NCBI RefSeq assembly: GCF_900100695.1
Contig: NZ_FNCF01000001.1
Location: forward strand, 248,001-312,000
Length of the DNA: 64,000 nt
Source of the DNA: Klenkia brasiliensis
GTDB taxonomy: Bacteria; Actinomycetota; Actinomycetes; Mycobacteriales; Geodermatophilaceae
Direction: 5' to 3'
A model generated the notes under the pieces. It saw only the letters and a program-made list of their open reading frames with translations. It was not told where the DNA came from and searched no databases. The position numbers were made by a program, and so were the translations under genes. Every line of letters begins with the position of its first letter. The first letter of the stretch is position 1. Shown here one piece after another: positions 1-64,000 of this stretch.

Positions 1-466
1 CGGTGAGCGGGTCCAGCCGGGCGTCCCGCGCGGTCGGGTCGGGCAGCCGGCCGGCGAAGGTCTCCAGCAGCCGGCGGGTGACCCGCGGGGAGACCACGGC
101 GTCGCCGGCCGCGACCGTGCGGATGGCGGCGAGCAGGTCGGCCGGCTGCGTGTTCTTCAGCAGGAAGCCGCTGGCCCCGGCGCGCAGCGCGGCGAAGGCG
201 TGCTCGTCGAGGTCGAACGTGGTCAGCACCAGCACCCGGCTGGGCAGACCCGCGGCGACGATCTGCGCGGTGGCCGCGACGCCGTCCAGCACGGGCATCC
301 GCACATCCATCACCACCACGTCGGGCCGCAGCTCCCGCGCCAGCGCGACCGCCGCGGCGCCGTCCCCGGCCTGGCCGACCACCTCCAGGTCGGGCTGGCT
401 GTCCAGCACCATGCCGAAGCCGACCCGCACCAGCGGCTCGTCGTCCACCAGCAGCACCGTGGTCAT
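1..466 (-). CDS. NarL/LuxR-family response regulator, 3' part cut by window edge
   Basis: Two-component response regulator. The visible 155 residues are a complete receiver domain: acidic pocket VDDE at 8-10, phospho-acceptor Asp54 in VVMDVRMP, conserved Thr in VLVLTTFD and Lys in GFLLKN. The C-terminal HTH expected for this family lies beyond base 1. The ATG overlaps the stop of the upstream histidine kinase as ATGA (463-466), so the two are translationally coupled and this regulator is its cognate partner. It probably controls the adjoining ABC transporter genes. The receiver assignment is certain; the DNA-binding domain type is inferred from the kinase class. Confidence 0.93.
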   Translation of the reverse strand, partial: MTTVLLVDDEPLVRVGFGMVLDSQPDLEVVGQAGDGAAAVALARELRPDVVVMDVRMPVLDGVAATAQIVAAGLPSRVLVLTTFDLDEHAFAALRAGASGFLLKNTQPADLLAAIRTVAAGDAVVSPRVTRRLLETFAGRLPDPTARDARLDPLT

Positions 467-1638
467 GCGGGCACCTTGCTCGTGCCGGGCACCGGGGCCA
501 GCGGCAGCACCCCGCGCACGCGCCAGCCGCCGTCCGCCGGACCGGTCTCCACCGTGCCGCCCCACGCGCCGAACCGCTCCCGCATGCCGACCAGGCCGTG
601 CCCGGGCGGGCGGTCGGGGTCGCGCGGGCGGGTGCCGCGGCCGTCGTCGGTGACCTCCACCTGCAGCCGGTCGGCGGTCCACTCCAGCGCGACCCGGGCG
701 CCGCGGGCGCCGTCGGCGTGGGTGAGCGTGTTGGTCAGCGCCTCCTGCACCAGGCGGTGCACGGCCAGCTGCGCGGTGGCCGGCAGCGGGGACGGCGTGC
801 CCCCGACGGTGAGCACCACGGGCAGGCCCGCCGCGCGGACCTGCTCCACCAGGGCGTCGAGCTGGGCCAGCCCCGGCGCGGGCGCCGGCGCGCCGTCCTC
901 GTCGTCGCCGCGCAGCACCCCGAGCAGCCGGTGCATCTCGGTGATCGCCTCCCGGCCGGTGGCCGCGACCTGGGCCACCGCGGCGCGGGCCCGCTCCGGC
1001 GCGGTGTCGATGGCGTAGCCGGCACCGTCGGCCAGCGCGGTCATCACCGAGATGTTGTGCGCCACGACGTCGTGCACCTCGCGGGCGATCCGGGTGCGCT
1101 CCTCGGCGATGGCGGCGCGGGCCCCGGCGTCCCGCTCCCGCTCGGCGCGCAGCGCGCGGTCCTCCAACGCCTGCACCAGCGAGCGGCGGGTGCGCCGGTT
1201 GCGGCCGACGACCACCGCCACCACGGTCGCCGCGCTGAGCGGGACGACGGCCTCCCCGCCGGGCCGGCCGAGCAGGCCCAGCACCGCCAGGGTCAGCGGC
1301 ACCAGGGCGACCACGGCGGTCGCGACGACCACCTCGCGCACCGGCCGGCGGTCGGCGACCCAGGCGAGCAGCCAGAACGCGACCGCCCCGGCGGGCAGCA
1401 ACCGCTGGGGCTCCAGGTCGTGCCCGGCCCACCACGCCCCCAGCAGGGCGACGGCGACGACGAGGGCCGGGAACGGGGCGCGGTGGCGGGCCAGCGCGGT
1501 GCTCCAGAGCAGGGCCGAGACCACGACCGCGCCGGCGGTGAGCCCGCCGAGCCGCACGACCGGCCCCAGCGAGAGCACCGCCAGCACGGCCACCGGCGCG
1601 ACCAGGCGCACCCGGGCCGACGTCGTCATGCCGGTCAT
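463..1638 (-). CDS. NarL-type sensor histidine kinase (HisKA_3 + HATPase_c)
   Basis: Membrane sensor kinase of 391 residues. The N-terminal ~145 residues hold four to five hydrophobic helices and no large extracellular domain. The dimerisation/phospho-acceptor box REVHDVVAHNISVM follows, with His189, then an HATPase_c domain with DDGRG and GHGLVGMRER. This is the class that pairs with NarL-type regulators, and one overlaps its stop codon. The start lies 9 bases after the ABC permease stop; a second in-frame ATG is three codons downstream. The short intramembrane sensor next to an ABC exporter suggests sensing of a membrane-active compound or transporter flux (inference). Confidence 0.92.
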   Translation of the reverse strand: MTGMTTSARVRLVAPVAVLAVLSLGPVVRLGGLTAGAVVVSALLWSTALARHRAPFPALVVAVALLGAWWAGHDLEPQRLLPAGAVAFWLLAWVADRRPVREVVVATAVVALVPLTLAVLGLLGRPGGEAVVPLSAATVVAVVVGRNRRTRRSLVQALEDRALRAERERDAGARAAIAEERTRIAREVHDVVAHNISVMTALADGAGYAIDTAPERARAAVAQVAATGREAITEMHRLLGVLRGDDEDGAPAPAPGLAQLDALVEQVRAAGLPVVLTVGGTPSPLPATAQLAVHRLVQEALTNTLTHADGARGARVALEWTADRLQVEVTDDGRGTRPRDPDRPPGHGLVGMRERFGAWGGTVETGPADGGWRVRGVLPLAPVPGTSKVPA

Positions 1639-1647
1639 CGTCCCCGC

Positions 1648-2445
1648 TCAGGCGTCGCGGGTGCGCAGCCGCCACACCGCGGCGGCCAGCCCGACCGCGA
1701 CGTAGGCCAGCAGGACGGCGAACCCGGTCCAGGGCGCGAACTGGTCGGCGGTGGTGGTCAGCCGCAGCAGGCTGCCGCCCGCCGAGCTGGGCAGCCAGCG
1801 CACCACGTCCGGGCCCCAGTCGCCGGGCAGCAGCCCGCCGAGGACGGGCAGCAGGAAGACCAGCCCGAACAGCGTGGCGACCGCGCCGGCCGTGGAGCGC
1901 AGCAGCCAGCCCAGCGCGGAGCCGAGCAGGGTGATCGCGGTGAGGTAGAGCGCCGTCCCGAGCACCACCCGCAGCACACCGTCCTCGCCGAGGCCGGGCA
2001 TGCCGTCGACGACCGCCGAGCCGACGGCGTAGGCGGCCAGCGAGCCGACGGCGGCGACCACCAGCACCAGGGCGCCGAGGACGGCGGCCTTGGCCGCGAC
2101 CACGGGCCACCGCCGCGGGGTGGCGGCGAACGTGCTGCGGATCGTCCCGGAGGTGTACTCGCCGGTGACCAGGAGCACCCCGAGCACGCCCATCGCCAGC
2201 TGCGCGAGGTTGTAGCCGGCCAGCGCCAGGGTCAGCGGCTGGGCGAAGTCGACGCCGGGCGGCCCGCCGCCGGTCCCGCTGGGGCCGCCGGTGTCGGCGG
2301 TGCTGGTGAACAGCAGGCCGAGCAGCACCATGCCGGCCAGCGACCCACCCAGGACGTACCAGGTGGAGCGCAGCGAGCGGGCTTTCACCCACTCCCCGCG
2401 CAGGAGTCCGGTCGTCGTGGCGGTGTGCTCCAGGGTGGTGGTCAT
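1648..2445 (-). CDS. ABC-2 type transporter permease
   Basis: Integral membrane subunit of 265 residues in an ABC exporter. About six hydrophobic segments are visible, with the NatB/ABC-2 layout: a cytoplasmic N-terminus (GLLRGEWVKARSLRSTW), a first helix near 30-50, then pairs of helices including VTGEYTSGTIRSTF, a hallmark of bacitracin-type and related ABC-2 permeases. The ATG overlaps the ATPase stop as ATGA (2442-2445). A longer upstream reading is possible but would run through the ATPase gene, so this start is preferred. Substrate unknown; peptide antibiotic or lipid export is plausible. Confidence 0.9.
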   Translation of the reverse strand: MTTTLEHTATTTGLLRGEWVKARSLRSTWYVLGGSLAGMVLLGLLFTSTADTGGPSGTGGGPPGVDFAQPLTLALAGYNLAQLAMGVLGVLLVTGEYTSGTIRSTFAATPRRWPVVAAKAAVLGALVLVVAAVGSLAAYAVGSAVVDGMPGLGEDGVLRVVLGTALYLTAITLLGSALGWLLRSTAGAVATLFGLVFLLPVLGGLLPGDWGPDVVRWLPSSAGGSLLRLTTTADQFAPWTGFAVLLAYVAVGLAAAVWRLRTRDA

Positions 2446-3356
2446 GCCGGCTGCTCCTCGGTGCGGTACTCGCGCTCGTCGGCGGTGAGCGCCATGAACG
2501 CCTCCTCGAGGGAGGCCTGGACGGGGGTGAGCTCGTGCAGCGCGATGCCGGCCTCCGCGGCCCGGTCGCCGACGACCTCCGGCGGCACGCCGCGGACCAG
2601 CAGCACGCCGCGCTCGGCGGACTCGACGACGACGTCGGGCCCGGCGAGCAGCCCGGCGAGCTCGGTGGCCCGCGGGCTGCGCACCCGGACGCCGTCGCCG
2701 CCGGCCCGGTGCAGGAACTCGGCGGTGGGCACGTCGGCGACCAGCCGGCCGCGGCCCATGACCACGAGGTGGTCGGCGGTCACCGCCATCTCGGCCATGA
2801 GGTGGGAGGAGAAGAAGACGGTGCGGCCCTCGGCGGCCAGCCGGCGGGCGAGGGTGCGGATCCACAGCACGCCGTCGGGGTCCAGGCCGTTGACCGGCTC
2901 GTCGAGCACGACGGTGGCCGGGTCCCCGAGCAGCGCGGTGGCCACGCCGAGGCGCTGGCCCATGCCGAGGGAGAACCCGCCGACCCGCTTCCCGGCGACC
3001 GCGGTGAGCCCGGCGAGCTCCAGGACGGTGTCGACCCTCCGCCGCGGGAGGCCTGCGGTGGCGGCGAGGGCCTGCAGGTGCGCGCGGGCGGTGCGGCCGG
3101 GGTGCAGCGCCCGGGCCTCCAGGAGCGCACCCACCTGCCGGAGCGGGTCCCGGTGCTCGGCGTAGGGCTTGCCGTTCACCAGCGCGGTGCCGGCGGTGGG
3201 CCGGTCCAGGCCCAGCACCATCCGCATGGTCGTGGACTTCCCGGCGCCGTTGGGGCCCAGGAACCCGGTGACGATGCCCGGCCGGACGGTCACCGTGACG
3301 TCGTCGACGGCGAGGCGCTCGCCGTAGCGCTTGGTCAACCCGTGCAGCTCGATCAT
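2442..3356 (-). CDS. ABC transporter ATP-binding protein
   Basis: ATPase subunit of 304 residues. The Walker A GPNGAGKST lies at about 38-46, with signature FSLGMGQRLGVA, Walker B VVLDEPVNGLDPDG and the H-loop SSHLMAE. The C-terminal ~90-residue extension ends in PVQASLEEAFMALT, typical of DrrA/BcrA-type exporter ATPases. It heads a four-gene operon (ATPase, permease, kinase, regulator) with two ATGA overlaps. No Shine-Dalgarno is evident; a CAGGCT hexamer lies 7 bases before ATG, suggesting a leaderless transcript. Confidence 0.94.
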   Translation of the reverse strand: MIELHGLTKRYGERLAVDDVTVTVRPGIVTGFLGPNGAGKSTTMRMVLGLDRPTAGTALVNGKPYAEHRDPLRQVGALLEARALHPGRTARAHLQALAATAGLPRRRVDTVLELAGLTAVAGKRVGGFSLGMGQRLGVATALLGDPATVVLDEPVNGLDPDGVLWIRTLARRLAAEGRTVFFSSHLMAEMAVTADHLVVMGRGRLVADVPTAEFLHRAGGDGVRVRSPRATELAGLLAGPDVVVESAERGVLLVRGVPPEVVGDRAAEAGIALHELTPVQASLEEAFMALTADEREYRTEEQPA

Positions 3357-3363
3357 GGCGTCC

Positions 3364-3369
3364 AGCCTG
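3364..3369 (-). promoter_or_regulatory. Candidate -10 of the ABC/two-component operon
   Basis: CAGGCT on the minus strand ends 7 bases before the ATPase ATG. The A2/T6 pattern at this spacing recurs before many genes here and fits a leaderless start. Confidence 0.4.
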
Positions 3370-3505
3370 CTGGGCGCCGGGCCCGCCGTCGTCGCCCCCG
3401 CGGCGTCACCTCGGCCCGGTCCGCGTACTCCTGCAGGCGTAGCTCCTCCCCCGGGTGGAGGCCCGGGTGGGACCCCGGACCGATGTGCGGGGACGCCGCC
3501 GTCGC

Positions 3506-3511
3506 CAGGAT
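3506..3511 (+). promoter_or_regulatory. Candidate -10 of the 64-residue gene
   Basis: CAGGAT ends 7 bases before the ATG at 3519. Its presence supports the reality of this very small gene. Confidence 0.35.
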
Positions 3512-3518
3512 CGACGGC

Positions 3519-3713
3519 ATGGACAACGGGACGGACGGGGCGGAGATCGCCCGGGTGCTGCGGCAGCTGCGGCTGGCGGTGTTCCGCGGCGACGTCGTGG
3601 TCGACGCCGCCCGGCTGGACGCCTGGCCGCCGGGGGCACGGCTGGCGCTGGACCAGTGCGCCCGCCGGGCGGCGGCGCGCGGGCACCGGTTCGTGGTGCA
3701 GCGGGCCGCCTGA
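3519..3713 (+). CDS. Small hypothetical protein, 64 residues
   Basis: I do not recognise the family. The 64-residue product has a predicted helical N-half (EIARVLRQLRLAVFRGDVVVDAARL) and an Ala/Arg-rich helix (LALDQCARRAAARGHRFVV) with a single Cys; no membrane segment or signal peptide. It is read between the divergent ABC operon and the convergent tRNA-Arg gene, and ends 2 bases before the tRNA 3' end. Support: third-position GC like its neighbours, and a promoter-like CAGGAT spaced as at other starts. It could still be a chance reading frame. Confidence 0.5.
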   Translation: MDNGTDGAEIARVLRQLRLAVFRGDVVVDAARLDAWPPGARLALDQCARRAAARGHRFVVQRAA

Positions 3714-3715
3714 GG

Positions 3716-3788
3716 TGCCCCCGGCAGGATTCGAACCTGCGGCCTGCGGTTTAGGAAACCGTCGCTCTATCCCCTGAGCTACGGGGGC
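3716..3788 (-). tRNA. tRNA-Arg (anticodon CCU)
   Basis: A 73-base cloverleaf reads on the minus strand. The acceptor stem GCCCCCG pairs with CGGGGGC; the D arm is GCTC/GAGC. The anticodon loop TTCCTAA gives CCU, decoding AGG; the T arm is GCAGG/CCTGC around TTCGAAT. CCA is not encoded. The outermost anticodon-stem pair is an A-C mismatch (27-43). AGG is rare in such GC-rich genomes. Confidence 0.96.
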
Positions 3789-3890
3789 CCGGGTGCGGGT
3801 CGAGGTTAGCGGGCGCGTCGCTGCCGTCCGGGAACCCCCGGAGGAGCAGGATCGTGGTGCAGGACGGAAGCGGAAACGAGACGAAGCGGT

Positions 3891-3896
3891 TACCTT
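3891..3896 (+). promoter_or_regulatory. Candidate -10 of the small acetyltransferase gene
   Basis: TACCTT lies 70 bases before the ATG at 3966, in a 177-base gap between the tRNA and this gene. Here a leader with a Shine-Dalgarno (AGGAGG near 3948) is present. No clear -35. Confidence 0.35.
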
Positions 3897-3965
3897 GTCT
3901 GTCCGGAGTCGAGCGCTGGCTCCACGTCCCGGCAGCGGAGCCGGGCAGGAGGTGGGACGAGCACG

Positions 3966-4298
3966 ATGAGCAGCACGCAGCAGGTGCACGTGGAGGACGC
4001 CCCGTCCCGCGGGCGTTTCGAGATCAGCGTCGACGGCCAGGTCGTCGGCATGGCCAGCTACCACGTCGACGACGGCGTGATGACGCTCCCGCACACCGAG
4101 GTGTCCCCCGCCGTCGCCGGCCGGGGCCTGGGCACGGTCCTGGTGGCCGCGGTCCTGGCCAGCGCCCGCGAGCGCGGCCTGTCGGTGCTGCCCTACTGCT
4201 CCTTCGTCCGGCACTACCTGCAGCAGCACCCGGCCGACCAGGACCTGGTGCGCCCCGACGACCGCCCGCACTTCGGCCTGCCGCTCACCGCGCGCTGA
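3966..4298 (+). CDS. Small GNAT-fold N-acetyltransferase (YjdJ/COG2388 type)
   Basis: A 110-residue single-domain acetyltransferase. Features of the YjdJ-like family are a short beta-rich N-half (GRFEISVDGQVVGMASY), the acetyl-CoA pyrophosphate loop VAGRGLGTVLV (about residues 54-64), and the ending LSVLPYCSFVRHYLQQHP, where family members carry the conserved CSFVxxYLxxHP. The substrate is not established for the family. AGGAGG lies upstream. The gene ends 26 bases before the photolyase gene, which has its own promoter. Confidence 0.9.
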   Translation: MSSTQQVHVEDAPSRGRFEISVDGQVVGMASYHVDDGVMTLPHTEVSPAVAGRGLGTVLVAAVLASARERGLSVLPYCSFVRHYLQQHPADQDLVRPDDRPHFGLPLTAR

Positions 4299-4312
4299 CC
4301 TCGCACAATCCG

Positions 4313-4318
4313 TAGGTT
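4313..4318 (+). promoter_or_regulatory. -10 element for leaderless photolyase transcript
   Basis: TAGGTT sits exactly 6 bases before the GTG at 4325, and no Shine-Dalgarno is visible. This is the clearest leaderless configuration in the left half of the window. Confidence 0.55.
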
Positions 4319-4324
4319 CGGGCG

Positions 4325-5683
4325 GTGCCGACCGCCATCCACTGGTTCCGCCGTGACCTGCGCCTGGGCGACAACCCCGCGCTGCTCGCCGCCCGCGAGG
4401 CCGGTGACGTGCTCCCGCTGTTCGTGCTCGACCCGGCGATCTGGGAGAAGTCCGGCGACCCGCGCAAGCACTTCCTGGCCGGCTGCCTGGCGGAGCTGCA
4501 CGAGGCCACCGACGGCCGCCTCGTCGTCCGGCACGGCAAGCCGCAGGACGTCGTCCCCGCGCTGGCCCGCGAGGTCGGCGCGGAGACGGTGCACGTCGCC
4601 GGGGACACCGGGCCCTACGGCCGGCAGCGCGACGCCGCGGTGGAGAAGGCCCTCGGCGACGACGCCGAGCTGGTCCGCACCGGCTCCCCGTACGCCGTCG
4701 CGCCGGGCACCATCACCAAGGACGACGGCACCCCCTTCAAGGTGTTCACCCCCTTCTCCCGCCGGTGGCGGGACCACGGCTGGCACGACCCGGCGGCCCG
4801 CCCCCGGAAGGTGAGCTGGGCCCGCGCGGACGGCGAGGACCTGCCGGAGGCGCCCGACCTCGGCGACACCGAGGTGCTCGAGCCCGGTGAGGCCGCGGCG
4901 CACCGGCGCTGGAAGGCGTTCCTGGACGACCGGATCGAGGGCTACGACGACGAGCGCAACCGGCCCGACCTGGACACCACGAGCCGGATGTCGGCGCACC
5001 TGCACTTCGGCACCGTGCACCCGCGGACCCTGCTCAAGGACATCGCCGACTCGGGGAAGAGCGGCACGGGCGTGGAGACCTACACGACCGAGCTGTGCTG
5101 GCGGGACTTCTACGCCGACGTGCTCTGGCACCGGCCCGAGACCGCCCGCGAGTACTACAACCCCGAGCTGCAGGGGATGACCTACTGCACGGGGAAGCAG
5201 GCCGACGAGGACTTCGACGCCTGGGCGGCCGGTCGCACCGGCTTCCCGGTCGTGGACGCCGCGATGCGCCAGCTGCTCGCCGAGGGCTGGATGCACAACC
5301 GGATGCGGATGATCACCGCCAGCTTCCTGGTCAAGGACCTGCACCAGGAGTGGACCCGGGGCGCCCGCTACTTCATGCAGCACCTGGTCGACGGCGACCT
5401 GGCCAGCAACAACCACGGCTGGCAGTGGGTCGCCGGCACCGGCACCGACGCCGCGCCCTACTTCCGGGTGTTCAACCCGGTCAGCCAGGGCCAGAAGTTC
5501 GACCCGGACGGCGACTACGTGCGCCGCTACGTCCCGGAGCTGCGCGGCATCGAGGGCAAGAAGGTGCACGAGCCGTGGGAGGTCGCCGACGACCTGCCCG
5601 AGGGCTACCCCGAGCGCATCGTCGACCACAAGCACGAGCGGGAGGTCGCCCTCGACCGCTACGCCAAGGCACGCGGGCGCTGA
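4325..5683 (+). CDS. phrB: Deoxyribodipyrimidine photo-lyase (class I)
   Basis: Light-driven repair of cyclobutane pyrimidine dimers; 452 residues, full length for class I. The N-terminal antenna domain starts IHWFRRDLRLGDNPAL. The C-terminal FAD domain has ELCWRDFYADV, TGFPVVDAAMRQL, WMHNRMRMITASFLVKDL and the catalytic block DLASNNHGWQWVAGTGTD followed by PYFRVFNP. GTG start, chosen because it begins the conserved strand and sits 6 bases after TAGGTT. The antenna cofactor (MTHF or deazaflavin) cannot be read with confidence. It converges on a CBS-domain gene, leaving only 7 bases between stops. Confidence 0.97.
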   Translation: MPTAIHWFRRDLRLGDNPALLAAREAGDVLPLFVLDPAIWEKSGDPRKHFLAGCLAELHEATDGRLVVRHGKPQDVVPALAREVGAETVHVAGDTGPYGRQRDAAVEKALGDDAELVRTGSPYAVAPGTITKDDGTPFKVFTPFSRRWRDHGWHDPAARPRKVSWARADGEDLPEAPDLGDTEVLEPGEAAAHRRWKAFLDDRIEGYDDERNRPDLDTTSRMSAHLHFGTVHPRTLLKDIADSGKSGTGVETYTTELCWRDFYADVLWHRPETAREYYNPELQGMTYCTGKQADEDFDAWAAGRTGFPVVDAAMRQLLAEGWMHNRMRMITASFLVKDLHQEWTRGARYFMQHLVDGDLASNNHGWQWVAGTGTDAAPYFRVFNPVSQGQKFDPDGDYVRRYVPELRGIEGKKVHEPWEVADDLPEGYPERIVDHKHEREVALDRYAKARGR

Positions 5684-5690
5684 CCTGCGG

Positions 5691-6122
5691 TCAGGCCGGC
5701 AGCAGGTCCCGCTCGGCCGCGCGGGCGGCGATGTCGGCGTCGGTGCAGAACCCGCGGCCGCTGCGCTTGAAGCACAGCAGACCCAGCAGCCGGCCCTCGT
5801 CGTCGACGACCGCGGTGCGCCGCCGGCCCTCGGCCCGCAGCCGCGCGGCCACGGCCTGCACCGGCTCGGACGGCGGCACCGTGCGGCCCTCGAGCCGGCC
5901 CAGCCCGCCCACCGGTGCCCGGTCGGGCCCGCCGAGGTCCTCGCGCTCGACGACGGCGACCAGCCGGACGCCGTCGACCACCAGCAGCGCGTGCACGTGG
6001 TCGTCGGCGAAGAACGCCCGCGCCTGCCCGGTGGTGGTGCCGACGCCGCACGTCTTCGGGGCGCGCACCATCGCCTCGCCCGCGGTGCGGGCGGAGGAGC
6101 CCCCCGCGCACGGATCGCCCAC
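5691..6122 (-). CDS. CBS-domain pair protein
   Basis: A 143-residue protein consisting of two CBS motifs (about residues 15-70 and 78-130). CBS pairs bind adenosyl ligands and act as cytosolic energy or redox sensors. Recognisable are TAGEAMVRAPKTC, HALLVVDGVRLVAVVEREDL, the second repeat beginning VPPSEPVQAVAARL, and RRTAVVDDEGRLLGLLC. The GTG start is chosen because GGAGG lies just upstream and the later ATG (6071) would remove the first beta strand. No attached effector domain, so its partner is unknown. Confidence 0.82.
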   Translation of the reverse strand: MGDPCAGGSSARTAGEAMVRAPKTCGVGTTTGQARAFFADDHVHALLVVDGVRLVAVVEREDLGGPDRAPVGGLGRLEGRTVPPSEPVQAVAARLRAEGRRRTAVVDDEGRLLGLLCFKRSGRGFCTDADIAARAAERDLLPA

Positions 6123-6178
6123 GCTGCCCCTCCCTCCGGTCGTCACCGCCCAGCCTGCCCCAGTGCGCGCGGACGCGC

Positions 6179-7015
6179 TCAGCCGCGGCTGCGGATCCAC
6201 TCCGGCAGGGTGCCCGAGTCCAGCATGCGCTCCCGCAGCGGGGTGACCAGCTCGACCAGCCGCAGCAGCCCCTCCTCGCCCAGGTGGGCCCAGCCGTCGA
6301 TCGCGAGCAGGTCGGTGACCGTCTCCACGTCGTCGCGCAGGTCACGCCCGGCCCGGGTCAGCCCGTCGTCGTCGACCAGGCCGCGCAGCCGCAGCCGCTC
6401 CACCCCGGCCTCCCACTCGGCGTCGGTCCAGCCGCGGGTGGAGCGCACGAAGTCCACCGACCCCGACGCCAGCCCGCCGGTGACCAGGGCCTCCACCGGA
6501 TCCAGGCCCGAGCTCTGCAGCGCGGTGACGTGGCCGTCACCGCGGTGCTCGCGCAGCAGCAGGCCGGCGTGCCAGAGCTGCAGCAGCGGGTCCTCGGGCC
6601 ACTCCTGCGCCGACCACGCGGCGTGGATGGGCCGACCCGCCTGGCTCAGGCCGGCGCAGGCCTCGCGGGCCAGGTCCACGGCCTCGGCGACGTCCGGCTC
6701 GCCCAGCACGTCGTGCAGCCGGGTCGCGACCGCCTCGCGGCGGGCCGCGGCCCACTCCTCCGGTGCTGCTGCGTCCCACACCGCGGGGACGGCGGCGTGC
6801 ACCAGCTGCGGGGCGAAGACGTAGAACGTGGCGACGACGAGCTCGGGCCGGCACGGGCCGAACGCCGAGGCCCGGGCGGCGAAGTAGCCGGCGCGGGTGG
6901 CGGGCACGCCGAACCGCTCGTAGGCCGCGTTCACCTCGGGGGCGAAGAACCCGGTGACGTGCAGCGTCTCGAGGGTCCCCCAGGCGCGGCGGGCCAGGGC
7001 AGGGGTCACGGTCAT
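6179..7015 (-). CDS. SCO6745-family helix-rich protein
   Basis: A 278-residue soluble protein matching the actinobacterial SCO6745 family (often labelled HTH-containing), of unknown function. Landmarks are ARRAWGTLETLHVTGFFAPEVNAAYERFG at the N-terminus, the central ARASAFGPCRPELVVATFYVF, and the C-terminal winged-helix-like LRLRGLVDDDGLTRAGRDLRDDVE. It resembles a fused regulator or sensor rather than an enzyme; no catalytic motif is seen. ATG 7015 is preceded at 6 bases by CAGGAT. It is divergent from the Nei-type glycosylase gene 43 bases away. Confidence 0.85.
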   Translation of the reverse strand: MTVTPALARRAWGTLETLHVTGFFAPEVNAAYERFGVPATRAGYFAARASAFGPCRPELVVATFYVFAPQLVHAAVPAVWDAAAPEEWAAARREAVATRLHDVLGEPDVAEAVDLAREACAGLSQAGRPIHAAWSAQEWPEDPLLQLWHAGLLLREHRGDGHVTALQSSGLDPVEALVTGGLASGSVDFVRSTRGWTDAEWEAGVERLRLRGLVDDDGLTRAGRDLRDDVETVTDLLAIDGWAHLGEEGLLRLVELVTPLRERMLDSGTLPEWIRSRG

Positions 7016-7021
7016 GCGGCG

Positions 7022-7027
7022 ATCCTG
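7022..7027 (-). promoter_or_regulatory. -10 element for SCO6745-family gene
   Basis: CAGGAT on the minus strand lies 6 bases before the ATG; leaderless configuration. Confidence 0.45.
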
Positions 7028-7058
7028 CACCCGGGGCAGGATCAGCGGGTGATCGCCG

Positions 7059-7865
7059 GTGCCTGAGGGCCACACCCTGTTCCGCCTGGCCCGTGAGCAG
7101 CACGGGAGGTTCGCCGGCCGCGAGGTGCACGTGACCAGCCCGCAGGGCCGGTTCGCCGCCGAGGCGCAGCTGGTCGACGGCCGGGTGCTCGACGAGGTGA
7201 CCTCCTACGGCAAGCACCTGTTCGCCGTCTTCGGCCCCGACGTGGTGCACGTGCACCTCGGGCTCTACGGCAAGTACACGACCGGCACCGGCCTCCCGCC
7301 CGAGCCCCGCGGCGCGCTGCGGATGCGCTGGGAGGGCCCCGGGGAGGACGGCGAGGGCGTCTGGACCGACCTGCGCGGACCCACCGCCTGCGAGCTCATC
7401 ACCGACGGCGAGGTGCAGCTGATCCTCGACCGGCTGGGCCCCGACCCGCTGCGGAGGTCGGACCCGGGCCGGGCGTGGGCGCGGATCAGCCGGTCCCGGC
7501 AGGCCATCGGTGCGCTGCTGATGGACCAGTCGGTGCTCGCCGGGGTCGGCAACGTCTACCGCGCCGAGGTGCTGTTCCGGCACCGCATCTCGCCGTTCCG
7601 GCCCGGCAAGGGACTCACCGAGGCGGAGTGGGACGCGGTCTGGGCCGACCTGGTCGTGCTGCTGCGCGCGGGCGTGCGGGCCGGCCGGATCGTCACCACC
7701 CGGCCCGAGGACCGCAGCCGCAAGCGGGGTGCGGCCAGCCGGGTCGACGCGCACTACGTCTACCGGCGGGCCGGGCAGCCGTGCCGGCTGTGCGGCACCC
7801 CGGTGCGCACCGAGGAGATGGTGGGCAGGAACCTGTTCTGGTGCCCGACCTGCCAAGCCGTCTGA
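7059..7865 (+). CDS. Fpg/Nei-family DNA glycosylase (endonuclease VIII type)
   Basis: Bifunctional base-excision glycosylase/AP lyase, 268 residues. The mature N-terminus PEGH supplies catalytic Pro2 and Glu3; PEGHT instead of PELPE marks the Nei branch. The H2TH region holds QAIGALLMDQSVLAGVGNVYRAE. The C-terminal zinc finger has four Cys (CRLCG...WCPTC), binding the damaged strand. GTG start fixed by the need for Pro at position 2. It follows the divergent SCO6745-like gene, and its last 25 bases overlap an acetyltransferase gene, suggesting coupled expression. Likely Nei1/Nei2 of actinobacteria, acting on oxidised pyrimidines. Confidence 0.95.
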   Translation: MPEGHTLFRLAREQHGRFAGREVHVTSPQGRFAAEAQLVDGRVLDEVTSYGKHLFAVFGPDVVHVHLGLYGKYTTGTGLPPEPRGALRMRWEGPGEDGEGVWTDLRGPTACELITDGEVQLILDRLGPDPLRRSDPGRAWARISRSRQAIGALLMDQSVLAGVGNVYRAEVLFRHRISPFRPGKGLTEAEWDAVWADLVVLLRAGVRAGRIVTTRPEDRSRKRGAASRVDAHYVYRRAGQPCRLCGTPVRTEEMVGRNLFWCPTCQAV

Positions 7866-8320
7866 CGGACCGTCTGACGATCCGCACCGACGACCTCGCC
7901 GACCCGCGGGTGCAGGAGCTGGTGGCCCTGCACGTGGGGTCGATGCGGGCGGACTCCCCGCCCGGCACCTCCTACGCCCTGGACCTGACCGGTCTCACCG
8001 GCCCGGGCATGACGGTCTGGACGGCGTGGGACGGCGACTCCCTGGCCGGGATGGTGGCGCTGTCGGCGGCCGGGGAGCTGAAGTCGATGCGCACCCACCC
8101 GGACCACCTGCGCCGCGGGGTGGCGGGAGCACTGCTGGACCACGCCCTGGCCGCGGCACGGGAGCGGGGGCTGGACCGGGTGGTGCTGGAGACCGGCACC
8201 GCCCCGCCCTTCGCCCCCGCCGTCGCGCTCTACCGGCAGGCGGGGTTCACCGACCGCGGCCCGTTCGGGGACTACGCGGCCGGGCCGGACAACCGGTTCC
8301 TGGAGCTGCGGCTCAGCTGA
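7841..8320 (+). CDS. GNAT family N-acetyltransferase
   Basis: A 159-residue cytosolic acetyltransferase. The GNAT fold begins LTIRTDDLADPRVQELVALH; the acetyl-CoA loop is HPDHLRRGVAGALLDHAL (about residues 88-105), followed by LDRVVLETG and the C-terminal ALYRQAGFTDRGPFGDY. This resembles PhnO/YjgM-like members acting on small amines. No ATG exists near the fold start; the GTG at 7841 inside the glycosylase gene is the only suitable start, giving a 25-base overlap in a different frame. The stop overlaps the convergent monooxygenase gene by 8 bases. Substrate unknown. Confidence 0.85.
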   Translation: MPDLPSRLTDRLTIRTDDLADPRVQELVALHVGSMRADSPPGTSYALDLTGLTGPGMTVWTAWDGDSLAGMVALSAAGELKSMRTHPDHLRRGVAGALLDHALAAARERGLDRVVLETGTAPPFAPAVALYRQAGFTDRGPFGDYAAGPDNRFLELRLS

Positions 8321-8624
8321 TCGTGCCCTTGGCGTCGTCCCCGGCCGGGACGGCCTGCAGCACGTGCACCTTGAGCGGCTCGGCCAGGTCGTCCTTCACG
8401 CCCTCGCTGAGCTGGTTGAACGTCGTCCCGGCGCCGTGCGCCTCCAGGGCGGCGCCGTCGGACCAGCGCTCGACCATGACCAGCACCCCGCCGCCCTCGT
8501 GCAGCGCGTACAGCTCGCAGCCGGCCTCCTCGTGGACGGCGGGGACCGCCTGCACGAACGCTTCACGGACGGCGTCGAAGCGGTCGGGCTTGGGCGTGAT
8601 GGTGGCGACGACGGTGACGGTCAT
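8313..8624 (-). CDS. Antibiotic biosynthesis monooxygenase (ABM) domain protein
   Basis: A 103-residue dimeric alpha/beta-barrel protein of the YgiN/ABM type (quinol monooxygenase-like). It has VVATITPKPDRFDAVREAFVQAVPAVHEEAGCELYALHE, then a strand VLVMVERWSD, and HGAGTTFNQLSEGVKDDL. These small enzymes oxidise quinols or polyketides or detoxify such compounds; which one cannot be told. ATG 8624 is preceded by GGGGAAGGG, a reasonable ribosome site. It lies 29 bases downstream of the DUF1905 gene on the same strand, probably co-transcribed. Confidence 0.88.
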   Translation of the reverse strand: MTVTVVATITPKPDRFDAVREAFVQAVPAVHEEAGCELYALHEGGGVLVMVERWSDGAALEAHGAGTTFNQLSEGVKDDLAEPLKVHVLQAVPAGDDAKGTIS

Positions 8625-8653
8625 GGTGGTGCCCTTCCCCGCACCGGAGGGGC

Positions 8654-8965
8654 TCACCCCTGCCGGAGCACCTGGACGTGCGCGCTCACGACGTCCCCCA
8701 GGTCGATGCCCTCCGCCCGCCGCAGGGCGACCTTGAGCGGGACCACGTAGCCGCCGTCGCGCGCCCACAGCGCCGTGGTGCTCGTCGTGCCGCCGACGCG
8801 CACGCGGACCGGCACCATGCCCCAGCCGTACGTCACCTGTCGGGCCACCTCGCGCACCTGGTCGGCGTGGTCACCGGTCACCTCGAGGAAGTGGTGCGGG
8901 GCGGGGCCGCGCCACTCCACCACCGGCCCGGTCAGGTCCAACTCGACGACGACGTCGCTGATCAC
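8654..8965 (-). CDS. DUF1905 domain protein
   Basis: A 103-residue small beta-barrel protein of the DUF1905 family. Diagnostic features are VVVELDLTGPVVEWRGPAPHHFLEV, YGWGMVPVRVRVGG and GGYVVPLKVALRRAEGIDLGDVV. Function is unknown; the domain often stands alone or is fused to YdeI-like domains. The GTG at 8965 begins the first strand and is preceded at 6 bases by CACGCT, so the mRNA is probably leaderless. It is divergent from fprA; only 50 bases separate the two start codons. Confidence 0.88.
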   Translation of the reverse strand: MISDVVVELDLTGPVVEWRGPAPHHFLEVTGDHADQVREVARQVTYGWGMVPVRVRVGGTTSTTALWARDGGYVVPLKVALRRAEGIDLGDVVSAHVQVLRQG

Positions 8966-8971
8966 GGCCCC

Positions 8972-8977
8972 AGCGTG
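8972..8977 (-). promoter_or_regulatory. -10 element for DUF1905 gene
   Basis: CACGCT lies 6 bases before the GTG. It is back to back with the fprA promoter, 26 bases apart. Confidence 0.45.
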
Positions 8978-9003
8978 CCCTGGTGCCCGGCGTGCCGGTA
9001 GGG

Positions 9004-9009
9004 CATCGT
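9004..9009 (+). promoter_or_regulatory. -10 element for fprA
   Basis: CATCGT lies 6 bases before the ATG at 9016; leaderless configuration, no Shine-Dalgarno. Confidence 0.45.
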
Positions 9010-9015
9010 GCGCGC

Positions 9016-10341
9016 ATGGACCGACCGTTGCGGGTGGCCGTCGTCGGGGCCGGTCCGGCCGGCATCTACGCGGCGGAGGCACTGGCCGACCAGGACGACG
9101 TCCCGGTGGCGGTGGACCTGCTGGACCGGCTGCCCGTGCCGTTCGGGCTGGTGCGGCACGGCATCGCGCCGGACCACCTCAAGATGCGGGCACTGGCCGA
9201 CACCCTGCGGCACACCCTCGACCACCCCTCGGTGCGGTTCGTCGGGGACGTCGAGGTGGGCCGCGACCTGTCGGTGGCCGACCTGCGGGCGCACGCCGAC
9301 GCGGTGGTGTTCACCCACGGCGCCTCGGGTGCCCGCCGGCTGGGCATCGAGGGCGAGGACCTGCCCGGGAGCCTCGCGGCCACCGACGTCGTCGCCTGGT
9401 ACACCGGCCACCCGGACGCCGACCGGGCGCGGGTGGAGCAGGCGGTGGCCCGGGCCCGCGACGTCGTCGTGGTCGGCGTCGGCAACGTGGCCCTGGACGT
9501 GGCGCGGGTGCTGGCCCGCTGCCCGGCGGAGCTGGAGACCACCGACATGCCCCAGCACGTCCTGGACGCCCTCGCCGCCGCGCCGGTCGAGCGGATCACG
9601 CTGCTGGGCAGGCGGGGTCCGGCGCAGGCGTCCTTCACCACGCAGGAGCTGCGGGAGCTCGGCCACCTGTCCGCCGCGGTCGCGCTGACCGACCCCGAGG
9701 GGCTGGACGAGGAGTCCGAGGTCCGGGCGGTCGCCCGCAACCTGGCGACGCTGCGGGAGTTCGCGCAGCACGTCCCCGAGCCGGGCAAGGCCACCGTGCG
9801 GCTGCGCTTCTTCGCCCGGCCGGTGCGGCTGACCGGCGGTGACCGGGTCACCGGCGTGGTCGTGGAGCGGGTCGCGGTCGACCCGGCGGACCGGCTGACG
9901 GGCACCCGGGAGACCGAGGAGCTCGCCGCCGACCTCGTCGTCGCCGCCGTCGGGTACGCCGGTCAGGACCTGCCGGACCTGCCGGTGTCGGGCGGGGTGG
10001 TGCCCAACGAGGGCGGCCGGGTGCTGCGGGACGGCGCGGTGAGCCCGGGCGAGTACGTGGCGGGGTGGATCAAGCGCGGGCCCACCGGCGTCGTCGGCAC
10101 CAACAAGCACGACGCCCGGGAGACCGTGGCCGCGCTGCTGGCCGACGCCCCCGCCCTGCCGCGGGTCGGGGGACCCGACCTGGTGGAGACGCTGCGGGCG
10201 CGCGGGTGCCGGCCGGTGCTGCTGGAGAACTGGCGGGCCATCGACGAGGCCGAGCACGCGCTGGGTGCCTCCCGGGGCCGGGCGCGGACCACCATCCACG
10301 AGCGGGAGGCCCTCCGCTCCGCCGCCCGGGTGCAGCGTTGA
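9016..10341 (+). CDS. fprA: FprA-type ferredoxin/NADP+ reductase
   Basis: FAD flavoprotein moving electrons between NADPH and ferredoxin or adrenodoxin-like carriers, 441 residues. The FAD-binding VVGAGPAGIYAAEAL lies near the N-terminus, with LPVPFGLVRHGIAPDHLKMR, typical of adrenodoxin-reductase-like FprA. The NADP site is VVGVGNVALDVARVL, and the family-specific C-terminal AGWIKRGPTGVVGTNKHDA is present. ATG 9016 is chosen since it starts six residues before the Rossmann strand. Its natural clients may include the cytochrome P450 5 kb downstream, though no ferredoxin gene is in the window. The stop lies inside the left inverted repeat. Confidence 0.95.
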   Translation: MDRPLRVAVVGAGPAGIYAAEALADQDDVPVAVDLLDRLPVPFGLVRHGIAPDHLKMRALADTLRHTLDHPSVRFVGDVEVGRDLSVADLRAHADAVVFTHGASGARRLGIEGEDLPGSLAATDVVAWYTGHPDADRARVEQAVARARDVVVVGVGNVALDVARVLARCPAELETTDMPQHVLDALAAAPVERITLLGRRGPAQASFTTQELRELGHLSAAVALTDPEGLDEESEVRAVARNLATLREFAQHVPEPGKATVRLRFFARPVRLTGGDRVTGVVVERVAVDPADRLTGTRETEELAADLVVAAVGYAGQDLPDLPVSGGVVPNEGGRVLRDGAVSPGEYVAGWIKRGPTGVVGTNKHDARETVAALLADAPALPRVGGPDLVETLRARGCRPVLLENWRAIDEAEHALGASRGRARTTIHEREALRSAARVQR

Positions 10342-10410
10342 TCAGGGAGGTTGATCGAAGTCCGTCCTCACTCACCAGATCTGGTGCAGAAGGACGGAGT
10401 TCCGTGCAGG
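10331..10410 (+). repeat. Left copy of ~80-base inverted repeat
   Basis: This 80-base segment is nearly identical (about eight mismatches and two single-base gaps) to the reverse complement of 10917-10996. Each copy is itself a dyad: GAAGTCCGTCCT, a central ACCAGATCTGGT at 10374-10385, then AGGACGGAGTTC. It contains the fprA stop and part of the ribosome site of the following gene. Could act as terminator, protein-binding site or transposable-element end. Confidence 0.8.
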
Positions 10411-10421
10411 AGGACGAGCCG

Positions 10422-10910
10422 ATGCCGGTGACCGCGGTGGCGCTCATCGCGGCGGCCGCACTGCACGCCCTCACCTGCCTGCTGCTGACCACCTCGCTGC
10501 CGCAGTACGTGCCCGTCGTCTTCGACGCGTCGCTCGAGCCGGCCGTGGCCGGCACGCGGATGCTCGCCACCACCCTGGCCCTGGGCTACGGGGTGGTGGT
10601 GGCAGCAGCCACGGCCGTCGTCGCTGCGCGGACCCGGGTCGCCGTGCGCGCCGACCGGCTGCGGCACCTCGGCGCGGTCACCGTCCTGTTCCTGACGTTC
10701 GAGGTCGCGGCGGTGTACGGGCCGCTCGGCGGCGCCGAGGCGGCCTCCTGGACCGGTGCGGACGCCGCCTCCTACCCCTCGGCCAGCATCGCGGTCGAGG
10801 GGTTCCAGGCGTCCGGCGGGCAGCTGCCCACCGCGGCGCTGGTGGTCGCCGCGGTGTACCTGGCCTACCTGGTCACCTGGGCCGTCGTCGTCCGCCGCAC
10901 CCGCCGCTGA
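10422..10910 (+). CDS. Four-helix integral membrane protein, unknown function
   Basis: Unrecognised 162-residue membrane protein. Four hydrophobic segments are clear: about 4-25 (VALIAAAALHALTCLLLTT), 45-67 (MLATTLALGYGVVVAAA), 84-103 (AVTVLFLTFEVAAVYGP) and 137-158 (TAALVVAAVYLAYLVTWAVVV). A 30-residue loop between helices 3 and 4 is rich in Ala and Ser. AGGAGG at 10408-10413 gives good spacing to ATG 10422. The gene fills the space between the two inverted repeats almost exactly, between fprA and the convergent ppc, which suggests it may have arrived as a unit. Size and layout recall small DoxX-like or DUF4383-like proteins, but the motifs do not match. Confidence 0.75.
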   Translation: MPVTAVALIAAAALHALTCLLLTTSLPQYVPVVFDASLEPAVAGTRMLATTLALGYGVVVAAATAVVAARTRVAVRADRLRHLGAVTVLFLTFEVAAVYGPLGGAEAASWTGADAASYPSASIAVEGFQASGGQLPTAALVVAAVYLAYLVTWAVVVRRTRR

Positions 10911-10916
10911 TCTCTC

Positions 10917-10996
10917 CCTGCACCGAAGTCCGTCCTCCTGCACCCGATCTGGCGCGGGAGGACGGACTTCGATCACCTCCGCTGATCAACGCTGCG
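10917..10996 (-). repeat. Right copy of ~80-base inverted repeat
   Basis: Inverted partner of 10331-10410. It contains a perfect 14-base hairpin (10925-10938 with 10957-10970; loop 18 bases), immediately after the membrane-protein stop and before the ppc stop on the other strand, so it probably also works as a bidirectional terminator. Confidence 0.8.
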
Positions 10997-11006
10997 CCAG
11001 GCGGCC

Positions 11007-13790
<2,784 letters not shown>

Positions 13791-13796
13791 GGGCGC

Positions 13797-13802
13797 ATTG
13801 TC
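13797..13802 (-). promoter_or_regulatory. -10 element for ppc
   Basis: GACAAT ends 6 bases before the GTG at 13790, without a Shine-Dalgarno; leaderless configuration. Confidence 0.5.
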
Positions 13803-13845
13803 CAGGGCACGTGTGACGGTCCGGTGTCGCGGGGAGGACCCGGTG

Positions 13846-14754
13846 ATGCTGACCCTCACCGCCACCCCCGCCCAGGGCGTCGAGCCGGCCGTGCACGGGG
13901 AGGGGCCGACGTGGGACGCGGCCCGCCGCGAGCTGGTCTGGGTGGACATCGACCGCGGCCAGGTGCGCCGCGCGACGGTGTCCCCGGCCGGGGTGGTGGC
14001 CGAGGTCGGAGTGCACCGGGGCGGCGCGACGGTGGGGTTCGTCGTCCCGGCGTCCGACGGCGGGTGGGTGCTCGGTGCGGACGGCGGGTTCACCCACCTG
14101 TCCCCCGACGGCGGGGCCACCGTGCTGCTGGACCTGCCCGACGAGGGCCCGGCCGCCGGCACCCGGATGAACGACGGCGCGGTCGACCCCGTCGGCCGGG
14201 TGTTCGGCGGCACCATGGGCTTCGACGAGCGGCCCGGCGCGGGCTCGCTGTACCGCGTCGACCTCGACGGGTCGGTGCACACCGTGCTCACCGGCCTGAC
14301 CATCAGCAACGGCATCGAGTGGACCGCCGACAGCCGCACGGTGTACCTGGCCGACTCCGGTGCCGCGCAGATCCGGGCCTACGACTACGACGTCGCCGCC
14401 GGCTCCTTCGGCGACACCCGGGTCTTCCTGGACCTCTCCGACGACGACGGCCCGCCCGACGGCCTCACGATGGACGACGAGGACCACGTCTGGGTGGCGC
14501 TGTGGGGTGCGGGCCAGGTGCGCCGCTACTCCCCCGCCGGCGAGCTGGTGGCGGTCGTGCGGGTGACCGCGGTCAACACCTCCAGCTGCGCGTTCGCCGG
14601 GCCGTCGCTGGACCACCTGGTCATCAGCACGTCCACCCAGGGCCTCACCGACGTCCCACCGGACGCCGGCCGGCTCTTCGTCGTCCGGCCCGGGGTGACC
14701 GGCCGGCCCGCCGGGGTCTACCGCGGCCCGCTCACCGGGCTGCGGCTGGCCTGA
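13846..14754 (+). CDS. SMP-30/gluconolactonase-family protein
   Basis: Six-bladed beta-propeller lactonase-like enzyme, 302 residues. The metal site residues typical of the family are visible: Glu in [12 protein letters not shown], Asn in [14 protein letters not shown], Asn in [11 protein letters not shown] and Asp in [17 protein letters not shown]. These ligands support a divalent-metal lactone hydrolase, for example acting on sugar lactones. GGGGAGG upstream of ATG 13846 fits a leadered mRNA; a GTG one codon earlier is possible. It is divergent from ppc. The sugar substrate is not predictable. Confidence 0.93.
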
Positions 14755-14807
14755 GACCGCGCGTACGGAATGGTTCCGGATACGGCGGGGGCGGGTAGCG
14801 GCTGCGG

Positions 14808-16175
14808 GTGACCGCCCTCCACGACCACGCCGTCCAGCCCCCCGCGACCACCTCCCCCGCGCCCGTCTCCCGGGCCGGCGTGGTCGAGACGCTGCGGCTG
14901 ACCGGGGCCGCGCTGGCGCCGATGCTGGCCCGCGGCATCATCCTGCGGCGCCCGCCGCTGGTCCGGCTGGCCGACCGGCTGCAGCTCGACGACCGCGCGG
15001 TGCGGGCCCTGCAGGCCAGCCGCCGCCGGCACGGGGACGGGCCCCTGCTGCTGCGCGTCCCCGGCCGCAGCCTGGCGCTGGTGCTGTCGGCCCGCGACGC
15101 CGGCCGGGTGCTCGCCGAGGGACCCACCCCGTTCTCCCCCGCCACCCGCGAGAAGCGCGCCGCACTGCAGCACTTCCAGCCGCGGGGCGTGCTGATCAGC
15201 CCGCCGGAGGACCGCCCGGCCCGCCGCGCCTGGAACGAGACGGCGCTGCAGCTCGACGTCCCCCTGCACGCCCAGGCCGCCTCGGTCGCGCAGATCGCGG
15301 CGCAGGAGCTGTCCGGGCTGCGCACCGCGGGCCGCTGGGACTGGGAGGCGTTCGCCCCGGCGTGGTGGCGGGTGGTCCGCCGGCTCACCCTCGGCGACGC
15401 CGCCCGGGACGACGAGGCGCTCACCGACCTGCTGGGCCGGCTGCGCTCGCGGGCCAACTGGGCATTCCTGCGGCGCACCGACGGCCCGGCCCGCGCCGAG
15501 CTGCTGCGCCGGCTGGATATCTACGTGCAGGCCGCCGAGCCCGGCAGCCTGGCCGCCACCGTGGCCGCGCTGCCCGCCGACCCCGACGTGCACGTCGCCG
15601 ACCAGATCGCGCACTGGCTGTTCGCCTGGGACGCCGCCGGCATCGCCACCTTCCGGGCGCTGGCGCTGCTGGCCGGCCACCCCGCCCACGCGGCCGCCGT
15701 GGCCTCGGAGGTCGACCGGGCGGACCCGGTGGCACCGGACCTGCCGCTGCTGCGCGCCACGGTGCTGGAGTCGGTGCGGCTGTGGCCCACCACCCTGGCG
15801 GTGCTGCGGGAGTCGACGCAGGACACCACCTGGGCGGGCAGCACGGTCCCGGCCGGGACGACGTTCGTCATCACCTCATCGCTGGCCCACCGCGACGACG
15901 AACTGCTGCCCGACGCCGACCGGTTCGCGCCGCAGCTGTGGGCCGACGACGACGCCCCCGGTGGCACCAGCGCGTCGCTGTGGTCGATGGTGCCCTTCAG
16001 CGCCGGCCCGGCCCGCTGCCCGGGACGCGACCTGGTGCTCTACACGACCGGGGTGGCGCTGTCGGTGCTGACGGCGGGCCACCGGCTCGAGCAGGCGGCC
16101 GGCCGGCGGGTGGCCGAGGGGACGGCGCTGCCGCGCTCCCTCGACCACACCGCCCTGGCCTACCGGGTCAGTTGA
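14808..16175 (+). CDS. Cytochrome P450
   Basis: Soluble bacterial P450 of 455 residues. The haem loop FSAGPARCPG puts the Cys ligand at 404. The ExxR of helix K is ESVRLW, and the I-helix reads AWDAAGIATF. The conserved Thr is present, but the acidic residue normally before it is Ala, which could alter proton delivery. An N-terminal stretch (14-60) is extended relative to minimal P450s. GTG start; TAGCGG at 6 bases upstream is a near match to the local -10 pattern. No redox partner is adjacent; FprA 5 kb upstream could serve with an unlinked ferredoxin. Substrate unknown. Confidence 0.92.
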   Translation: MTALHDHAVQPPATTSPAPVSRAGVVETLRLTGAALAPMLARGIILRRPPLVRLADRLQLDDRAVRALQASRRRHGDGPLLLRVPGRSLALVLSARDAGRVLAEGPTPFSPATREKRAALQHFQPRGVLISPPEDRPARRAWNETALQLDVPLHAQAASVAQIAAQELSGLRTAGRWDWEAFAPAWWRVVRRLTLGDAARDDEALTDLLGRLRSRANWAFLRRTDGPARAELLRRLDIYVQAAEPGSLAATVAALPADPDVHVADQIAHWLFAWDAAGIATFRALALLAGHPAHAAAVASEVDRADPVAPDLPLLRATVLESVRLWPTTLAVLRESTQDTTWAGSTVPAGTTFVITSSLAHRDDELLPDADRFAPQLWADDDAPGGTSASLWSMVPFSAGPARCPGRDLVLYTTGVALSVLTAGHRLEQAAGRRVAEGTALPRSLDHTALAYRVS

Positions 16176-17040
16176 TCGGCGACCCGCCGGTGACCCCGAT
16201 GACCTCGCCGGCGGTGAAGCTGGCGTCCTCGCTCGCCAGGTACACGTAGGCCCCGGCCAGCTCCGCCGGCTGGGCGGCCCGGCCGAGCAGCGCCTGCTCC
16301 CCGAAGCCCTCGACCTGGTCGGCGGGCATGGTCGCCGGGATCAGCGGCGTCCAGACCGGTCCCGGGGCGACGCAGTTGACCCGCACCCCGACCTGGGCGA
16401 ACTCGTCGGCCATCGACTTCGTCAGGTTGACCAGCGCCGCCTTGGTGGCGGCGTAGGCAGCCAGGTTCGGCGAGGGCGTGAACGCCTGCACCGAGCTGGT
16501 CACGATGACCGACGACCCCGGGGCCAGCTCGGGCTTGGCGGCCTGCAGCAGCCACAGGAACGCGTAGACGTTGGTGCGGAACGTGCGGTCGACCAGCTCG
16601 GTGGAGAAGCCGAGGACGTCGTCGACCACGTTCTGGAACGCGGCGTTGTGCACCAGCAGGTCCAGCCCGCCCAGCCCGTCGACGGTCTGCGCGACCAGGC
16701 CCTTGGCGACCGACTCGTCGGCGACGTCACCCGGGAGCAGCAGCGCGGTGCGGCCGGCCTCCCGCACGAGCCGGGCGGTCTCCTCGGCGTCGGCGTCCTC
16801 GGAGAGGTAGGAGATCGCGACGTCGGCGCCCTCCCGGGCGTAGGCGATCGCGACGGCCCGGCCGATGCCCGAGTCGCCACCGGTGATGAGCGCCCGGCGC
16901 CCCTCCAGCCGACCGGAACCGCGGTAGGACTCCTCGCCGTGGTCCGGGCGCGGGGTGAGCTCGCCGGTGCCGCCGGGGTGCTCGACCTGCAACCCGGGGA
17001 TGGCCGAGGAGGCCGGGTGCTTCGTGCGCGGGTCGATCAC
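16168..17040 (-). CDS. SDR family oxidoreductase (YghA/YhdF-like)
   Basis: NAD(P)-dependent short-chain dehydrogenase of 290 residues with the ~45-residue N-terminal extension (HPASSAIPGLQVEHPGGTG) characteristic of the YghA/general-stress SDR subgroup. The cofactor loop TGGDSGIG is at 53-60, the active-site Ser at about 182, and YAATK gives Tyr196 and Lys200. The GTG start overlaps the upstream LLM oxidoreductase stop as GTGA (17037-17040), so the pair is translationally coupled. Its stop overlaps the convergent P450 stop by 8 bases. Substrate unknown; relatives are linked to aldehyde or stress metabolism. Confidence 0.93.
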   Translation of the reverse strand: MIDPRTKHPASSAIPGLQVEHPGGTGELTPRPDHGEESYRGSGRLEGRRALITGGDSGIGRAVAIAYAREGADVAISYLSEDADAEETARLVREAGRTALLLPGDVADESVAKGLVAQTVDGLGGLDLLVHNAAFQNVVDDVLGFSTELVDRTFRTNVYAFLWLLQAAKPELAPGSSVIVTSSVQAFTPSPNLAAYAATKAALVNLTKSMADEFAQVGVRVNCVAPGPVWTPLIPATMPADQVEGFGEQALLGRAAQPAELAGAYVYLASEDASFTAGEVIGVTGGSPIN

Positions 17041-18014
17041 GCGAACGCCTCGCGCCAGGCCGGCATGAGCTCCTGCTTGGTCCACTCCAGGTAGGGCTGC
17101 TGCTGGTCGCCGCCGATCTGCACCAGCGCCAGGTGGGTGTAGCCGGCGTCGGCGTACTCCTTCGCCGCCTCGATCACCGCGTCGACGTCGTCCCCGCACG
17201 GCAGGGAGCTCTCGACGTCCTCCTCGCGGACGAACTGGCTGGCGGCCTCGAAGCCCGCCGTGCCGGGCAGGTCGGCGTTGACCTTCCAGCCCAGGCCGAA
17301 CCAGCGGAACAGCTCGTGCGCACGGGTCACCGCGGCGGCCTTGTCCCGGTCGAAGCTGATCGGCATCTGGCCCACGCGGTTCTTGCCCGCCCCGCCGGCG
17401 GCGTCGAACATCTCGCCGAGCTCGGGCTTGGGCTCGGTACCGATCATGACGTCGGCGTACTCGCCGGCGAGCTCGCAGGACTGCTTGCCCGACACCGCGA
17501 TGCCGATCGGCACGCCACCCTCGGGCAGGTCCCAGATCTTGGCGCCGTCGGCGTCGAAGTAGTCGCCGTGGAAGGTGGTGTAGCCGTCGCCGGCCAGCAG
17601 CTCCTTGATCAGCTGCACGGCCTCGGCGAACATCTCGTGCCGCACCGCGACCGGGGGCCAGCCCTCGCCGATGACGTGCTCGTTGAGGTTCTCCCCGGCG
17701 CCCAGACCGAGGGTGAACCGGCCGTCGGCCAGGATCTGCAGGGTGGCGGCCTGCTGGGCGACCACGGCCGGGCGGTAGCGGAGGATCGGGCAGGTCACGT
17801 AGGTCATCAGGTCGATGCGGCTGGTCGCCTGCGCGGCCGCGCCGAGGGTGACCCATGCGTTGGGCGCGTGGCCCATCGAGTCCAGCCACGGGAAGAAGTG
17901 GTCGCTGCTGACCGCGAAGTCGAAGCCGACCTCCTCGGCCCCGACCACGTGCGAGACCAGCTCCTTCGGGCCGGCCTGCTCCGTCATCATCGTGTAGCCC
18001 AGCTGCATGCTCAT
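17037..18014 (-). CDS. LLM-class F420-dependent oxidoreductase
   Basis: TIM-barrel luciferase-like enzyme of 325 residues, from the F420-dependent glucose-6-phosphate dehydrogenase-like subgroup (TIGR03557-type). Landmarks: VGFDFAVSSDHFFPW, MTYVTCPILRYRPAVVAQQAATLQ, LGLGAGENLNEHV, and IGIAVSGKQSCELAGEYADVMIG. Cofactor F420 implies an actinobacterial redox role, perhaps with the coupled SDR acting on the same substrate. ATG 18014 was chosen over a further upstream start because MSMQLGYTMM begins the first strand. TAGCGC 7 bases upstream is a near match to the local -10. Confidence 0.92.
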   Translation of the reverse strand: MSMQLGYTMMTEQAGPKELVSHVVGAEEVGFDFAVSSDHFFPWLDSMGHAPNAWVTLGAAAQATSRIDLMTYVTCPILRYRPAVVAQQAATLQILADGRFTLGLGAGENLNEHVIGEGWPPVAVRHEMFAEAVQLIKELLAGDGYTTFHGDYFDADGAKIWDLPEGGVPIGIAVSGKQSCELAGEYADVMIGTEPKPELGEMFDAAGGAGKNRVGQMPISFDRDKAAAVTRAHELFRWFGLGWKVNADLPGTAGFEAASQFVREEDVESSLPCGDDVDAVIEAAKEYADAGYTHLALVQIGGDQQQPYLEWTKQELMPAWREAFA

Positions 18015-18084
18015 GCCGCGCGCGCTACCCCCGGGGAGGGGACCCCCAACCGCCCCCAGGTCAGGCGGGGAGGAGGAGGGGAGG

Positions 18085-19251
18085 TCAGGCGCGCTCGGCC
18101 CGCAGCGCCTCACGGAGCTTGGTCTTGCCGCCGGTGCGCAGCAGGGCCCCGGCGTAGACCCGGCCACCGATCCGCACGACCAGCGCGATGGCGACGGCCA
18201 TGATCGCCACGGCGAGCAGCACCTGCCAGAGCGGGACGTCGCCGGCGGCCATCCGCACCGGCATGACCAGCGGGGTCAGCCCGGGGACGAACGACGTCAC
18301 CGTGGCCAGGCCCGAGCCCGGGTCCGAGCCCGCCTGGATGGAGATGAAGAAGCCGACGACCAGCAGCAGGGTGGTCGGGGTCAGCACGCTGCCGAGGTCC
18401 TCCTGCCGGCTGACCAGCGACGCGGCGGCGGCGAACACCGAGGCGTAGAAGGCGTAGCCGACCAGGAACCAGCCGATCACGACGAGCACGGTGCCGATCA
18501 GCTGGCCGGGGACGCTGACCACGCCGAGGGCCAGCGCGCCGGTGACGCCGACGGCGGCGATGAGCACCATCTGCGCCAGCCCGAGCACGCCGAGGCCGAG
18601 GATCTTGCCGGCCAGCAGCTGCCAGGGCTTCATCGTCGACAGCAGCAGCTCGACCACCCGCGAGGACTTCTCCTCCACCACGCCCTGCGCGACGAACTGG
18701 CCGAACAGGATGAGCAGGCCGTAGAGCACCACCACGCCGACCAGCGCCACGACCACGGCGGGCCCGTCGTCGTCCCCCGACGGGTCCAGCTCGGTGACCG
18801 CGACGTTCGGCGCGGGCTGCAGGTCCACGCCCTGCGCGGCCAGCTGCGCGCCCACCGACAGCGCACCCACCGCCGAGCGCACGACGTCGTCGACGCTGCC
18901 CGAGGACTCCACCAGCAGCTGCGGGGAGTCGCCGGTCGGGTCGAGGACGGCGCCGTCCACGTCGCCGTCCTCGACCGCCTGCCGGGCGGCCGCCTCGTCG
19001 GGCAGCTCGGTGACGGTGACCGCCGTGCCCGAGGCCTCGCCGGCCTGCTGCAGCGCGGTCTGCACCGACGGGTTGCCGCCGACGACGCCGACCGTGGTCG
19101 TCGACCCCTGCCCGCCGGCGACCAGCTGGAAGATCATCACGCCGACGACGAGCAGCACGATGACCAGCGAGCTGATGATGAAGCCCTTGTCCCGGACCCG
19201 GGTGGTGATCTCCCGGCGCGCGACGAGCCGGACCTGACCCGCCGCGCTCAC
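18085..19251 (-). CDS. ABC transporter permease, NatB-like
   Basis: A 388-residue ABC-2 (ABC2_membrane_3) permease. One N-terminal helix (DKGFIISSLVIVLLVVGVMIF), an extracytoplasmic domain of about 150 residues, then five C-terminal helices beginning GPAVVVALVGVVVLYGLLI. The motif GVVEEKSSRVVELLLSTMKPWQLLAGKILG is the NatB/YhaP hallmark. GTG start overlaps the ATPase stop as GTGA (19248-19251). Together they form a two-gene exporter similar to sodium-efflux NatAB; the actual cargo is unproven. Confidence 0.92.
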   Translation of the reverse strand: MSAAGQVRLVARREITTRVRDKGFIISSLVIVLLVVGVMIFQLVAGGQGSTTTVGVVGGNPSVQTALQQAGEASGTAVTVTELPDEAAARQAVEDGDVDGAVLDPTGDSPQLLVESSGSVDDVVRSAVGALSVGAQLAAQGVDLQPAPNVAVTELDPSGDDDGPAVVVALVGVVVLYGLLILFGQFVAQGVVEEKSSRVVELLLSTMKPWQLLAGKILGLGVLGLAQMVLIAAVGVTGALALGVVSVPGQLIGTVLVVIGWFLVGYAFYASVFAAAASLVSRQEDLGSVLTPTTLLLVVGFFISIQAGSDPGSGLATVTSFVPGLTPLVMPVRMAAGDVPLWQVLLAVAIMAVAIALVVRIGGRVYAGALLRTGGKTKLREALRAERA

Positions 19252-20138
19252 GCCGCCACCGCCCCGCGGAACAGCTCCACCAGGCTGGGTTCGCGCCGGG
19301 CGAAGTGGGTCACCCGGCCGGTCCGCAGCGCGGCGGCGAGCACGGCCTGGTCGTCGGCGGCCACGTCGAGCTCGAGCACGGTGTCGCCGCGCTGCTCGCT
19401 GACCACCCGCACCCCGGGGACGGCGGCCGCCCAGCCCGGGTCGGCGTCGGGGACGACGACCCGCAGCTGCCGGCCGCCCTCCTGGGCCCGCAGCTCGCCG
19501 ACGGTGCCGCTGGCGACGATGCGGCCGCGGGCGAGGATGCCGACCGCGTCGCACAGCCGCTCGACCAGGTCGAGCTGGTGGCTGGAGAACACCACGGGGA
19601 CGCCGGCCCGGCAACGCTCGACCAGGGCGTCGGCGAGGGAGTCGACGCCGACCGGGTCCAGGCCGGAGAACGGCTCGTCGAGGATGAGCACCTCGGGTCC
19701 GCTGACCAGCGCGGCGGCCAGCTGCACCCGCTGCTGGTTGCCCAGCGACAGCTTCTCCACCCGCTCGCCGCGCTTGTCCGCCAGGCCCAGCCGCTCGGTC
19801 CACTCCGCCACCGCGCGGTCGGCGTCGGCGGACGAGGCGCCGTGCAGCCGGGCGAAGTAGGTCAGCTGGTCGGCGACCTTCATCTTCGGGTAGAGGCCGC
19901 GCTCCTCGGGCATGTAGCCGATCCGCTGCCGTCCGGCGTCGTCCAGCGGCGCGCCGCGCCAGCGCACCTCGCCGGCGTCGGCGCGGGCCAGGCCCATCGC
20001 GATCCGCATCGTGGTGGTCTTGCCGGCGCCGTTGGAGCCGCAGAACCCGAACATCTGCCCGGGCGCGACGGCGAAGGACACCCCCTGCAGGACCTGGTTG
20101 TCGCCGTAGGTCTTGACCAGTCCGTCGAACTCGAGCAC
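19248..20138 (-). CDS. ABC transporter ATPase, NatA-like
   Basis: Nucleotide-binding subunit of 296 residues. Walker A GSNGAGKTT, Q-loop region YMPEERGLYPKMKV, signature LSLGNQQRVQLAAALV, Walker B LILDEPFSGLDPVGVD and SSHQLDLVERLCD. The C-terminal extension ends ARREPSLVELFRGAV. The YMPEERGLYP motif is typical of NatA/YhaQ ATPases paired with the permease type that follows. GTG start with TGGAGGG just upstream. First gene of its operon. Confidence 0.94.
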   Translation of the reverse strand: MLEFDGLVKTYGDNQVLQGVSFAVAPGQMFGFCGSNGAGKTTTMRIAMGLARADAGEVRWRGAPLDDAGRQRIGYMPEERGLYPKMKVADQLTYFARLHGASSADADRAVAEWTERLGLADKRGERVEKLSLGNQQRVQLAAALVSGPEVLILDEPFSGLDPVGVDSLADALVERCRAGVPVVFSSHQLDLVERLCDAVGILARGRIVASGTVGELRAQEGGRQLRVVVPDADPGWAAAVPGVRVVSEQRGDTVLELDVAADDQAVLAAALRTGRVTHFARREPSLVELFRGAVAA

Positions 20139-20183
20139 GCGCCCTCCAGGCGGTCGTGAGCGTCGTTCAGGACCGTAGCCGTC

Positions 20184-21356
20184 TCACTCCGGATCGGGGT
20201 GCCGGGCCCCGGCGGCCACCTCGGCACCGGGCTCCAGCCGGGCCCGCCGGCCGACCAGGGCCACGTCGCCGTCGCCGCCGACGCTCGCGCCCGGGCCGAC
20301 GTCCACGCCGTCGTCGAGCACCGCCCGGTGCACCCGGGCGCCGGCCCGCACCCGCACGCCGGGCAGCAGCACCGAGTCGGTCACGGTCGCGCCGTCCTCG
20401 ACCACCACGCCCGGCGAGAGCACCGAGCCGTGCACCGTGCCGCCCACCCGGGTGCCCCCGGAGACCAGCGAGCCCTCGACGGAGGCGCCGGGCAGCAGCC
20501 GGGCCGCGGAGTGCCGGCCACCGCGGGTGTGCACCGGCCAGGCCGGGTCCTCCAGGTCGATCGGCGGGTCGGCGGCCAGCACGTCCATGTGCGCCTGCCA
20601 GTAGGCCGGCACGGTGCCGACGTCGCGCCAGTAGCCCGGCAACCGGTGCGCGCGGGCCAGCCCGTCGGCGGTCTGCGCCGGCAGCAGACCGTCGCCGAGG
20701 TCGGCCAGGCCGTCCTCCCCGGCGTCGGCGGCCAGCGCCTCGAGCCGGTCCAGCGTGGGCCGCGGGCTGAAGACGAAGACCTCGTTCGTGGCCGTCGTCG
20801 TCGCCGGCTCGTCGGGCTTGTAGGCGTAGTCGGTGACCCGCTCCCCGTCGGTCACCACGATGCCGTAGCGGGAGGCGTCGTCCGCGGCGACCTCGGTGGT
20901 GACCATGGTGACCTCGGCGCCGGACCCCAGGTGCTCCTCGGCGACGGCGCGGTAGTCCAGCTGGTAGACCGCGTCGGCGCTGACCACCACGAGGGCGTCC
21001 GGGTCGTGCTCGCGGACGAGGTCGGCCTGCCGCCACAGCACGTCGGCGGTGCCGGTGGCCCACCCGCCGCGGTCGGTGCCGCGGAAGGGCGGCAGGGTCA
21101 TCAGCCCGCCGGTGGTGCGGTCCAGGTCCCAGGGCCGGCCGTTGGCCAGGTGCTCCGAGAGCGACGCGGGGTGGAACTGCACCGCGACCCACACGTCGGC
21201 GATGCCGGAGTGCTCGCAGTTCGACAGCGGGAAGTCCACCAGCCGGTACACCCCGCCGAAGGGGACGGCCGGTTTGGCCCGCTGCTCGGTGAGCAGCTCC
21301 AGCCGCCCACCGGCACCGCCGGCGAGCACGAGGACGAGGATCCGGGAGAGCGCCAT
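20184..21356 (-). CDS. Glucose-1-phosphate adenylyltransferase-like nucleotidyltransferase
   Basis: A 390-residue sugar-nucleotide pyrophosphorylase with an N-terminal nucleotidyltransferase domain and a C-terminal left-handed beta-helix (about 280-390; ASVEGSLVSGGTRVGG, SPGVVVEDGATVTDSVLLPG). The GlgC hallmarks RAKPAVPFGGVYRLVDFPLSNC, SADAVYQLDY and YWRDVGTVPAYWQAH are present. The nucleotide loop is LAGGAGGRLELLTE, in which the usual Pro before Leu-Thr is Leu. ATG 21356 sits behind a G-rich ribosome site; GTG three codons earlier is an alternative. Likely ADP- or related NDP-glucose synthesis, perhaps for glycogen or trehalose; no other glycogen gene is nearby. Confidence 0.85.
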   Translation of the reverse strand: MALSRILVLVLAGGAGGRLELLTEQRAKPAVPFGGVYRLVDFPLSNCEHSGIADVWVAVQFHPASLSEHLANGRPWDLDRTTGGLMTLPPFRGTDRGGWATGTADVLWRQADLVREHDPDALVVVSADAVYQLDYRAVAEEHLGSGAEVTMVTTEVAADDASRYGIVVTDGERVTDYAYKPDEPATTTATNEVFVFSPRPTLDRLEALAADAGEDGLADLGDGLLPAQTADGLARAHRLPGYWRDVGTVPAYWQAHMDVLAADPPIDLEDPAWPVHTRGGRHSAARLLPGASVEGSLVSGGTRVGGTVHGSVLSPGVVVEDGATVTDSVLLPGVRVRAGARVHRAVLDDGVDVGPGASVGGDGDVALVGRRARLEPGAEVAAGARHPDPE

Positions 21357-21401
21357 GCCCCCCACTGCCCGGTCGGGGCGCCCCGCACGCCCGAACCGGC
21401 T

Positions 21402-22700
21402 CTAGATCGTCCGCGCCGACCGCGAGGCCCGGAACAGCCAGAACGACGGGACGGCGACCGCGACCACCGCCATGGCGACGACGATGACCACCCCGCCGGT
21501 CCACATCGCCACCGACACCCCGAACGCGCTGGCCAGGGCGCCCGCGCGCAGGTCACCGAGCCGGGGCCCGCCGGCCACCACCACGATGAACACGCCCTGC
21601 ATGCGCCCGCGCATGTCGTCGGGGGCCGCCAGCTGCAGCATCGAGCTGCGCAGCACGGCGCTGACCATGTCGCCGGCGCCGGCCACGGCCAGGCACAGCA
21701 CGGCGAACCACAGCGAGCCGGCCAGGCCGAAGCCGATGATGGCCACGCCCCACACCGCGATCGCCGCCAGCACCACCGCGCCCTGCCGGTCGACCCGGCT
21801 CACCCAGCCCGACGTCAGCCCCATGACCAGCGAGCCGATCGAGATGCCGGCGTAGAGCCAGCCCAGGCTGTTCGCGTCGCCGCTGAAGGCGGTCGCCGCC
21901 AGCTGCGGGAACACCGCCTGCGGCCAGGCGAACAGCATCGCGATGATGTCGACGACGAACGTCATGAGCAGCACCGGCTGGGTGCGCAGGAAGACGAAGC
22001 CGTCCAGCACCCCGCGCACCGCGGCGCCGACCCGCACCCGGTCGGCCGCCCCGGCCGCCGGCAGCGGCGGCAGGCCGCGCACGAGCCAGACGGCGGCGGC
22101 GAAGCCGACCGCGTCGACGACGTAGGTCAGGAACAGCTCGCCCTGCCCGATCAGCACGCCGGCCAGCAGCGGCCCGGCGATGACCCCGACCTGGCGCACG
22201 GTCATGGCCAGTGCGTTGGCCGCGGGCACGAGCTCGGTGCCCACCACCGCCGGGATGGCGGCGCTGCGGGTGGGCTGGTTGACCGCGGAGAACGCCGACA
22301 CGAAGGCGGTCAGCACCCACAGCACGGCCAGGTTGTCCATGCCCAGACCGGCCTGGACGGCGAGCAGCGCACTGGTGACCGCGGCGCCGATCGAGGTGAT
22401 GAGCATCAGCCTGCGCCGGTCCATCGCGTCGGCGATGGCCCCGCCGAGCAGGCCGAACACGACCAGCGGCACCAGCGCGACCACGGAGGTGACACCGACC
22501 AGGAACGACGAACCGGTGATGGCGTAGACCTGGAACGGGACGGCGACCAGCGTCATCTGCTGGCCCAGCATCGTCACCGTCACCCCGGCGAACAGCCGCC
22601 GGTAGGCCGGGATCGCCAACGGCCGGGTGTCCAGCGCCCAGCCGCGGCGGCGGCGCGGCGGTGCCTCCGCGGGAGCGGGCCCGTCGACGGGGGAGCTCAC
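21402..22700 (-). CDS. MFS transporter (MFS_3, EntS-like)
   Basis: A 432-residue major facilitator with about 12 hydrophobic helices. Features of the EntS/TetA-V-like MFS_3 group: PAYRRLFAGVTVTMLGQQMTLVAVPFQVY at helix 1, GGAIADAMDRRRLML as the loop 2-3 signature, NQPTRSAAIPAVV, and DDMRGRMQGVF in the second half. An ~30-residue Pro/Arg-rich cytoplasmic leader precedes helix 1. The GTG start overlaps the pdxH stop as GTGA (22697-22700), so it is translated with pdxH. Probably an exporter of small drugs or siderophore-like molecules; the pairing with PdxH is unexplained. Confidence 0.9.
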   Translation of the reverse strand: MSSPVDGPAPAEAPPRRRRGWALDTRPLAIPAYRRLFAGVTVTMLGQQMTLVAVPFQVYAITGSSFLVGVTSVVALVPLVVFGLLGGAIADAMDRRRLMLITSIGAAVTSALLAVQAGLGMDNLAVLWVLTAFVSAFSAVNQPTRSAAIPAVVGTELVPAANALAMTVRQVGVIAGPLLAGVLIGQGELFLTYVVDAVGFAAAVWLVRGLPPLPAAGAADRVRVGAAVRGVLDGFVFLRTQPVLLMTFVVDIIAMLFAWPQAVFPQLAATAFSGDANSLGWLYAGISIGSLVMGLTSGWVSRVDRQGAVVLAAIAVWGVAIIGFGLAGSLWFAVLCLAVAGAGDMVSAVLRSSMLQLAAPDDMRGRMQGVFIVVVAGGPRLGDLRAGALASAFGVSVAMWTGGVVIVVAMAVVAVAVPSFWLFRASRSARTI

Positions 22701-23344
22701 GGGGCCAGGCGCCGGACGACCCAGCTGCCCCCCTCGGCGTCGTCGCGCTCGAAGCGGAGCCGGTCGTGCAGCCGGTCGTGGCCGCCCTGCCAGAACTCCA
22801 CCCGCTGCGGCTGGACCCGGTAGGCGCCCCAGGACGGCGGGCGGGCCAGCCCGCCCTCCGGGGTCTGCTCGTCCAGCTCGCGGAACGCGCGCACCAGGTC
22901 CTCGCGGCCCTCGACGACGGAGGACTGCACGGTGGCCGCGGCGGCCAGCTGCGCGCCGCGCGGGCGGGGGTCCCACAGCGCGTCGGACTCGGCGTCGTCC
23001 AGGCGGGCCGCGGTCCCCACGACCCGGACCTGGCGCTGCAGGGCGTGCCAGGGGAAGACCAGCGCCACCCGGTCGTCCAGCGCGAGCTGCGCGCCCTTGG
23101 CCGAGGCGCCGTTGGTGACGAACACGAACCCCTGCTCGGACAGGCCCTTGAGCAGCACCACGCGGGCGTCGGGGGCGCCGTCGGGGTCGGCGGTGGCCAG
23201 CACCATGGCGTTGGGCTCGGGCAGGTCGGCGGCCACGGCGTCGTCGAACCAGCGACGGAACTGGGCCAGCCAGGTGTCGGCGAGGGTGTCCTCGGAGAAG
23301 CTGCCCTCGTCGTAGTCGCGGCGCATCGTCGTCAGGTCAGGCAC
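22697..23344 (-). CDS. pdxH: Pyridoxamine 5'-phosphate oxidase
   Basis: FMN enzyme producing pyridoxal 5'-phosphate, 215 residues. It begins LTTMRRDYDEGSFSEDTLADTWLAQF, typical for PdxH; FMN/PLP-binding segments ARVVLLKGLSEQGFVFVTN, VFPWHALQRQVRVVG and the C-terminal FWQGGHDRLHDRLRFERD followed by WVVRRLAP are complete. GTG 23344 is preceded at 6 bases by GAGCAT (leaderless). PLP is needed by SerC, encoded nearby on the other strand. Divergent from citrate synthase. Confidence 0.96.
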   Translation of the reverse strand: MPDLTTMRRDYDEGSFSEDTLADTWLAQFRRWFDDAVAADLPEPNAMVLATADPDGAPDARVVLLKGLSEQGFVFVTNGASAKGAQLALDDRVALVFPWHALQRQVRVVGTAARLDDAESDALWDPRPRGAQLAAAATVQSSVVEGREDLVRAFRELDEQTPEGGLARPPSWGAYRVQPQRVEFWQGGHDRLHDRLRFERDDAEGGSWVVRRLAP

Positions 23345-23350
23345 CGACCC

Positions 23351-23356
23351 ATGCTC
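23351..23356 (-). promoter_or_regulatory. -10 element for pdxH
   Basis: GAGCAT on the minus strand ends 6 bases before the GTG; leaderless configuration. Confidence 0.42.
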
Positions 23357-23515
23357 CCACCACGCAACCAAGCCGCGACCTGGTGTGATGCCCGTCGCAC
23401 CTCCCGCTGGCCGGGACGGTCCGGTTGGGGCGCGCCCGGGGCGTTGACCTATGTTCTGCCACAGCCGTGCGCCGACACCTCGGGCACGGGTCCCGCGCGC
23501 AGAGGAGCATGCAGG

Positions 23516-25769
<2,254 letters not shown>

Positions 25770-25773
25770 GCGC

Positions 25774-25808
25774 CCGGACGGTGATCAGGTCACCTGATCA
25801 CCGTCCGG
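25774..25808. terminator. Bidirectional terminator-like perfect dyad
   Basis: Perfect 17-base arms (25774-25790 and 25792-25808) separated by one base lie between the convergent serC and ATP-grasp gene stops. No T-tract, as usual for very GC-rich actinobacteria. The exact symmetry could also make it a protein-binding site. Confidence 0.75.
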
Positions 25809-25815
25809 CGCGGCC

Positions 25816-27303
25816 TCAGCCCGGCGGCAGGAGCCAGGTGTCCTTGGACCCGCCGCCGCGGCTGGAGTTGACCAGCAGCGAGCCCTCCTCCAGGGCCACC
25901 CGGGTCAGCGGCGCGCGCACCGCGCGGGTGGTCGACCCGGCGACGGCGAACACCCGCAGGTCCGCCCGCCGGGGCACGACCACGCCGTCCACCAGCGTGG
26001 GCAGGGTGGAGAAGTCGACCGGCTCCTGGGCGACGAAGCGGTGCGGGGCGGCGTCGACCTCGGCCCCCAGCCGGGCCAGCTCCTCGGCCGAGCAGGTCGG
26101 CCCGAACACCACGCCCTGCCCGCCGTAGCCGTCGACCGGCTTGACCACCAGCTCCCCCAGCCGGCCGCGGACGGCGGCGAGGTCGTCGGCGTCGGCGAGC
26201 ACCCAGGTCGGCACGGTGGCCAGCACCGGCTCCTCCCCCAGGTAGAAGCGGATCATCGCCGGCACGTGGCAGTAGGTGGCCTTGTCGTCGGCGACCCCGT
26301 TGCCCGGCACGTTGGCCAGCGCCAGCCGCCCGGCCCGCACCGCGCCGCCGAGCAGCACGTCCAGCGGCGTGCCCACCGGGTTCAGGTGCGCGGCCAGGTC
26401 GTCGTCGTCGAAGCGCCGGTACAGCACGTCGACCGGCACCCGCTCGCCCTCGACGTCCACCGCGACGCCCCCCTCGGGCGTGGCCCACAGCCGGTCGGGG
26501 GTGGCGATCGGGATGCCCATCGCCTCGGCCAGCAGGCGGTGCTCGAACCAGGCCGTGTTGACCCGGCCGTCGGTGAGCAGGGCCAGCTGCGGCGGGCCGT
26601 CGCAGGCCGGGGGTGCGGCGTCGGCGAGCGCGGCGCGCAGCACGTCGACCGCCTCGGCCGGCTCGGCCAGGCCCACCCGGTCGGCGTAGAGACCGGGCAG
26701 CGCGGCGCGGGTGCTGTCGCGGTTGACGATGGCGTAGCCCAGGCCCGAGGGCACCCGCAGGTTGTCCTCCAGGACCACCCAGCCGTCGGCGGTGCGCAGC
26801 AGGTCCAGCCCGGCCACGGTGGCCCGCTGCTGGCCGGCCCAGGCCAGCGACACCGCCGCCGGGCGGTAGCCGGGGCTGCGGGTGACCAGCCAGCCGGGGA
26901 GCACCCCGGCGCGCACCGCCTCGGGTGCGGCGTCCCGGCCGTCGCCGCGCCGGCGGCCGGCGGGCCGGTAGGCGTCGGCGAGGAAGGCGTTCAGCGCCCT
27001 GGTGCGCTGCTCGACGCCGCGGGACAGGTGGTCCCAGTCCTCAGCGGCCAGCAGCCGGGGCAGCGGGTCGACCGGGAACGGGTGCTCGACCAGCTCACCG
27101 TCGACGAAGGAGCCGAAGACCACGCCGCGGGCACGCCGCTCACGGCCCATCTCGCCCACCGCGGCGGCCAGGCCCACCCCGCCGAGCGCCTCCAGCGCCG
27201 GCACGACCGCGCGGTAGCCCGGCCGGACGCCGCCGTCGGGTGCCACCGCCTCGTCGGCGGGGTGCGGTCGGTAGTGCGCGAACAGGTCGGTCGTGCCGGT
27301 CAT
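25816..27303 (-). CDS. Circularly permuted ATP-grasp ligase (type 2)
   Basis: A 495-residue CP_ATPgrasp_2 protein, an ATP-dependent carboxylate-amine/thiol ligase fold related to glutathionylspermidine synthetase. Family signatures: TDLFAHYRPHPADE, WDHLSRGVEQRTRALNAFLADAY, VLEDNLRVPSGLGYAIVNR, VNTAWFEHRLLAEAMGI, VDVLYRRFDDD, ANVPGNGVADDKATYCHVPAMIRFYLGEEP, and VVKPVDGYGGQGVVFGP, with the terminal VNSSRGGGSKDTW. Usually this family sits with alpha-E and transglutaminase-like genes; neither is here. Instead it ends an operon with an S9 peptidase (7-base gap) and an amidotransferase. ATG 27303 follows GAGGTGG. Likely forms a peptide bond (inference). Confidence 0.93.
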   Translation of the reverse strand: MTGTTDLFAHYRPHPADEAVAPDGGVRPGYRAVVPALEALGGVGLAAAVGEMGRERRARGVVFGSFVDGELVEHPFPVDPLPRLLAAEDWDHLSRGVEQRTRALNAFLADAYRPAGRRRGDGRDAAPEAVRAGVLPGWLVTRSPGYRPAAVSLAWAGQQRATVAGLDLLRTADGWVVLEDNLRVPSGLGYAIVNRDSTRAALPGLYADRVGLAEPAEAVDVLRAALADAAPPACDGPPQLALLTDGRVNTAWFEHRLLAEAMGIPIATPDRLWATPEGGVAVDVEGERVPVDVLYRRFDDDDLAAHLNPVGTPLDVLLGGAVRAGRLALANVPGNGVADDKATYCHVPAMIRFYLGEEPVLATVPTWVLADADDLAAVRGRLGELVVKPVDGYGGQGVVFGPTCSAEELARLGAEVDAAPHRFVAQEPVDFSTLPTLVDGVVVPRRADLRVFAVAGSTTRAVRAPLTRVALEEGSLLVNSSRGGGSKDTWLLPPG

Positions 27304-27310
27304 CGCCACC

Positions 27311-29155
27311 TCACAGCCAGCGGTCGAACCACTCCGCGATCGCCCCGGTCAGCGTCACCAGGTTCTCCCGGCCCACGACGGTGTGGCCCTCCCCCGCGAG
27401 CAGGAGCAGCTCGGCGGGCTTGTCCAGGGCCGTCAGCGCCCGGTGGGCCTGGACCGACTCCTCGACGGGGACGTTGGTGTCCCGGTCACCGTGCGCCAGC
27501 AGGACCGGTGAGCGCAAGGAGTCCAGGGCGGTCATCGGGCTGATCGTGGCCAGCATCTCCCGGTCGGTGACCGGGTCGCCGTACTCGGTGACCGACGCCG
27601 CGGCCATCCACGGCTCGGTGCGCTCGAAGAAGGTGCGCAGGTCGCTCATCCCGGCCAGCGACGCTCCGGCGGCGAACAGGTCGGGCCAGCGGGTCAGCGC
27701 GACCAGGGTCAGGTAGCCCCCGTAGGACCAGCCGTGCGCCCCGACCCGGCCCGGCGCGGCGATGCCCGCCGCGACCAGGTGCTCGACGGTGGCCGGGACG
27801 TCGGCGAAGGAGCCCTCGCGGTCGGCGACGTCGTCCATGCCCATGAACGCCGCGCCCCGCCCGCCCGAGCCCCGGACGTTCGGCGCGAACACGGTGACCC
27901 CGGTGGCGGCCAGCGCCTGCGCGACCGGCGACCAGGCCGGCCGCTCCTGGCCCTCGGGCCCGCCGTGGAAGCTGACGACGGTCCGGTTCGGGCCGCGCAC
28001 GCCCGGGGGCACGTACAGCCAGCCGTCCAGCTCCAGGCCGTCGGCGCCGCGGTAGTGGTGCCGCACCGGGCGGACCAGCAGCTCGCGGTCGGGCCGGCGC
28101 GGCGAACTGGGCAGCCGGGTGACCCCGCCGTCGACGAGGTCCACGACGTGCAGCGCCCTTGGGTCGGCCGGGCCGGTCAGCTCGGCCACCAGCGACCGCC
28201 CGTCGGCGGCCAGCGACCACCCGGGCATGACCGGCAGGGGCAGGTCTACCCGCCGCACCGGGGTGCCGTCGTCCACCCGGCGGACGTCGACCTCGGTGAC
28301 GCCGTCGACGGTCCAGACGCAGAGCACGGTGCCGTCGCCGCGCACCGCGTAGCCGTCCAGGTCGGCGTCCCGCCGGCGGACGACGACCCGGGCCTCGCCG
28401 GGCACGCCGTCGGCGTCGAGCGGGACGACGACGAGCGCGGTGCGGTCCTCGCCGGGGACGCCGGGCTGCGCGGCCCGCAGGTAGACCGACCGGCCGTCGG
28501 GGGCGAACCGGCCGTCCTCGCTCTGCCGCCCGCCGGGCGCCCCGGCCGGGATGACCCGCCGCTGGTCGCCGGAGGCGACGTCGACCAGCACGACGTGCCG
28601 CCAGCCGCGCGGGCCGCGGCGCACCAGCAGCCGGCCCTCGTCGGCCGACATCGAGGTCAGCGCCAGGAACCCGCCGCTGGCCACCGTGGAGCGCTCCCCG
28701 GTGACGACGTCGACCAGCACCACGTCGGCGCCCGGCCCCTCGGCGACGGTGCAGGCGTAGTGGCCGGGGCGGGCGGTCCAGCCGCCGGCGAACACGGTGG
28801 CGCCGGGGTGGCCGAGCACCAGCCGCCGGTCGGTGCCGTCGGGGCGCACGGCCCACAGCTGCGCGCGGATGGAGCCACCGGGGCTGACCAGGTAGGCCAG
28901 CCACTCCCCGTCCGGGGACCAGGCGACCGACACGACCTCCTGGCCGGGGCCGGACAGGACCGCCGGCGTCGTCCGCTGGTCCAGCGTCGCGACCTCCAGC
29001 TGCGGGGTGCCGCTGCGGTCGCTGACGTAGGCCACCCGTTCGCCGTCGGCGGCCAACGCCGGGCACCAGGCGCCGGCGGCGGAGGCGATGCGGGTGAGCG
29101 CCTCGCGGAGATCGGCGGGCAGACCGGTGGTCTGCTGGGGGTCGAGCCGGGTCAT
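27311..29155 (-). CDS. S9-family serine peptidase (prolyl oligopeptidase-like)
   Basis: A 614-residue two-domain peptidase. Residues ~30-350 form a WD40-like beta-propeller (VAWSPDGEWLAYL, GRFAPDGRSVYL) that gates the active site; ~370-614 is an alpha/beta hydrolase with Ser477 in GWSYGGY, an Asp at 557/559 in HGDRDTNVP, and His591 in GEGHTVV. Such acylaminoacyl/dipeptidyl peptidases hydrolyse short or blocked peptides. No signal peptide, so cytosolic. GGAGGTGGC lies just before ATG. A 78-base gap with a 6-base GC hairpin (29199-29215) separates it from the amidotransferase. Blocked-dipeptide cleavage would fit the locus. Confidence 0.93.
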   Translation of the reverse strand: MTRLDPQQTTGLPADLREALTRIASAAGAWCPALAADGERVAYVSDRSGTPQLEVATLDQRTTPAVLSGPGQEVVSVAWSPDGEWLAYLVSPGGSIRAQLWAVRPDGTDRRLVLGHPGATVFAGGWTARPGHYACTVAEGPGADVVLVDVVTGERSTVASGGFLALTSMSADEGRLLVRRGPRGWRHVVLVDVASGDQRRVIPAGAPGGRQSEDGRFAPDGRSVYLRAAQPGVPGEDRTALVVVPLDADGVPGEARVVVRRRDADLDGYAVRGDGTVLCVWTVDGVTEVDVRRVDDGTPVRRVDLPLPVMPGWSLAADGRSLVAELTGPADPRALHVVDLVDGGVTRLPSSPRRPDRELLVRPVRHHYRGADGLELDGWLYVPPGVRGPNRTVVSFHGGPEGQERPAWSPVAQALAATGVTVFAPNVRGSGGRGAAFMGMDDVADREGSFADVPATVEHLVAAGIAAPGRVGAHGWSYGGYLTLVALTRWPDLFAAGASLAGMSDLRTFFERTEPWMAAASVTEYGDPVTDREMLATISPMTALDSLRSPVLLAHGDRDTNVPVEESVQAHRALTALDKPAELLLLAGEGHTVVGRENLVTLTGAIAEWFDRWL

Positions 29156-29233
29156 GCCACCTCCAAGGGTCGTCTCCGGGGTGCAGCGGGGAGCCCCCGC
29201 CCGGTGTTCCCGGGCGTCATCGGCAGTGCGGGG

Positions 29234-31018
29234 TCAGCGGATGCCCTGCCGCTGCAGCCACAGCTCCAGCAGCCCCACCTGCCACAGCTGGTTGCTGCCC
29301 AGCGTGGTGCGGTGGGTGTTGGGGTCGGCCAGCAGCCGGTCGACGTAGTCGGTGCGGAACAGGCCGCGCTCCTTCGCCTCGGGGGCGTGCAGCGCCGCCC
29401 GCACGCTGGCCAGGTACTCGCCCTCGAGGTGGATGATCGCCGGCACCGGGAAGTAGCCCTTGGGCCGGTCGATGACGTGCGCCGGGATGACCGCGCGGGC
29501 GGCCTCCTTGAGCACGCCCTTGCCGCCCTGCGCGAGCTTGAGCTCCGGGGGGACGGCGGCGGCGAGCTCCACGAACTCGTGGTCCAGGAACGGCACGCGG
29601 GCCTCCAGCCCCCACGCCATCGTCATGCTGTCCACCCGCTTCACCGGGTCGTCGACCAGCATGATCGTCGAGTCCAGCCGCAGCGCCCGGTCCAGCGTGG
29701 TGTCGGCACCCGGGCGGGCGAAGTGCTCGGCGACGAACGCCCGGCTGGCGTCCTCGGTGAGCAGCCAGCGGTCGGCGAGGATGCCGGCCAGCTCGGCGTG
29801 CGGCCGGTCGACGAAGACCGAGGAGTAGGCGTCCACCGCCCGCTCCACCGGCACGCCGTCCAGCGGCGGGTACCAGTCGTAGCCGGCCAGCACCTCGTCG
29901 GCGCCCTGCCCGCTCTGCACCACCTTGACGTGCTGGCTGACCTGCTGGGCGAGCAGGTAGAAGGCCACGCAGTCGTGGCTGACCATCGGCTCGGCCATCG
30001 CGCCGATCGCGCCGTCCAGGCCCGCGTGCACGTCGGCGGTGGGCACCAGCAGCCGGTGGTGGTCGGTGCCGAAGTGCTCGGCGACGACGTCGGAGTAGGC
30101 GAACTCGTCGCCCTCGCGCCCGCCGACGGCCTCGAAGCCGATGGAGAAGGTGGCCAGGTCGCGCTGCCCCTCCTCGGCGAGCAGGCCCACGATCAGCGAC
30201 GAGTCCAGGCCGCCGGACAGCAGGACGCCGACCGGGACGTCGGCGACCATCCGCCGGCGCACCGCCGTCCGCAGGCTGTCCAGCACCGCGTCCTGCCACT
30301 CGACCGGGGACAGACCCGCCAGGTCGGGACGGCGTTCGTGCACCGGCGACCAGTAGACGTGGTCGGACTCGCGGCCGTCGGGCTCGTAGGTGCGCACCGT
30401 GGCCGGCGGCAGCTTGCCGACCCCGGCCAGGATCGTGCGCGGCGCCGGGACGACGGAGTGGAAGCTCATGTAGTGGTGCAGCGCCACCGGGTCGATCGAG
30501 GTGTCCACACCGCCGGCCCGCACCAGCGCCGGCAGGCTGGAGGCGATCCGCACCCGGCCCGGGCCGCGGCTGAGGTAGACCGGCTTGATGCCCAGCCGGT
30601 CCCGCGCCACGACCACCCGGCCGGTGTCCCGCTCGACGACGACGAAGGCGAACATGCCGTAGAACCGCTCGACGCAGGCCGCGCCCCAGCGGTGGTAGGC
30701 CTTGAGCACGACCTCTGTGTCGCTGGTGGAGCCGAACCGGTAGCCCGCGGCGCGCAGCTCCTCGCGCAGCTCGCGGTAGTTGTAGACGATCCCGTTGAAC
30801 ACGCAGGTCAGCCCGAGCTCGAGGTCGACCATCGGCTGCGCGCCGGCGTCGCTGAGGTCGATGATCTTGAGCCTGCGGTGGCCGAGCGCGACCGGCCCGG
30901 ACTGCCACGCACCCGACCCGTCGGGCCCGCGCCGGGCCAGCTGCTCGCACATGGCGGCCACGGCGCCCACGTCGGCGACCCCGCCGTCGAACCTGATCTC
31001 GGCCGCGATGCCGCACAC
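29234..31018 (-). CDS. Asparagine-synthase-like amidotransferase, NAGGN type
   Basis: Class II glutamine amidotransferase fused to an AsnB-type ATP-pyrophosphatase, 594 residues. Cys2 follows the GTG start (CGIAAEIRFDGG); synthetase P-loop SGGLDSS at 268-274. The pattern QPMVDLELGLTCVFNG, RLGIKPVYLSRGPGRVRIAS and VALHHYMSFHSVVPAPRTIL matches N-acetylglutaminylglutamine amidotransferase (AsnO, TIGR03104-like) better than housekeeping AsnB. That enzyme amidates a blocked dipeptide to make the osmolyte NAGGN. GAGGAGG precedes GTG. First gene of an operon with an S9 peptidase and ATP-grasp ligase; the usual GNAT/ATP-grasp synthetase and M42 peptidase are absent from the window. Confidence 0.9.
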   Translation of the reverse strand: MCGIAAEIRFDGGVADVGAVAAMCEQLARRGPDGSGAWQSGPVALGHRRLKIIDLSDAGAQPMVDLELGLTCVFNGIVYNYRELREELRAAGYRFGSTSDTEVVLKAYHRWGAACVERFYGMFAFVVVERDTGRVVVARDRLGIKPVYLSRGPGRVRIASSLPALVRAGGVDTSIDPVALHHYMSFHSVVPAPRTILAGVGKLPPATVRTYEPDGRESDHVYWSPVHERRPDLAGLSPVEWQDAVLDSLRTAVRRRMVADVPVGVLLSGGLDSSLIVGLLAEEGQRDLATFSIGFEAVGGREGDEFAYSDVVAEHFGTDHHRLLVPTADVHAGLDGAIGAMAEPMVSHDCVAFYLLAQQVSQHVKVVQSGQGADEVLAGYDWYPPLDGVPVERAVDAYSSVFVDRPHAELAGILADRWLLTEDASRAFVAEHFARPGADTTLDRALRLDSTIMLVDDPVKRVDSMTMAWGLEARVPFLDHEFVELAAAVPPELKLAQGGKGVLKEAARAVIPAHVIDRPKGYFPVPAIIHLEGEYLASVRAALHAPEAKERGLFRTDYVDRLLADPNTHRTTLGSNQLWQVGLLELWLQRQGIR

Positions 31019-31144
31019 GAGCGCCTCCTCCCGCCCGACCGGTGCCGGGCTGGACTCCGGGTGCCCACCCTGCCCGCTCCGTGTTGCGTCGGCATGTCCC
31101 AGGGGTCGGGCGTGTCCGGGCCCGGTCGGCACCGCGTGCCGGGT

Positions 31145-31150
31145 TAGCCT
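31145..31150 (+). promoter_or_regulatory. Candidate -10 of sepH
   Basis: TAGCCT lies 45 bases before the ATG; here a leader with CGGAGG ribosome site exists. The 177-base divergent gap to the amidotransferase gene shows no other clear element. Confidence 0.4.
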
Positions 31151-31195
31151 CGGCGCTGGTCCCGTGTCCCTGCCCGTCCCCCGGAGGTCGACCCC

Positions 31196-32086
31196 ATGCG
31201 CACGCTGCGCCTCGTGGCGATCTCCGACGACGGGAAGAACCTGGTGCTGGCCGCCGACGTCCCCGACTCCATCGACAACGGCGAGCGCTTCCACCTGCCG
31301 ATCGACGACCGGCTGCGGGCCGCCGCCCGCGGGGACGCGCAGCGGATGGGCCAGATCGAGCTCGACGCGGCCAACGCGCTGCCCCCGCGGGTCATCCAGG
31401 CCCGCATCCGCGCCGGCGAGACGCCCGAGCAGGTCGCGCACGCCTCGGGGACGTCGGTCGAGCGGATCATGCGGTTCGCCCACCCGGTGCTGCAGGAGCG
31501 CGCCCGGGTGGCCGAGCAGGCGCAGGGTGCGCGGGTGCGGCTGTCCGAGGGCACCCCCGGCGTCGCGCTGCAGCAGTTCATGTCCGACCGGCTGCGGCTG
31601 CTGGGCGCCGACCTCGACGGCGTGCGCTGGGACGCCTCCCGCGCCGAGGACGGCACCTGGGCGGTGCGCGCGGCGTGGAAGGCCGGGCACAAGTCCGGCA
31701 CCACCCGGTGGAGCTTCGACACCACCACCCGCACGGTCACCCCGCTGGACGCCACCACGATGGACTTCGCCGAGGGCACCCGGCTGGTGCGGGTGGTCCC
31801 CGACGTGCCGGCCGGCCTGCCCGCGGCTCCCCCGCGCCGTGCCGTCGCCGCCGTCCCCGCCGAGGAGGACCGGACGCCGGAGCCGAGCCCCGCCCCCGAG
31901 GACGACGAGGTGCGCAACGTCGTCCCCGTCGACGGCAGCCCGGTCGACGTCCTGCTCTCCGGCGACGGCGGCCCCGAGCACGACACGGTCGTCTTCGACC
32001 GGGTGCTCGACCCGGAGGCCGAGGACCCGCGCGCGGCGATCCCGGCGTGGGAGGACATCGTCTTCGGGGTCCGCCGCCACCGCTGA
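31196..32086 (+). CDS. sepH: Cell-division regulator SepH
   Basis: Actinobacterial septation protein that stimulates FtsZ assembly, 296 residues. The N-terminal DUF3071 region MRTLRLVAISDDGKNLVLAADV and the helix-turn-helix-like segment PPRVIQARIRAGETPEQVAHASGTSVERIMRFAHPVLQER are diagnostic; a disordered Pro/Glu-rich linker follows, and the C-terminus carries the conserved AWEDIVFG. Cytosolic, acting at the Z ring. CGGAGG lies upstream with good spacing. It is divergent from the amidotransferase operon and monocistronic, with its own promoter. Confidence 0.95.
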   Translation: MRTLRLVAISDDGKNLVLAADVPDSIDNGERFHLPIDDRLRAAARGDAQRMGQIELDAANALPPRVIQARIRAGETPEQVAHASGTSVERIMRFAHPVLQERARVAEQAQGARVRLSEGTPGVALQQFMSDRLRLLGADLDGVRWDASRAEDGTWAVRAAWKAGHKSGTTRWSFDTTTRTVTPLDATTMDFAEGTRLVRVVPDVPAGLPAAPPRRAVAAVPAEEDRTPEPSPAPEDDEVRNVVPVDGSPVDVLLSGDGGPEHDTVVFDRVLDPEAEDPRAAIPAWEDIVFGVRRHR

Positions 32087-32175
32087 GCTGCTGTGACCGG
32101 GCACCCCGTGTCCGGCCTGCGCGTCCTGGGTAGCGCAGCGTGCGGCAACATCGCCGCAGCAGTGAGGAGTGCGTC

Positions 32176-32652
32176 ATGAGCGCATCGGTGTCCATGCCCG
32201 CCGGAGGCGTCCAGGTCGGGACCTACCCCGACTACGCCCAGGCTCAGCGCGCCGTCGACTACCTGTCCGACGAGCACTTCCCGGTCGAGAACGTGCAGAT
32301 CGTCGGCACTGACCTGCGCTCCGTCGAGCAGGTCGTGGGCCGGCTGACCTACGGCCGGGCCGCCGGCGCGGGTGCCGCCTCGGGCGCCTGGTTCGGCCTG
32401 TTCGTCGGCCTGCTGCTGGGCATCTTCGCCCCGGACGGCTCCAGCTGGTTCAGCTCCGTCCTCACCGGCCTGGTCATCGGTGTGGTGTTCGGTGCGCTGT
32501 TCGGCCTGGCCGGCTACGCCGCCACCCGCGGTCGCCGCGACTTCGCCTCCACCGGCCAGAAGATCGTCGCCGGCCGCTACGACGTGCTGTGCAACCCGCA
32601 GTTCGCCGAGGACGCCCGGGCCCACCTGGCCCGCCTCAGCCTGCGGAACTAG
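32176..32652 (+). CDS. General stress protein 17M-like membrane protein
   Basis: A 158-residue protein with the N-terminal Gsp17M/YflT-like domain (VGTYPDYAQAQRAVDYLSDEHFPVENVQIVGTDLR) and two central hydrophobic helices (AAGAGAASGAWFGLFVGLLLGIF and VLTGLVIGVVFGALFGLAGY). A polar C-terminal tail contains YDVLCNPQFAEDARAHL. Such proteins are stress-induced in relatives, and function is unresolved. AGTGAGGAG precedes the ATG. It stands alone between sepH and the convergent trmH-like gene. Confidence 0.9.
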   Translation: MSASVSMPAGGVQVGTYPDYAQAQRAVDYLSDEHFPVENVQIVGTDLRSVEQVVGRLTYGRAAGAGAASGAWFGLFVGLLLGIFAPDGSSWFSSVLTGLVIGVVFGALFGLAGYAATRGRRDFASTGQKIVAGRYDVLCNPQFAEDARAHLARLSLRN

Positions 32653-32733
32653 GGAAGGACCTCGTCCCTCCCCACGACGTGCTCCGCCCGCCGTGGGCCC
32701 CTGGGACGACGCCGGAAGCACGGGCCGGAACGG

Positions 32734-33516
32734 CTACCTCAACTGGGCGAAGGCGACCGCGGCGGCGGCCGCCACGCCGAGGGAGTCCACACCCGGGCGC
32801 ATCGGGATCCGTGCCCGGACATCGACCGCGGCCAGCGCGGCGTCGGACAGCCCCGGGCCCTCCGCGCCCAGCAGCAGCGCCGTCCGGGGGTGCTCGGCCG
32901 GGTCCAGCGACCGCAGGTCGACGTCGGCCCCGGGGGTCAGGGCAACCGTGGTGAACCCCGCGGCCCGCACCTGGTCCAGCTCCCCCGGCCAGTCGGTGAG
33001 CACCCGCAGCGGGGTGGTGAGCAGGTGGCCCATCGAGACCCGCACCGAGCGCCGGTAGTACGGGTCGGCGCAGGTGGGGTCCAGCAGCAGCGCGTCGATG
33101 CCCAGCGCCCAGGCCGACCGGCCGATCGAGCCGATGTTCTCGTGGTCGTTGAGCCCCTCCAGCACCGCGATCCGGTTGGCGCCGACCAGCACGTGGGCCA
33201 GCGGCGGCGGCACCGGCCGCTCGCAGGAGGCCAGCACGCCGCGGGTCAGCCGGAAGCCGATGGTCTCCGACAGCACCCACTTGTCGGCCTCGTACACCGG
33301 CACGCCCGCGGGGACGTCGAGCGCGCCGACCCGGCCGGGGATGCCGTAGACGCAGCGCACCCGCAGGCCCGAGCCCAGCAGCCGCTCCACGGCGGTCACG
33401 CCCTCGACCACCACCGGCCCGGTCCCCCGCTCCGTGCCCGGCCGGCGGTCGCCGGCGTGCAGGTCGTGGAAGTCGGCGACGCGGGGGTCGCGCGGGTCGG
33501 TGATCGTCTCCGGCAC
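32734..33516 (-). CDS. TrmH/SpoU family RNA methyltransferase
   Basis: SPOUT-class 2'-O-ribose methyltransferase of 260 residues. Motif 1 LEGLNDHENIGSIGRSAWAL, motif 2 LLLGAEGPGLSD, motif 3 IPMRPGVDSLGVAAAAAV form the knotted SAM site. An N-terminal substrate-binding domain (about 20-110, VVVEGVTAVERLLGSGLRVRCVYG) resembles rRNA methyltransferases. tRNA or 23S rRNA target undetermined. GTG start is preceded at 6 bases by GAGGAT (leaderless). Divergent from the renalase-like gene with 55 bases between starts. Confidence 0.94.
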   Translation of the reverse strand: MPETITDPRDPRVADFHDLHAGDRRPGTERGTGPVVVEGVTAVERLLGSGLRVRCVYGIPGRVGALDVPAGVPVYEADKWVLSETIGFRLTRGVLASCERPVPPPLAHVLVGANRIAVLEGLNDHENIGSIGRSAWALGIDALLLDPTCADPYYRRSVRVSMGHLLTTPLRVLTDWPGELDQVRAAGFTTVALTPGADVDLRSLDPAEHPRTALLLGAEGPGLSDAALAAVDVRARIPMRPGVDSLGVAAAAAVAFAQLR

Positions 33517-33522
33517 GCGCCC

Positions 33523-33528
33523 ATCCTC
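33523..33528 (-). promoter_or_regulatory. -10 element for trmH-like gene
   Basis: GAGGAT on the minus strand, 6 bases before GTG; leaderless configuration. Confidence 0.42.
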
Positions 33529-33558
33529 GCCTGACGAGCGGGACGGCCGCGCAGCCCG

Positions 33559-33564
33559 CAGGGT
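33559..33564 (+). promoter_or_regulatory. -10 element for renalase-like gene
   Basis: CAGGGT, 7 bases before the GTG at 33572; back to back with the trmH-like promoter. Confidence 0.4.
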
Positions 33565-33571
33565 GGGACGG

Positions 33572-34522
33572 GTGAGCACCACCGTGATCGGCGCCGGCAT
33601 CTCCGGGATCGCTGCCGCCCGCGCCCTGCACGACGCCGGCGCCCCGGTGACGGTCCTGGACCGCGGCCGCCGGCCGGGTGGGCGGATGTCGGGCCGCGAG
33701 CTGCACGGCCGGGTGGTCGACCTCGGGGCGTCCTACCTGACGGCGGCGCCGGACGGCCCGTTCGCCGGCGTGGTCGCCGACTGGGTCGACCGTGGGCTCG
33801 CCTTCCCCTGGACCGACACCTTCGCCGTCGCCGGACCCGACGGGATCACCGACTCGAAGACCGGCCCCGTGCGCTACGGCGCGGCCGGCGGCCTGCGCTC
33901 GCTCGTCGCGGACCTCGCGCAGGGCCTGGACCTGGTGACCGGCCACATCGTCGGGGAGGTCGGCCCGGGCCCGACGGTGGACGGCCGGCCCGCCGACGCC
34001 GTCGTGGTCGCGCTGCCCGACCCGCAGGCCCGCCGGGTGCTCCCGCCCGGGTCGCCGGCGGAGCAGGCCCTCGACCCGCGCGGCTGGCAGGCCACCCTCG
34101 CCGTCGCGATGGGCTGGGCCGACCGGCACTGGGACGCCGACCTGCACGGCGTCTTCGTCAACGACCACCCGGTCGTGGAGTGGCTGGCCGACGACGGCAC
34201 CCGGCGCGGGGACGGCGCGCCGGTGCTCGTCGCGCACACCACCGGGCCCTTCGCCGCCGGCCACCTGGGCGCCCCGCCGGCGGCCGGCCCCGACGTGGTG
34301 GCCGCGGTCCGCCGGCTGCTGGACCTGCCCGAGCCCGAGTGGGTGCACGTGCACAGGTGGACCTTCGCCAAGCCCGCCGACCCGCGCAGCGAGCCGTTCC
34401 ACCTGGCCGAGGGGGTCGGGCTCTGCGGCGACGGGTGGTCCGCGCCGTCGAAGGTCGAGTCGGCGTGGACCTCGGGCACGCTGCTCGCGCAGGCGCTGCT
34501 GGCCGGTCAGCGGGACGGGTAG
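33572..34522 (+). CDS. FAD-dependent amine-oxidase/renalase-like protein
   Basis: Flavoprotein of 316 residues. The dinucleotide-binding loop VIGAGISGIAAARAL at the N-terminus is followed by VLDRGRRPGGRMSGR, the GRR loop of amine oxidase/renalase proteins; VDLGASYLTA and the C-terminal GVGLCGDGWSAPSKVESAWTSGTLLAQ complete the FAD site. Bacterial renalase-like enzymes oxidise dihydronicotinamide isomers; this role is plausible but unproven. The TAG stop overlaps the following GTG start by one base, coupling it to an ABC-2-like membrane protein. Confidence 0.9.
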   Translation: MSTTVIGAGISGIAAARALHDAGAPVTVLDRGRRPGGRMSGRELHGRVVDLGASYLTAAPDGPFAGVVADWVDRGLAFPWTDTFAVAGPDGITDSKTGPVRYGAAGGLRSLVADLAQGLDLVTGHIVGEVGPGPTVDGRPADAVVVALPDPQARRVLPPGSPAEQALDPRGWQATLAVAMGWADRHWDADLHGVFVNDHPVVEWLADDGTRRGDGAPVLVAHTTGPFAAGHLGAPPAAGPDVVAAVRRLLDLPEPEWVHVHRWTFAKPADPRSEPFHLAEGVGLCGDGWSAPSKVESAWTSGTLLAQALLAGQRDG

Positions 34523-35556
34523 TGGGCGGGCTGTCCGGGCCTCCGCCCCCGGCCGAGCCCGGTGCCGAGACCGCCCGCTCCGACGGGCACACCGGCCGCG
34601 CCCTGGCCCGCGGGATCCTGCTGCCCGCGCTGATCGCCACCCTCAACGGGGTCGTGTTCGTCGCGGTGTACCTGGGGGCGCTGCACGACCCGGTCCCCCA
34701 CGACCTGGCCGTCGGCGTGGTCGGGTCCGCGCAGCAGGTCACCGCCGTCCAGCAGGCCCTGGACTCGGCGCAGCCCGGTGGCTTCGCCGTCCGCGGTCTC
34801 CCCGACGCCGGAGCCGCGGACGCGGCGGTGCGCTCCGACGACGTCTACGGCGCCCTCGTGCTCGGCGGTGGCGCCCCGCAGCTGCTCACCGCCGGGGCGC
34901 ACGGCCAGGGCGTCACCCAGACGCTCACCGAGGCGCTGACCCCGGTCGCCCAGCAGCTGACGGGGACGGCCCCGGCCACCCAGGACCTGGTGCCGCTGGT
35001 CGCCGGTGACACCCGCGGCCTGTCGGTCTTCTACGCCGCCTTCGGCGTGGTGCTGGGCGGGTTCCTGTTCGGCATCGCCACCTTCCAGGCCGCCCCGCAG
35101 CTCCTGCTGCGCTGGCGGGTGGTCAGCATCGCGCTGTTCGCGGTCGTCGCCGGCGCCCTGGTGGCCCTGCTGGCCGACGTGGTCTACGCGGCCGTGCCCG
35201 CCGGGCCCCTGGTGGTCGGCGGGGTGGTCGCGCTGCTGGCCGCGGCCTGCGGCGCCACGGCCGCCCTGGCGTTCCGGCTGTTCGGGTCCGCCGGCCAGGT
35301 GGTCACCTCGATCGGGCTGGTGATCCTGGGGAACGCGACCAGCACCGGCAACGCCCCCGCCGAGTTCCTGCCCGGCTGGATGCGCCCGCTGGCCGACGTG
35401 CTGCCCTCCGGCGTCGCGGTGCAGGCGCTGCGCGGGGCGGCCTACTTCTCCGACGCCGACCTGGTGCGGGGCCTGGTGGTGCTCGGGCTGTGGGCGGTGC
35501 TGCCGCTGCTGGCCATCGCCGGTGCCGACCTGGTCGCGCGGCGCCGGGCGGACTAG
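34522..35556 (+). CDS. ABC-2/YhgE-like membrane protein
   Basis: A 344-residue membrane protein. One helix at about 32-52 (ILLPALIATLNGVVFVAVYLG), an external domain of about 120 residues (DLAVGVVGSAQQVTAVQQALDSAQPGGFAVRGL), then five helices from GLSVFYAAFGVVLGGFLFGI on. This is the DUF3533/Pip-YhgE arrangement of ABC-2-like proteins working without a dedicated ATPase, sometimes in phage or cell-envelope functions. Start GTG overlaps the upstream stop by one base. Its 3' end overlaps the convergent kinase gene by 4 bases. Function unknown. Confidence 0.82.
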   Translation: MGGLSGPPPPAEPGAETARSDGHTGRALARGILLPALIATLNGVVFVAVYLGALHDPVPHDLAVGVVGSAQQVTAVQQALDSAQPGGFAVRGLPDAGAADAAVRSDDVYGALVLGGGAPQLLTAGAHGQGVTQTLTEALTPVAQQLTGTAPATQDLVPLVAGDTRGLSVFYAAFGVVLGGFLFGIATFQAAPQLLLRWRVVSIALFAVVAGALVALLADVVYAAVPAGPLVVGGVVALLAAACGATAALAFRLFGSAGQVVTSIGLVILGNATSTGNAPAEFLPGWMRPLADVLPSGVAVQALRGAAYFSDADLVRGLVVLGLWAVLPLLAIAGADLVARRRAD

Positions 35557-36185
35557 AGCTCGACGACGAGGTCCGCGCGGTCCTGCGCGGCCACCACCCG
35601 GCGGGCGTTGGGCTCGTCCACGGCGGTCACCCAGGCCTGCGCGGCGGCCGGGTCCTTGCCGAACTGCACGTGCCGGGCGACCAGCCGCGCGGTGCGCACC
35701 TGCTCGTCCAGCCGCAGCGACCACACCTCGTCCAGGGCCGCCCGCACCTCGGGCCACGGGTCGTCGGGCAGCAACAGGTAGTTCCCCTCGGTGACCACCA
35801 CGCGGGTGCCGGGGGGCACCGGCACCGCACCGGCCAGCGGCTGCTCGAGCACCCGCTCGAAGGCCGGCGCCCACACCGTGCGGTCGGTCTCGGAGCGGAG
35901 CCGGTGCAGCAGGGCGCGGTAGCCGTCGGCGTCGAAGGTGTCGGGGGCGCCCTTGCGGTCGCGGCGGCCCAGGGCGTCCAGGGCGACGTCGGCGAGGTGG
36001 TAGCCGTCCATCGGCACGCCCGTCGCCGGCAGCCCGGCCGCGGTGAGCGCCGGCACGAGCGCGGCGGCCAGCGTCGACTTGCCCACCCCGGGCGGGCCGG
36101 CGAGCCCGACCAGCACCCGCGGCCGGTCGGCGGCCAGCGCCCGGACCCGCTCGACGAGGAATTCGGGTGCGCCCGGGAGGTCCAT
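35553..36185 (-). CDS. Uridine-kinase-like nucleoside/nucleotide kinase
   Basis: P-loop kinase of 210 residues resembling PRK/CoaA-type enzymes (PRK09270-like). Walker A AGPPGVGKST spans 29-38; VPMDGYHLADVALDALGRRDRKGAPDTFDADGY is the substrate loop typical of fructokinase/pantothenate/uridine kinase relatives, with the lid RLVARHVQFGKDP. Small-molecule phosphorylation is sure; substrate (sugar or nucleoside) is not. ATG preceded at 6 bases by GACAAT. Divergent from an MFS gene 85 bases away, which might import its substrate. Confidence 0.88.
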   Translation of the reverse strand: MDLPGAPEFLVERVRALAADRPRVLVGLAGPPGVGKSTLAAALVPALTAAGLPATGVPMDGYHLADVALDALGRRDRKGAPDTFDADGYRALLHRLRSETDRTVWAPAFERVLEQPLAGAVPVPPGTRVVVTEGNYLLLPDDPWPEVRAALDEVWSLRLDEQVRTARLVARHVQFGKDPAAAQAWVTAVDEPNARRVVAAQDRADLVVEL

Positions 36186-36191
36186 CCCGGG

Positions 36192-36197
36192 ATTGTC
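36192..36197 (-). promoter_or_regulatory. -10 element for kinase gene
   Basis: GACAAT on the minus strand, 6 bases before ATG, identical to the ppc hexamer; leaderless configuration. Confidence 0.5.
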
Positions 36198-36270
36198 GTA
36201 CCCCGCACCGATGAGCCCGCGCACCGGCGACCGTCCTACCCGTGACCGCCCGAACCCGGAGGAGCACGCC

Positions 36271-37710
36271 ATGACCGCCAGCCCCGCCCTGGACCTGCGC
36301 TCGGGCACCCAGCGGGTCCTCGCCCACCTGCTGGCCAACAACCTGCTCGTCGGGGTCGTCAACTACACCGTCTGGTTCGCGCTCACCTTCTGGGTGTTCC
36401 TGGAGACCGGGTCGGTGTTCGGCACCGGCCTGGTCGCCGGCATCTTCCTGGTCGCCACGGCCGCCACCGGCATCTGGTTCGGCAGCCTGGTCGACCACCA
36501 CCGCAAGCAGGCCGTCATGCAGGCCTCGGCGGTCGCGTCGGGCGTGCTGTACGCGGTGGCCTTCGCCGTCCTGCTGCTCGCACCGGCGTCGTCGTTCACC
36601 ACGGTGGCCAGCGTCCCGCTGTGGGTCTTCGTCGTGCTGCTCATGCTGGGCGTCATCGCCGGCAACCCGCGGTCGATCGCGCTGCCCACCTGCGTGACGC
36701 TGCTGGTGCCCGCCGACCGGCGGGACCGGGCCAACGGCCTGGTCGGCACGGTGACCGGGGTGTCCATGCTGGTCACCTCGGTGATCAGCGGGCTGCTGGT
36801 CGCCTACGGCGGCATGACGGCGGTGCTGGTGGTCGCCCTGGCCGTGCTCGCCCTGGCGGTGGCGCACCTGGCCCGGGTGCACGTCCCCGAGCCCGAGCCG
36901 GTCGCCACCGGGTCCGACGACGACGGCGGCGCCGGGCGCGGCGTCGACCTGCGCGGCACCGTCACGCTGGTCCGCGGGGTGCCGGGCCTGCTGCCGCTGA
37001 TCCTGTTCTCCTGCTTCAACAACTTCCTCGGCGGCGGCTTCATGGCGCTGATGGACCCCTACGGCCTGTCGCTGATGAGCGTGCAGGCGTGGGGCCTGCT
37101 GTGGGGCGGGCTCTCGGCGCTGCTGGTCGTGGGCGGGCTGCTGGTCGCCCGGGTCGGGCTGGGCAGCCGGCCGATCCGGTTGCTGCTGCTGGCCAACGTG
37201 GTGATGTGGGCGGGCACCGTGCTCTTCCCGCTGGTCTCCTCGATCCTCACCCTCACCGTGGCGATGGCCGCGTTCATGCTGGTCATGCCGTTCGCCGAGG
37301 CGGCCGAGCAGACCGTGCTGCAGCGCGTGGTGCCCTACGAGCGGCAGGGCCGGGTGTTCGGCTTCGCGCAGAGCGTCGAGCAGGCCGCCTCCCCGCTCAC
37401 CGCCTTCCTGGTCGCACCGGTCGCCCAGTTCCTGGTCATCCCGTGGATGACCGACGGCGCCGGCGCGGCCGCGATCGGCAGCTGGTTCGGCACCGGCACC
37501 GCCCGCGGGATCGCGCTGGTCTTCGTGGTCACCGGCGCGATCGGGCTGCTGGTCGTCGGGCTGGCGTTCCTCAGCCCGGCCTACCGGCGGCTCTCGGCGG
37601 CGTACGCGACGTCGCAGGCACCCGCCCCGGTGGTCGGCGACCCGGCCCCCGTCGCGCCCCCGGCACCCGGGGTCGAGGAGGTCGTCGGCGGAACCGGGCG
37701 GGGTCGCTAG
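36271..37710 (+). CDS. MFS transporter
   Basis: Major facilitator of 479 residues, 12 predicted helices. Loop 2-3 signature GSLVDHHRKQAVM, central cytoplasmic loop rich in Asp/Gly (ATGSDDDGGAGRGVD), second-half helix ILFSCFNNFLGGGFMALMDPYG, and VLQRVVPYERQGRVFGFAQSVEQ, characteristic of EntS/DHA3-type exporters. A Pro-rich cytoplasmic tail follows helix 12. GGAGGAGC before ATG. The last codons carry the -10 of the next operon. Substrate unknown. Confidence 0.9.
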   Translation: MTASPALDLRSGTQRVLAHLLANNLLVGVVNYTVWFALTFWVFLETGSVFGTGLVAGIFLVATAATGIWFGSLVDHHRKQAVMQASAVASGVLYAVAFAVLLLAPASSFTTVASVPLWVFVVLLMLGVIAGNPRSIALPTCVTLLVPADRRDRANGLVGTVTGVSMLVTSVISGLLVAYGGMTAVLVVALAVLALAVAHLARVHVPEPEPVATGSDDDGGAGRGVDLRGTVTLVRGVPGLLPLILFSCFNNFLGGGFMALMDPYGLSLMSVQAWGLLWGGLSALLVVGGLLVARVGLGSRPIRLLLLANVVMWAGTVLFPLVSSILTLTVAMAAFMLVMPFAEAAEQTVLQRVVPYERQGRVFGFAQSVEQAASPLTAFLVAPVAQFLVIPWMTDGAGAAAIGSWFGTGTARGIALVFVVTGAIGLLVVGLAFLSPAYRRLSAAYATSQAPAPVVGDPAPVAPPAPGVEEVVGGTGRGR

Positions 37711-37713
37711 GGT
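37708..37713 (+). promoter_or_regulatory. Candidate -10 of the two-ATPase ABC operon
   Basis: TAGGGT lies 8 bases before the ATG and includes the TAG stop of the MFS gene, so the upstream stop doubles as promoter. Confidence 0.35.
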
Positions 37714-37721
37714 CGCGTGCG

Positions 37722-38402
37722 ATGACCGACGTCCCGGGGCCTGCTGCCTCCTGCCGGGAGGTGGTCAAGACCTACCGGACGTCGACCGAGTCGGTGACCG
37801 CGCTGGTCGACGTCACCGTGGACATCCCCCGGGCCCGGGTGACCTGTGTGGTGGGCCCCTCCGGCTCGGGCAAGAGCTCGCTGCTGCGACTGCTGGCCTG
37901 CGTGGACTCCCCCGACGCCGGCACGGTGCACGTCGGCGGCCACCGGGTGGACGACCTCGGCGCGCGGGGCCGGCGGCGGCTGCGCCGCCGACACGTCTCC
38001 TACCTCTTCCAGCGCCCCGGCCACAACCTGCTGCCCTACCTGACCGCCACCGAGCAGGTGCGGCTGGCCGCCGACCTGCGCGGGGCGCACGTGGCCGACG
38101 ACGAGGTGGCGGCGCTGCTCGGGCGCCTGGGTCTCGGCGACCGCGGTGGCCACCGGCCCGCGCAGCTGTCCGGCGGGGAGCAGCAGCGGCTCGCGGTGGC
38201 CTGCGGGGTGGTCGGCGGCCCGGCGCTGGTGGTCGCCGACGAGCCCACCGCCGAGCTCGACACGGCCGCCGCCGTCCGGGTGCTGGAGGCCATGGAGGCC
38301 CTCGCCGCCGACGGCGTGGCGTTCGTGGTGTCCAGCCACGACCCGCGGGTGATGGCGGTCGCCGACGGCTTCGTCCGGCTCGAGCAGGGCCGGCTGGCGT
38401 GA
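37722..38402 (+). CDS. ABC transporter ATPase (MacB/LolD-like) 1
   Basis: ATPase of 226 residues in the MacB/LolD family that powers FtsX-like permeases. Walker A GPSGSGKSS, LFQRPGHNLLPYLTA (Q-loop), canonical signature LSGGEQQRLAVA, Walker B VVADEPTAELD, and SSHDPRV. First of a three-gene operon; its stop overlaps the second ATPase start as GTGA. Unlike the second subunit it keeps a normal signature. Confidence 0.94.
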   Translation: MTDVPGPAASCREVVKTYRTSTESVTALVDVTVDIPRARVTCVVGPSGSGKSSLLRLLACVDSPDAGTVHVGGHRVDDLGARGRRRLRRRHVSYLFQRPGHNLLPYLTATEQVRLAADLRGAHVADDEVAALLGRLGLGDRGGHRPAQLSGGEQQRLAVACGVVGGPALVVADEPTAELDTAAAVRVLEAMEALAADGVAFVVSSHDPRVMAVADGFVRLEQGRLA

Positions 38403-39067
38403 GCGGGTTCGCCGCGCGCGGGGTGGTCAAGCGGTTCTCCCGCGGTGCGGAGACGGTGACCGCGCTGGCCGGGGTCGACCTCGCGGTCGGGGCCGGGGAG
38501 TTCGTGGCGCTCGTCGGCCCGTCGGGGTCGGGGAAGTCGACGCTGCTGGCGGTGCTGTGCGGCTGGGAGACCCCCGACGAGGGCACCCTGGAGCCGGCCG
38601 GGGCGCTGGACCGGGGCTGGTCGGACCTCGCGCTGGTGCCGCAGGCCCTCGGCCTGCTCGCCGACCTCTCCCTGCTGGACAACGTGCTGCTGCCCGCGCG
38701 GCTGCGCAGCCGGCGCCCCACCCCCACCGACGCCGCCGGCGACCCGGTGCCGCTGGCGCACGGCCTGATGGCCGACTTCGGGCTGGCGCACCTGGCCGAC
38801 CGCTACCCGCACCAGGCCTCCCTCGGCGAGCAGCAGCGGGTGGCCGTCGCCCGGGCCCTGGTGCTGCGGCCGGCCCTGCTGCTGGCCGACGAGCCCACCG
38901 CGCACCAGGACCGGGAGCACGCCGACGCCCTCCTCGACGCGCTGCGCGACGCCACCCTCGACGGCAGCGCCGTGCTGCTGGCCACCCACGACGAGGTCGC
39001 CTGGTCCCGGGCCGACCGGGTGGTGTCGATGCGCGACGGCCGGCTCACCGCGGGCGCGCCGTCGTGA
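38399..39067 (+). CDS. ABC transporter ATPase (MacB/LolD-like) 2
   Basis: Second ATPase of the operon, 222 residues. Walker A GPSGSGKST and Walker B LLADEPTAHQD are normal, but the signature is ASLGEQQR rather than LSGGQ, and the usual Asp of the D-loop is shifted (HQDREHADAL). This may be a partly asymmetric partner in an ATPase heterodimer with the upstream subunit. GTGA overlaps couple it both to the first ATPase (38399-38402) and the permease (39064-39067). Confidence 0.92.
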   Translation: MSGFAARGVVKRFSRGAETVTALAGVDLAVGAGEFVALVGPSGSGKSTLLAVLCGWETPDEGTLEPAGALDRGWSDLALVPQALGLLADLSLLDNVLLPARLRSRRPTPTDAAGDPVPLAHGLMADFGLAHLADRYPHQASLGEQQRVAVARALVLRPALLLADEPTAHQDREHADALLDALRDATLDGSAVLLATHDEVAWSRADRVVSMRDGRLTAGAPS

Positions 39068-41691
39068 GGCTGCTGCCGCCGTGGTCGCGGGCGCCGCTGC
39101 TCGGCCTGCGCCAGCCCGCCGCCGTCCTCGCCGTCCTGGTGACGACGGCGATCCTGGCGTGCGCGGTGGCCAGCGCGCCGCTGTTCCTGTCCTCCGCCCG
39201 CTCGGCCGCCCTCCAGCAGCAGCTGGCCCCGCAGTGCGCCGAGGCGTCCTGGCCGGAGGTGGGCGTCGGGGTCGGCGCTCCGGTCGGCGACCGGGCGGCC
39301 GCGCTGGCCGCCGCCCCGCAGGACGCCTGGGCCGCCGAGGGCAGGGAGTCCGTCCCCGCCCTGCTCGTCGGGTCGGCCCTGGGCGCGGGGGGCAACCGGC
39401 AGCAGGGCGTCCCGGTGGCCGGGGCCGACGGTGCGGCGCTGAGCCAGCCGGCGACGCTGTTCTGGCGTCCGGGGGCGCTGGACCACGTCGAGGCGCTCGG
39501 CGCCGCCGGCGGCGACGGCGTCTGGGTGCCGGCCAGCTACGCACAGGCGGCCGGGGTCGTCGCGGGCGGCACCCTCGACGTCGGTGGCGTCCCGACCCCG
39601 GTGGCCGGCACCTACACCGACCTCTTCGACACCGTCCCCGACGACTACTGGTGCGACCTCGAGGACCTGTTCACCAACGCCACCAGCGCCGACACCCCGC
39701 CGCCGGCGCTCCTGCTGGCCACCGACGAGCAGACCCTGGTCGACCTGGCCGTCGCGGCGCGCGGCTCGCTGCAGTCGTCGGCCCAGGTCGAGGTGGACGG
39801 CGGCACGCTGACCAGCAGCCGGGCCGCGGCCCTCGGCGCCGAGACCGACCGGGCGGTCGCCCGGCTGCCGGACATCCCGCCCGACGACGGCGGCAAGGGC
39901 GCCGACCCGCGGCTGGCCGACGCCGCGGGCCGGGCCGAGGTCCTGGAGAGCGGGCTGCGCGGGCCCGTCGTCCCGGTCGCGGTGGCCGGCGGGCTGCTGG
40001 CGCTGGTGCTCGTCGCCGCCGCGGGCAGCTTCTGGGCCGACCGCCGGGCCACCGAGGTGCGCCTGCTGGCCGCCCGCGGGGTGGGTCCGGTGCCGCTGGC
40101 CGGCAAGGCCGCCCTGGAGCTGGGCCTGCCCGCGCTGGCCGGCGCCGCCGTCGGCTGGGCGGCGTCCCGGCTGCTGGTCGGCGGGTTGGGCCCCGCGCCC
40201 GAGCTGGACCCGTCGGCGACCACCGCCGCGGTGTGGGCCGGGGTGGCCGCGTTCGCGGTGGGGCTCGTCTCGGCCGCCGCGGTCGCCGGGCTGCGTGCCC
40301 GCGGCACCGCCGAGCGCCCCCTGGGCGCGGCACCCCGGTGGCCGGCCCGGGTCCCGTGGGAGCTGGCGCTGCTGGTCGCGGCGGGCTGGTGCTGGGTGCT
40401 GCTGGAGGGCCGCGACGCGGTGGTCTCCCAGGCCGGTGTCGCGCAGGTCAACGGGCTCCTGGTGGCGTTCCCGCTGCTGGCCGTCGCCGGTGCGGCGGTG
40501 CTGCTGGCCCGGCTGCTCACCGCGGCGCTCCCCCGGCTGCGCCGCTGGGCCGACCGGCGCCGGCCACCGGTGTTCCTCGCCGTCAACCGGCTGGCCGCCG
40601 CCCGCGCCGCCACCGCCACGCTGCTGGTCGCGATCGCGCTGCCGGTCGCGGTGCTGGGTTACACCGCCACGCTGACCGCCAGCTCGCGGGCCACCCTCGA
40701 CGCCAAGGTCGGCGTCCAGCTGGGCGCCGGGGCCTTCGCCGCCACGGCCACCCGGGTCGACCCCGCCGCCGTCACCGGGGGCGAGGGCACCACCGTGCTC
40801 CGCTTCGGCGACTCCACGCTGACCCCCGCCGGCGGGGAGCGCACCGACGTGCAGACCCTCGCGGTCGACCCCGCGACGTTCGCCGGCACGGCGTTCTGGG
40901 CCGGCTCCTTCGCCGACCGGTCGCTGACGGACCTGGTCGCCGACCTGACCCGGGAGACCGCGACCGTGCCGGTGGTGGCCGCCGGGCTGCCGACCGGGCC
41001 CTACGAGCTGCGGCTGGGCAACGTCCCGGTCGACGTCGAGGTGGTGGCCACCGCCGACGTGCTGCCCGGCCGGCGCACCGCCGACCCCGTCGTCCTCGTC
41101 GACCGCAGCCGGCTGCCCGACGTGCCGCCGTCGGCCGGCTCGGACCAGGCCGTGGAGCGGTGGACGAACGGCGACGTCGGTGCCGCGGTCGCCGCGCTGC
41201 AGGACGCCGGCGCCGTGCGCGTCGTCGAGACGGTGCCCGCCGACGTGCAGCGGACGGCCAACTTCCTGGGGATCACCTGGACGTTCGGCTACCTCTCCGC
41301 GCTGGCGGTGTTCGCCGGCGTGATCGGCGCCGCCGGGCTGCTGCTCTACCTGGAGGCGCGGTCCCGGTCCCGGGTGAGCGGCTACGTGATGGCCCGCCGG
41401 CTGGGGTTGAGCCGGGCGGCCCACCTGCGGTCGCTGCTGGTGGAGCTCGGCGGGGTGGCGGCCACCGGGGTGCTGGTCGGCGGTGTGCTGGCCGTCGGCG
41501 CGGTGGCCGCGGTGTACCGGCGGCTGGACGTCGACCTGCTCCGCCCGCCCACCCCCCTGCTGCACGTCCCGTGGCCCGCCGTCGCGCTCACCGTCGTCGT
41601 CGCCCTGGCGGTGGCCGGCGGGGCGGCGCTGTACGCCCAGCGGTCGGCCGACCGCGCCGACCCGTCGTCGGTGCTGCGGGAGGACGCCTGA
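39064..41691 (+). CDS. FtsX-like ABC permease, double-length
   Basis: An 875-residue MacB/FtsX-family permease with two FtsX modules. An N-terminal helix (AVLAVLVTTAILACAVASAPLFL) is followed by a ~270-residue extracytoplasmic domain. Four helices around 300-460 include FWADRRATEVRLLAARGVG, a second periplasmic domain spans ~540-730, and three closing helices follow from YLSALAVFAGVIGAAG. ARRLGLSRAAHLRSLLVELGG resembles the coupling segment of such permeases. The double length matches actinobacterial drug or lipid ABC systems. Substrate unknown. Confidence 0.92.
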   Translation: MRLLPPWSRAPLLGLRQPAAVLAVLVTTAILACAVASAPLFLSSARSAALQQQLAPQCAEASWPEVGVGVGAPVGDRAAALAAAPQDAWAAEGRESVPALLVGSALGAGGNRQQGVPVAGADGAALSQPATLFWRPGALDHVEALGAAGGDGVWVPASYAQAAGVVAGGTLDVGGVPTPVAGTYTDLFDTVPDDYWCDLEDLFTNATSADTPPPALLLATDEQTLVDLAVAARGSLQSSAQVEVDGGTLTSSRAAALGAETDRAVARLPDIPPDDGGKGADPRLADAAGRAEVLESGLRGPVVPVAVAGGLLALVLVAAAGSFWADRRATEVRLLAARGVGPVPLAGKAALELGLPALAGAAVGWAASRLLVGGLGPAPELDPSATTAAVWAGVAAFAVGLVSAAAVAGLRARGTAERPLGAAPRWPARVPWELALLVAAGWCWVLLEGRDAVVSQAGVAQVNGLLVAFPLLAVAGAAVLLARLLTAALPRLRRWADRRRPPVFLAVNRLAAARAATATLLVAIALPVAVLGYTATLTASSRATLDAKVGVQLGAGAFAATATRVDPAAVTGGEGTTVLRFGDSTLTPAGGERTDVQTLAVDPATFAGTAFWAGSFADRSLTDLVADLTRETATVPVVAAGLPTGPYELRLGNVPVDVEVVATADVLPGRRTADPVVLVDRSRLPDVPPSAGSDQAVERWTNGDVGAAVAALQDAGAVRVVETVPADVQRTANFLGITWTFGYLSALAVFAGVIGAAGLLLYLEARSRSRVSGYVMARRLGLSRAAHLRSLLVELGGVAATGVLVGGVLAVGAVAAVYRRLDVDLLRPPTPLLHVPWPAVALTVVVALAVAGGAALYAQRSADRADPSSVLREDA

Positions 41692-41698
41692 CCGGGGG

Positions 41699-42502
41699 TC
41701 AGCGCGGGGTGCGGGCGAGCTGGCGGGACTGCGCGACCAGCCGGCCGGCGGAGTCCCACACCCGGTAGTCCTCGTCGACCCAACCGTCGGAGACCTCGTT
41801 GCCGCGGGCCTCGACCAGGCACCAGCCCGGCGCCGGCAGCGCGCGCACGAGCGTCTGCAGCTGGACCGTCGGCGCCCAGCCCGTGCGACCGGTGGCCCAC
41901 GAGGTGGGCGGCAGCACGTCGGTGAAGGCGATCAGGCCCAGCGGGTCGGGCTCGCGGTCGTCGGCGAAGCGCACCCAGGCACGCACCACCGGCTCGGTCG
42001 AGGGCTGGCCGAGCACCCAGCCCGCGGTCAGCGGGTCCAGCCGGGTCTCCACCTGACGCGAGATGCCGGGCACGGTCATCCCGGACGGGGCGAGGTGGGC
42101 GTTCTCGGCGATGGAGAAGCAGTCCTCGACCGGGGTCGCCGCCGGCGGCGGGACGGCGTGCTCGGCGGCCACGTCGTGCAGCGTCGCGGTCGTCCACTGC
42201 ACCGGGACGGCGGGGCCGCCGGCGTCGCCGAGCACCGCCGACCCGTGCTGCAGCGTCCGCCCGGCCGGGCCCGCGGTGACCGACACCGTGGCCGGCCCCG
42301 GCGCCGGGGAGCGCAGGTAGGACGCCGACAGCGCCACCGGGTGGGCGTGCGGGGACACCTCCACCGCGGCCCGGGCCACCACCGCGAGCAGGTAGCCGCC
42401 GTTGAGCACGCCGCCCCCGACGTCCCAGCCGGCGTCGAGGTCGGCGGTGAACCCGCCCTCGGCGGCGGTCAGCGCGGTGGCGGCGTCGAAGCTCTGCGGC
42501 AC
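41699..42502 (-). CDS. Acyl-CoA thioesterase (TesB-like double hotdog)
   Basis: A 267-residue double-hotdog thioesterase-family protein (4HBT_3). The first hotdog carries WDVGGGVLNGGYLLAVVARAA with its conserved Gly pair; the second carries WVLGQPSTEPVVRAWVRFADD and TGRTGWAPTVQLQTLVRALPAPGWCLVEARG. Actinobacterial homologues hydrolyse medium/long acyl-CoAs. GTG start is preceded at 6 bases by CACGCT. It converges with the ABC permease gene, leaving only 7 bases. It could serve with the acyl-CoA ligase encoded 9 kb away (inference). Confidence 0.9.
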   Translation of the reverse strand: MPQSFDAATALTAAEGGFTADLDAGWDVGGGVLNGGYLLAVVARAAVEVSPHAHPVALSASYLRSPAPGPATVSVTAGPAGRTLQHGSAVLGDAGGPAVPVQWTTATLHDVAAEHAVPPPAATPVEDCFSIAENAHLAPSGMTVPGISRQVETRLDPLTAGWVLGQPSTEPVVRAWVRFADDREPDPLGLIAFTDVLPPTSWATGRTGWAPTVQLQTLVRALPAPGWCLVEARGNEVSDGWVDEDYRVWDSAGRLVAQSRQLARTPR

Positions 42503-42506
42503 GGCC

Positions 42507-43073
42507 TCAGCGTGCCACCGGGCCCGTCGCGCCCAGCGGCCACCCGGCCAGGCGCTCGTACCGGCTGCCGGGGCGGCTGCGCCACAGCACCAGCTCGGTG
42601 GGCCGCCAGGGCGGGCCGTGCGCGCCCTGCAGCCGGTCCGGCAGCGCCGTGGCCGCCGTCCCTGCCCCGGGCCAGCGGCCGAGCGTGAGGTGGGGGACGA
42701 AGGGCCGGTCCTCGACCGGGACGCCGGCGTGCCGGGCCGCGGCGGCGACCCGCGCGGCCAGCTCCCCGAGCGCGTCGACGTCGCCGTCCACCCCGGCCCA
42801 CAGCACCCGCGGACGGCGGCCGAAGGTGCCCGCGCCGGTCAGCTGCACGGTGGCGGGCGGGGCACCGGCGGCCACCGGTCCGAGCGCGCCGAGCAGGCCG
42901 GCCACCCGGGCCCCGGGCACCTCGCCGAGGAAGGCCAGCGTGATGTGCAGGTCCGCGGGGTCGGACCAGCGGGGTGCGCCCGGGTCCTCGCGGACGCCGT
43001 CCACCGCCGCGGTCAGTGCCCGCACGGCCGCCGGGGGCGGCGCGATGCCGGTGAACAGCCGCCCTGCGCTCAG
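42507..43073 (-). CDS. thpR: RNA 2',3'-cyclic phosphodiesterase, probable CTG start
   Basis: 2H-phosphoesterase opening 2',3'-cyclic phosphates. The two signature motifs are HITLAFLG and HLTLGRW. Family proteins begin with a strand R-L-F-x-x-I just before the first helix; here RLFTGIAPPPAAVRAL is present only if translation starts upstream of the GTG at 43025. No ATG, GTG or TTG is available there, but a CTG at 43073-43071 overlaps the upstream stop as CTGA, mirroring ATGA/GTGA junctions elsewhere. Product about 188 residues; from GTG 43025 only 172, lacking strand 1. The start is therefore uncertain. Confidence 0.85.
   Translation of the reverse strand: MSAGRLFTGIAPPPAAVRALTAAVDGVREDPGAPRWSDPADLHITLAFLGEVPGARVAGLLGALGPVAAGAPPATVQLTGAGTFGRRPRVLWAGVDGDVDALGELAARVAAAARHAGVPVEDRPFVPHLTLGRWPGAGTAATALPDRLQGAHGPPWRPTELVLWRSRPGSRYERLAGWPLGATGPVAR
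42509..42514 (-). promoter_or_regulatory. -10 element for thioesterase gene
   Basis: CACGCT on the minus strand, 6 bases before GTG 42502, at the end of the thpR coding region. Confidence 0.38.
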
Positions 43074-43561
43074 CCGCGGTCCCGGGGGTCGCTGACCACG
43101 AGGCCGGCGTCGGACAGCGCGGCCGCCAGCCGCAGCCGCTCGACCTCGCGGTCCTCACCGGGCACCGCCTCCCGCAGCCGGTGCGGCACCTCGAGCGCAC
43201 CGGCCGCCTCGACCAGCACGTCGTCGTAGGCGGCGAGCACGCCCGCCCGGTGGGCGGCCGAGCCGGTGGCGACCAGGGACAGCTCGCGGCGCAGCCGGCG
43301 CAGGTCGGCGGCGATGGCCTGCACCGCGCGCCGCTGGGGCACTCCGGCCGTCCGCACCGGTGCCCGGCCCGGGGCCGGGCGCCGGGCCGTCAGCCGGGCC
43401 GCCGGGCGGGGGCGCCGGCGGTCGGTGCGGCGGCGGCGCGGGAGCCGGGCCTGGCCGGTGAACAGCCGCATCGAGAGGTCCATCAGCCAGACCGACCCGA
43501 TGACCATGGCGAGGACGAACGCCAGCTGCAGCGGCCAGGGGACCGCGGGATCCGGCGACAT
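43070..43561 (-). CDS. Single-pass membrane protein with basic cytoplasmic region
   Basis: Unrecognised 163-residue protein. It has one N-terminal helix (residues ~9-31, LQLAFVLAMVIGSVWLMDLSMRLF), then a very basic Arg/Pro stretch (RRRRTDRRRPRPAARLTARRPAPGR), and a helical acidic C-terminal half (ELSLVATGSAAHRAGVLAAYDDVLVEAAGALEVPHRLR) ending with LAAALSDAGLVVSDPRDRG. Topology suggests an inner-membrane anchor with a cytoplasmic helical domain. Its stop overlaps the probable thpR CTG start, so they are likely co-translated. ATG 43561 has no clear ribosome site. Confidence 0.68.
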   Translation of the reverse strand: MSPDPAVPWPLQLAFVLAMVIGSVWLMDLSMRLFTGQARLPRRRRTDRRRPRPAARLTARRPAPGRAPVRTAGVPQRRAVQAIAADLRRLRRELSLVATGSAAHRAGVLAAYDDVLVEAAGALEVPHRLREAVPGEDREVERLRLAAALSDAGLVVSDPRDRG

Positions 43562-43605
43562 GACCGCACGGTAGGTCACCGGTGACCGCGCCCACAATCG
43601 CGGTC

Positions 43606-44958
43606 TCAGCGGCGCGGCCCCACCGCCGTCCCCGGGGCCTCGGCGCCGGCCTCCTCGACGGCCCCGGCCGCCTGGGGCGCGGCGGGGACGGCGGGGACGG
43701 CGACCGGCGGGTCGACGTGCAGCCGCACGCTCGGCGGGGCGACGTGGGCCTCCAGCCGCACGTGCCGGCCGCGGGAGAGCACCGCGCCGACCACGACGGC
43801 GACCACCAGCACCACCAGGCCGCTGGCGACCAGGCCCCACCGCGCGCCCAGGTGGGCCGACACCCAGCCGACCAGCGGCGCCCCCACGGGCGTGCCGCCC
43901 ATGAAGCACATGAAGTACAGCGCCAGGACCCGGCCGCGCAGCTGCGGCTCGACGCCCAGCTGCACGAAGCTGTTGCAGGCGACGCTGAACACCAGCCCGG
44001 CCGCCCCGCAGGGCACCAGCAGCAGCCCGTAGGCCCACACGGTCGGCATCAGCCCGCTGACCGCGGTGATCGCGCCGAAGACGCCGGCGGCCACGATGAG
44101 GAAGCGCTGCAGCGGGCGGGAGTCCCGGCGGGTCGACACCAGCGCCCCGGTCAGCGAGCCGACCGCGAAGGCGGTGGACAGGAGGCCGAAGGACCCCGCG
44201 CCCAGCCCGAAGACCTCGGTGGCCATCAGCGCGACGGTGATCTGGGAGTTGAACCCGAAGGTCCCCACGACGAAGGCCAGCAGCATCGCCAACTGCAGGT
44301 CGGGGTGGGCCCGGGTGTAGGTCAGCGCGGCCCGCAGCTGCCCCCGGGCGCGGGCGACGGGGGCGCTGCGCTGCAGCTCGTCGTCGCGCATCAGGGCCAG
44401 GGCGGCGATGGTCGCGGCGAAGCTGGCCGCGTTGACGAAGAAGGCCGGGGCCGTGTTGCCGCCGGAGACCGCGATCAGCCCGCCGGCCACGGCCGGGCCG
44501 ACCAGCCGGGCGCCGTTGAACACGGTGGAGTTCAGGCTGACCGCGTTGCCCAGGTAGGTGGGGCCGACCATCTCCGACACGAAGGACTGCCGGGCCGGGG
44601 TGTCCAGCGAGCTGACCGCGCCGAGGGCCAGGGCGAGGGCGAACACCTGCCACAGCGCGATGGCCCCGGTGGCGACCAGGACGGCGAGCGCGAGGGCCAG
44701 CACCCCGAGGACGGTCTGGGTGACCATGAGCATGCGGCGCTTGTCGTACCGGTCGGCCAGCAGGCCGCCGTAGAAGCTGAGCACCAGGGTCGGGGCGAAC
44801 TGCAGGGCGGTCACCACGCCGAGCGCGGTGCCGGAGCCCCCGGACAGCTGGAGCACCAGCCAGTCCTGGCCGATGCGCTGCATCCAGGTGCCGGTCAGCG
44901 AGACCAGGTTGGCGCTGACGTAGATCCGGAAGTTGTGCACCGCGAGGGCACGGAACAT
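43606..44958 (-). CDS. MFS transporter (MFS_3), MarR-linked
   Basis: Major facilitator of 450 residues, 12 helices. Starts HNFRIYVSANLVSLTGTWMQRIGQDWLVLQLSGGS, typical of MFS_3 drug exporters; GGLLADRYDKRRMLM is the loop 2-3 signature; SLDTPARQSFVSEMVGPTYLGNAVSLNSTVFNGAR matches the EntS-like subgroup. A Pro/Ala-rich C-terminal tail follows. It lies 69 bases downstream of a marR-type gene on the same strand, suggesting a drug- or metabolite-inducible efflux operon. Confidence 0.92.
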   Translation of the reverse strand: MFRALAVHNFRIYVSANLVSLTGTWMQRIGQDWLVLQLSGGSGTALGVVTALQFAPTLVLSFYGGLLADRYDKRRMLMVTQTVLGVLALALAVLVATGAIALWQVFALALALGAVSSLDTPARQSFVSEMVGPTYLGNAVSLNSTVFNGARLVGPAVAGGLIAVSGGNTAPAFFVNAASFAATIAALALMRDDELQRSAPVARARGQLRAALTYTRAHPDLQLAMLLAFVVGTFGFNSQITVALMATEVFGLGAGSFGLLSTAFAVGSLTGALVSTRRDSRPLQRFLIVAAGVFGAITAVSGLMPTVWAYGLLLVPCGAAGLVFSVACNSFVQLGVEPQLRGRVLALYFMCFMGGTPVGAPLVGWVSAHLGARWGLVASGLVVLVVAVVVGAVLSRGRHVRLEAHVAPPSVRLHVDPPVAVPAVPAAPQAAGAVEEAGAEAPGTAVGPRR

Positions 44959-45027
44959 GCCCGCGCGTCGTGGGGCGTGGGTCCCGCTGGTGCTCGTGCG
45001 CTCAGGCGTGTGCGGTCGCCTCCTGGC

Positions 45028-45462
45028 TCACCCTCCGGCGAGCTCATCCATGATGCGGGCAGCCTCCCGCAGGGTCGCCCGGTCCTCGGGCGTGAGGGCG
45101 TGCAGCTTGCCCGACAGCCACGCCTCGCGGGCGCGGGCCTCCTCGGTCAGCAGGGCCTCCGCGGCCGGGGTGAGCTCGATGATCACCTGGCGGCGGTCGG
45201 TGGGGTGCGGCGTGCGGGTGACCAGGCCCTTGCCCTCCAGCGCCACCACGACCCGGGTCATGGACGGCGGCTGCACCCGCTCGTGGCCGGCCAGCTCGCC
45301 CGGGCTCATCGCGCCGTGCCGCTTGAGCGTGGACAGCGCTGCGAGGTGGGTCAGCGTCACCGAGGTGTCGACCCGCTGGTTGCGCAGCCGACGCGAGAAC
45401 CGCATGACCGCGAGCCGCAGGTCGTGCGCGAGGGCGGCGGTGTCCAGCGTCGTCCGCGCCAC
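45028..45462 (-). CDS. MarR-family transcriptional regulator
   Basis: Winged-helix repressor of 144 residues. Helices before the wing VTLTHLAALSTLKRHGAMSPGELAGHERVQPPSMTRVVVALEGKGLV form the HTH; wing TRTPHPTDRRQVIIELT with the conserved DxRxxxxxLT pattern is intact. The C-terminal helices form the dimer interface. It heads an operon with the MFS exporter and probably represses it and itself through the dyad at 45483-45496. GAGGTG precedes the GTG start. Confidence 0.94.
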   Translation of the reverse strand: MARTTLDTAALAHDLRLAVMRFSRRLRNQRVDTSVTLTHLAALSTLKRHGAMSPGELAGHERVQPPSMTRVVVALEGKGLVTRTPHPTDRRQVIIELTPAAEALLTEEARAREAWLSGKLHALTPEDRATLREAARIMDELAGG

Positions 45463-45482
45463 GTGTCACCTCACCGAGATAG

Positions 45483-45496
45483 TTAGCCGGGCTCAA
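45483..45496. promoter_or_regulatory. Candidate MarR operator dyad
   Basis: Imperfect palindrome TTAGCCGGGCTCAA lies just downstream of and overlapping a TACATT -10 (45495-45500, minus strand), 21 bases before the marR start. Position suits autorepression. Confidence 0.5.
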
Positions 45497-45500
45497 TGTA
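45495..45500 (-). promoter_or_regulatory. -10 element for marR-MFS operon
   Basis: TACATT on the minus strand, predicted start near 45488, giving a short leader that includes a ribosome site. Confidence 0.45.
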
Positions 45501-45518
45501 CCAGCCCGGCCGACCAGC

Positions 45519-47015
45519 TCAGAGCAGCTGCTGCACGGGCTCGATCGCGAAGTAGACCACGAACAGCACGGCGACGACCCACATGAGCGGGTGCACCCGG
45601 CGCGCCCGGCCGGTGGCGGCCATCAGCACGACGTAGCTGATCGTGCCGGCACCGATGCCGTTGGTGATGGAGTAGGTGAACGGCATCAGCGCGATGGTGA
45701 GGAACGCGGGGATCGCGAGGGTGAGGTCGTCCCACTGCAGGTTGCGCACCTGGGCGATGAGCAGCGCGCCGACGATCACCAGGATCGGCGAGGCGGCCTC
45801 GGAGGGGACGACGTCCACCAGCGGGGAGAACAGCGTGGCGACGAGGAAGAGCACGCCGGTCACCACGCTGGCCAGGCCCGTGCGGGCGCCGTCGGCGACG
45901 CCGGCGGTGGACTCCACGTAGGTCGTGTTGGAGGAGATGCTGGCCGCACCGCCGGCCGCGGCGGCCAGCGAGTCGACCAGCAGCACGGGCTGGGAGCGGG
46001 GCAGGTTGTTGTGCTCGTCGAGCAGGCCGGCCTCGGCGCCGACGGCGGTGACCGAGCCGACGGTGTCGAAGAAGTCGGCCAGCATGAGCGCGAAGACGAT
46101 GAGCAGCGCAGCGACGACGCCGATCCGGGAGAAGCCGCCGAACAGCGAGAACTGGCCGATCTGGGAGAAGTCGGGCAGCCCGACGACCTGGTCGGGCAGC
46201 GTGGGCACCTGCAGCGCCCAGCCCTTGGGGTTGACCGACCCGTCGGCCCCGAACGTCGGCCCGACCTTCGCGACCGCCTCGACCACGATGGCCACGACGG
46301 TGGTGACGACCAGGCCGATGAGCAACGCGCCGCGGGTCCTGCGGACCACCAGCACCGAGGTGAGCAGCAGGCCCACGACGAAGACCAGCTGCGGCCAGCT
46401 GGCCAGGCTGCCGTCGATGCCGAACGTGATGGGCACCGTGCCGCTCTGCGCACGGCGGACGAAGCCGGAGTCGACCAGGCCGATGAGGGCGATGAAGAAG
46501 CCGATCCCGACGGCGATGGCGGTCTTGAGCTGGTCGGGGATGGCCGCGAAGACGGCCTTGCGGAACCCGGTGAGCACCAGGACGGTGATGAGCAGGCCCT
46601 CGAGGACGACCAGGCCCATGATCTCGGGCCAGGACATCTGCGTCGCCGCGTAGGCGGCGACGACGGCGTTGATGCCGAGGCCGGCGGCGAGGGCGAACGG
46701 GTACCGGCCGACGACCCCCATGACCACGGTCAGCAGGCCCGCCACCAGCGCGGTCACGGCCGCGACGGAGCCGAAGTCCAGGGTGTTCCCGTCGACGTCC
46801 GCGCCGGACAGGATGATCGGGTTGAGCACCACGATGTAGGCCATCGTGAAGAACGTGACCACCCCGCCGCGCACCTCGCGGCCGACGGTGGACCGCCGGG
46901 CGCTGATGGAGAAGTAGCGGTCCAGCCCGTTGCGGGGCTTGACCTGCGGCCCGGCGCTGCGGCGCCTGGACGCGGTGGCCCCGGGGGCGTCGGTGGTCTC
47001 GATGTCGTCCGGCAC
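45519..47015 (-). CDS. NCS2 purine permease (AzgA-like)
   Basis: Adenine/guanine/hypoxanthine proton symporter of the AzgA branch; 498 residues, about 13 helices. GGVVTFFTMAYIVVLNPIILSGADVD at helix 1, PFALAAGLGINAVVAAYAATQMSWPE, LMLADFFDTVGSVTAVGAEAGLLD with its conserved Asp, and ISSNTTYVESTAGVADGARTGLASV with Glu-Ser-Thr are all diagnostic. GTG preceded at 6 bases by CACCCT. Divergent from the DUF2530 gene with 58 bases between starts. Converges toward nothing; ends shortly before the marR promoter region. Confidence 0.94.
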   Translation of the reverse strand: MPDDIETTDAPGATASRRRSAGPQVKPRNGLDRYFSISARRSTVGREVRGGVVTFFTMAYIVVLNPIILSGADVDGNTLDFGSVAAVTALVAGLLTVVMGVVGRYPFALAAGLGINAVVAAYAATQMSWPEIMGLVVLEGLLITVLVLTGFRKAVFAAIPDQLKTAIAVGIGFFIALIGLVDSGFVRRAQSGTVPITFGIDGSLASWPQLVFVVGLLLTSVLVVRRTRGALLIGLVVTTVVAIVVEAVAKVGPTFGADGSVNPKGWALQVPTLPDQVVGLPDFSQIGQFSLFGGFSRIGVVAALLIVFALMLADFFDTVGSVTAVGAEAGLLDEHNNLPRSQPVLLVDSLAAAAGGAASISSNTTYVESTAGVADGARTGLASVVTGVLFLVATLFSPLVDVVPSEAASPILVIVGALLIAQVRNLQWDDLTLAIPAFLTIALMPFTYSITNGIGAGTISYVVLMAATGRARRVHPLMWVVAVLFVVYFAIEPVQQLL

Positions 47016-47021
47016 GGCGAC

Positions 47022-47027
47022 AGGGTG
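47022..47027 (-). promoter_or_regulatory. -10 element for purine permease gene
   Basis: CACCCT on the minus strand, 6 bases before GTG; leaderless configuration. Confidence 0.42.
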
Positions 47028-47061
47028 CCATGCACAACCGGTTCGGAGGTCGCGCTCTGGT

Positions 47062-47067
47062 TACAGT
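47062..47067 (+). promoter_or_regulatory. -10 element for DUF2530 gene
   Basis: TACAGT, 6 bases before the GTG at 47074; one of the best leaderless matches. Confidence 0.55.
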
Positions 47068-47073
47068 CGCGCC

Positions 47074-47283
47074 GTGCCCGCCCCGACCCGCCCCTCCCCT
47101 CCCCCGCTGCGGGTCGAGACCCGGCGGGTGGTCCTGGTCGGCATGGTGCTGTGGGCGGTCGCGCTCGTGGTCGTGCTGCTGCTCGGCGACCGCCTGGACC
47201 GCGTCTGGACCTGGACCTGCGTCTGCGGCCTCGTCCTCGCCGCCGGCGGCCTCGGCATCATGCGCTGGCAGAAGCAGGGGTAG
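47074..47283 (+). CDS. DUF2530 small membrane protein
   Basis: A 69-residue actinobacterial DUF2530 protein with two helices: VVLVGMVLWAVALVVVLLLG and TCVCGLVLAAGGLGIMRW, ending QKQG. The short basic N-terminus is Pro-rich. Function unknown; members are often found beside the NCS2 permease and MarR genes in related genomes, as here, which hints at a shared membrane role. GTG start supported by TACAGT at 6 bases upstream. Confidence 0.88.
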   Translation: MPAPTRPSPPPLRVETRRVVLVGMVLWAVALVVVLLLGDRLDRVWTWTCVCGLVLAAGGLGIMRWQKQG

Positions 47284-47493
47284 CGGGCCAGCGCAGCCCG
47301 TCCGCGACGAGGAGGCGGGGTCCGAGGCACGAGGCCCCCTCCCCGAGGAGCGGACGCCCCCACGGATGGCATCCCGAGCGCAGCGAGCGGGCGGGACCGA
47401 CGGTGGCCCGGAGGGTCACCCGAGGCCCCGCAGGAGGGCTCAGCGCACCGCGCCCAGCCCCGGTGGCCGCGGTGGGAGCGCGCAGCGCGACGA
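47284..47493. other. Gene-free 210-base region
   Basis: GC-rich stretch between the DUF2530 and DUF3027 gene stops. It contains short imperfect dyads around GAGCGCAGCGAGC (about 47374-47388) and GCGCGCAGCGCG (about 47478-47490), which may act as terminators for the convergent genes. I see no reading frame or RNA gene in it. Confidence 0.5.
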
Positions 47494-48303
47494 TCAGATC
47501 GAGTCGTAGGTGTCGGTGTTGTACAGCGGGGTCAGCTGGATCTCGCTGGTGTCCGCGGTGACCAGGTTGGCCTCGCTGTGCGCGCCGCAGCCGTGGTCGG
47601 TGGTGACGACGTGGCCGTCGGCGGGGGCGTACTCGTTGGCGCAGACGCCGAGCTCGAGCCGCACGGACCCGGCCAGCGGCATGAGGAACGCGCAGTCACC
47701 GCACGTGCCGGGGGCGTGCCGGGCCATCGCGGAGCCGGGCCCGAACTCACCGCCGCGGAAGCGGGCGAGGGCGCCGCGGCGGCCCTCGACGGAGAGCACG
47801 CGCTCCCGGCCGATGCCGATCTCCTGGGCCACGACCATGCCCGCGGGGTCGGACGCGGCGTCGTCGTCGGCGAGGTAGGCGGGGACCAGGCGCGGGTCGT
47901 CCTCGGTGACGGGGAGGACGTCGCCGACGGAGAGGTCGCCGGGGCGGATGCGCTCGTGCCAGGGCACCCAGGCCGGGGCCAGCAGCGCGGTGTCGCCGGG
48001 CAGCAGCACGACCTCGTCGACGGTGACGTGCTCGTCGCCGGGGACGTGGGCGAGGGTGACGGCCCAGTGCCAGCCGGTGTAGCCGGGCAGCGCGGCGGCG
48101 AAGGTGTGGGTGAGGACCTCGCCGAGGACACCCTGGTCGGGCACGGCCTCGCGGGCGGTGCCCAGGTGCTCACCGACCTCGTCCGCAGCGCCGGCGACCT
48201 CGACCGCCGCGGCCCGGGCGGTCTCCACGGCAGCGGTCAGCACGTCGGACGGGGACGGCACGGGGCTGGGCGCGGTGGGCGGGTGCTCGGACACGCCCTC
48301 CAT
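47494..48303 (-). CDS. DUF3027 domain protein
   Basis: Actinobacterial DUF3027 protein of 269 residues. The family core runs from TGWHWAVTLAHVPGDEHVTVDEVVLLPGDTALLAPAWVPWHERIRPGDL to a Cys/His-rich C-terminus (GTCGDCAFLMPLAGSVRLELGVCANEYAPADGHVV, DHGCGAHSE) that looks like a metal-binding site. An Ala-rich helical N-terminus precedes it. Function unknown. ATG preferred; a GTG three codons later is too near the GGAGGG to use it. Clustered with an MFS, DUF2771 and cold-shock gene as in many actinobacteria. Confidence 0.9.
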   Translation of the reverse strand: MEGVSEHPPTAPSPVPSPSDVLTAAVETARAAAVEVAGAADEVGEHLGTAREAVPDQGVLGEVLTHTFAAALPGYTGWHWAVTLAHVPGDEHVTVDEVVLLPGDTALLAPAWVPWHERIRPGDLSVGDVLPVTEDDPRLVPAYLADDDAASDPAGMVVAQEIGIGRERVLSVEGRRGALARFRGGEFGPGSAMARHAPGTCGDCAFLMPLAGSVRLELGVCANEYAPADGHVVTTDHGCGAHSEANLVTADTSEIQLTPLYNTDTYDSI

Positions 48304-48433
48304 GGTGCCCCACGACGGTCCGGGCCGGTGGGGGCCGTGACCCCGCCCGGGTGAGGTCCGCGGTGGGCAGCACCGGGTGCGGCACCATGGGGCGCGTGAG
48401 CGGACGCGTGGGCAGGCCCGTCCGCAGGGGGCG

Positions 48434-49987
48434 GTGGTGATCCGGCCGCGCCGCCGCTGGGGCCGGCCCCCGCGGGTGGACCGGCCCGGCGCCGGGCCGC
48501 TGCGCACCCCCACCCGGCCGGTGCAGGTGCCCGGCGACGACTCCCCCACCGTGGTCGACCCGGTCGCGCCGACCGGACCGCAGACGTGGCGCCCGCCGAC
48601 CCCGGGACCGGCCGCGCCGCCGTCCCCGGGTCTGGGCGCGCGCCCGCCGAGGGTGACCGTCACCCGGGTCGCGGCCCGCCGGTCCCGGGAGCTGACGGTC
48701 GCCGCGGTGCGGCGGGTCAACGCGGCCAGCCGGGCCGACGGCGCCGGGGACAGCGGCCTGGCGCACGTGCTGTGGGTCAACGCCCTGCACACCGCCGGCG
48801 ACGCGATGATCGCTGTGTCCCTGGCCGGCACCCTGTTCTTCGCCGCCTCGACCGACGCGCAGCGCGGCAACGTGGCGCTCTACCTGCTGGTGACGATGGC
48901 GCCCTTCGCCGTCGTCGCCCCGCTGCTGGGTCCCCTGCTGGACCGGCTGCAGCGCGGCCGGCGCTGGGCGATGGCCGCGAGCCTGGTCGGCCGGGCGGTG
49001 CTGGCCCTGGTCATGGCGGCCAACTTCGACGGGTTCTGGCTCTACCCCGCGGCGCTGGGCGCCCTGGTGCTGTCCAAGGCGCACAACGTGCTGCGGGCGG
49101 CGGTGATCCCCCGCGTGGTGCCCCCGGCGATGTCGCTGACCAGCGCGAACGCCCGGACGTCGGTGTTCGGGCTGGTCACCGCGGGGGTGTTCGGCGGCAT
49201 CGGGGCCGGCATCGCGGCCTCGGCCGGCTTCCCGCCGCTGCTGTGGGCCACCGCCGCGGTGTTCACCGCCGCCGGCGCGCTGGCCCTGCGGCTGCCGCAG
49301 CACGTCGACGTCCCGGCCGGCGAGGAGGCCAGCGACCTGCTGACCACCACGATGGAGATCCCGGTGCCCGGGCGCCGGGGGCGGCCGCGGGTCGCCGGTC
49401 CGGTCGTCGACGCACTGCGCAGCGCCGCGCTCATGCGGGTGCTCGGCGGGTTCCTGACCATCTACGCGGCGTTCCTGGTCCAGGCCCAGGTGCCCGGCGG
49501 CTGGGAGCGCACCCTGGCGCTGGGTGCGGTCGCGGGCGCGGCCGGGGTGGGCAGCTTCGTGGGGACGGCGATCGGCTCCCGCCTGCACCGGGCGACGCCG
49601 GACACCCTGGTGCTGTGGTCCACGGTGGTCGCGGTGGTGACCGCGGTGGCGGCGGCGGTGTTCTTCTCGGTGGCGCTGCTGGCGGTGACCGCCGGGGTGG
49701 CGGCGCTGGCCGCGGGGCTGGGCAAGGTGTCGCTGGACGCGATCATCCAGCGCGACGTGCCCGGCGCGCAGCACGCCTCGGCGTTCGCCCGCTCGGAGAC
49801 CCTGCTGCAGCTGGCCTGGGTGCTCGGCGGCGGGCTGGGGATCGCGCTGCCGGCGACCCTCCCGGTGCTGGCGTTCGGGGTGACGGCGGGGCTGCTGGTG
49901 GTGGCCACAGGTCTGGTTGCTTGGCTGGGGCACCACCGCCGCCCCAGCCGGGGCCGGGGGCGGACGACGGGGTGGGAGCGGGCATGA
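48434..49987 (+). CDS. MFS transporter with long N-terminal cytoplasmic extension
   Basis: A 517-residue facilitator with an unusually long, Pro-rich ~95-residue cytoplasmic N-terminus (PTRPVQVPGDDSPTVVDPVAP) before helix 1 (LAHVLWVNALHTAGDAMIAVSLAGTLFF). Core motifs: PLLGPLLDRLQRGRRWAMA, VLSKAHNVLRAAVIPRVVPPAMSLTSANAR, ASAFARSETLLQLAWVLGGGLG. These mark the actinobacterial MFS of the DUF3027 cluster. GTG at 48434 or 48437; GCAGGGGG lies upstream. The stop overlaps the DUF2771 start as ATGA. Confidence 0.88.
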   Translation: MVIRPRRRWGRPPRVDRPGAGPLRTPTRPVQVPGDDSPTVVDPVAPTGPQTWRPPTPGPAAPPSPGLGARPPRVTVTRVAARRSRELTVAAVRRVNAASRADGAGDSGLAHVLWVNALHTAGDAMIAVSLAGTLFFAASTDAQRGNVALYLLVTMAPFAVVAPLLGPLLDRLQRGRRWAMAASLVGRAVLALVMAANFDGFWLYPAALGALVLSKAHNVLRAAVIPRVVPPAMSLTSANARTSVFGLVTAGVFGGIGAGIAASAGFPPLLWATAAVFTAAGALALRLPQHVDVPAGEEASDLLTTTMEIPVPGRRGRPRVAGPVVDALRSAALMRVLGGFLTIYAAFLVQAQVPGGWERTLALGAVAGAAGVGSFVGTAIGSRLHRATPDTLVLWSTVVAVVTAVAAAVFFSVALLAVTAGVAALAAGLGKVSLDAIIQRDVPGAQHASAFARSETLLQLAWVLGGGLGIALPATLPVLAFGVTAGLLVVATGLVAWLGHHRRPSRGRGRTTGWERA

Positions 49988-50496
49988 CCAGGGTGGGCAC
50001 GACGGCGTCCGGTGGGGTCGCCGTCCTGGCGCTGGTGGCCGGGTGCGGCGCCGGCGGGAGCAGCGGCGCCGCCGAGCAGGGCGGCCCGCCACCCACGGTG
50101 CGCGTGCAGAGCGGCGGGCAGGACGTCACGGTGCAGCCCTCCCAGTACTGCCTGGACGGCACCGGGGAGCGCTACGCCGGCACCCCGCCGGTGATCGAGG
50201 TGCAGCCGGACTCCACCATCTCGCTCACCGTGCCCGACGCGGTCGCCCGGCAGGGCTGGAGCGTGCAGGTCTACGACGACCAGCTGCAGGACCTGCTCGG
50301 CGAGGTCGACGTCCCCGAGGACACCCCGACCTTCACCGGGATCAACAGCTCCGACGCGGTGCCGCCGGCCTACTACCTGGTGGTCGTCGAGGACTCGCAG
50401 GACAGCTCGTGCAGCGGGCTGTCGGGGGCCTGGCCGGTCGGGTTCATCCGCTCCGGCGAGGACGCCGGCACCGACCCCGCGGCCCCGACGGGCTAG
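49984..50496 (+). CDS. DUF2771-type lipoprotein
   Basis: A 170-residue exported lipoprotein. Signal peptide VGTTASGGVAVLALVAGC ends in lipobox LVAGC with the lipidated Cys at about 20, then a Gly/Ser linker. The DUF2771-like beta domain includes VTVQPSQYCLDGTGERY, ISLTVPDAVARQGWSVQVYDDQ, and AYYLVVVEDSQDSSCSGLSGAWPVGFIR. The two extracellular Cys may form a disulfide. Coupled to the MFS gene by ATGA. Its TAG stop shares a CTAG with the convergent cold-shock gene. Confidence 0.88.
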   Translation: MTRVGTTASGGVAVLALVAGCGAGGSSGAAEQGGPPPTVRVQSGGQDVTVQPSQYCLDGTGERYAGTPPVIEVQPDSTISLTVPDAVARQGWSVQVYDDQLQDLLGEVDVPEDTPTFTGINSSDAVPPAYYLVVVEDSQDSSCSGLSGAWPVGFIRSGEDAGTDPAAPTG

Positions 50497-50876
50497 CCCT
50501 CGAGGTCGGTGGCGACGGCGCGCAGCACCGCGGCGATCTTCGCGGCGGCCTGCCGGTCGGGGTGCCGGCCGTGCCGCAGGCCGTTGCCGACGCCGTCGAG
50601 CAGCCGGATGAGGTCCTCGATGATCGGGACCAGGTCGTCGGGCTTCGTGCGGGTGCCCGCGACGGCCGAGGGCAGCGGGTCCAGGACGGTCACCTGCAGG
50701 GCCTGGTCGCCGCGGCGGCCGGCGACGATGCCGTACTCGACCCGCTGGCCGGGCTTGAGCTCGGGGATGCCGGCGGGCAACGCGTCCTTGTGCACGAACA
50801 CGTCGGGTCCACCCTCCTGGGAGAGGAAGCCGAAGCCCTTCTCCGGGTTGAACCACTTCACCTTGCCGCTGGGCAC
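50493..50876 (-). CDS. Cold-shock domain protein with C-terminal helical extension
   Basis: A 127-residue protein: an N-terminal OB-fold CSD (residues 1-65) with RNA-binding motifs KGFGFLSQ and DVFVHKD, starting GKVKWFNPEKGFGF, then a ~60-residue helical tail (DDLVPIIEDLIRLLDGVGNGLRHGRHPDRQAAAKIAAVLRAVATDL). The extension is typical of the actinobacterial form associated with the DUF3027/DUF2771 cluster. RNA chaperone role likely. GTG start with GAGGGAT upstream. Confidence 0.93.
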   Translation of the reverse strand: MPSGKVKWFNPEKGFGFLSQEGGPDVFVHKDALPAGIPELKPGQRVEYGIVAGRRGDQALQVTVLDPLPSAVAGTRTKPDDLVPIIEDLIRLLDGVGNGLRHGRHPDRQAAAKIAAVLRAVATDLEG

Positions 50877-51000
50877 GTCGATCCCTCGCTCCGCGTCGGA
50901 CGCGGACCGGCCGGACCGCGCCGTCCCAGGCTAGCCGCTGGGGGCGGGTCGGGCCGCTGGGTTACCGGCGAGTAGTCCGGACTCGGCGGGGGATGCGACG

Positions 51001-51330
51001 ATGCCCGCCATGGCTGCCCGCAACGCTGCGTCCCGCGTCGTCACCTCGATCGCCGCCGCCGTCCGGCTGGTGTCCTCGGTCGTGGGCGGGCTGATCGTGC
51101 TGTACGCGGTGTTCGTGCTCTTCGAGGCCAACCCGGCCAACCCGATCGTGGAGTTCACCGCCGGCGTGCGCGACGACCTGGGCGCCTTCACCCGCGACCT
51201 GTTCACCCCCGAGGACCCCAAGATCGCCGAGACGGTGAACGCGCTGATCGCCGCCATCGTCTGGGTGGTGGTGGGCAACCTGCTGTCCAAGGTCATCACC
51301 CGGCTGGCCCCCCGCACGAAGGCTGGCTGA
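51001..51330 (+). CDS. Small two-helix membrane protein
   Basis: Unrecognised 109-residue protein. Two hydrophobic segments: about 21-43 (RLVSSVVGGLIVLYAVFVLF) and 82-97 (ALIAAIVWVVVGNLL), with an acidic loop between (FTAGVRDDLGAFTRDLFTPEDPKIAETV). Similar small proteins with the VNALIAAIVWVVVGNLLSKVI ending occur in actinobacteria, without assigned role. ATG 51001, or an internal ATG three codons on. The stop sits two bases before the convergent acyl-CoA ligase stop. Confidence 0.78.
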   Translation: MPAMAARNAASRVVTSIAAAVRLVSSVVGGLIVLYAVFVLFEANPANPIVEFTAGVRDDLGAFTRDLFTPEDPKIAETVNALIAAIVWVVVGNLLSKVITRLAPRTKAG

Positions 51331-51332
51331 GG

Positions 51333-52979
51333 TCAGGCGGTGACGACCTCGGCCAGGCCGAGCTCCTCGGTGGACACCTGCCGCATCTCGACCTTGCGCA
51401 CCTTGCCGGTGACCGTCATCGGGAACCCGTCGACGACCTTGACGTAGCGGGGCACCTTGAAGTGCGCCAGCTTCCCGGCGCAGAACTCCCGCAGCGCCTC
51501 GGCGGTGAGCTCGGGGGCACCGGCGCGCAGCTGCACCCAGGCCATCAGCTCCTCGCCGTACCTGGCGTCGGGCACCCCGATGACCTGCACGTCGGCGATG
51601 TCGGGGTGGGAGTAGAGGAACTCCTCGATCTCGCGGGGGTACACGTTCTCCCCGCCGCGGATGACCATGTCCTTGATCCGGCCGACGATGTTGAGGTAGC
51701 CCTCGGCGTCCATCACCGCGAGGTCGCCGGTGTGCATCCAGCGGGCGGCGTCGATGACCTCGGCGGTCTTCTCGGGGGCGTCCCAGTAGCCGAGCATCAC
51801 CGAGTAGCCGCGGGTGCACAGCTCGCCGGGGGTGCCGCGGGGCACGGTCAGCCCGGTCTCGGGGTCGACGACCTTGCTCTCCAGGTGCGGGTGGGTGCGC
51901 CCGACGGTGGAGGTGCGGCGGTCCAGGTCGTCGTCGGCGCCGGTCTGGGTGGAGACCGGGGAGGTCTCGGTCATGCCGTAGGCGATGGTCACCTCGGCCA
52001 TGCCCATCTCGTCGACGACCCGCTTCATCACCTCCACCGGGCAGGGTGAGCCGGCCATGATCCCGGTGCGCAGGCTGGACAGGTCGTAGGAGGCGAAGTC
52101 GGTCAGCGCGAGCTCGGCGATGAACATGGTGGGGACGCCGTACAGCGAGGTGCACCTCTCGTCCTGCACCGCCTGCAGGGTGAGCGCGGGGTCGAAGCCC
52201 GGCGCCGGGATGACCATCGTGGACCCGTGGGAGGTGGCCCCGATGTTGCCCATGCCCATGCCGAAGCAGTGGTAGTAGGGCACCGGGATGCACACCCGGT
52301 CGGCCTCGGTGTAGCCGCAGCCCTCGCCGACGAAGAACCCGTTGTTGAGCAGGTTGTGGTGGGTGAGCGTGGCGCCCTTCGGGAAGCCCGTCGTCCCCGA
52401 GGTGTACTGGATGTTGATCGGGTCGTCGGCGCTGAGCTCGGCCTCGCGCTCGGCGAGGAACCCGCGGTCGGCGGCCCGGCCGGCGGCCATCAGCCGGTCC
52501 CACTCGGGGTCCCCCAGGAAGAGCACCTCGCGCAGGGCCGGGCACTCGTCCCGGACCTCGGCCACCATCGCGCGGTAGTCGCTGGTCTTGAACTCCGGCG
52601 CGGCGACCAGCACGGAGATGCCGGCCTGCTGCAGCACGTAGGACAGCTCGTGCGTGCGGTAGGCCGGGTTGATGTTGACCAGGACGACGCCGAGCTTGGC
52701 GGTGCCGTACTGCACGAACACCCACTCGGCGCAGTTGGGCGCCCAGATGCCGACCCGCTCGCCCCGGGCGACGCCGAGGGCGTGCAGGCCGAGGGCGAAG
52801 GCGTCGACGTCGGCCACCAGCTGCGGGTAGGTCCAGCGGCGGCCGGTGGCGCACTCGACGAGCGCCTCGTGCTCGCCGACCCGCGCTGCCGTCCGGTCCA
52901 GGTTGGCCCCGATGGTGTCGCCCAGCAGGGGGACCGTCCCGGTCCCGCTGGTGTAGGACGGCAGCGCGGGGGCGGTCAT
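51333..52979 (-). CDS. AMP-dependent acyl-CoA synthetase/ligase
   Basis: Adenylate-forming enzyme of 548 residues, close to fatty-acid-CoA ligases (FadD35-like). The P-loop [28 protein letters not shown], the adenylate site [42 protein letters not shown], and catalytic Lys in [15 protein letters not shown] are present. Activates a fatty or aromatic acid as acyl-CoA. The ATG overlaps the stop of an upstream 75-residue protein (ATGA, 52976-52979). Confidence 0.95.
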
Positions 52980-53203
52980 GCCCGCTCTTCGGGGCGCAGC
53001 TGGACCCCGGCCCGGTTGGGCTTGTCGGTCGGGTGGGCGTAGCGCAGCCGCTCGACCGGCAGCGGGAAGGAGTGGTCCTCGCCGAAGGGCGACAGCGACC
53101 CGGTCATCTCGCTGATCAGCTCGGTCAGCGGCGGGCCGCCGTCCACGGACTGGCCCCAGGTGGGCTCGACGAGGTGGGCGGTCTTGGGGTTCTTCTTGGC
53201 CAT
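52976..53203 (-). CDS. Small protein coupled to acyl-CoA ligase, 75 residues
   Basis: A 75-residue protein without recognised domain. It begins [23 protein letters not shown], continues [43 protein letters not shown] and ends QLRPEERA. No membrane helix or Cys. AGGAGTG upstream gives a strong ribosome site, and the TGA overlaps the ligase ATG, so the ligase depends on its translation. It may be a regulator, chaperone or ligand-binding accessory; none can be claimed. Confidence 0.82.
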
Positions 53204-53330
53204 GGCGCACTCCTGCCGTCGTGGCCGGCGTCCCGCCGGCGCTCGGGCCCATCGTCCCGCATCCAACCGCGCCGCCCGGCACCCACGCCAGCCCGGCCGC
53301 AACCTGCGTGCGACCTGGCCCGCGCCCGCC

Positions 53331-53336
53331 TAGGGT
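53331..53336 (+). promoter_or_regulatory. Candidate -10 of the MFS gene
   Basis: TAGGGT lies 9 bases before the GTG; a leader of two or three bases at most. Confidence 0.35.
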
Positions 53337-53345
53337 CTGCTCCCC

Positions 53346-54569
53346 GTGGGCCGCATCGTGGAGACCGTGGTGCCGGCCCGGCTGGGCACCGGCTTCCGCT
53401 GGCTGCTGGCCTCCTCGTGGACGTCGAACCTCGGCGACGGCATCGCGCTGGCGGCGGGCCCCCTGCTGGTCGCCTCGCTGACCCGGGACCCGTTCCTGGT
53501 GTCGCTGGCCGCCGGCGTGCAGTGGCTGCCGCCGCTGCTGTTCGGCCTGGTCGCCGGGGCGGTGACCGACCGGGTGGACCGGCGCCTGCTCGTGGTGGTG
53601 GTCGACCTGCTGCGCGCCGGGGTGCTCGCCGTCCTCACCCTGGCCGTGGCCACCGACCTGGTCACGATCGGGGCGCTGCTGGCCGCGCTGTTCGTGCTCG
53701 GCACCGCGGAGGTGTTCGCCGACAACGGGGCGCAGACCCTGCTGCCCACGCTGGTGCACCGCGACGACCTGGCGGTCGGCAACGCCCGGATGACGACCGG
53801 CTTCGTCACGGTCAACCAGCTGGCCGGGCCGCCGCTGGGGGCGGCGCTGTTCACCGTCGGCGCGGCGTGGGCGTTCGGCGCGGTGGCCGTGCTGGTGGCC
53901 CTGGGCGCGGTGCTGGTGTCGCGGATCGTGCTGCCCCCGGCCGAGCCGGCGGAGCGCCGGCCGGTGCACCACGAGATCGCCGAGGGGTTCCGGTGGGTGG
54001 TGCACCACGCCGCCGTCCGCACCCTGGTGCTCACCATCTTCGTGTTCAACGTGACGTTCGGGGCCGCGTGGTCGGTGCTGGTGCTCTACGCCACCGAGCG
54101 GCTCGGGCTCGGCGAGGTCGGCTTCGGGCTGGTGACCACGGCGCAGGCCGTCGGCGGCATCGCCGGCGTCGCGGCCTACGGCTGGATCACCCGGCGGGTC
54201 AGCCTGGGCAACCTGATGCGGGTCGGGCTGGTCGTGGAGACCCTGACCCACCTGGCCCTGGCGCTGACCACCAGCCCCTGGGTGGCGATGCCGGTGTTCG
54301 TCGTCTTCGGCGCGCACGCCTTCGTCTGGGGGACGACGTCGGTCACCGTGCGGCAGCGCGCCGTGCCGCGGCACCTGCAGGGCCGGGTGGGCAGCGTGAA
54401 CCTCGTCGGCACGTTCGGCGGGCTGGTCATCGGCTCGGGCGTGGGCGGGGTCGTCGCCCAGCAGACCTCGGTGACCGGGCCGTTCTGGTTCGCCTTCGCC
54501 GGGTCGGCGGTGTTCGTGGTGCTCATCTGGGGCCAGCTGCGGCACGTGGCCCACACCGACGCCGACTAG
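53346..54569 (+). CDS. MFS transporter (MFS_3)
   Basis: A 407-residue major facilitator. [30 protein letters not shown] at helix 1 is the common MFS_3 opening; loop 2-3 [50 protein letters not shown], and [25 protein letters not shown]. Twelve helices. GTG start after a TAGGGT 9 bases upstream. Single gene between divergent and convergent neighbours. Probably drug efflux. Confidence 0.92.
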
Positions 54570-55060
54570 GGCCGGCGGGCCCCGTAGAGGGTGCCGGCGC
54601 CGTCGGCGGTGAGCACCCAGCGGTCGCGGCCGACCTCGGCGACCTGCACCTCGCGCTCGTCCAGGGCCTGCACGGCCCGGGTGCGCCAGATGGTCGTCGA
54701 CTGCAGCCGCAGGTCGACGTCGCCGTCCGGTGTGGCGACCCGCAGCGTGGCCGGGCCGGCGATGCGCAGCGTGCCGGCCCGCCAGGGCGTGCCGGCCAGC
54801 GCGCGGGTCCAGGTGGTCACCCGCAGCAGCGACCCCGCCCCGGCGACGAGGGCGGCGACGCCGCCGAGCACCAGCGCCACGACGACGAGGCCGGCGAAGG
54901 GCAGCCGGGTGCCGCCGCCGGACGCCGCCTGCACGGTGGCGACGGCGAGCAGCACGGCCAGCACCAGCGCGACCGCTCCCCCGGCCAGCCAGCGCAGCGC
55001 ACCGGCGCGGGTGGCGGCCAGGGCGGCGCGGGTCTGCGGGTCGTCGAGGGCGCCGGGCAC
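54566..55060 (-). CDS. Two-helix membrane protein with PH-like domain
   Basis: Unrecognised 164-residue protein. Two helices at about 20-45 ([23 protein letters not shown]) and 51-75 ([25 protein letters not shown]), then a ~85-residue beta-rich cytoplasmic domain ([55 protein letters not shown]) resembling bacterial PH-like domains. GTG 55060 is preceded at 7 bases by CAGCAT. Divergent from the helicase-associated gene, starts 43 bases apart; overlaps the MFS stop by 4 bases. Confidence 0.72.
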
Positions 55061-55067
55061 GCACGCG

Positions 55068-55073
55068 ATGCTG
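55068..55073 (-). promoter_or_regulatory. -10 element for two-helix protein gene
   Basis: CAGCAT on the minus strand, 7 bases before the GTG; leaderless configuration. Confidence 0.38.
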
Positions 55074-55090
55074 TCATCCCGCCCGCGTCG

Positions 55091-55096
55091 TAGCGT
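55091..55096 (+). promoter_or_regulatory. -10 element for helicase-associated gene
   Basis: TAGCGT, 7 bases before the ATG at 55104; back to back with the neighbouring promoter. Confidence 0.48.
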
Positions 55097-55103
55097 GGAG
55101 CGG

Positions 55104-57338
55104 ATGTCCACGACCGAGGGCGCCCCGGCCCCCGCCACGCTCGGCGCCTGGCTGCGCACCCGCACCGACGAGCAGCTGGGCACCCTCCTGGCGCTGCGCC
55201 CCGACACCGCCCGGCCCGCGCCCTCCGACGTGGTGGGCCTGGCCACCCGCCTGGCCGTCCCGGTGTCGGTGGACCGCGCGCTGGACGAGCTGGACGCCGG
55301 CACCCTGCAGGTGCTCGACGCGGTGCTGCTGGCCCCCGGCGACGGCCTCACCCGGGGCGAGCTGGCCGCCGCCCTGCCCGGCGCCCCCGTCGAGGAGGCG
55401 GTGGCGCTGCTCACCGACCGCGCGCTGCTGTGGGGCGACGACGTGCTGCACGCACCCGAGCCGGTCCGCCGTGCGGTGCGCTACCCGGCCGGGCTGGGCC
55501 GGCCGCGCACGCCCCCGCCGTCGGACGTCGCCGGCGACCTGGCCGGGGTGGACGACGACGAGCGCGCCGTGCTGGTGGCCCTGGCCGGGGAGAACCCGCT
55601 GGGCCGGCTGCCGGTGGACCACTCGGGCAGCTCGCCGGACAGCCCCGCCCGCCGGCTGCTCCGCCGCGGTCTGCTGACCCGGGTGGACGCCGCGAACGTC
55701 GAGCTGCCGCGGCAGTACGGGCTGGCGCTGCGCGGGGACCAGCCCCTCGGCCCGGTGCGCAGCCGGCCGGAGCCCCCCACCGCCCAGCGCGACCCGGACG
55801 TCGTCGACCGGCGGGGGGCCGGTGCGGCCCTGGAGACGGTGGGCCGGGTGGGCGAGCTGCTGTCCGCGCTGGAGGAGGACCCGGCCGGGCTGCTGCGCAG
55901 CGGCGGCATGGCCATCCGGGACCAGAAGCGGCTGGCGAAGGCGCTGGGGGTCGACGAGCGGGCGGTCGCCTTCCACATCGAGGTCGCCCACGCCGCCGGC
56001 CTGCTGGACCTGGGCGGACCGCACCGCGACGAGTGGCTGCCCAGCCGGGAGTTCGACACGTGGCGCGAGCAGCCGCTGCCCGAGCGGTGGGCGCTGCTGG
56101 CGGCCGGGTGGCTGGACACCCTGCGGGTCATCTCGCTGGTCGGGCAGCGCGACCTGGCCGGCAAGGCGGTCAACGTGCTCTCCCCCGACGTCGTGCGGCA
56201 CACCGTCCCGGCGATCCGGCGCACCCTGCTGGCCACCCTCGGCGAGCTGGGCCCGGGCCGGGGCCTGGCCACCGACGACCTGCTGGAGCTGCTGCGCTGG
56301 CAGAGCCCGCGGCGGGCCGACCGGTTCGTGCTGGTGCCGGCGCTGGTCGAGGAGGCCGAGCGGCTGGGGGTCGTGGTCGGGGGTGGGCTCACGTCGGGGG
56401 GCCGCGGGCTGCTGGCCGGTGGCGAGGAGGGCGCGGCCGAGGGCATGCGCGGGCTGCTGCCCGACCCGGTCGACCACGTGCTCGCCCAGCCCGACCTGTC
56501 CCTGGTCGCGCCCGGGCCGCTGGTCGCCGAGCTGGCCCGCACCCTGGCCGTCGTCGCCGACGTGGAGTCCTCCGGCGGCGCGACCGTGTTCCGGGTGACC
56601 GACGGCAGCGTGCGGCGGGCCCTGGACTCGGGCTGGTCGGCCGCCGAGCTGCACGACTTCTTCGCCCGGGCCTCGCGCACCCCGGTGCCCCAGGCGCTGG
56701 ACTACCTCGTCGACGACGTCGCGCGCCAGCACGGCCGGCTGCGGGTCGGGGCGATCGAGGCCTACGTGCGCAGCGACGACCACGGCCTGCTGTCCCAGGT
56801 GCTGTCGGACAAGCGCACCGCGCGGGCGGAGCTGCGCCGGCTGGCCCCCGGGGTGCTGGTCAGCGGGCTGCCCGCCGACGAGGTGCTCGAGGTGCTGCGG
56901 TCGGCCGGCTACGCACCCGCCGGGGAGTCCGCGGGCGGCGCCGTCCTCACCCGGCCGGCCGGGCGGCCCCGGGCGACCGCGCGGCCGGGCAGCCGGCCCG
57001 CCACGGGGCCGCGTCCGCTCGGGCCCGAGGAGGTCGAGGCGACCGTGCGGGAGATCCGGGCCGGGGACGCCGCGCTGGCCGCCCGCCGCACCGACCCGGC
57101 CCGCCAGGTCCCGGGCGTGACGACGGCGAGCACGCTGGAGCTGCTGTCGCGGGCGGTGCGCGAGCAGCTGCCGGTGTGGCTGGGCTACGTCGACGCCCAG
57201 GGCTCGGGCAGCCGGCGCACCGTGCAGCCGCTGACCCTCGGCGGGGGCTTCCTGTCCGGCTTCGACGAGGGCAGGGGTGAGCAGCGCACCTTCGCCGTGC
57301 ACCGGATCACCTCGGTCGACCTGGTCGACGAGGCCTGA
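55104..57338 (+). CDS. Helicase-associated protein with WYL domain (XPB partner)
   Basis: A 744-residue protein of the actinobacterial helicase C-terminal-associated (Helicase_C_3, XPB/Ssl2-like) family, lacking Walker motifs. N-half helical repeats; SAAELHDFFARASRTPVPQALDYLVDDVARQHGRLRVG is the conserved block (about residues 510-550) with QVLSDKRTARAELRRLAPGVLVSG next. The C-terminus (~675-744) is a WYL domain (LELLSRAVREQLPVWLGYVDAQG, RTVQPLTLGGGFLSG) that often senses nucleic acid. It lies near the XPB gene, so probably a repair cofactor. Confidence 0.88.
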   Translation: MSTTEGAPAPATLGAWLRTRTDEQLGTLLALRPDTARPAPSDVVGLATRLAVPVSVDRALDELDAGTLQVLDAVLLAPGDGLTRGELAAALPGAPVEEAVALLTDRALLWGDDVLHAPEPVRRAVRYPAGLGRPRTPPPSDVAGDLAGVDDDERAVLVALAGENPLGRLPVDHSGSSPDSPARRLLRRGLLTRVDAANVELPRQYGLALRGDQPLGPVRSRPEPPTAQRDPDVVDRRGAGAALETVGRVGELLSALEEDPAGLLRSGGMAIRDQKRLAKALGVDERAVAFHIEVAHAAGLLDLGGPHRDEWLPSREFDTWREQPLPERWALLAAGWLDTLRVISLVGQRDLAGKAVNVLSPDVVRHTVPAIRRTLLATLGELGPGRGLATDDLLELLRWQSPRRADRFVLVPALVEEAERLGVVVGGGLTSGGRGLLAGGEEGAAEGMRGLLPDPVDHVLAQPDLSLVAPGPLVAELARTLAVVADVESSGGATVFRVTDGSVRRALDSGWSAAELHDFFARASRTPVPQALDYLVDDVARQHGRLRVGAIEAYVRSDDHGLLSQVLSDKRTARAELRRLAPGVLVSGLPADEVLEVLRSAGYAPAGESAGGAVLTRPAGRPRATARPGSRPATGPRPLGPEEVEATVREIRAGDAALAARRTDPARQVPGVTTASTLELLSRAVREQLPVWLGYVDAQGSGSRRTVQPLTLGGGFLSGFDEGRGEQRTFAVHRITSVDLVDEA

Positions 57339-57356
57339 CCCGCGGCCCCGCCCGGC

Positions 57357-57662
57357 TCAGGCAGCGGCGCCGCCGCTGCCGGCCAGCGGGTGCAGGACCG
57401 CGACGAGCAGGAGGCACGCGAGACCCAGTGCGGCCAGCGCGGCGTCGGTGCGCCTGCCCGCCCGGAGCAGCCGGACCAGCGTGGCGACCCCGAGCACCGC
57501 GCCCCAGGCCAGCAGCACCCAGCCGGCCAGCCACAGCAGCGCCGAGAGGCGCTCCCCGGTGGTCGGGAAGGCGCCGACGGCCTCGGCCACGGCGAGGGCG
57601 GTGGCGGCCAGCACGGCGAGGACGAGCACGGCGAGGGCGGCGCGGAACCGGGTCCGGAGCAC
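57357..57662 (-). CDS. Small membrane protein, 101 residues
   Basis: Unrecognised protein with three hydrophobic segments: about 6-27 (AALAVLVLAVLAATALAVAE), 40-62 (LLWLAGWVLLAWGAVLGVATLV) and 72-92 (AALAALGLACLLLVAVLHPLAG). Short polar loops. A longer reading to 57770 exists, but GTG 57662 is preceded at 6 bases by TACCGT, the clearest leaderless sign among the hypothetical genes. Lies between the helicase-associated gene (convergent) and the cyclopropane synthase (divergent). Confidence 0.72.
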   Translation of the reverse strand: MLRTRFRAALAVLVLAVLAATALAVAEAVGAFPTTGERLSALLWLAGWVLLAWGAVLGVATLVRLLRAGRRTDAALAALGLACLLLVAVLHPLAGSGGAAA

Positions 57663-57668
57663 GTCCGG

Positions 57669-57674
57669 ACGGTA
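57669..57674 (-). promoter_or_regulatory. -10 element for small membrane protein gene
   Basis: TACCGT on the minus strand, 6 bases before GTG; decides the start codon. Confidence 0.5.
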
Positions 57675-57753
57675 GCCAGCGCCGACCCCCGGGTCCACCC
57701 TGGAACACGCGGCGCCCCGGCACGCTTGAGCCAGTAGTTGGTCGAGGCAACGA

Positions 57754-59052
57754 ATGTGGCGGTGGGTCATGGCGCAGGGACGAACGGTCGCGGACCGGTT
57801 GGCGACGGTGCTGGGGACGGTGCTCGGGAGCGACCGGCTCCCCGTGCGGCTGCGGGGCTGGGACGGCTCCCTGTCCGGCCCGGCCGGTGCACCGGTGGTC
57901 GCCGTCCGGGACCGGCGGGCGCTGCGCCGACTGCTGTGGTCCCCCGGCCAGCTCGGCCTGGGCCGGGCCTACGTCTCCGGGGACATCGACATCGAGGACG
58001 ACGTCTTCGACACCTTCGCCGCGCTGAGCTCCGCCGGCCGGCTGGCCGAGACCGGCCCGATGCGGCCGCTGTCGGGAGCCGAGCGGCTGGCCCTGCTGCG
58101 CACGGTGGCGGGCCTGGGCGGCCTGGGCCGCGACCCCGAGCCGCCCGCGGAGGAGGCCGACCTCGGCGGCCACGGGCTGCGGCACAGCCGACGGCGGGAC
58201 GCCGCCGCGATCGCCCACCACTACGACGTGGGCAACGACTTCTACGAGCTCGTGCTGGGCCCCTCGATGGTCTACAGCTGCGCGGTCTGGGACTCCCCCG
58301 ACACCGGCCTGGACGCGGCGCAGGAGGCCAAGCTCGACCTGGTCTGCCGCAAGCTGGGGCTCACCAAGGGTGCGCGGCTGCTGGACGTCGGCTGCGGCTG
58401 GGGCTCGATGGCCATCCACGCCGCCGGGCGGTACGGCGCGACCGTCGTCGGCATCACCATCTCCGAGGAGCAGGCCACGCTGGCCCGCAAGCGGGTCGCC
58501 GAGGCCGGGCTGACCGACAAGGTCGAGATCCGGGTGCAGGACTACCGGGAGGTCGCCGACGGCCCGTTCGACGCGATCAGCTCGATCGGGATGGCCGAGC
58601 ACGTCGGCCGGGCGCGGCTGGGCGACTACGTCGACCAGCTGGTCGCGCTGCTGCGCCCGGGTGGGCGGCTGCTCAACCACGCCATCGCCTGGAACGCCGG
58701 GGAGACCGGCTGGGACGAGGACACCTTCATCGCCCGCTACGTCTTCCCCGACGGCGAGCTGCTGCCGCTGGGCACCATGGTCGGCGCGATCGAGGCCGGT
58801 GGTCTGGAGGTCGTCGACGTCGAGGCGCTGCGCCGGCACTACGCGCTCACCCTCCGCGCCTGGGTGCGCAACCTCGAGGAGCACTGGGACGACGCCGTGG
58901 CCGCCAGCACCGAGGGCCGGGCGCGGGTGTGGCGGCTGTACATGGCCGCCTGCGCGCTGGCCTTCGAGTCCGGCGCGATGGGGGTGGACCAGGTGCTGGC
59001 GGTCAAGCCCGGCGGCGAGCAGCCCCCGCTGCGCCGCACCGGTTGGGTCTGA
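57754..59052 (+). CDS. cfa: Cyclopropane-fatty-acyl-phospholipid synthase
   Basis: SAM-dependent enzyme adding a methylene bridge to unsaturated lipid chains; 432 residues. The SAM loop ARLLDVGCGWGSMAIHAA lies near 205-222; AIAHHYDVGNDFYELVLGPSMVYSCAVW is the family's N-terminal landmark, with VVGITISEEQATLARKRV and SIGMAEHVG around the active site. The C-terminal region (ALTLRAWVRNLEEHW) is complete. ATG 57754 with GAGG upstream; ATG 57769 is an alternative. Membrane remodelling enzyme between two DNA-repair-related genes. Confidence 0.93.
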   Translation: MWRWVMAQGRTVADRLATVLGTVLGSDRLPVRLRGWDGSLSGPAGAPVVAVRDRRALRRLLWSPGQLGLGRAYVSGDIDIEDDVFDTFAALSSAGRLAETGPMRPLSGAERLALLRTVAGLGGLGRDPEPPAEEADLGGHGLRHSRRRDAAAIAHHYDVGNDFYELVLGPSMVYSCAVWDSPDTGLDAAQEAKLDLVCRKLGLTKGARLLDVGCGWGSMAIHAAGRYGATVVGITISEEQATLARKRVAEAGLTDKVEIRVQDYREVADGPFDAISSIGMAEHVGRARLGDYVDQLVALLRPGGRLLNHAIAWNAGETGWDEDTFIARYVFPDGELLPLGTMVGAIEAGGLEVVDVEALRRHYALTLRAWVRNLEEHWDDAVAASTEGRARVWRLYMAACALAFESGAMGVDQVLAVKPGGEQPPLRRTGWV

Positions 59053-59119
59053 CCTGCGGCGGGAAGGTCCTGTCGGCGCCCGCGGTTACCTTCGTGACGG
59101 CCGAACGCGGAGGAGAGAC

Positions 59120-60805
59120 GTGAGCGACGGACCCCTGATCGTGCAGTCCGACAAGACCCTGCTGCTGGAGGTCGACCACCCGCAGAGCAAGGAGTGCCGG
59201 GCCGCGATCGCCCCGTTCGCGGAGCTGGAGCGCAGCCCCGAGCACGTGCACACCTACCGGGTGACGCCGCTCGCGCTGTGGAACGCCCGCGCCGCCGGCC
59301 ACGACGCCGAGCAGGTCGTCGACGCCCTGGTGCGCTACAGCCGCTACCCGGTGCCGCACGCGCTGCTGGTCGACGTCGCCGACACGATGGACCGCTTCGG
59401 CCGGCTGACCCTGTCGAACAACCCGGTGCACGGGCTGGTGCTCACCACCACCGACCGGGCCGTGCTCACCGAGGTCTCCCGCAGCAAGAAGGTCGCCCCC
59501 ATGCTGGGCGCCCGCATCGACGACGACACGATCGCCGTGCACCCCTCCGAGCGCGGCCGGCTCAAGCAGGCGCTGCTCAAGGTCGGCTGGCCCGCCGAGG
59601 ACCTCGCGGGCTACGTCGACGGCCAGGCGCACCCGATCGAGCTCGACCAGGCCGACTGGCACCTGCGCGACTACCAGCAGGCCGCCGTCGACGGGTTCTG
59701 GGCCGGCGGGTCCGGCGTCGTCGTGCTGCCCTGCGGGGCCGGCAAGACCCTGGTCGGTGCCGCGGCGATGGCCGAGGCGAAGGCGACCACGCTGATCCTG
59801 GTCACCAACACCGTCGCCGGCCGGCAGTGGAAGCGCGAGCTCATCGCCCGCACGTCGCTGACCGAGGACGAGATCGGCGAGTACTCCGGCGAGCGCAAGG
59901 AGATCCGTCCGGTCACCATCGCGACCTACCAGGTGATCACCACCCGCCGGAAGGGCGAGTACCGGCACCTGGACCTCTTCGACGCGCAGGACTGGGGCCT
60001 GATCGTCTACGACGAGGTGCACCTGCTGCCGGCGCCGATCTTCCGGCTCACCGCGGACCTGCAGTCCCGCCGGCGGCTGGGGCTGACCGCCACCCTGGTG
60101 CGCGAGGACGGCCGGGAGGACGACGTGTTCTCCCTCATCGGCCCCAAGCGGTACGACGCACCGTGGCGCGACATCGAGGCGCAGGGCTACATCGCCCCGG
60201 CCGAGTGCATCGAGGTGCGGGTGTCCCTCGACGACGAGGAGCGGATGACCTACGCGGTCGCGGAGCCCGAGGAGCGCTACCGCATCGCGGCCACGGCGTC
60301 GTCGAAGCTGCCGGTGATCCGCCGGGTGCTGGACCGACACCCCGACGAGCAGAAGCTGGTCATCGGTGCCTACCTCGACCAGCTCGAGGACCTCGGCCAG
60401 GCGCTGGACGCCCCGGTCATCCAGGGGTCGACCACCAACCGGGAGCGGGAGAAGCTCTTCGACGCCTTCCGCGCCGGGGAGATCAAGACGCTGGTCGTCT
60501 CCAAGGTCGCGAACTTCTCCATCGACCTGCCCGAGGCAGCCGTCGCCGTCCAGGTGTCGGGGACGTTCGGGTCGCGTCAGGAGGAGGCGCAGCGGCTGGG
60601 CCGGGTGCTCCGCCCGAAGGCCGACGGCCGGCAGGCGCACTTCTACACCGTGGTCAGCCGCGACACCCTCGACAGCGAGTACGCCGCCCACCGGCAGCGC
60701 TTCCTCGCCGAGCAGGGCTACGCCTACACCATCGTCGACGCCGCCGACCTGGCCGGCCGCGGCGAGGTCAACGGCCCCGACTGGGTGGACGAGCCCTCCG
60801 ACTGA
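59120..60805 (+). CDS. XPB-type DNA repair helicase
   Basis: Superfamily 2 helicase of 561 residues, bacterial orthologue of eukaryotic XPB. An N-terminal domain (~1-175), Walker A PCGAGKT around 205-210, DEVH at 298-301, LGLTATLVREDGRED containing the XPB-specific RED motif, and motif VI QRLGRVLRPK. Unwinds DNA 3'-5' in repair or transcription-coupled contexts. GTG start with GGAGGAG upstream. Followed by a strong hairpin. The WYL/helicase-associated gene upstream is its likely partner. Confidence 0.96.
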   Translation: MSDGPLIVQSDKTLLLEVDHPQSKECRAAIAPFAELERSPEHVHTYRVTPLALWNARAAGHDAEQVVDALVRYSRYPVPHALLVDVADTMDRFGRLTLSNNPVHGLVLTTTDRAVLTEVSRSKKVAPMLGARIDDDTIAVHPSERGRLKQALLKVGWPAEDLAGYVDGQAHPIELDQADWHLRDYQQAAVDGFWAGGSGVVVLPCGAGKTLVGAAAMAEAKATTLILVTNTVAGRQWKRELIARTSLTEDEIGEYSGERKEIRPVTIATYQVITTRRKGEYRHLDLFDAQDWGLIVYDEVHLLPAPIFRLTADLQSRRRLGLTATLVREDGREDDVFSLIGPKRYDAPWRDIEAQGYIAPAECIEVRVSLDDEERMTYAVAEPEERYRIAATASSKLPVIRRVLDRHPDEQKLVIGAYLDQLEDLGQALDAPVIQGSTTNREREKLFDAFRAGEIKTLVVSKVANFSIDLPEAAVAVQVSGTFGSRQEEAQRLGRVLRPKADGRQAHFYTVVSRDTLDSEYAAHRQRFLAEQGYAYTIVDAADLAGRGEVNGPDWVDEPSD

Positions 60806-60813
60806 CGTCGAGG

Positions 60814-60860
60814 GCACGACTGCGGTGGTCACCGGGGCCGGGTGACCACCGCAGTCGTGC
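60814..60860. terminator. Terminator-like hairpin after XPB gene
   Basis: Perfect 20-base arms (60814-60833 and 60841-60860) with a 7-base loop begin nine bases after the XPB stop. No T-tract. The remaining ~185 bases to the next start show nothing else convincing. Confidence 0.75.
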
Positions 60861-61046
60861 GCTCGGTGACGGCTCGCGGGACGGATGGGACGGAACGGTC
60901 CGGCGCGGCCGAGACGTGGGCCACACCCGGACGGAGATCATCCGCGAACCCGCAGCTCAGCGGCCCGCCGACCGGGCCTCTACACGACGGCGGCCGGCAC
61001 GCGAAGGGCAACCCGGCCTGGGCGTGTCGCCTCCGCGTGGGTCACG

Positions 61047-62828
61047 ATGGACGACGCCATGGCCTCCCCCGCACCGATGTACGCAGCCGGCGCACGCCCC
61101 CTCCGCGCGTGGCAGCAGGAGGCCCTCGAGCGCTACGAGGAGACCTTCCCCAAGGACTTCCTGGTCACCGCGACCCCCGGCGCCGGCAAGACCACCTTCG
61201 CCCTCACCCTGGCCGCCCGGCTGCTGCAGCGCCGCGAGGTCGCCCGCGTCGTCGTCGTCGCCCCGACCGACCACCTGCGCCTGCAGTGGGCCGACGCCGC
61301 CGACCGCGCCGGCATCGTCCTGGACCCCGGTCTGACCAACGCCGTCGGCCCGGTCCGCGCGGGCACCCAGGGCTACGTGACCACCTACGCCCAGGTCGCC
61401 GGCAAGCCGATGCTGCACGCCGCCCGGGCCACCGCGGTCAAGACGCTGGTCATCCTCGACGAGATCCACCACGCCGGCGACGGCCTGTCCTGGGGCGAGG
61501 CCGTGGCCGACGCCTTCGGCATGGTGGCCCGCCGGCTGTGCCTGACCGGGACCCCCTTCCGCACCAAGGTCGACGAGCGCATCCCCTTCGTCCGGTACGA
61601 GGAGGACACCTTCGAGGCCGACGACGGCGAGCGCGGCGTGGGCCTGGCCTCCCGCGCCGACTACACCTACGGCTACAAGGAGGCGCTGGCCGACAGCGTC
61701 GTCCGGCCCGTCGTGTTCGCCGCCTACACCGGCACCGCGCGCTGGCGGAACTCCGCCGGCGAGGTGGTCGCCGCCTCGCTCACCGAGGCCGGCACCAAGA
61801 GCGTCGAGATGGCCGCCTGGCGCACCGTGCTGGACCCCAAGGGCCAGTGGGTGCCGCACGTCATCGCCGCCATGGACGAGCGCATCACCCACCTGCGCGA
61901 GCACGGCATGCCCGACGCCGCCGGCCTCGTGCTCGCCTCCGACCAGGACGACGCCCGCGCCTACGCCCGCATCGTCCGGCGGATCACCGGCAAGGCCCCC
62001 GAGCTGATCCTCTCCGACGACCCCAAGGCGTCGAAGAAGATCGAGCGGTTCGCCACCGGCTCGGCCCGGATCGCGGTCTGCGTGCGCATGGTCTCCGAGG
62101 GCGTCGACATCCCCCGCGCCGCCGTGCTGGCCTGGATGACCTCCTACCGCACGCCGCTGTTCTTCGCCCAGGCCGTCGGCCGCGTCGTGCGCGCCCGCGA
62201 CCCGCAGGAGTCCGCGACGGTCTTCCTGCCCGCCGTCCGGCCGCTGCTCGCGCTGGCCGCGTCGATGGAGGAGCAGCGCAACCACGTCATGCCGCCGCCG
62301 CGGAAGACCGAGGAGGCCGAGCTCGAGGAGCTCGACCTGCCGCCGCGGGAGCCCCGCGAGGGTGCGCTGACCCAGCACGAGATGCTCGAGGCCGACGCCC
62401 GCTTCGCCCACGTCCTGCACGGCGGCACCGCGCACACCGGCGCCGGCAACCGGCCCACCGCGCTGGCCGCCGAGGACGAGGAGTTCGTGGGCATCCCCGG
62501 CCTGCTCACCCCCGAGCAGACCGCCGAGCTGCTGGCCAAGCGGGACGACGAGCTGCGGCTGCGGATCGCGGCCAGCCACAAGCACGACGACGGCGACTTC
62601 ATGCTGGTCGAGGACCACCCCGACGAGCTCGAGACCAGCGGCTGGCGCGACGCCGCGGAGCTGCGCCGCGAGATCAACCGGCTGGTGTCCCGGGTGTCGG
62701 CCAAGACCTCGACGCCGCACGCGGTGGTGCACACGCAACTGCGCCAGTCCGTGCCCGGGCCGCCCTCGGCGAGCGCGTCGGTCGACGTCCTGCGCATGCG
62801 CCGGGAGCGCCTCCGCACGATGCTCTAG
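61047..62828 (+). CDS. SF2 DEAD/DEAH-box helicase
   Basis: DNA/RNA helicase-like ATPase of 593 residues. Q-like RPLRAWQQEALERY, Walker A ATPGAGKTT (42-50), LDEIHH (137-142), TGTPFRTK as motif III, and motifs V/VI VSEGVDIPRAAVLAWM and FAQAVGRVVRARD. The C-terminal ~180 residues are acidic and helical with no known domain. ATG 61047 precedes motif Q; later ATGs at 61059 and 61077 are alternatives. Separated from XPB by a terminator, so independently transcribed. Its stop CTAG is shared with the convergent cupin gene. Confidence 0.92.
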   Translation: MDDAMASPAPMYAAGARPLRAWQQEALERYEETFPKDFLVTATPGAGKTTFALTLAARLLQRREVARVVVVAPTDHLRLQWADAADRAGIVLDPGLTNAVGPVRAGTQGYVTTYAQVAGKPMLHAARATAVKTLVILDEIHHAGDGLSWGEAVADAFGMVARRLCLTGTPFRTKVDERIPFVRYEEDTFEADDGERGVGLASRADYTYGYKEALADSVVRPVVFAAYTGTARWRNSAGEVVAASLTEAGTKSVEMAAWRTVLDPKGQWVPHVIAAMDERITHLREHGMPDAAGLVLASDQDDARAYARIVRRITGKAPELILSDDPKASKKIERFATGSARIAVCVRMVSEGVDIPRAAVLAWMTSYRTPLFFAQAVGRVVRARDPQESATVFLPAVRPLLALAASMEEQRNHVMPPPRKTEEAELEELDLPPREPREGALTQHEMLEADARFAHVLHGGTAHTGAGNRPTALAAEDEEFVGIPGLLTPEQTAELLAKRDDELRLRIAASHKHDDGDFMLVEDHPDELETSGWRDAAELRREINRLVSRVSAKTSTPHAVVHTQLRQSVPGPPSASASVDVLRMRRERLRTML

Positions 62829-63316
62829 CCCGGGATGCGGACCTCCGACCAGTCCAGGCCGGCCAGGTTGACCACGACCGCCTCCTGGGTGGTCCGGGCG
62901 ATCACCACGACCGCCTCGGTGTCGGGGTCGGGGTTCTCCTCCCGGTGCGGCACCCACGGCGGCACGAAGACGTAGTCACCGGGCGCGGTCTGCACCACCC
63001 GCTCCACCGGCTGGTCGCCCTCGACGTCCAGGAACACGAACCGCGGGGTGCCCGAGACGACGTAGATCGCGGTCTCGGACGCGCCGTGGTGGTGGTTGCC
63101 GGAGTTCGTCGCGCCCGGCACGTGGGTCTGGCCCATCCAGAGGTGGCGCGCCCCGACCGTGGCGCCGCTGATGGCCTCCCGGCGGCGCATCCCGGACGTC
63201 TGCGCGGTGTCGCCCACCAGCCCGGACGGCGCCACGTGGTGCAGCACGCGGTGGAACGGGTCGATCGAGGCGGGCACGAGCACCCCGCTCGGGCTGGGGA
63301 CGACGTCGTCGGTCAC
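62825..63316 (-). CDS. Cupin domain protein
   Basis: A 163-residue single-domain cupin. Metal motif 1 is HHHGASETAIYVVSG with three His and Glu; motif 2 is PGDYVFVPPWVPHREENP with the fourth His. Preceding text LVGDTAQTSGMRRREAISGATVG resembles quercetinase-like or regulatory cupins. Could be an oxygenase or sugar-binding protein; not decidable. GTG start with GAGGAC upstream and only 4 bases after the stop of the acyltransferase gene, so co-transcribed. Confidence 0.9.
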   Translation of the reverse strand: MTDDVVPSPSGVLVPASIDPFHRVLHHVAPSGLVGDTAQTSGMRRREAISGATVGARHLWMGQTHVPGATNSGNHHHGASETAIYVVSGTPRFVFLDVEGDQPVERVVQTAPGDYVFVPPWVPHREENPDPDTEAVVVIARTTQEAVVVNLAGLDWSEVRIPG

Positions 63317-63320
63317 GTCC

Positions 63321-63899
63321 TCACCCTGCTCCCTGCCGACCCGGGTCGCCAGGGAGGCGGACCGCCTCCGGGGGCACCACCACCGCACCGGCGGGGACGT
63401 CGGAGCGCACCACGGCACCGGCGCCGACCACCGCGCCGTCGCCGATGCGCACCGGGCCGACCACCACCGCGCCGGCACCCAGCCGCACCCGGTCACCGAT
63501 CACCGGCTGGCCGCGGCCGGTGTGCCCCACCGTGACGCCCTGGTTGACCCAGCAGTCCTCCCCCACCGAGGCGGCGGTGAGCACCGTCGACCAGCCGTGC
63601 TCGACGAACAGCCCGGGCCCGACGTGCGGCGCACCGATGTGCAGCGAGGCCAGCGGCGGGTAGGCGCGGCGCAGCAGCCAGCGCGCCGCCCGCGGCAGCG
63701 GGGTGAGCCGGTAGTGCACCACCGAGCGGAACTCCGGGTGGTGCACCACCAGCCGGCCGAACCGGGCCCGCGGCGACAGCTGCACCCAGGCGGGGCGGGG
63801 CAGGCACTCGGTGAACCGCTGCGCGTCCCGGCGCAGGTAGGGCCCGGCCTCGGCCCGCTCGACCACCCACCACAGGGGCGCGGTGAGCAGCCGGCTCAC
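63321..63899 (-). CDS. Hexapeptide-repeat acyltransferase (serine acetyltransferase-like)
   Basis: A 192-residue protein: an N-terminal helical part (~1-80; VERAEAGPYLRRDAQRFTECL, VHYRLTPLPRAARWLLRRAYPP) and a left-handed beta-helix from about 85 (LHIGAPHVGPGLFVEHGWSTVLTAASVGEDCWVNQGVTVGHTG). The catalytic-type His pair is in LFVEHGW and VGHTG. Like CysE-family enzymes, which use acetyl- or acyl-CoA. GTG overlaps the regulator stop as GTGA. Acceptor unknown. Confidence 0.88.
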   Translation of the reverse strand: MSRLLTAPLWWVVERAEAGPYLRRDAQRFTECLPRPAWVQLSPRARFGRLVVHHPEFRSVVHYRLTPLPRAARWLLRRAYPPLASLHIGAPHVGPGLFVEHGWSTVLTAASVGEDCWVNQGVTVGHTGRGQPVIGDRVRLGAGAVVVGPVRIGDGAVVGAGAVVRSDVPAGAVVVPPEAVRLPGDPGRQGAG

Positions 63900-64000
63900 G
63901 GCAGCAGCCCGCGCTCGGCGGCCACCGCGACGGCCTCGGTGCGCCCGGAGACATCGAGCTTGGCCAGCACCCGCGACAGGTGCACCGACACCGTCTTCTC
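63896..64000 (-). CDS. LuxR-type regulator, C-terminus only
   Basis: The last 34 codons of a gene that starts beyond the right edge. They encode the recognition and closing helices of a GerE/LuxR HTH (EKTVSVHLSRVLAKLDVSGR followed by TEAVAVAAERGLLP). SEKTVSVHLS is the DNA-recognition helix. Overlap GTGA with the acyltransferase gene implies an operon under this regulator. Full domain content (response regulator or large ATP-binding LuxR) cannot be seen. Confidence 0.85.
   Translation of the reverse strand, partial: EKTVSVHLSRVLAKLDVSGRTEAVAVAAERGLLP

Follow-up and report, generated by a model that had tools for sequence, protein, structure and literature searches.

The closest described relative of the locus considered here is the NAGGN cassette asnO-ngg-M42, in which a glutamine amidotransferase (TIGR03104), the dipeptide synthetase Ngg (TIGR03103) and an M42 peptidase (TIGR03106) are encoded together, as at PA3459-PA3461 in Pseudomonas aeruginosa (PMC8070244). 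A more divergent arrangement is the "asnO-ngg" cluster of Frankia, whose asnO is >60% identical to others, whose "Ngg" is <15% identical to known Ngg, and which has a dipeptidase gene between the two (PMC5563000). Within our window, the whole 64,000-nucleotide stretch of Klenkia brasiliensis DNA analysed, a trio of minus-strand genes shares with the NAGGN cassette the amidotransferase family, the three roles of ligase, amidotransferase and peptidase, and a partly interchangeable distribution, but carries a circularly permuted (CP) ATP-grasp and an S9 peptidase in place of Ngg and M42. The first-pass annotation had described this trio correctly and had read it as an alternative to the NAGGN cassette. 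We put at about 0.58 the probability that this operon represents a second actinomycete system, one based on a NAGGN-type amidotransferase, making a neutral N-capped peptide amide that is likely a compatible solute.

Stated more loosely, the trio probably makes and recycles a small amidated peptide in this soil actinomycete with a ligase and a peptidase unlike those of the NAGGN cassette, and that peptide is perhaps a salt- and drought-protecting solute. An ATP-dependent ligase would build a short N-capped peptide from amino acids, most likely units of glutamine or glutamate; in Klenkia this ligase would be a CP ATP-grasp alone, in other genomes GCS2, either by itself or paired with a CP ATP-grasp. 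The TIGR03104 enzyme would then amidate the C-terminal carboxyl with the amide nitrogen of glutamine to yield a neutral peptide amide, which the S9 peptidase would hydrolyse once it is no longer needed. The substrates, the N-cap, the product, the peptidase's substrate and the osmolyte role, likely that of a compatible solute which either is NAGGN or can take its place, are all what we infer here, and in Klenkia the product may be an amidated dipeptide.

The first gene of the operon (29234..31018, minus strand) encodes the NAGGN-type glutamine amidotransferase (TIGR03104, PF13537, PF00733), whose 594 aa run from a GTG start at 31018 to a stop codon with its last base at 29234 and have a Cys directly following the start; the open frame as such extends to 32104, and position 1 of the TIGR03104 match decided the choice of start. 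Its score of 961.6 bits against TIGR03104 (cut-off 570.1) confirms the earlier placement in the N-acetylglutaminylglutamine subgroup, and it is the single match above cut-off in the whole Klenkia genome. The protein also passes the cut-off of the asparagine synthase model TIGR01536 (410.4 vs 267.1 bits), and the syntenic block in Geodermatophilaceae could hold unrelated genes together, so one might see here an ordinary asparagine synthetase beside a housekeeping peptidase and ligase. This we regard as very improbable: the best curated-family match is TIGR03104 rather than asparagine synthetase B, in other taxonomic families these protein families again occur together, in different gene orders and neighbourhoods, and the class-wide census below, in which peptidase type follows ligase type, already contradicts it.

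Separated from this gene by 78 bases lies the S9 family peptidase (27311..29155, minus strand; 614 aa), composed of beta-propeller repeats and a prolyl-oligopeptidase domain (PF00326, 151.7 bits), with no signal peptide detectable by eye. Its nearest solved chain is 5l8s, an "amino acyl peptidase" (E 1e-32), and acylamino-acid-releasing enzymes are also among its solved relatives, a point in favour of the peptide-amide reading. The triad and catalytic domain of acylaminoacyl peptidases (S9C) are present in the trio's protein; across aligned cassette S9 proteins, the Ser and Asp catalytic motifs are found in 64 of 64 and the His motif in at least 58. The S9C enzymes are thus its nearest solved relatives, although the matched region spans about half of the protein and no NCBIfam cut-off is passed. 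Kinship to solved enzymes so named is what suggests that it may cleave N-acylated peptides.

The third gene (25816..27309, minus strand) encodes the CP ATP-grasp type 2 ligase (CP_ATPgrasp_2), starting at GTG 27309 or ATG 27303 and ending at 25816; of the two gaps given in the first-pass annotation, the 78 bases stand, while the 7 bases hold only for the ATG and shrink to 1 for the GTG. The protein scores 360.9 bits against PF14403 (gathering score 32) and keeps all the ATP-grasp motifs (VLEDN, DDK, VKPVDG and NSSRGGGSKDTW), and dN/dS of the ligase is 0.11-0.29 in four Klenkia-like pairs. The ligase half of Ngg is also an ATP-grasp, so that it and CP_ATPgrasp_2 belong to one superfamily, from which they part in family and permutation; the idea that both ligase and hydrolase come from folds unrelated to those of the NAGGN cassette is therefore right for the hydrolase (S9 vs M42) and wrong for the ligase.

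Like the CP_ATPgrasp_2 ligases that sit with alpha-E and transglutaminase-like genes, the trio's ligase belongs to PF14403 and has 3n6x as its nearest solved structure (E 7.3e-89), which spans it at the sequence level, and in three of three PF14403 relatives tested alpha-E adjoins the ligase, one of these being also beside a transglutaminase-like N-terminal domain. By analogy with what has been proposed for those relatives, the ATP-grasp and the amidotransferase might modify a protein or ribosomal peptide, with the S9 enzyme removing the tag. We think this improbable. A Pfam scan of the seven flanking window proteins returned a SerC-like aminotransferase, DUF3071, YflT, a SpoU methylase, citrate synthase, an amine oxidase and PNPOx, and among them neither alpha-E (PF04168) nor a transglutaminase-like gene, the trio's partners being an amidotransferase and S9 instead. 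In the ligase tree, the ligases of the amidotransferase-S9 system fall in groups apart from 13 alpha-E/transglutaminase-type relatives. Moreover, the enzyme that replaces these ligases, Ngg, is a dipeptide synthetase (PMC8070244), which points to a small molecule. Two of the flanking genes, SepH/DUF3071 (31196..32086, plus strand; PF11268) and the convergent SerC-like aminotransferase (24651..25769, plus strand; PF00266), lie outside the system and serve as synteny anchors, both adjoining the cassette in relatives. The divergent intergenic stretch towards SepH (31019..31195) is, by its position, the place for a promoter; a consensus scan of 25700-31250 returned neither a sigma-70-like promoter nor a terminator-like site.

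A canonical NAGGN synthetase elsewhere in the genome, which would speak against an alternative cassette, is absent: the best TIGR03103 match in the Klenkia genome reaches 37 bits against a cut-off of 569, and TIGR03106 has no M42 match there at E <= 1e-30. No acetyltransferase partner was identified in this genome, which counts against our reading. Weak GNAT matches are present. Three GCS2 genes lie away from the trio, none shown to belong to the system; the one on G000:C7, at 40% to fused GCS2, is not convincing as a missing partner, since genes of comparable similarity are present in G013, which has a degenerate ligase, and G009, which has Ngg.

The trio belongs to a wider pattern. A census of the class (246 genomes, Klenkia window left out) comprises 80 TIGR03104 loci, of which 41 have Ngg nearby, 36 have GCS2 and/or a CP ATP-grasp, and none has both. 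Peptidase type tracks ligase type: M42 is near 26/41 Ngg loci and 0/39 others, S9 near 0/41 and 31/39, respectively. This split indicates that two actinomycete systems share one amidotransferase. Since 39 of the 80 loci have no adjacent Ngg, a TIGR03104 match alone is no proof of a NAGGN synthetase. The partnership of ligase and amidotransferase, once thought unusual, is found again in several families of actinomycetes, where the ATP-grasp is mostly attached to a GCS2 ligase. GCS2 itself (YbdK-type carboxylate-amine ligases; PF04107, TIGR02050) is joined to the cassette or lies next to it in 34 of the 39 non-Ngg loci, but is not adjacent in the Klenkia window, which has the ATP-grasp without it; conversely, 11/80 loci have GCS2 without the ATP-grasp. 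Such variable make-up implies that the ligase does not stand for a single chemistry, which counts against our reading.

The status of the trio as an alternative to the NAGGN cassette is supported; part of this system had already been noticed in Frankia (PMC5563000). In f30, the family holding a Frankia MAG, a GNAT gene is beside the cassette in 17/23 loci, again a point for the peptide-amide reading; GCS2-ATP-grasp lies upstream and GNAT downstream, neither being beside the window trio. The published Frankia cluster would fit the amidotransferase - S9 - GNAT order of these loci, although the available text of that report does not mention GCS2 or ATP-grasp (PMC5563000). As expression evidence we considered Frankia alni FRAAL1888, a PEG-induced gene to which a part in NAGGN synthesis is ascribed (PMC5768760), and dropped it because the sole TIGR03104 match in the genome taken to be that of strain ACN14a lies near 4.87 Mb, at odds with the roughly 2 Mb estimated from the gene number.

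Within Geodermatophilaceae the block is syntenic. Among the sampled relatives, 10 other genomes have the trio between SepH/DUF3071 and SerC, and two more distant ones have it in a different gene order without these neighbours, so that the grouping exceeds chance; the worry that the genes might rarely be adjacent in relatives is thereby answered. The ligase is degenerate in 28/43 SepH-site loci, which could suggest a fading relic displaced by imported Ngg operons and no longer of consequence in Klenkia; the low dN/dS and intact motifs of Klenkia-like ligases make this the least credible reading of all. Where the ligase is intact, Ngg is absent in 14/15 genomes, the exception (L106), a MAG, counting against our reading; where it is degenerate, Ngg is present in 23/26, and the remaining three also lack TIGR03104. 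Five Modestobacter-group genomes combine Ngg and a degenerate ligase with a single TIGR03104, which belongs to the cassette and is not on the contig of Ngg. This reciprocal pattern, and the presence of the cassette amidotransferase as the only one alongside Ngg, suggest that both systems make the same or an interchangeable product, possibly an N-capped glutaminylglutamine amide or something akin to it; this is not proof, as four genomes (G020, G060, G061, G063) carry both Ngg and a GCS2-ATP-grasp cassette with intact motifs, which counts against our reading. Because the genomes are related, the counts are not independent. The degenerate ligases are still under constraint and hence not simply dead genes, a further count against it.

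The four genomes with both systems, together with the GCS2 association, are what one would expect if the cassette made a different amidated compound for another purpose (e.g., gamma-glutamyl-glutamine amide or a longer peptide), sharing only the amidotransferase with NAGGN. We judge this unlikely, though the most serious rival, since an intact ligase and Ngg are largely mutually exclusive in Geodermatophilaceae and Micromonospora and five genomes have Ngg with the cassette amidotransferase only. A more specific form of the peptide-amide reading, which we advance tentatively at somewhat under even odds, is a second, non-orthologous route to an N-capped glutaminylglutamine-type amide osmolyte, with a GCS2 and/or CP ATP-grasp synthetase, acylaminoacyl-type S9 recycling and, in Frankia's family, a free-standing GNAT to provide the cap; it would have undergone mutual displacement with Ngg more than once, Ngg now working with the cassette amidotransferase in one Modestobacter group. 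That group offers a direct test of amidotransferase sharing. If our reading is true, there is more than one biosynthetic origin for osmolyte peptide amides, and a function can be given to a branch of CP_ATPgrasp_2, whose nearest solved structure 3n6x is only putatively named, and to GCS2-ATP-grasp fusions.

Published work counts "NAGGN" clusters among the core ones of Micromonospora (PMC11537254, PMC12915310). ABAGG from Micromonospora is an anthranilate-glycine-glycerol ester unrelated to the system (PMC10513789), and the available part of PMC10979467 holds nothing on an amidotransferase-S9-ligase system. That the core clusters are all of the GCS2/ATP-grasp type is disproved, Ngg being present in 29/41 Micromonospora genomes, GCS2-ATP-grasp in 7/41 and both in 0/41. 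One genome (G094) carries Ngg and a CP ATP-grasp at 47% identity, which counts against our reading. Replacement of Ngg in place by the fused cassette is not supported: in the one pair compared (L145, L059), the gene calls have the amidotransferase alone in common.

First, the three-gene system of the window is an alternative to the N-acetylglutaminylglutamine amide (NAGGN) cassette that is widespread among actinomycetes, and, judging from sequence, its product is likely the same as, or interchangeable with, that of the NAGGN cassette. As the first-pass annotation had described, three genes sit side by side on one strand (minus): the TIGR03104 amidotransferase is encoded at 29234-31018, the S9 peptidase at 27311-29155 and the CP_ATPgrasp_2 protein at 25816-27309. 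It had further proposed looking for the canonical NAGGN synthetase (Ngg, TIGR03103) elsewhere in the genome; across the 4.45 Mb (14 contigs, completeness 99.97%) the best match reaches at most 37 bits (cut-off 569), the M42 peptidase of the NAGGN cassette (TIGR03106) gave no match at E <= 1e-30, and a single TIGR03104 match lies over its cut-off. The partnership also recurs: among 41 related genomes, the window's own included, 25 TIGR03104 loci exceed the cut-off (in 24 genomes), of which 14, counting the window, are adjoined by a CP ATP-grasp gene, with S9 in 13 of these, and 11 by Ngg. M42 is over cut-off in just 3 of the 13 Ngg genomes of this sample. In G036, G025 and G020, a GCS2 domain precedes the ATP-grasp within a single open frame.

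Across the class, TIGR03104 matches 81 loci in 80 of 246 genomes. When the neighbours of the 80 loci other than the window's are scored (same strand, up to 6.5 kb away or 5 kb for GCS2, identity of at least 35% and at least 70 bits), 41 have Ngg, 23 GCS2 plus ATP-grasp, 11 GCS2 alone, 2 ATP-grasp alone (L196, a short contig, and L258, a fragment only), 2 S9 alone and one, L265, none. M42 lies near 26 of 41 Ngg loci vs 0 of 39 others, and S9 near 0 of 41 vs 31 of 39, a 30% match in L206 falling under the limit. The order GCS2, amidotransferase, S9 without CP ATP-grasp occurs at 11 census loci (L247, L249, L250, L252-L256, L260, L261, L263); in L246 and L248, S9 stands beside the amidotransferase and no ligase adjoins. 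Since GCS2-only and ATP-grasp-only forms exist, the ligase step has no single fixed chemistry.

A search with the ligase alignment matched 249 relatives, the best 80 of which were used; in these, the closest named ligases are from Klenkia (up to 93% identity). Of the 80, 43 occupy the Geodermatophilaceae site between the SepH/DUF3071 and SerC-like aminotransferase genes (the SepH site), 14 are GCS2-ATP-grasp loci (amidotransferase in 13, S9 in 10) and 23 lack the amidotransferase, an alpha-E gene adjoining the ligase in all three tested. The 14 come from Micromonospora, Actinoplanes, Catenuloplanes, Sphaerisporangium, Actinoallomurus, Pseudonocardia, a Frankia MAG and an Actinomycetes MAG; Ngg over cut-off was sought for eight of them outside Geodermatophilaceae and found in none. 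In the ligase tree (53 rows), SepH-site and GCS2-type proteins form two supported groups, jointly separate from 13 of the 23 ligases without the amidotransferase. The amidotransferase tree (57 rows) unites all 20 SepH-site rows, and its backbone is open, so the older type is not readable from it.

Second, ligase integrity at the SepH site tracks the absence of Ngg. Sorted by eye on the motifs LEDN, DDK, KP and NSS, 15 of 43 ligases are intact and 28 have partly lost them, L112 mildly so. The Ngg search covered the genomes of 41 loci (all but L127 and L133, the latter a second contig of the strain carrying L132): 14 of 15 with intact ligases lack Ngg, the exception being a MAG (L106), and 23 of 26 with degenerate ligases have it (Fisher p = 2.6e-7, inflated by kinship of the genomes). 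The window's genome, G002 and G005 add to the pattern, with motifs intact and Ngg absent. Taken together, motif table and tree point to some three separate losses accompanied by Ngg: in a Blastococcus/Geodermatophilus group, in M. lapidis, and in L115 plus the Modestobacter VKM group. Among the genomes with intact ligases, the TIGR03104 search covered all but six (L099-L102, L111, L114); L110, L112 (a MAG) and L132 combine a degenerate ligase with neither Ngg nor a TIGR03104 match, and in the intact L103 and L106 the amidotransferase is a contig-end fragment only.

S9 adjoins the degenerate ligase in 23 of 23 Ngg genomes (fragmented in L118). Degenerate ligases have dN/dS of 0.15-0.45 (8 pairs) vs 0.11-0.33 for intact ones (6 pairs), so that these proteins retain some role. 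At the SepH site of Blastococcus and relatives (e.g., L119-L139), the motif-less ATP-grasp frames remain open beside S9, and five such pairs (dN/dS 0.15-0.32) are under constraint, as a conserved pseudo-ligase. In L115, L117, L122, L125 and L129, with degenerate ligase and Ngg, the sole TIGR03104 match is the cassette's, on a different contig from Ngg, and the 18-kb surroundings of Ngg (L066, L067, L184-L186) hold no amidotransferase; either the cassette amidotransferase serves Ngg or Ngg works without any. Trehalose synthesis genes lie near the Geodermatophilaceae Ngg locus (L041 4250-5665; L066 10582-12743), with GT20 in both and trehalose phosphatase in L066, as would suit an osmolyte neighbourhood. 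At L068 7223-8764 (G011:C7), a second copy of Ngg looks broken, with two separate matching stretches.

Counting against an interchangeable product, as do the variable ligase step and the constraint on degenerate ligases, four genomes (G020, G060, G061, G063) hold Ngg together with a GCS2-ATP-grasp cassette with intact motifs, and Micromonospora G094 has Ngg plus a CP ATP-grasp of 47% identity. Supporting the reciprocal pattern instead, of 41 Micromonospora genomes centred on G082, itself picked as a cassette carrier, 29 have Ngg, 7 GCS2-ATP-grasp (at least 91% identity; two pieces in G082), none both and 5 neither; the seven copies are near-identical and thus possibly reflect a single event.

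Third, 17 of the 23 loci in f30, the family to which the Frankia MAG's genus belongs, have a GNAT gene (PF00583) 3′ of the cassette, in one case on the opposite strand; contig ends truncate three (L148, L196, L207) of the other six. It directly follows the amidotransferase in L225, L232, L244 and L245, where no S9 was detected, and at E <= 1e-4 it was found in none of the remaining loci from L037 upward. According to an excerpt of PMC5563000, asnO of Casuarina Frankia is >60% identical to others and its “Ngg” <15%, with a dipeptidase gene separating the two; from that excerpt we infer agreement with the f30 order amidotransferase, S9, GNAT. A full-text literature search, with most subscription papers outside its scope, never returned “N-acetylglutaminylglutamine” together with “ATP-grasp”, nor, among the matches listed, a title naming this actinomycete system.

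Finally, GCS2 and ATP-grasp lie in different reading frames in Micromonospora L141 (8833-11400), either a gene split or a sequencing error, and in a single frame in L145, L146 and L157. Two Micromonospora genomes carry divergent second TIGR03104 copies (L182 7845-9677; L265 6816-8600), without ATP-grasp and with a GCS2 gene (~40% identity) nearby on the opposite strand.
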